From positions 1 to 7,328 of the forward strand of contig NYZA01000135.1 of the NCBI GenBank assembly GCA_002686955.1: DNA of 7,328 nt, in the 5' to 3' direction. The translations under genes and the position numbers were made by a program. Below are positions 1 through 7,328 of this stretch, piece by piece (positions within the stretch are counted from its first letter, which is position 1; the number at the start of each line of letters is the position of its first letter). Under the pieces are notes generated by a model that saw only the letters and a program-made list of their open reading frames with translations, searched no databases and was not told where the DNA came from. This DNA is from Gemmatimonadota bacterium. GTDB taxonomy: Bacteria; GCA-2686955.

Positions 1-1
1 C

Positions 2-3000
2 TTTTCGCTCGGGAGCCTGATTCGGGGGGTGCTCGCGGGGGGGGCGATGCGCGCGGCGGATCGGGTGGAGGTATCGACCCCGGGGGCGGGCGGCGTGGGC
101 GACCCGGGGGGGATCGCGGGGCTGGTGGATGAGCTGCTTGCGCGCGACCCGGCGAAACGGCCCGACTCTGCCCACGAGGTGGCGTGCCGCCTTGGCCGCG
201 CTTTGGCGCCGCGTAGAGGGGCCCGGGAGGAGGACGCGGCGCCACTGGTTCTCGGCGCGCGCCGGGGGGTGGAGTGGAAGCTGCTGCTCGCGGTGGGGAG
301 GCTGGTGGCCGGCCGGGGCGGCGGGGGGATCGCGCTCGTGGGACCGGCCGGGAGCGGGCGGCGGTCGTTGCTCAGGATCGCGGAGATCTTCGCGAAAGGG
401 CTCGGCGGGCAGTGTCGCTCGAATCCCGAGGGCGCCGCCATGGCCGATCGGACGAGCGGCTCGTCGCGGCCAACATTGCTGACCTTCGATCCGGGAGAGG
501 ATCGGTCGGTCTCGATGCAGCTATCCCGGGCGGCGCGGCTGCCGGAGGTGCTCGCGATCGCCGGCCTGAAGAGGGAGCCCGCGGATCCCGACCTGCGCGC
601 CTTGCGCCTCGGCCCTCTCGATCTCGGCGCGAGTGTTCGGCTCGGCAAGTCGCTGCTGCGCACCAGCCGTCTGCCGAAGGGCGCCGCCGTGGGCACGGCG
701 GGTCCGCTCCAGCCGGGCGCCTGGCGCGAGCGGCTCGAGCGCGCCCAGGTTCGGCGCAACGACCTCGGAGAGGTGAGCTCGATCTCGATCGGGAGCGTGG
801 AAGCTCCGCCGGCCGCGCCGGCGATCGGGCCCGCCCTCGTGGGCTTTTGCGGTGGATTGCTTCCGGCACCGAGAGTGGAAGCTCTTCTGCGGAACCACGG
901 CGCCGAATCGGAGGGGACGACGGGTGACCACCTTCGCGATCGCTCGCCGGGCCTCGTCTTCCGCTGGTCGGAGCGCGCACTCGGCCGCGAGGTCGCGAAG
1001 ACCCTGGCGAAAGCCGCCGCCGGTGCGCTCCTCGAGGCGGAGAGCAAGGGAGGCATCGATAGGAGAAGGCGAGCCGCCTGGGTGCTCAGATCGGTGGGGG
1101 CACTCGGCGCCCACCCGGATCTGGCGCGCGATGTGGCGGGGGAGGATTTGCGGCTGGGGCGACCCCGTTCGGCCGTCGCTCTGGCCCGCTCTGTGCTCCC
1201 AGCGCTCGAAGCGGGCACCCAATCGCACGATTCTCTGCTCGCGATCGCAGCCCGAGCCGCGCGCCAGTTGGGGAGGCCACGCTGGGCGCTGCGGTGGATC
1301 GAGCGCCGGGCGCCGAGGCCGGGCGGTGGTCTGCGCGAATCGCCGATGCTCACGATCGAGCGTCTGGAGGCGTTGATCCTCTGCGGAAGCGTCGAGGCAG
1401 CGTGGGATGCCGCGGGCGGATTGCGCGATCGCTTCGATCGGGCCGACCCGGCGGCCTGTCTCGTCGTCGCGCGGATCGCCCAACTCCGTGGCGACGAAGC
1501 GGCCACCCGCCGCTCGGCCGGTGCCGCGTTGCGTCGCGCCCGATCGAACGACCCGGGAGCGGTGGCCCGCGCTCTGGGCATACTGGCGACGAGCGATCTG
1601 GGGTCGGGCGACCTCTTTCGAGCCGCCCGTCGCTCCCGCGCCGCATTGGCGATTCGCCGGCGCCTGGAAGATTCCGCCGGAGTGGCGGCCTCTCTGGTCC
1701 AGCTGGCCGACGTCGATTCGGCCCGGCGAGACCACGCGTCGGCGCGCCGGCGACTCGATGAGGCGCTCGACCTTCGCCTCTCGTCGGGACAGGTGGCCGG
1801 AGCCGCCGACATCTTGGAGCGGATCGGCAAGATCGACGCCTCCACCGGGGACGCCGCCGCCGCCCGCGCGGGATTTGCCCGCGCCCTCAATCTGCGTGAG
1901 CGCTTGCGCGATGACGCCGGCGCCGCGGCCGCGCGCCACAATCTGGGTATTCTCGCTCTTCGCGCCGGCGACGCGCCCGCGGCTCGCCGCGCTTCGAACG
2001 CCGCGGCGGATCTCTTCGGCCGCCTGGGAGATCTGCACGCGGAGCTTGCGGCGCGCCTGCAGGCGGCACTGGCGGCCGAGTCGCTCGGACGGCGGCGCGA
2101 CGCGCTGGTTGAGCTCCGCGGGGTTCTGCGACGACGGCGCCGGGCCGGAGATGAGCGCGGGCTCGTCGTCGCGCTGAAACACCTGAGCGACCTTCTCGGC
2201 AGGGGAGGACACCCGGCCAGGGCGGCCCGGCTCGCCTGGATCGCGGCTTTTCGCGTGGGCGGCGGCGATGACGCATCCCGCCGCAATCAGCTCCTGCTCG
2301 ATGCCGCCGCCGCGGAGCTCGACGCCGGGCGCATCGACCGCGTGTGGTCGGCGTTGAGCGGTGTCGTCCTCGAGGCATCAGGGGCCGAGATCGTGCTCCA
2401 GGCAACTCTTCTAAAGGAACTGGCGGGAGCTCCGGCCCTCTCGGCGGAGCGTCTGGCGAGACTCGCGGAGCAGGCCGGCTTGCGCGCCCACCCGACGCTC
2501 GCGGCTGATGCCGCCGTCCGTCTCGCTCGGGCGGATCGTCCCGAGCTCGCCCGCTCGATCCTCAACGGAATCGGCGATCTCCCCTCGAATCTTTTCGCAG
2601 CCATTTCGGTCGATCTGGCGTGGATCGAGCTGCATCTGGCGATCGATGCGCGCTCGACCGATCGTTCCCGCCTGATCCGCGCCCGCCGCGAGGTCGACAG
2701 GATCGGCCTGCCGCGCCAGGGGGCACTATGTCATCTCCTCGAGGCCGCCCTGCTCGATCGTGCCGGCAGACCGGACGCCGCCGCCCACCACCTCGACGAG
2801 GCCGCTCTCCTACTCGGTCCCCCTCCTCGCTATCCCGATCTCAGGCTGAGAGTCGCGCGTCACCGCCGCCGTCTGCGCCCCGGCTCGCCCGATCGCAGAC
2901 AGCATTTGGCGCTCGTGCGCGTGACCGATCTGCTCGGCTCGATCGAGGATCCGGAGAAGCTCTTCAGCGCGATTCTGCGCGTCGTACTCGACACAGTGGC

Positions 3001-4543
3001 CGCGGAACGGGGGGTGCTCACCCTTCGCGAGGGCGACACCGAAAACTTCGAGATCGCCGTCGCACGCAACGTCGAGCGGCACGCCATGGAGGATGTGCGC
3101 CGAATCTCGCGAACCATTCTGGGCCGCGCCTACCGCGAGGGCGCCGTCCTCCACTCCTCCAACGCTCTCGAAGATGACGAGTTCAGCGGACTTCGCTCCG
3201 TCCAGCTCTACCGGATCGTGTCGTTCGCCTGCGCTCCCCTCGTGGTTGGCGGTCGGACCATCGGCACCATCTATGTCGACAAGCGATCGAAAGAGGGCGC
3301 GTTCTCGTCGAACGACCTCGGTTTCTTGGCGTCGCTGGCGCGAATCTCGGCCATCGCCCTCGAGCACGCCCGGCTGCACGATCGGCTCAAGACGCAGGCC
3401 GGCGCCTTGCGGCGCGAAATGGCCGCGATCTACGGGATCGAGAGCCTGATCCACCGGAGCAAGCCGCTCGAACGCGTCATGACGCAGGCGAGGCGCGTCA
3501 TCGATGTGGATACACCGATCCTCCTCCTCGGCGAGACCGGTGTCGGCAAGAGTGTGATCGCCCGCGCGATCCATTACTCGGGAGCGAGGGCGGCGGCCCC
3601 CTTCGTCGATCTGGACTGCGGCGCGATCCCCGAGGATCTCATCGAGAGTGAGCTCTTCGGGCACCGTCGAGGAGCGTTCACCGATGCCGCCAGCGATCGT
3701 GCCGGCGCGTTCAGGCAGGCCGACGGCGGCACGCTGCTGCTCGACGAGATCGGAAACCTGCCGGCCTCGGGCCAGGCGAAGCTCCTGCGCGTTCTGCAGG
3801 ATGGCCGCGTTCGCCCTCTGGGCGGAGACGAGGCGGTCAGGGTCGATGTCAGGGTGATTTGCGCCACGAACACCGACCTCGATCGCCGCGTCGCCGAGAG
3901 GAGCTTTCGCGGGGATCTTCTCTTCAGGATCAACACCATCCCACTCGCTCGGAGACGACGACGACTATCAGTGGATCGAGCTTTACAACACCGCCGCCGC
4001 TCCGATCGATCTGAGCGGGTGGTCGCTGGGAGACGTCTCGCTGACTGGGGAGATCGGGGCGCACGACTACGCGATCGTCGCCCGGCAGGACCTAACCGAT
4101 CCCGACCAGGACGGACGGTTCTTCAGTGCGTTCTACAACGAGCAGAACGGCTACGAGGTCGCCGAGACGATCATCGATCTGGCCGGTGCCGACCTGGGCT
4201 TGGGTGCCCCCGACTTCGATCTCGTGCTGCGCGACGGCGGCGGTTCGGTCGTCGACTCGACCAGCTTCCACCCGGCACCCGGCGGAGACGGCGACGGCTC
4301 CACGCTCGAACGGATGGTCGCCCCCTTGGACGGGCAGGATGGGAACTTCGCGCCCAGCACGCCGCCCGAGCGCTACGGCACGCCCGAGGGCCAGAACTCC
4401 GCCTCCCCGGTGACGATTCATATCTTCCTCCCGCCCGGTCCATTCGAGCCGGGAGAGGTGGTGACGATCGGCGAGTCGGTCGTGAATCGCACGAGTCAAC
4501 CCCAGGTGATTTCTCTGTGGAGGGCGCTGGAGCTCCCCCGTGA
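2..4543 (+). CDS. Ser/Thr kinase-TPR-GAF-sigma-54 activator fusion, partial at 5' end and broken at its 3' end
   Basis: Predicted cytosolic signal-integrating enhancer-binding protein, which would use ATP to open sigma-54 RNA polymerase. The frame is open to the left edge and reads FSLGSLIRG and then LLARDPAKRP, the C-lobe end of a Hanks-type kinase, so the GTG at 29 is internal. Counting that GTG codon as residue 1: kinase tail about 1-60; degenerate P-loop module about 80-320 (GPAGSGRRS, 105-113, Walker Lys replaced by Arg); TPR-like helices about 375-740; GAF about 960-1116; sigma-54 AAA+ from about 1138 with Walker A GETGVGKS (1168-1175), loop GAFTDA instead of GAFTGA (1215-1220), Walker B LLLDEIG (ending DE 1239-1240), sensor I ATN (1279-1281) and arginine fingers in FRGDLLFR. 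Homology ends at INTIPL (1306, nt 3946). The remaining AAA+ lid and HTH DNA-binding domain are missing. Residues 1307-1504 are an Arg-rich out-of-frame reading of the next gene. Confidence 0.9.
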   Translation, partial: FSLGSLIRGVLAGGAMRAADRVEVSTPGAGGVGDPGGIAGLVDELLARDPAKRPDSAHEVACRLGRALAPRRGAREEDAAPLVLGARRGVEWKLLLAVGRLVAGRGGGGIALVGPAGSGRRSLLRIAEIFAKGLGGQCRSNPEGAAMADRTSGSSRPTLLTFDPGEDRSVSMQLSRAARLPEVLAIAGLKREPADPDLRALRLGPLDLGASVRLGKSLLRTSRLPKGAAVGTAGPLQPGAWRERLERAQVRRNDLGEVSSISIGSVEAPPAAPAIGPALVGFCGGLLPAPRVEALLRNHGAESEGTTGDHLRDRSPGLVFRWSERALGREVAKTLAKAAAGALLEAESKGGIDRRRRAAWVLRSVGALGAHPDLARDVAGEDLRLGRPRSAVALARSVLPALEAGTQSHDSLLAIAARAARQLGRPRWALRWIERRAPRPGGGLRESPMLTIERLEALILCGSVEAAWDAAGGLRDRFDRADPAACLVVARIAQLRGDEAATRRSAGAALRRARSNDPGAVARALGILATSDLGSGDLFRAARRSRAALAIRRRLEDSAGVAASLVQLADVDSARRDHASARRRLDEALDLRLSSGQVAGAADILERIGKIDASTGDAAAARAGFARALNLRERLRDDAGAAAARHNLGILALRAGDAPAARRASNAAADLFGRLGDLHAELAARLQAALAAESLGRRRDALVELRGVLRRRRRAGDERGLVVALKHLSDLLGRGGHPARAARLAWIAAFRVGGGDDASRRNQLLLDAAAAELDAGRIDRVWSALSGVVLEASGAEIVLQATLLKELAGAPALSAERLARLAEQAGLRAHPTLAADAAVRLARADRPELARSILNGIGDLPSNLFAAISVDLAWIELHLAIDARSTDRSRLIRARREVDRIGLPRQGALCHLLEAALLDRAGRPDAAAHHLDEAALLLGPPPRYPDLRLRVARHRRRLRPGSPDRRQHLALVRVTDLLGSIEDPEKLFSAILRVVLDTVAAERGVLTLREGDTENFEIAVARNVERHAMEDVRRISRTILGRAYREGAVLHSSNALEDDEFSGLRSVQLYRIVSFACAPLVVGGRTIGTIYVDKRSKEGAFSSNDLGFLASLARISAIALEHARLHDRLKTQAGALRREMAAIYGIESLIHRSKPLERVMTQARRVIDVDTPILLLGETGVGKSVIARAIHYSGARAAAPFVDLDCGAIPEDLIESELFGHRRGAFTDAASDRAGAFRQADGGTLLLDEIGNLPASGQAKLLRVLQDGRVRPLGGDEAVRVDVRVICATNTDLDRRVAERSFRGDLLFRINTIPLARRRRRLSVDRALQHRRRSDRSERVVAGRRLADWGDRGARLRDRRPAGPNRSRPGRTVLQCVLQRAERLRGRRDDHRSGRCRPGLGCPRLRSRAARRRRFGRRLDQLPPGTRRRRRRLHARTDGRPLGRAGWELRAQHAARALRHARGPELRLPGDDSYLPPARSIRAGRGGDDRRVGRESHESTPGDFSVEGAGAPP
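3938..3950. other. Fusion junction between activator and lamin-tail gene
   Basis: Left of this point, frame 2 (the regulator frame) encodes a well-formed sigma-54 AAA+ domain ending INTIPL, where PPLRER-type sequence would be expected next. Right of it, frame 3 encodes LGDDDDYQWIELYN, the start of a lamin-tail domain. Both proteins lose conserved halves at the same point, so this is a breakpoint and not a simple frameshift: shifting frame does not restore the AAA+ domain. A genomic deletion between two co-oriented genes or an assembly chimera would look the same here. Confidence 0.85.
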
Positions 4544-4817
4544 CTCCGTCATTCCGATCGATGTCCCAGAGCTTCCGGAGCAGGTCACGATCCCTCCCGA
4601 CTTCGTGCTGGAGATCGAGGCCGAGGTCGAGGTGCCGGAGTTTCTGCTGGACGGCGGCTATGGCTACCAGGCGGCATTCGGACGGGGGGTTCAGTCCGCC
4701 GGTTCGGAGTGGGAGGAGTTCATCATCCGAACCAACGACCAGTCTCCTCCTCGCCACGGAGTTCACGAAATTGTGAACTCTTGCGCCGATTCGCCCACGG
4801 AATCGGTCCCCCGCTGA
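3942..4817 (+). CDS. Lamin-tail-domain (LTD) secreted protein, remnant lacking its N-terminus
   Basis: About 291 codons in frame 3, starting at the fusion junction and ending at TGA 4815-4817. No start codon of its own is convincing; a TTG at 4200 is mid-domain. The LTD signature is clear: WIELYN (3972-3989), then DLSGWSLGD, a VVDSTSFHP strand, and a GDGDGSTLERM segment followed by GTPEGQNSAS. LTD is an Ig-like beta-sandwich found in bacterial extracellular and surface proteins, so the lost N-terminus probably carried a signal peptide. From about 4420 a second Ig-like domain follows, with PGE (4449-4457), an Asn-x4-Pro turn and VPE-x4-GGY (4632-4661). This pattern recurs in the small secreted protein at 5494. 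No membrane anchor or sorting tail is visible at the C-terminus. As it stands the copy is probably not expressed as a normal protein. The LTD call is firm; the role is unknown. Confidence 0.82.
   Translation, partial: HSLGDDDDYQWIELYNTAAAPIDLSGWSLGDVSLTGEIGAHDYAIVARQDLTDPDQDGRFFSAFYNEQNGYEVAETIIDLAGADLGLGAPDFDLVLRDGGGSVVDSTSFHPAPGGDGDGSTLERMVAPLDGQDGNFAPSTPPERYGTPEGQNSASPVTIHIFLPPGPFEPGEVVTIGESVVNRTSQPQVISLWRALELPRDSVIPIDVPELPEQVTIPPDFVLEIEAEVEVPEFLLDGGYGYQAAFGRGVQSAGSEWEEFIIRTNDQSPPRHGVHEIVNSCADSPTESVPR
4759..4780. promoter_or_regulatory. 8+8 bp dyad, candidate upstream activator-binding site
   Basis: GAGTTCAC, six bases (gaaatt), then GTGAACTC: a perfect interrupted palindrome. It lies inside the 3' end of the LTD reading frame, where it encodes the low-complexity tail VHEIVN, so coding constraint does not obviously explain it. 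Its centre is about 100 bp upstream of the -24 element at 4869 and about 124 bp upstream of the predicted start point, a usual position for a sigma-54 enhancer-binding protein. The bound protein is not known, and the adjacent activator has lost its DNA-binding domain. Confidence 0.5.
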
Positions 4818-4867
4818 TCCAAGGGCTCCGATTCGACTGGATTCCAGACCCGAAGGGCGCTCCAATT

Positions 4868-4883
4868 CGGCACAAGTATTGCG
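4868..4883 (+). promoter_or_regulatory. Sigma-54 (-24/-12) promoter
   Basis: The sequence cGGCACAagtaTTGCg fits the consensus TGGCACR-N4-TTGCW at all core positions. The GG at 4869-4870 and the GC at 4881-4882 have the required spacing of ten bases between them; only the first and last bases differ from consensus. Transcription would start near 4893 and run rightwards through about 600 nt of structured leader to the secreted protein at 5494. No ORF start with a good ribosome site occurs sooner. The activating protein would be an enhancer-binding protein like the one encoded upstream. Confidence 0.6.
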
Positions 4884-4971
4884 CTAGCGGAGAGGCAAGC
4901 CTCCGGTGGAGATTCACTCCGCCGGGCTCGGCCCCGACCTCTCACCCGAATCCAATATTCACCTCACCCCT

Positions 4972-5156
4972 TAGGGTCCGGGCAAGAATAAAATGCCATT
5001 TTCGCATCCCATCTGCACTCCATCTCCGGCCGATCGGCAAGCCCCGAAATCCTCAAAACAGCCCTACTATTCCTGCGGTTTCGGAACTTGCCGATCGCCC
5101 AGATCTGAAGCACATCTGGGCGCCAGAATAGCATTTTATTCTTGCGCGGACCCCTA
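4972..5156. repeat. 185-nt imperfect long hairpin (inverted repeat)
   Basis: The outer arms 4974-4996 and 5131-5153 pair with a single mismatch, including a perfect 15-bp core (GCAAGAATAAAATGC at 4982-4996 against 5131-5145). One bulged base lets the pairing extend to 4972/5156. An inner stem pairs 5031-5041 with 5087-5097, and CCGAAA (5044-5049) with TTTCGG (5079-5084), almost in the same register. Between outer and inner stems, the right arm carries its own 9+9 bp hairpin (CGCCCAGAT/ATCTGGGCG, 5096-5122), while the left arm carries AAAATGcCATTTT (4990-5002). The loop is about 29 nt. Confidence 0.75.
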
Positions 5157-5203
5157 GTGCACCCCGGCACAGATACGGCCACACTCGGCCGCCGCTGCAT
5201 CCA

Positions 5204-5269
5204 CTCTGGCTGCGTTGCTACTCCTCGCCATAGCCTCCGGCCATGACTAGTCGTCGCGCCTTGCCAGAG
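5204..5269. repeat. Second dyad inside the repeat block
   Basis: CTCTGGC (5204-5210) pairs with GCCAGAG (5263-5269). The interior is only partly complementary (GCG/CGC pieces and an ACTAGT palindrome at 5246-5251). It sits between the long hairpin and the right 13-bp terminal repeat, so it probably belongs to the same element. It is weaker than the other two structures. Confidence 0.4.
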
Positions 5270-5344
5270 CGGCGCATCGGCACCCTCATTACGTGACCGT
5301 GTTTGCGCCGAGGAGCACTTTGCATCGGGTGAGAGGTTCGTCGG

Positions 5345-5400
5345 GACCCGAGTTTCTCGCCGTTCCCTCCGATCGGAGAGACCGGCGAGAGGTTCGGGTC
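5345..5400 (+). promoter_or_regulatory. 56-nt leader stem-loop upstream of the secreted-protein gene
   Basis: All positions pair in one register (i + j = 10745): 28 pairs, of which 23 are Watson-Crick, three are G-U and two are mismatches. It includes GACCCGA/TCGGGTC outside, TCTCGCCG/CGGCGAGA in the middle and the palindrome CTCCGATCGGAG at the tip. The three adjacent G-U pairs (5352-5354 with 5391-5393) hold only in a plus-strand transcript, which suggests an RNA element in the leader of the gene at 5494. It has no following U-run, so it is not a standard terminator. Confidence 0.6.
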
Positions 5401-5482
5401 GATTCATCCGCCGATCGGGAGCCGTCGCGGGGGCGTGGCGATCGGCCGCGCCGAAGCGCCGGTCCCACGATCACGGAATTCT

Positions 5483-5487
5483 GGGAG
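5483..5487 (+). promoter_or_regulatory. Shine-Dalgarno site that fixes the start at 5494
   Basis: GGGAG lies six bases before ATG 5494. The same frame is open back to 5293, but the extra 67 codons are Arg-rich and run through the stem-loop at 5345-5400, while ATG 5494 is followed at once by a signal peptide. Confidence 0.7.
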
Positions 5488-5493
5488 ATCCCA

Positions 5494-5874
5494 ATGCTCC
5501 GTTCTATCGTTTCAGCCCTGCTGGCAACCGCCTTCTCGTTCACCGCGCAGGCCCAGTGTGTGTCCTGTGACATCACCGTCGGGGCGGACTGTGTCGCTCC
5601 CGGCGAGCGGCTCGAGGTTGAAGTCTGTGTCATCAACTCCTGCGATCGGCCGGTCGAGATTCTGGCTTCGCTGATCGCCCATGCCCTCGAAGGCGAGGAG
5701 TTCGTGATCGAGGAGACCGCCCTCTTGCTGCCGCCGATCGAGAAATGCAAGACCTACAACCTCAGGGTCCCCGAGGACATCGTCCGTGGCGGCTACGACC
5801 TCGAAGTGACGATCGTCGAGGGCGACCACACCAGCACTTGCGGCGCCGCCGTGACGGTGTCCGACGACTGCTGA
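5494..5874 (+). CDS. Small secreted Cys-rich Ig-like protein (126 aa)
   Basis: The protein starts with a signal peptide: MLRS, a hydrophobic stretch, then AQA, with likely signal peptidase I cleavage after residue 20. The mature part of about 106 residues has eight cysteines (22, 25, 33, 45, 50, 85, 116, 126), an even number that suits disulfide bonds outside the cytoplasm. Alternating beta-strand patterns and the turn PGE-x9-N-x4-P (36-53) suggest one Ig-like/CARDB-like sandwich. VPE-x4-GGY (92-101) follows. The same spaced residues occur in the C-terminal domain of the upstream LTD protein, so the two are probably related. AQAQC is not a proper lipobox. A GGGAG ribosome site precedes the start and a terminator follows the stop. 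Upstream lie a structured leader and a sigma-54 promoter. Function is unrecognised; a surface or binding role is only a guess. Confidence 0.8.
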   Translation: MLRSIVSALLATAFSFTAQAQCVSCDITVGADCVAPGERLEVEVCVINSCDRPVEILASLIAHALEGEEFVIEETALLLPPIEKCKTYNLRVPEDIVRGGYDLEVTIVEGDHTSTCGAAVTVSDDC

Positions 5875-5900
5875 TCTTCTTCGTCCCCCCCGGGATAAGA

Positions 5901-5938
5901 GCGGCCGGTCCGTATTCGAGGCCGGCCGTCTTCTGTTT
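5901..5938 (+). terminator. Intrinsic terminator between convergent genes
   Basis: GCGGCCGGTC (5901-5910) pairs with GGCCGGCCGT (5920-5929), with wobble pairs at each end of a 7-bp all-GC core and a 9-nt loop. CTTCTGTTT follows. It lies 26 nt after the stop of the secreted-protein gene and directly before the stop codon of the minus-strand DUF885 gene, so it may also end that transcript, although the minus-strand U-run (TCTTA) is weak. Confidence 0.7.
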
Positions 5939-7328
5939 CAGCCCCCGTCGATCCACTGCTCCATCCAGCTTTCGAGCAGATCGAGGGGCGCGCCGCCGAG
6001 AGCCAATAGGCGGTCGTGGAATCCCCGCAGGTCGAAATCGGTTGTGGCGGCTTCGGCCCGCCGGCGGATTTCGGAGATCCGCAGCTCACCGATCTTGTAG
6101 GCGAGGGCCTGGGCGGGCATGCAGATGTAACGATCGACCTCGGCCACGACGTTGTGTCGGGAGAGGGCCGTCTCGCTCAGCAGGAACTCGACGGCTTGCT
6201 CGTGGGTCCACCCCTTGTCGTGGATCCCGGTGTCGACCACCAGCCGTGCCGCCCGCCAGATCTCCATGGTGAGTCGCCCGAACTCCGAGTAGGGGTCCTG
6301 GTAGAAGCCGATCTCACGTGGCAGGCGCTCGGAATAGAGTGCCCAACCTTCGGCGTAGGCCGGGAAGACGCCGTGTTTGCGAAACTCGGGCAGCCCTTCG
6401 ATCTCTTGGGCCACGGCGATCTGCAGATGGTGCCCCGGCACCGCCTCGTGATAAGCCAGCGCTTCCATCGTGTAGCCCGGCCGCGAGCGGGGCCGGTAGG
6501 TGTTTGCGTAGAACACCCCCGCTCGCTCCCCCGCGGGCGGCATGTAGTAGGCGTCGGGTGCGTTGGCGGCACGATAGTCCTCGATCGGCCAGACCTCGAA
6601 GCCCGCCTTCGGCAGGTGGCCGAAGAGCAGTGGCAGCTTCTCTTGAACCGCGTCCAGCACCGTCCGGAACCCATCCAGCACCGCGTCCGCAGACTCGAAG
6701 TGCAGCTCCGGCCGCCCGCGCAGGTGCTCGGTGAACGCTTTCAGCCCGCCCGTACACCCCACCTGGTCGATGACGCGCGCCATCTCGCTCTGAATACGGT
6801 CCACTTCGTCCAACCCGATCTTGTGGATCTCATCGGGTGAGAGCTCGGTCGTCGTGCAGCGAACCGTGAGTCGCCCGTAGATCTCCTCACCTCGTGGCAG
6901 TGCGTGGACGCCGACCACGTCACGGCAGCGTGGCAGATACTCCTTCTCGATGAACTCCGCCAGCTTCGCGTAGGCCGGAGCAACCGCTTCGCTCAGAGCG
7001 CTTTCCGCGGCGGAAGCGATCGTCTCGATTCCATCGAGATCATCCTCGCGCCCCTCGAAGGGCCGCAGCAAAGGGGAGGAATCCGGGCTCGACTGGGCGC
7101 GCACCTGCTCCAGAATCGCCGCGAAGTTCAGCTTCGCCCCCACCATCCCCTTCTCAATTCCTCGCTGCATCAACCCGATGATCTGATCGACCTGCTTGGG
7201 GAATGCGCGCAGGCGTTCGACATACGATTCGAGTCCGGCGCGGTCCTCGGTGGGGTGGATGGTCGCCAGCTGCAAGAGATCGAGGTGTGGACCGAAGAGC
7301 TGGGTCATGGGGATCAGATGGGTTTCCA
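5938..7328 (-). CDS. DUF885 family metallopeptidase-like protein, N-terminus outside the window
   Basis: Stop TGA at 5938-5940 (minus); the frame is still open at the right edge. ATG 7308 is preceded in frame by ETHLIP, which continues the family segment ending in TQLFGPHLDLLQL, so that ATG is internal. At least 456 residues remain of a family usually near 550-600. Counting from that Met: YARLRAFP-type segment ERLRAFPKQVDQI (31-43), ALAYHEAVPGHHLQ (283-296), AYAEGWALYSE (317-327), VVDTGIHDKGW (357-367) and EVDRYICMPAQALAYKIGE (390-408). These are the hallmark blocks of DUF885. The HEAVPGHH cluster with Glu320 resembles a zinc site, and structures in the family are peptidase-like, but the substrate is not established. 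Members often carry a signal peptide or lipoprotein signal, which would lie outside the window. It is convergent with the secreted-protein gene and is probably a separate transcription unit. All key residues are intact. Confidence 0.92.
   Translation of the reverse strand, partial: ETHLIPMTQLFGPHLDLLQLATIHPTEDRAGLESYVERLRAFPKQVDQIIGLMQRGIEKGMVGAKLNFAAILEQVRAQSSPDSSPLLRPFEGREDDLDGIETIASAAESALSEAVAPAYAKLAEFIEKEYLPRCRDVVGVHALPRGEEIYGRLTVRCTTTELSPDEIHKIGLDEVDRIQSEMARVIDQVGCTGGLKAFTEHLRGRPELHFESADAVLDGFRTVLDAVQEKLPLLFGHLPKAGFEVWPIEDYRAANAPDAYYMPPAGERAGVFYANTYRPRSRPGYTMEALAYHEAVPGHHLQIAVAQEIEGLPEFRKHGVFPAYAEGWALYSERLPREIGFYQDPYSEFGRLTMEIWRAARLVVDTGIHDKGWTHEQAVEFLLSETALSRHNVVAEVDRYICMPAQALAYKIGELRISEIRRRAEAATTDFDLRGFHDRLLALGGAPLDLLESWMEQWIDGG

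Follow-up and report, generated by a model that had tools for sequence, protein, structure and literature searches.

The closest described arrangement is the predicted DVU2275/pyruvate formate-lyase operon of Desulfovibrio, in which the activator gene is located beside its target and a palindromic site lies upstream of a conserved sigma-54 promoter (PMC4641369). More generally, sigma-54 was characterized as a controller of the bacterial exterior, and many of its targets are exported (Francke et al. 2011, PMC3162934).

The locus analyzed here is contained in a window of 7,328 nt, the whole stretch of DNA under study, from a Gemmatimonadota genome. It shares with the Desulfovibrio operon the -24/-12 element, the upstream palindromic site, and an activator gene beside the target. 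It differs from that operon as follows. A small secreted Ig-like protein is the presumed target; the activator of this locus type combines a protein kinase domain with TPR and GAF, and is truncated in the host genome; and the locus includes a gene for an exported lamin tail domain (LTD) protein and a leader hairpin. The exported target agrees with the survey of Francke et al., whereas the genes here come from unnamed families, and their phylum is represented by two genomes. A sigma-54 promoter beside an activator gene and downstream of a palindrome is thus a known arrangement, and what is unusual here is the activator architecture and the apparently damaged copy.

It is probable that the motif described below is a genuine RpoN promoter for the Ig-like gene at 5494, with the activator acting at the palindrome and a hairpin in the leader, and that this module is complete in the related genome G001 and damaged in the host. 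As a regulatory unit, the locus lends itself to testing, in a phylum represented by two genomes in the search.

The -24/-12 element and sigma-54 usage

The sequence CGGCACAAGTATTGCG occupies positions 4868–4883 on the plus strand and reads as a sigma-54 promoter element, CGGCAC-AAGTA-TTGCG, with GGCAC at 4869–4873, TTGC at 4879–4882, and a predicted transcript start at about 4893. Sigma-54 requires GG and GC ten bases apart. The preliminary description gave the motif as GGCAC-N6-TTGC with exact -24/-12 spacing; the motif is present and its GG-N10-GC spacing is canonical, but the spacer, AAGTA, has five bases rather than six. Against the ten-base consensus TGGCAC-N5-TTGC there is one mismatch (C for T before GG), and GG and GC are intact. 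The base after TTGC is G, where A or T is expected. Exact GGCAC-N5-TTGC occurs once in the window, with 0.04 occurrences expected per whole window from shuffled sequences, and the earlier chance estimate of 0.005 for the 676-bp gap is sound. In Markov shuffles of the gap, an equally good or better site on the sense strand has P ~0.008. As described earlier, the motif is directed at the secreted Ig-like gene, whose ATG at 5494 is ~600 bp away.

The phylum is represented by two genomes in the search, and the single relative is G001, where the orthologous locus (L100) lies on contig C837. No other orthologs were found among 60 relatives, the whole phylum (two genomes), GTDB contigs (with the activator as query), or viral contigs. 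The window and L100 share the gene order: activator, LTD gene, gap, Ig-like gene, and a convergent DUF885 gene (5938–7326, minus strand), which was recognized with Pfam and the L100 comparison and anchors the synteny. The G001 gap contains TGGCAC-ATTTC-CTGC (TGGCACATTTCCTGC) at L100:9331–9345 on the same strand, with one mismatch. A sense-strand site of this quality is expected by chance in this gap with a probability of 0.012, and the joint chance of sites in both gaps is ~1 × 10−4 (the product of 0.008 and 0.012).

The synonymous divergence between the window and G001 is 1.2–1.6, near saturation, and unconstrained DNA is therefore expected to be unrecognizable. Aligning the two gaps globally gave no useful information, with no alignment outside the conserved blocks; thus, the position of the site is judged by the order of elements and not base by base. 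The spacers of the two sites differ, and each site has one mismatch. It had been proposed that the gap be compared in related genomes, and that a motif not conserved there would have to be given up. The one orthologous gap holds a same-strand sigma-54-like site within the same order of elements, and so the motif stands. Because the only relative has a like site in the corresponding gap, along with two matching control elements, the motif is very probably a real promoter. A motif called from raw sequence is in this way raised to a well-supported promoter through a single orthologous gap.

The host genome is a 4.28-Mb draft MAG of 270 contigs, 84.5% complete. It has one copy of rpoN (one Sigma54_DBD match, E 7 × 10−63) and ~30 matches to the sigma-54 activator core. 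Gene boundaries for placing the motif were called from codon usage, with 338 kb (91% coding) as the training set. The exact motif GGCAC-N5-TTGC occurs 54 times genome-wide, against 45 for a reversed-pattern control, and this count alone says little. Its barely raised number is what would be expected if the motif were a chance intergenic match and the Ig-like gene had another promoter, and so are the copies found in coding DNA, the distance of ~600 bp to the gene, and the low score of the motif in one matrix fold. Against this reading, 35 of the 54 copies are intergenic, against ~5 predicted from an intergenic fraction of 9%; the same-strand counterpart in the orthologous gap has the low joint chance given above; and no sigma-70-like site was found in the gap. 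A chance match is therefore quite improbable.

The intergenic copies are mostly located within 160 bp upstream of a gene on the same strand. The downstream genes include those for flagellar rod and hook, a flagellar-type sigma factor, groES, dnaK, hsp20, and a polysaccharide export protein. A sigma-54 regulon of such genes (flagella, heat shock, export) is familiar in other bacteria (PMC12316311), and sigma-54 appears to be widely used for the same functions in this phylum. In 738 kb scanned, sites with at most one mismatch are 13 times as dense upstream of genes (0.23 per kb) as in coding DNA (0.018 per kb); 12 upstream sites were observed, while letter-permuted controls gave a mean of 1.4 and a largest value of 7. 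Sigma-54 sites are clearly in use in the host genome. A weight matrix learned by EM on the host genome was dropped, as it was inflated by copies of a MITE-like repeat and unstable on held-out data, and mismatch counts were used in its place. The half-trained matrices disagree on the window and G001 sites (7.7 and 9.2 bits versus 1.0 and 0.5 bits).

The upstream palindrome and the truncated activator

A palindrome, GAGTTCAC-N6-GTGAACTC, is located at 4759–4780 and is a candidate enhancer (UAS) for the activator. Its core, GTTCAC-N6-GTGAAC, lies at 4761–4778 in the window and at 9200–9217 in L100, and the exact core is found once in the host genome and once in G001, at the orthologous place. With the outer bases included, the arms are GAGTTCAC/GTGAACTC in the window and AAGTTCAC/GTGAACTT in G001. 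A like palindrome common to both gaps was seen in 0 of 3000 simulated gap pairs. The distance from the palindrome center to the GG of the promoter is 100 bp in the window and 124 bp in G001. Activator sites are usually located 80–150 bp upstream (PMC7910581), and in both genomes the palindrome lies in this range.

The promoter could be real while the palindrome is a terminator-like hairpin or the site of an unrelated regulator, with the activator controlling something else. As RNA, the palindrome folds with −12.8 and −9.8 kcal/mol in the two genomes, and in each it is located after the conserved portion of the LTD gene. Its outermost pair is changed on both sides (G-C versus A-T), which is allowed in a hairpin as well. 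However, no T-run was found after the palindrome, and its distance from the promoter suits an activator site. The other seven of the eight stem pairs are identical in sequence despite near-saturated neutral DNA, a pattern more in keeping with a protein site than with a stem. This alternative is accordingly considered unlikely, and the palindrome is likely an enhancer for the neighboring activator, a role with less support than the promoter itself. That this activator would be the protein binding it is suggested by adjacency only.

In G001, the activator is intact (L100:3266–8182). It is a protein of 1639 aa with an N-terminal protein kinase domain, TPR, GAF, the sigma-54 AAA+ domain, the AAA lid, and a Fis-type HTH (HTH_8). 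The activator and LTD genes overlap by 4 bp. This adjoining, HTH-bearing activator favors the preferred reading of promoter, palindrome, and activator as one module. In the window, Pfam and the intact ortholog indicate a remnant of this large activator at 2–3952 (plus strand), comprising TPR, GAF, and the first part of AAA+. The AAA+ domain matches PF00158 with an E-value of 3 × 10−63, and the GAFTGA-type loop is present, reading GAFTDA. The C-terminal DNA-binding HTH, one of the marks of an enhancer-binding protein, is missing; thus, the window activator in its assembled form would be unable to bind DNA.

The motif had been placed just downstream of the activator gene, which is half right: the activator frame ends at ~3940–3952, and a 0.85-kb LTD gene intervenes. 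This gene (3963–4817, plus strand; Pfam LTD) has no start and no signal peptide, while its ortholog at L100:8182–9174 has a signal peptide. Across a junction at 3938–3965, the activator frame breaks at ~3940–3952 and continues into the LTD gene in a different frame, and ~0.6 kb of the relative is missing. The blastn match to L100 ends at window position 3813 and restarts at 3957 (L100 8359). Compared with G001, the end of AAA+, the lid, the HTH, and the start of the LTD gene with its signal peptide are lost. The junction may include a shared stretch of ~11 bases. The call of the neighboring gene is corrected by this comparison: the activator is truncated in the assembly.

It is a serious possibility, somewhat short of even, that the truncation is an assembly artefact and that the host genome has an intact module like that of G001, which would be compatible with the preferred reading. 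Both remnants are without internal stops and still resemble ordinary coding sequence, and the assembly is a draft of 270 contigs. On the other hand, a search of the rest of the assembly did not recover the missing ~0.6 kb at ortholog-level identity (the best paralog shows 42%), and an apparent overlap of ~11 bases is short for an assembler join.

If promoter, palindrome, and activator do form one module, the RpoN holoenzyme would bind the -24/-12 element (4868–4882) as a closed complex. The kinase-TPR-GAF-AAA+-HTH activator would bind the palindrome ~100–124 bp upstream as a dimer, loop to the holoenzyme, open the promoter, and drive the Ig-like gene. The transcript would carry the conserved leader hairpin ahead of the start codon. 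In the host as assembled, where the activator is without its DNA-binding end and the leader is lengthened by repeats, the promoter may be orphaned or served by another activator, or the loss may be an assembly join. The points that weigh against such a module are the truncated activator of the window, the ~600 bp between promoter and gene, the comparison of two genomes only, and the two sites themselves, with their different spacers, their single mismatches, and the disagreement of the half-trained matrices.

The presumed target gene, its leader, and the inserted repeats

The presumed target (5494–5874, plus strand) encodes a secreted Ig/FnIII-like beta-sandwich protein of 126 aa, 48% identical to its ortholog in G001. 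Its N-terminus reads as a signal peptide, and no Pfam match was found for the protein. The predicted structure (pLDDT 83) is a seven-stranded beta sandwich, and the closest solved folds are the biofilm protein RbmA and a CARDB domain. Thus, "Ig-like" is a fair description.

Directly before this gene, a conserved two-stage leader hairpin is located at 5421–5463 (plus strand), corresponding to L100:9371–9413. It is unique in each of the two genomes and has an identical predicted fold in both. One pair is changed on both sides between the window and G001, which is weak as covariation because only two sequences are compared. The G001 hairpin would start ~14 bases past the transcript start predicted there at about 9357.

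The distance from promoter to hairpin is ~540 bp in the window versus ~25 bp in G001. Between promoter and gene lies a long-hairpin repeat of 186 bp with terminal inverted repeats (4971–5156). It folds with −50.5 kcal/mol as DNA (z −8) and −88.6 kcal/mol as RNA (z −9). About 40 or more copies are present in the host genome (including those at L002–L030), with 27 full or partial copies in 738 kb, and it was not found in G001. Aligned copies have the terminal inverted repeats GGGTCCGCGCAAGAATA, and several show a 3-bp duplication (TTT, TAT, TCA, or TGA); these features make the repeat MITE-like. It is followed by a second dispersed repeat (5162–5318), which recurs with 87% identity on contig C153 (L209 311–468), and by an imperfect palindrome of 56 bp (5345–5400). 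No Rfam family covers the leader hairpin or the repeats.

Two minor observations concern this inserted DNA. A perfect 13-bp inverted repeat, ACCTCTCACCCGA, at 4937–4949 and 5325–5337 bounds the whole inserted block. Several copies of the 186-bp repeat (L172 4619 and 16216, L175 13456, and L159 13831) carry TGGCATCCCATCTGC, a sigma-54-like -24/-12 pattern with two mismatches, and the repeat might therefore scatter promoters; the copy in the window is without the GG of this pattern.

The preliminary description read the locus as a promoter next to a gene of the class that activates it. The promoter is supported by the orthologous gap, rpoN, and genome-wide usage, and the link to the activator fits the locus type, which is intact in the relative; in the window itself, the activator is without its DNA-binding domain and repeats are inserted between promoter and target. 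As a tentative idea, the locus may represent a one-gene switch peculiar to the phylum, with a kinase-TPR-GAF activator translationally coupled to the LTD gene, a genome-unique palindrome, a single Ig/FnIII-like target, and a hairpin leading the mRNA, which in one lineage has recently been truncated by a deletion and invaded by MITEs.

Other LTD loci

A paralogous locus on contig C174 of the host genome G000 (L202) has an activator of the same TPR-GAF-AAA+-HTH type. An LTD gene comes next, and a one-mismatch sigma-54 site, TGGCGC-GATAC-TTGC, separates the two genes. Unlike in the window, the site precedes the LTD gene itself, and there is no Ig-like gene. No copy of the palindrome was found at this locus. 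The arrangement supports the theme that such activators control adjoining exported proteins.

A motif scan upstream of LTD genes had been suggested. One-mismatch intergenic sites are indeed present near LTD genes, at 3 of 30 LTD loci (L213, L214, and the ortholog), but only the ortholog adjoins this activator. With this frequency, a general link between LTD genes and sigma-54 was rejected. The sites at L213 1315 and L214 2076 are located ~110 and 65 bp, respectively, upstream of two other LTD genes of G001.
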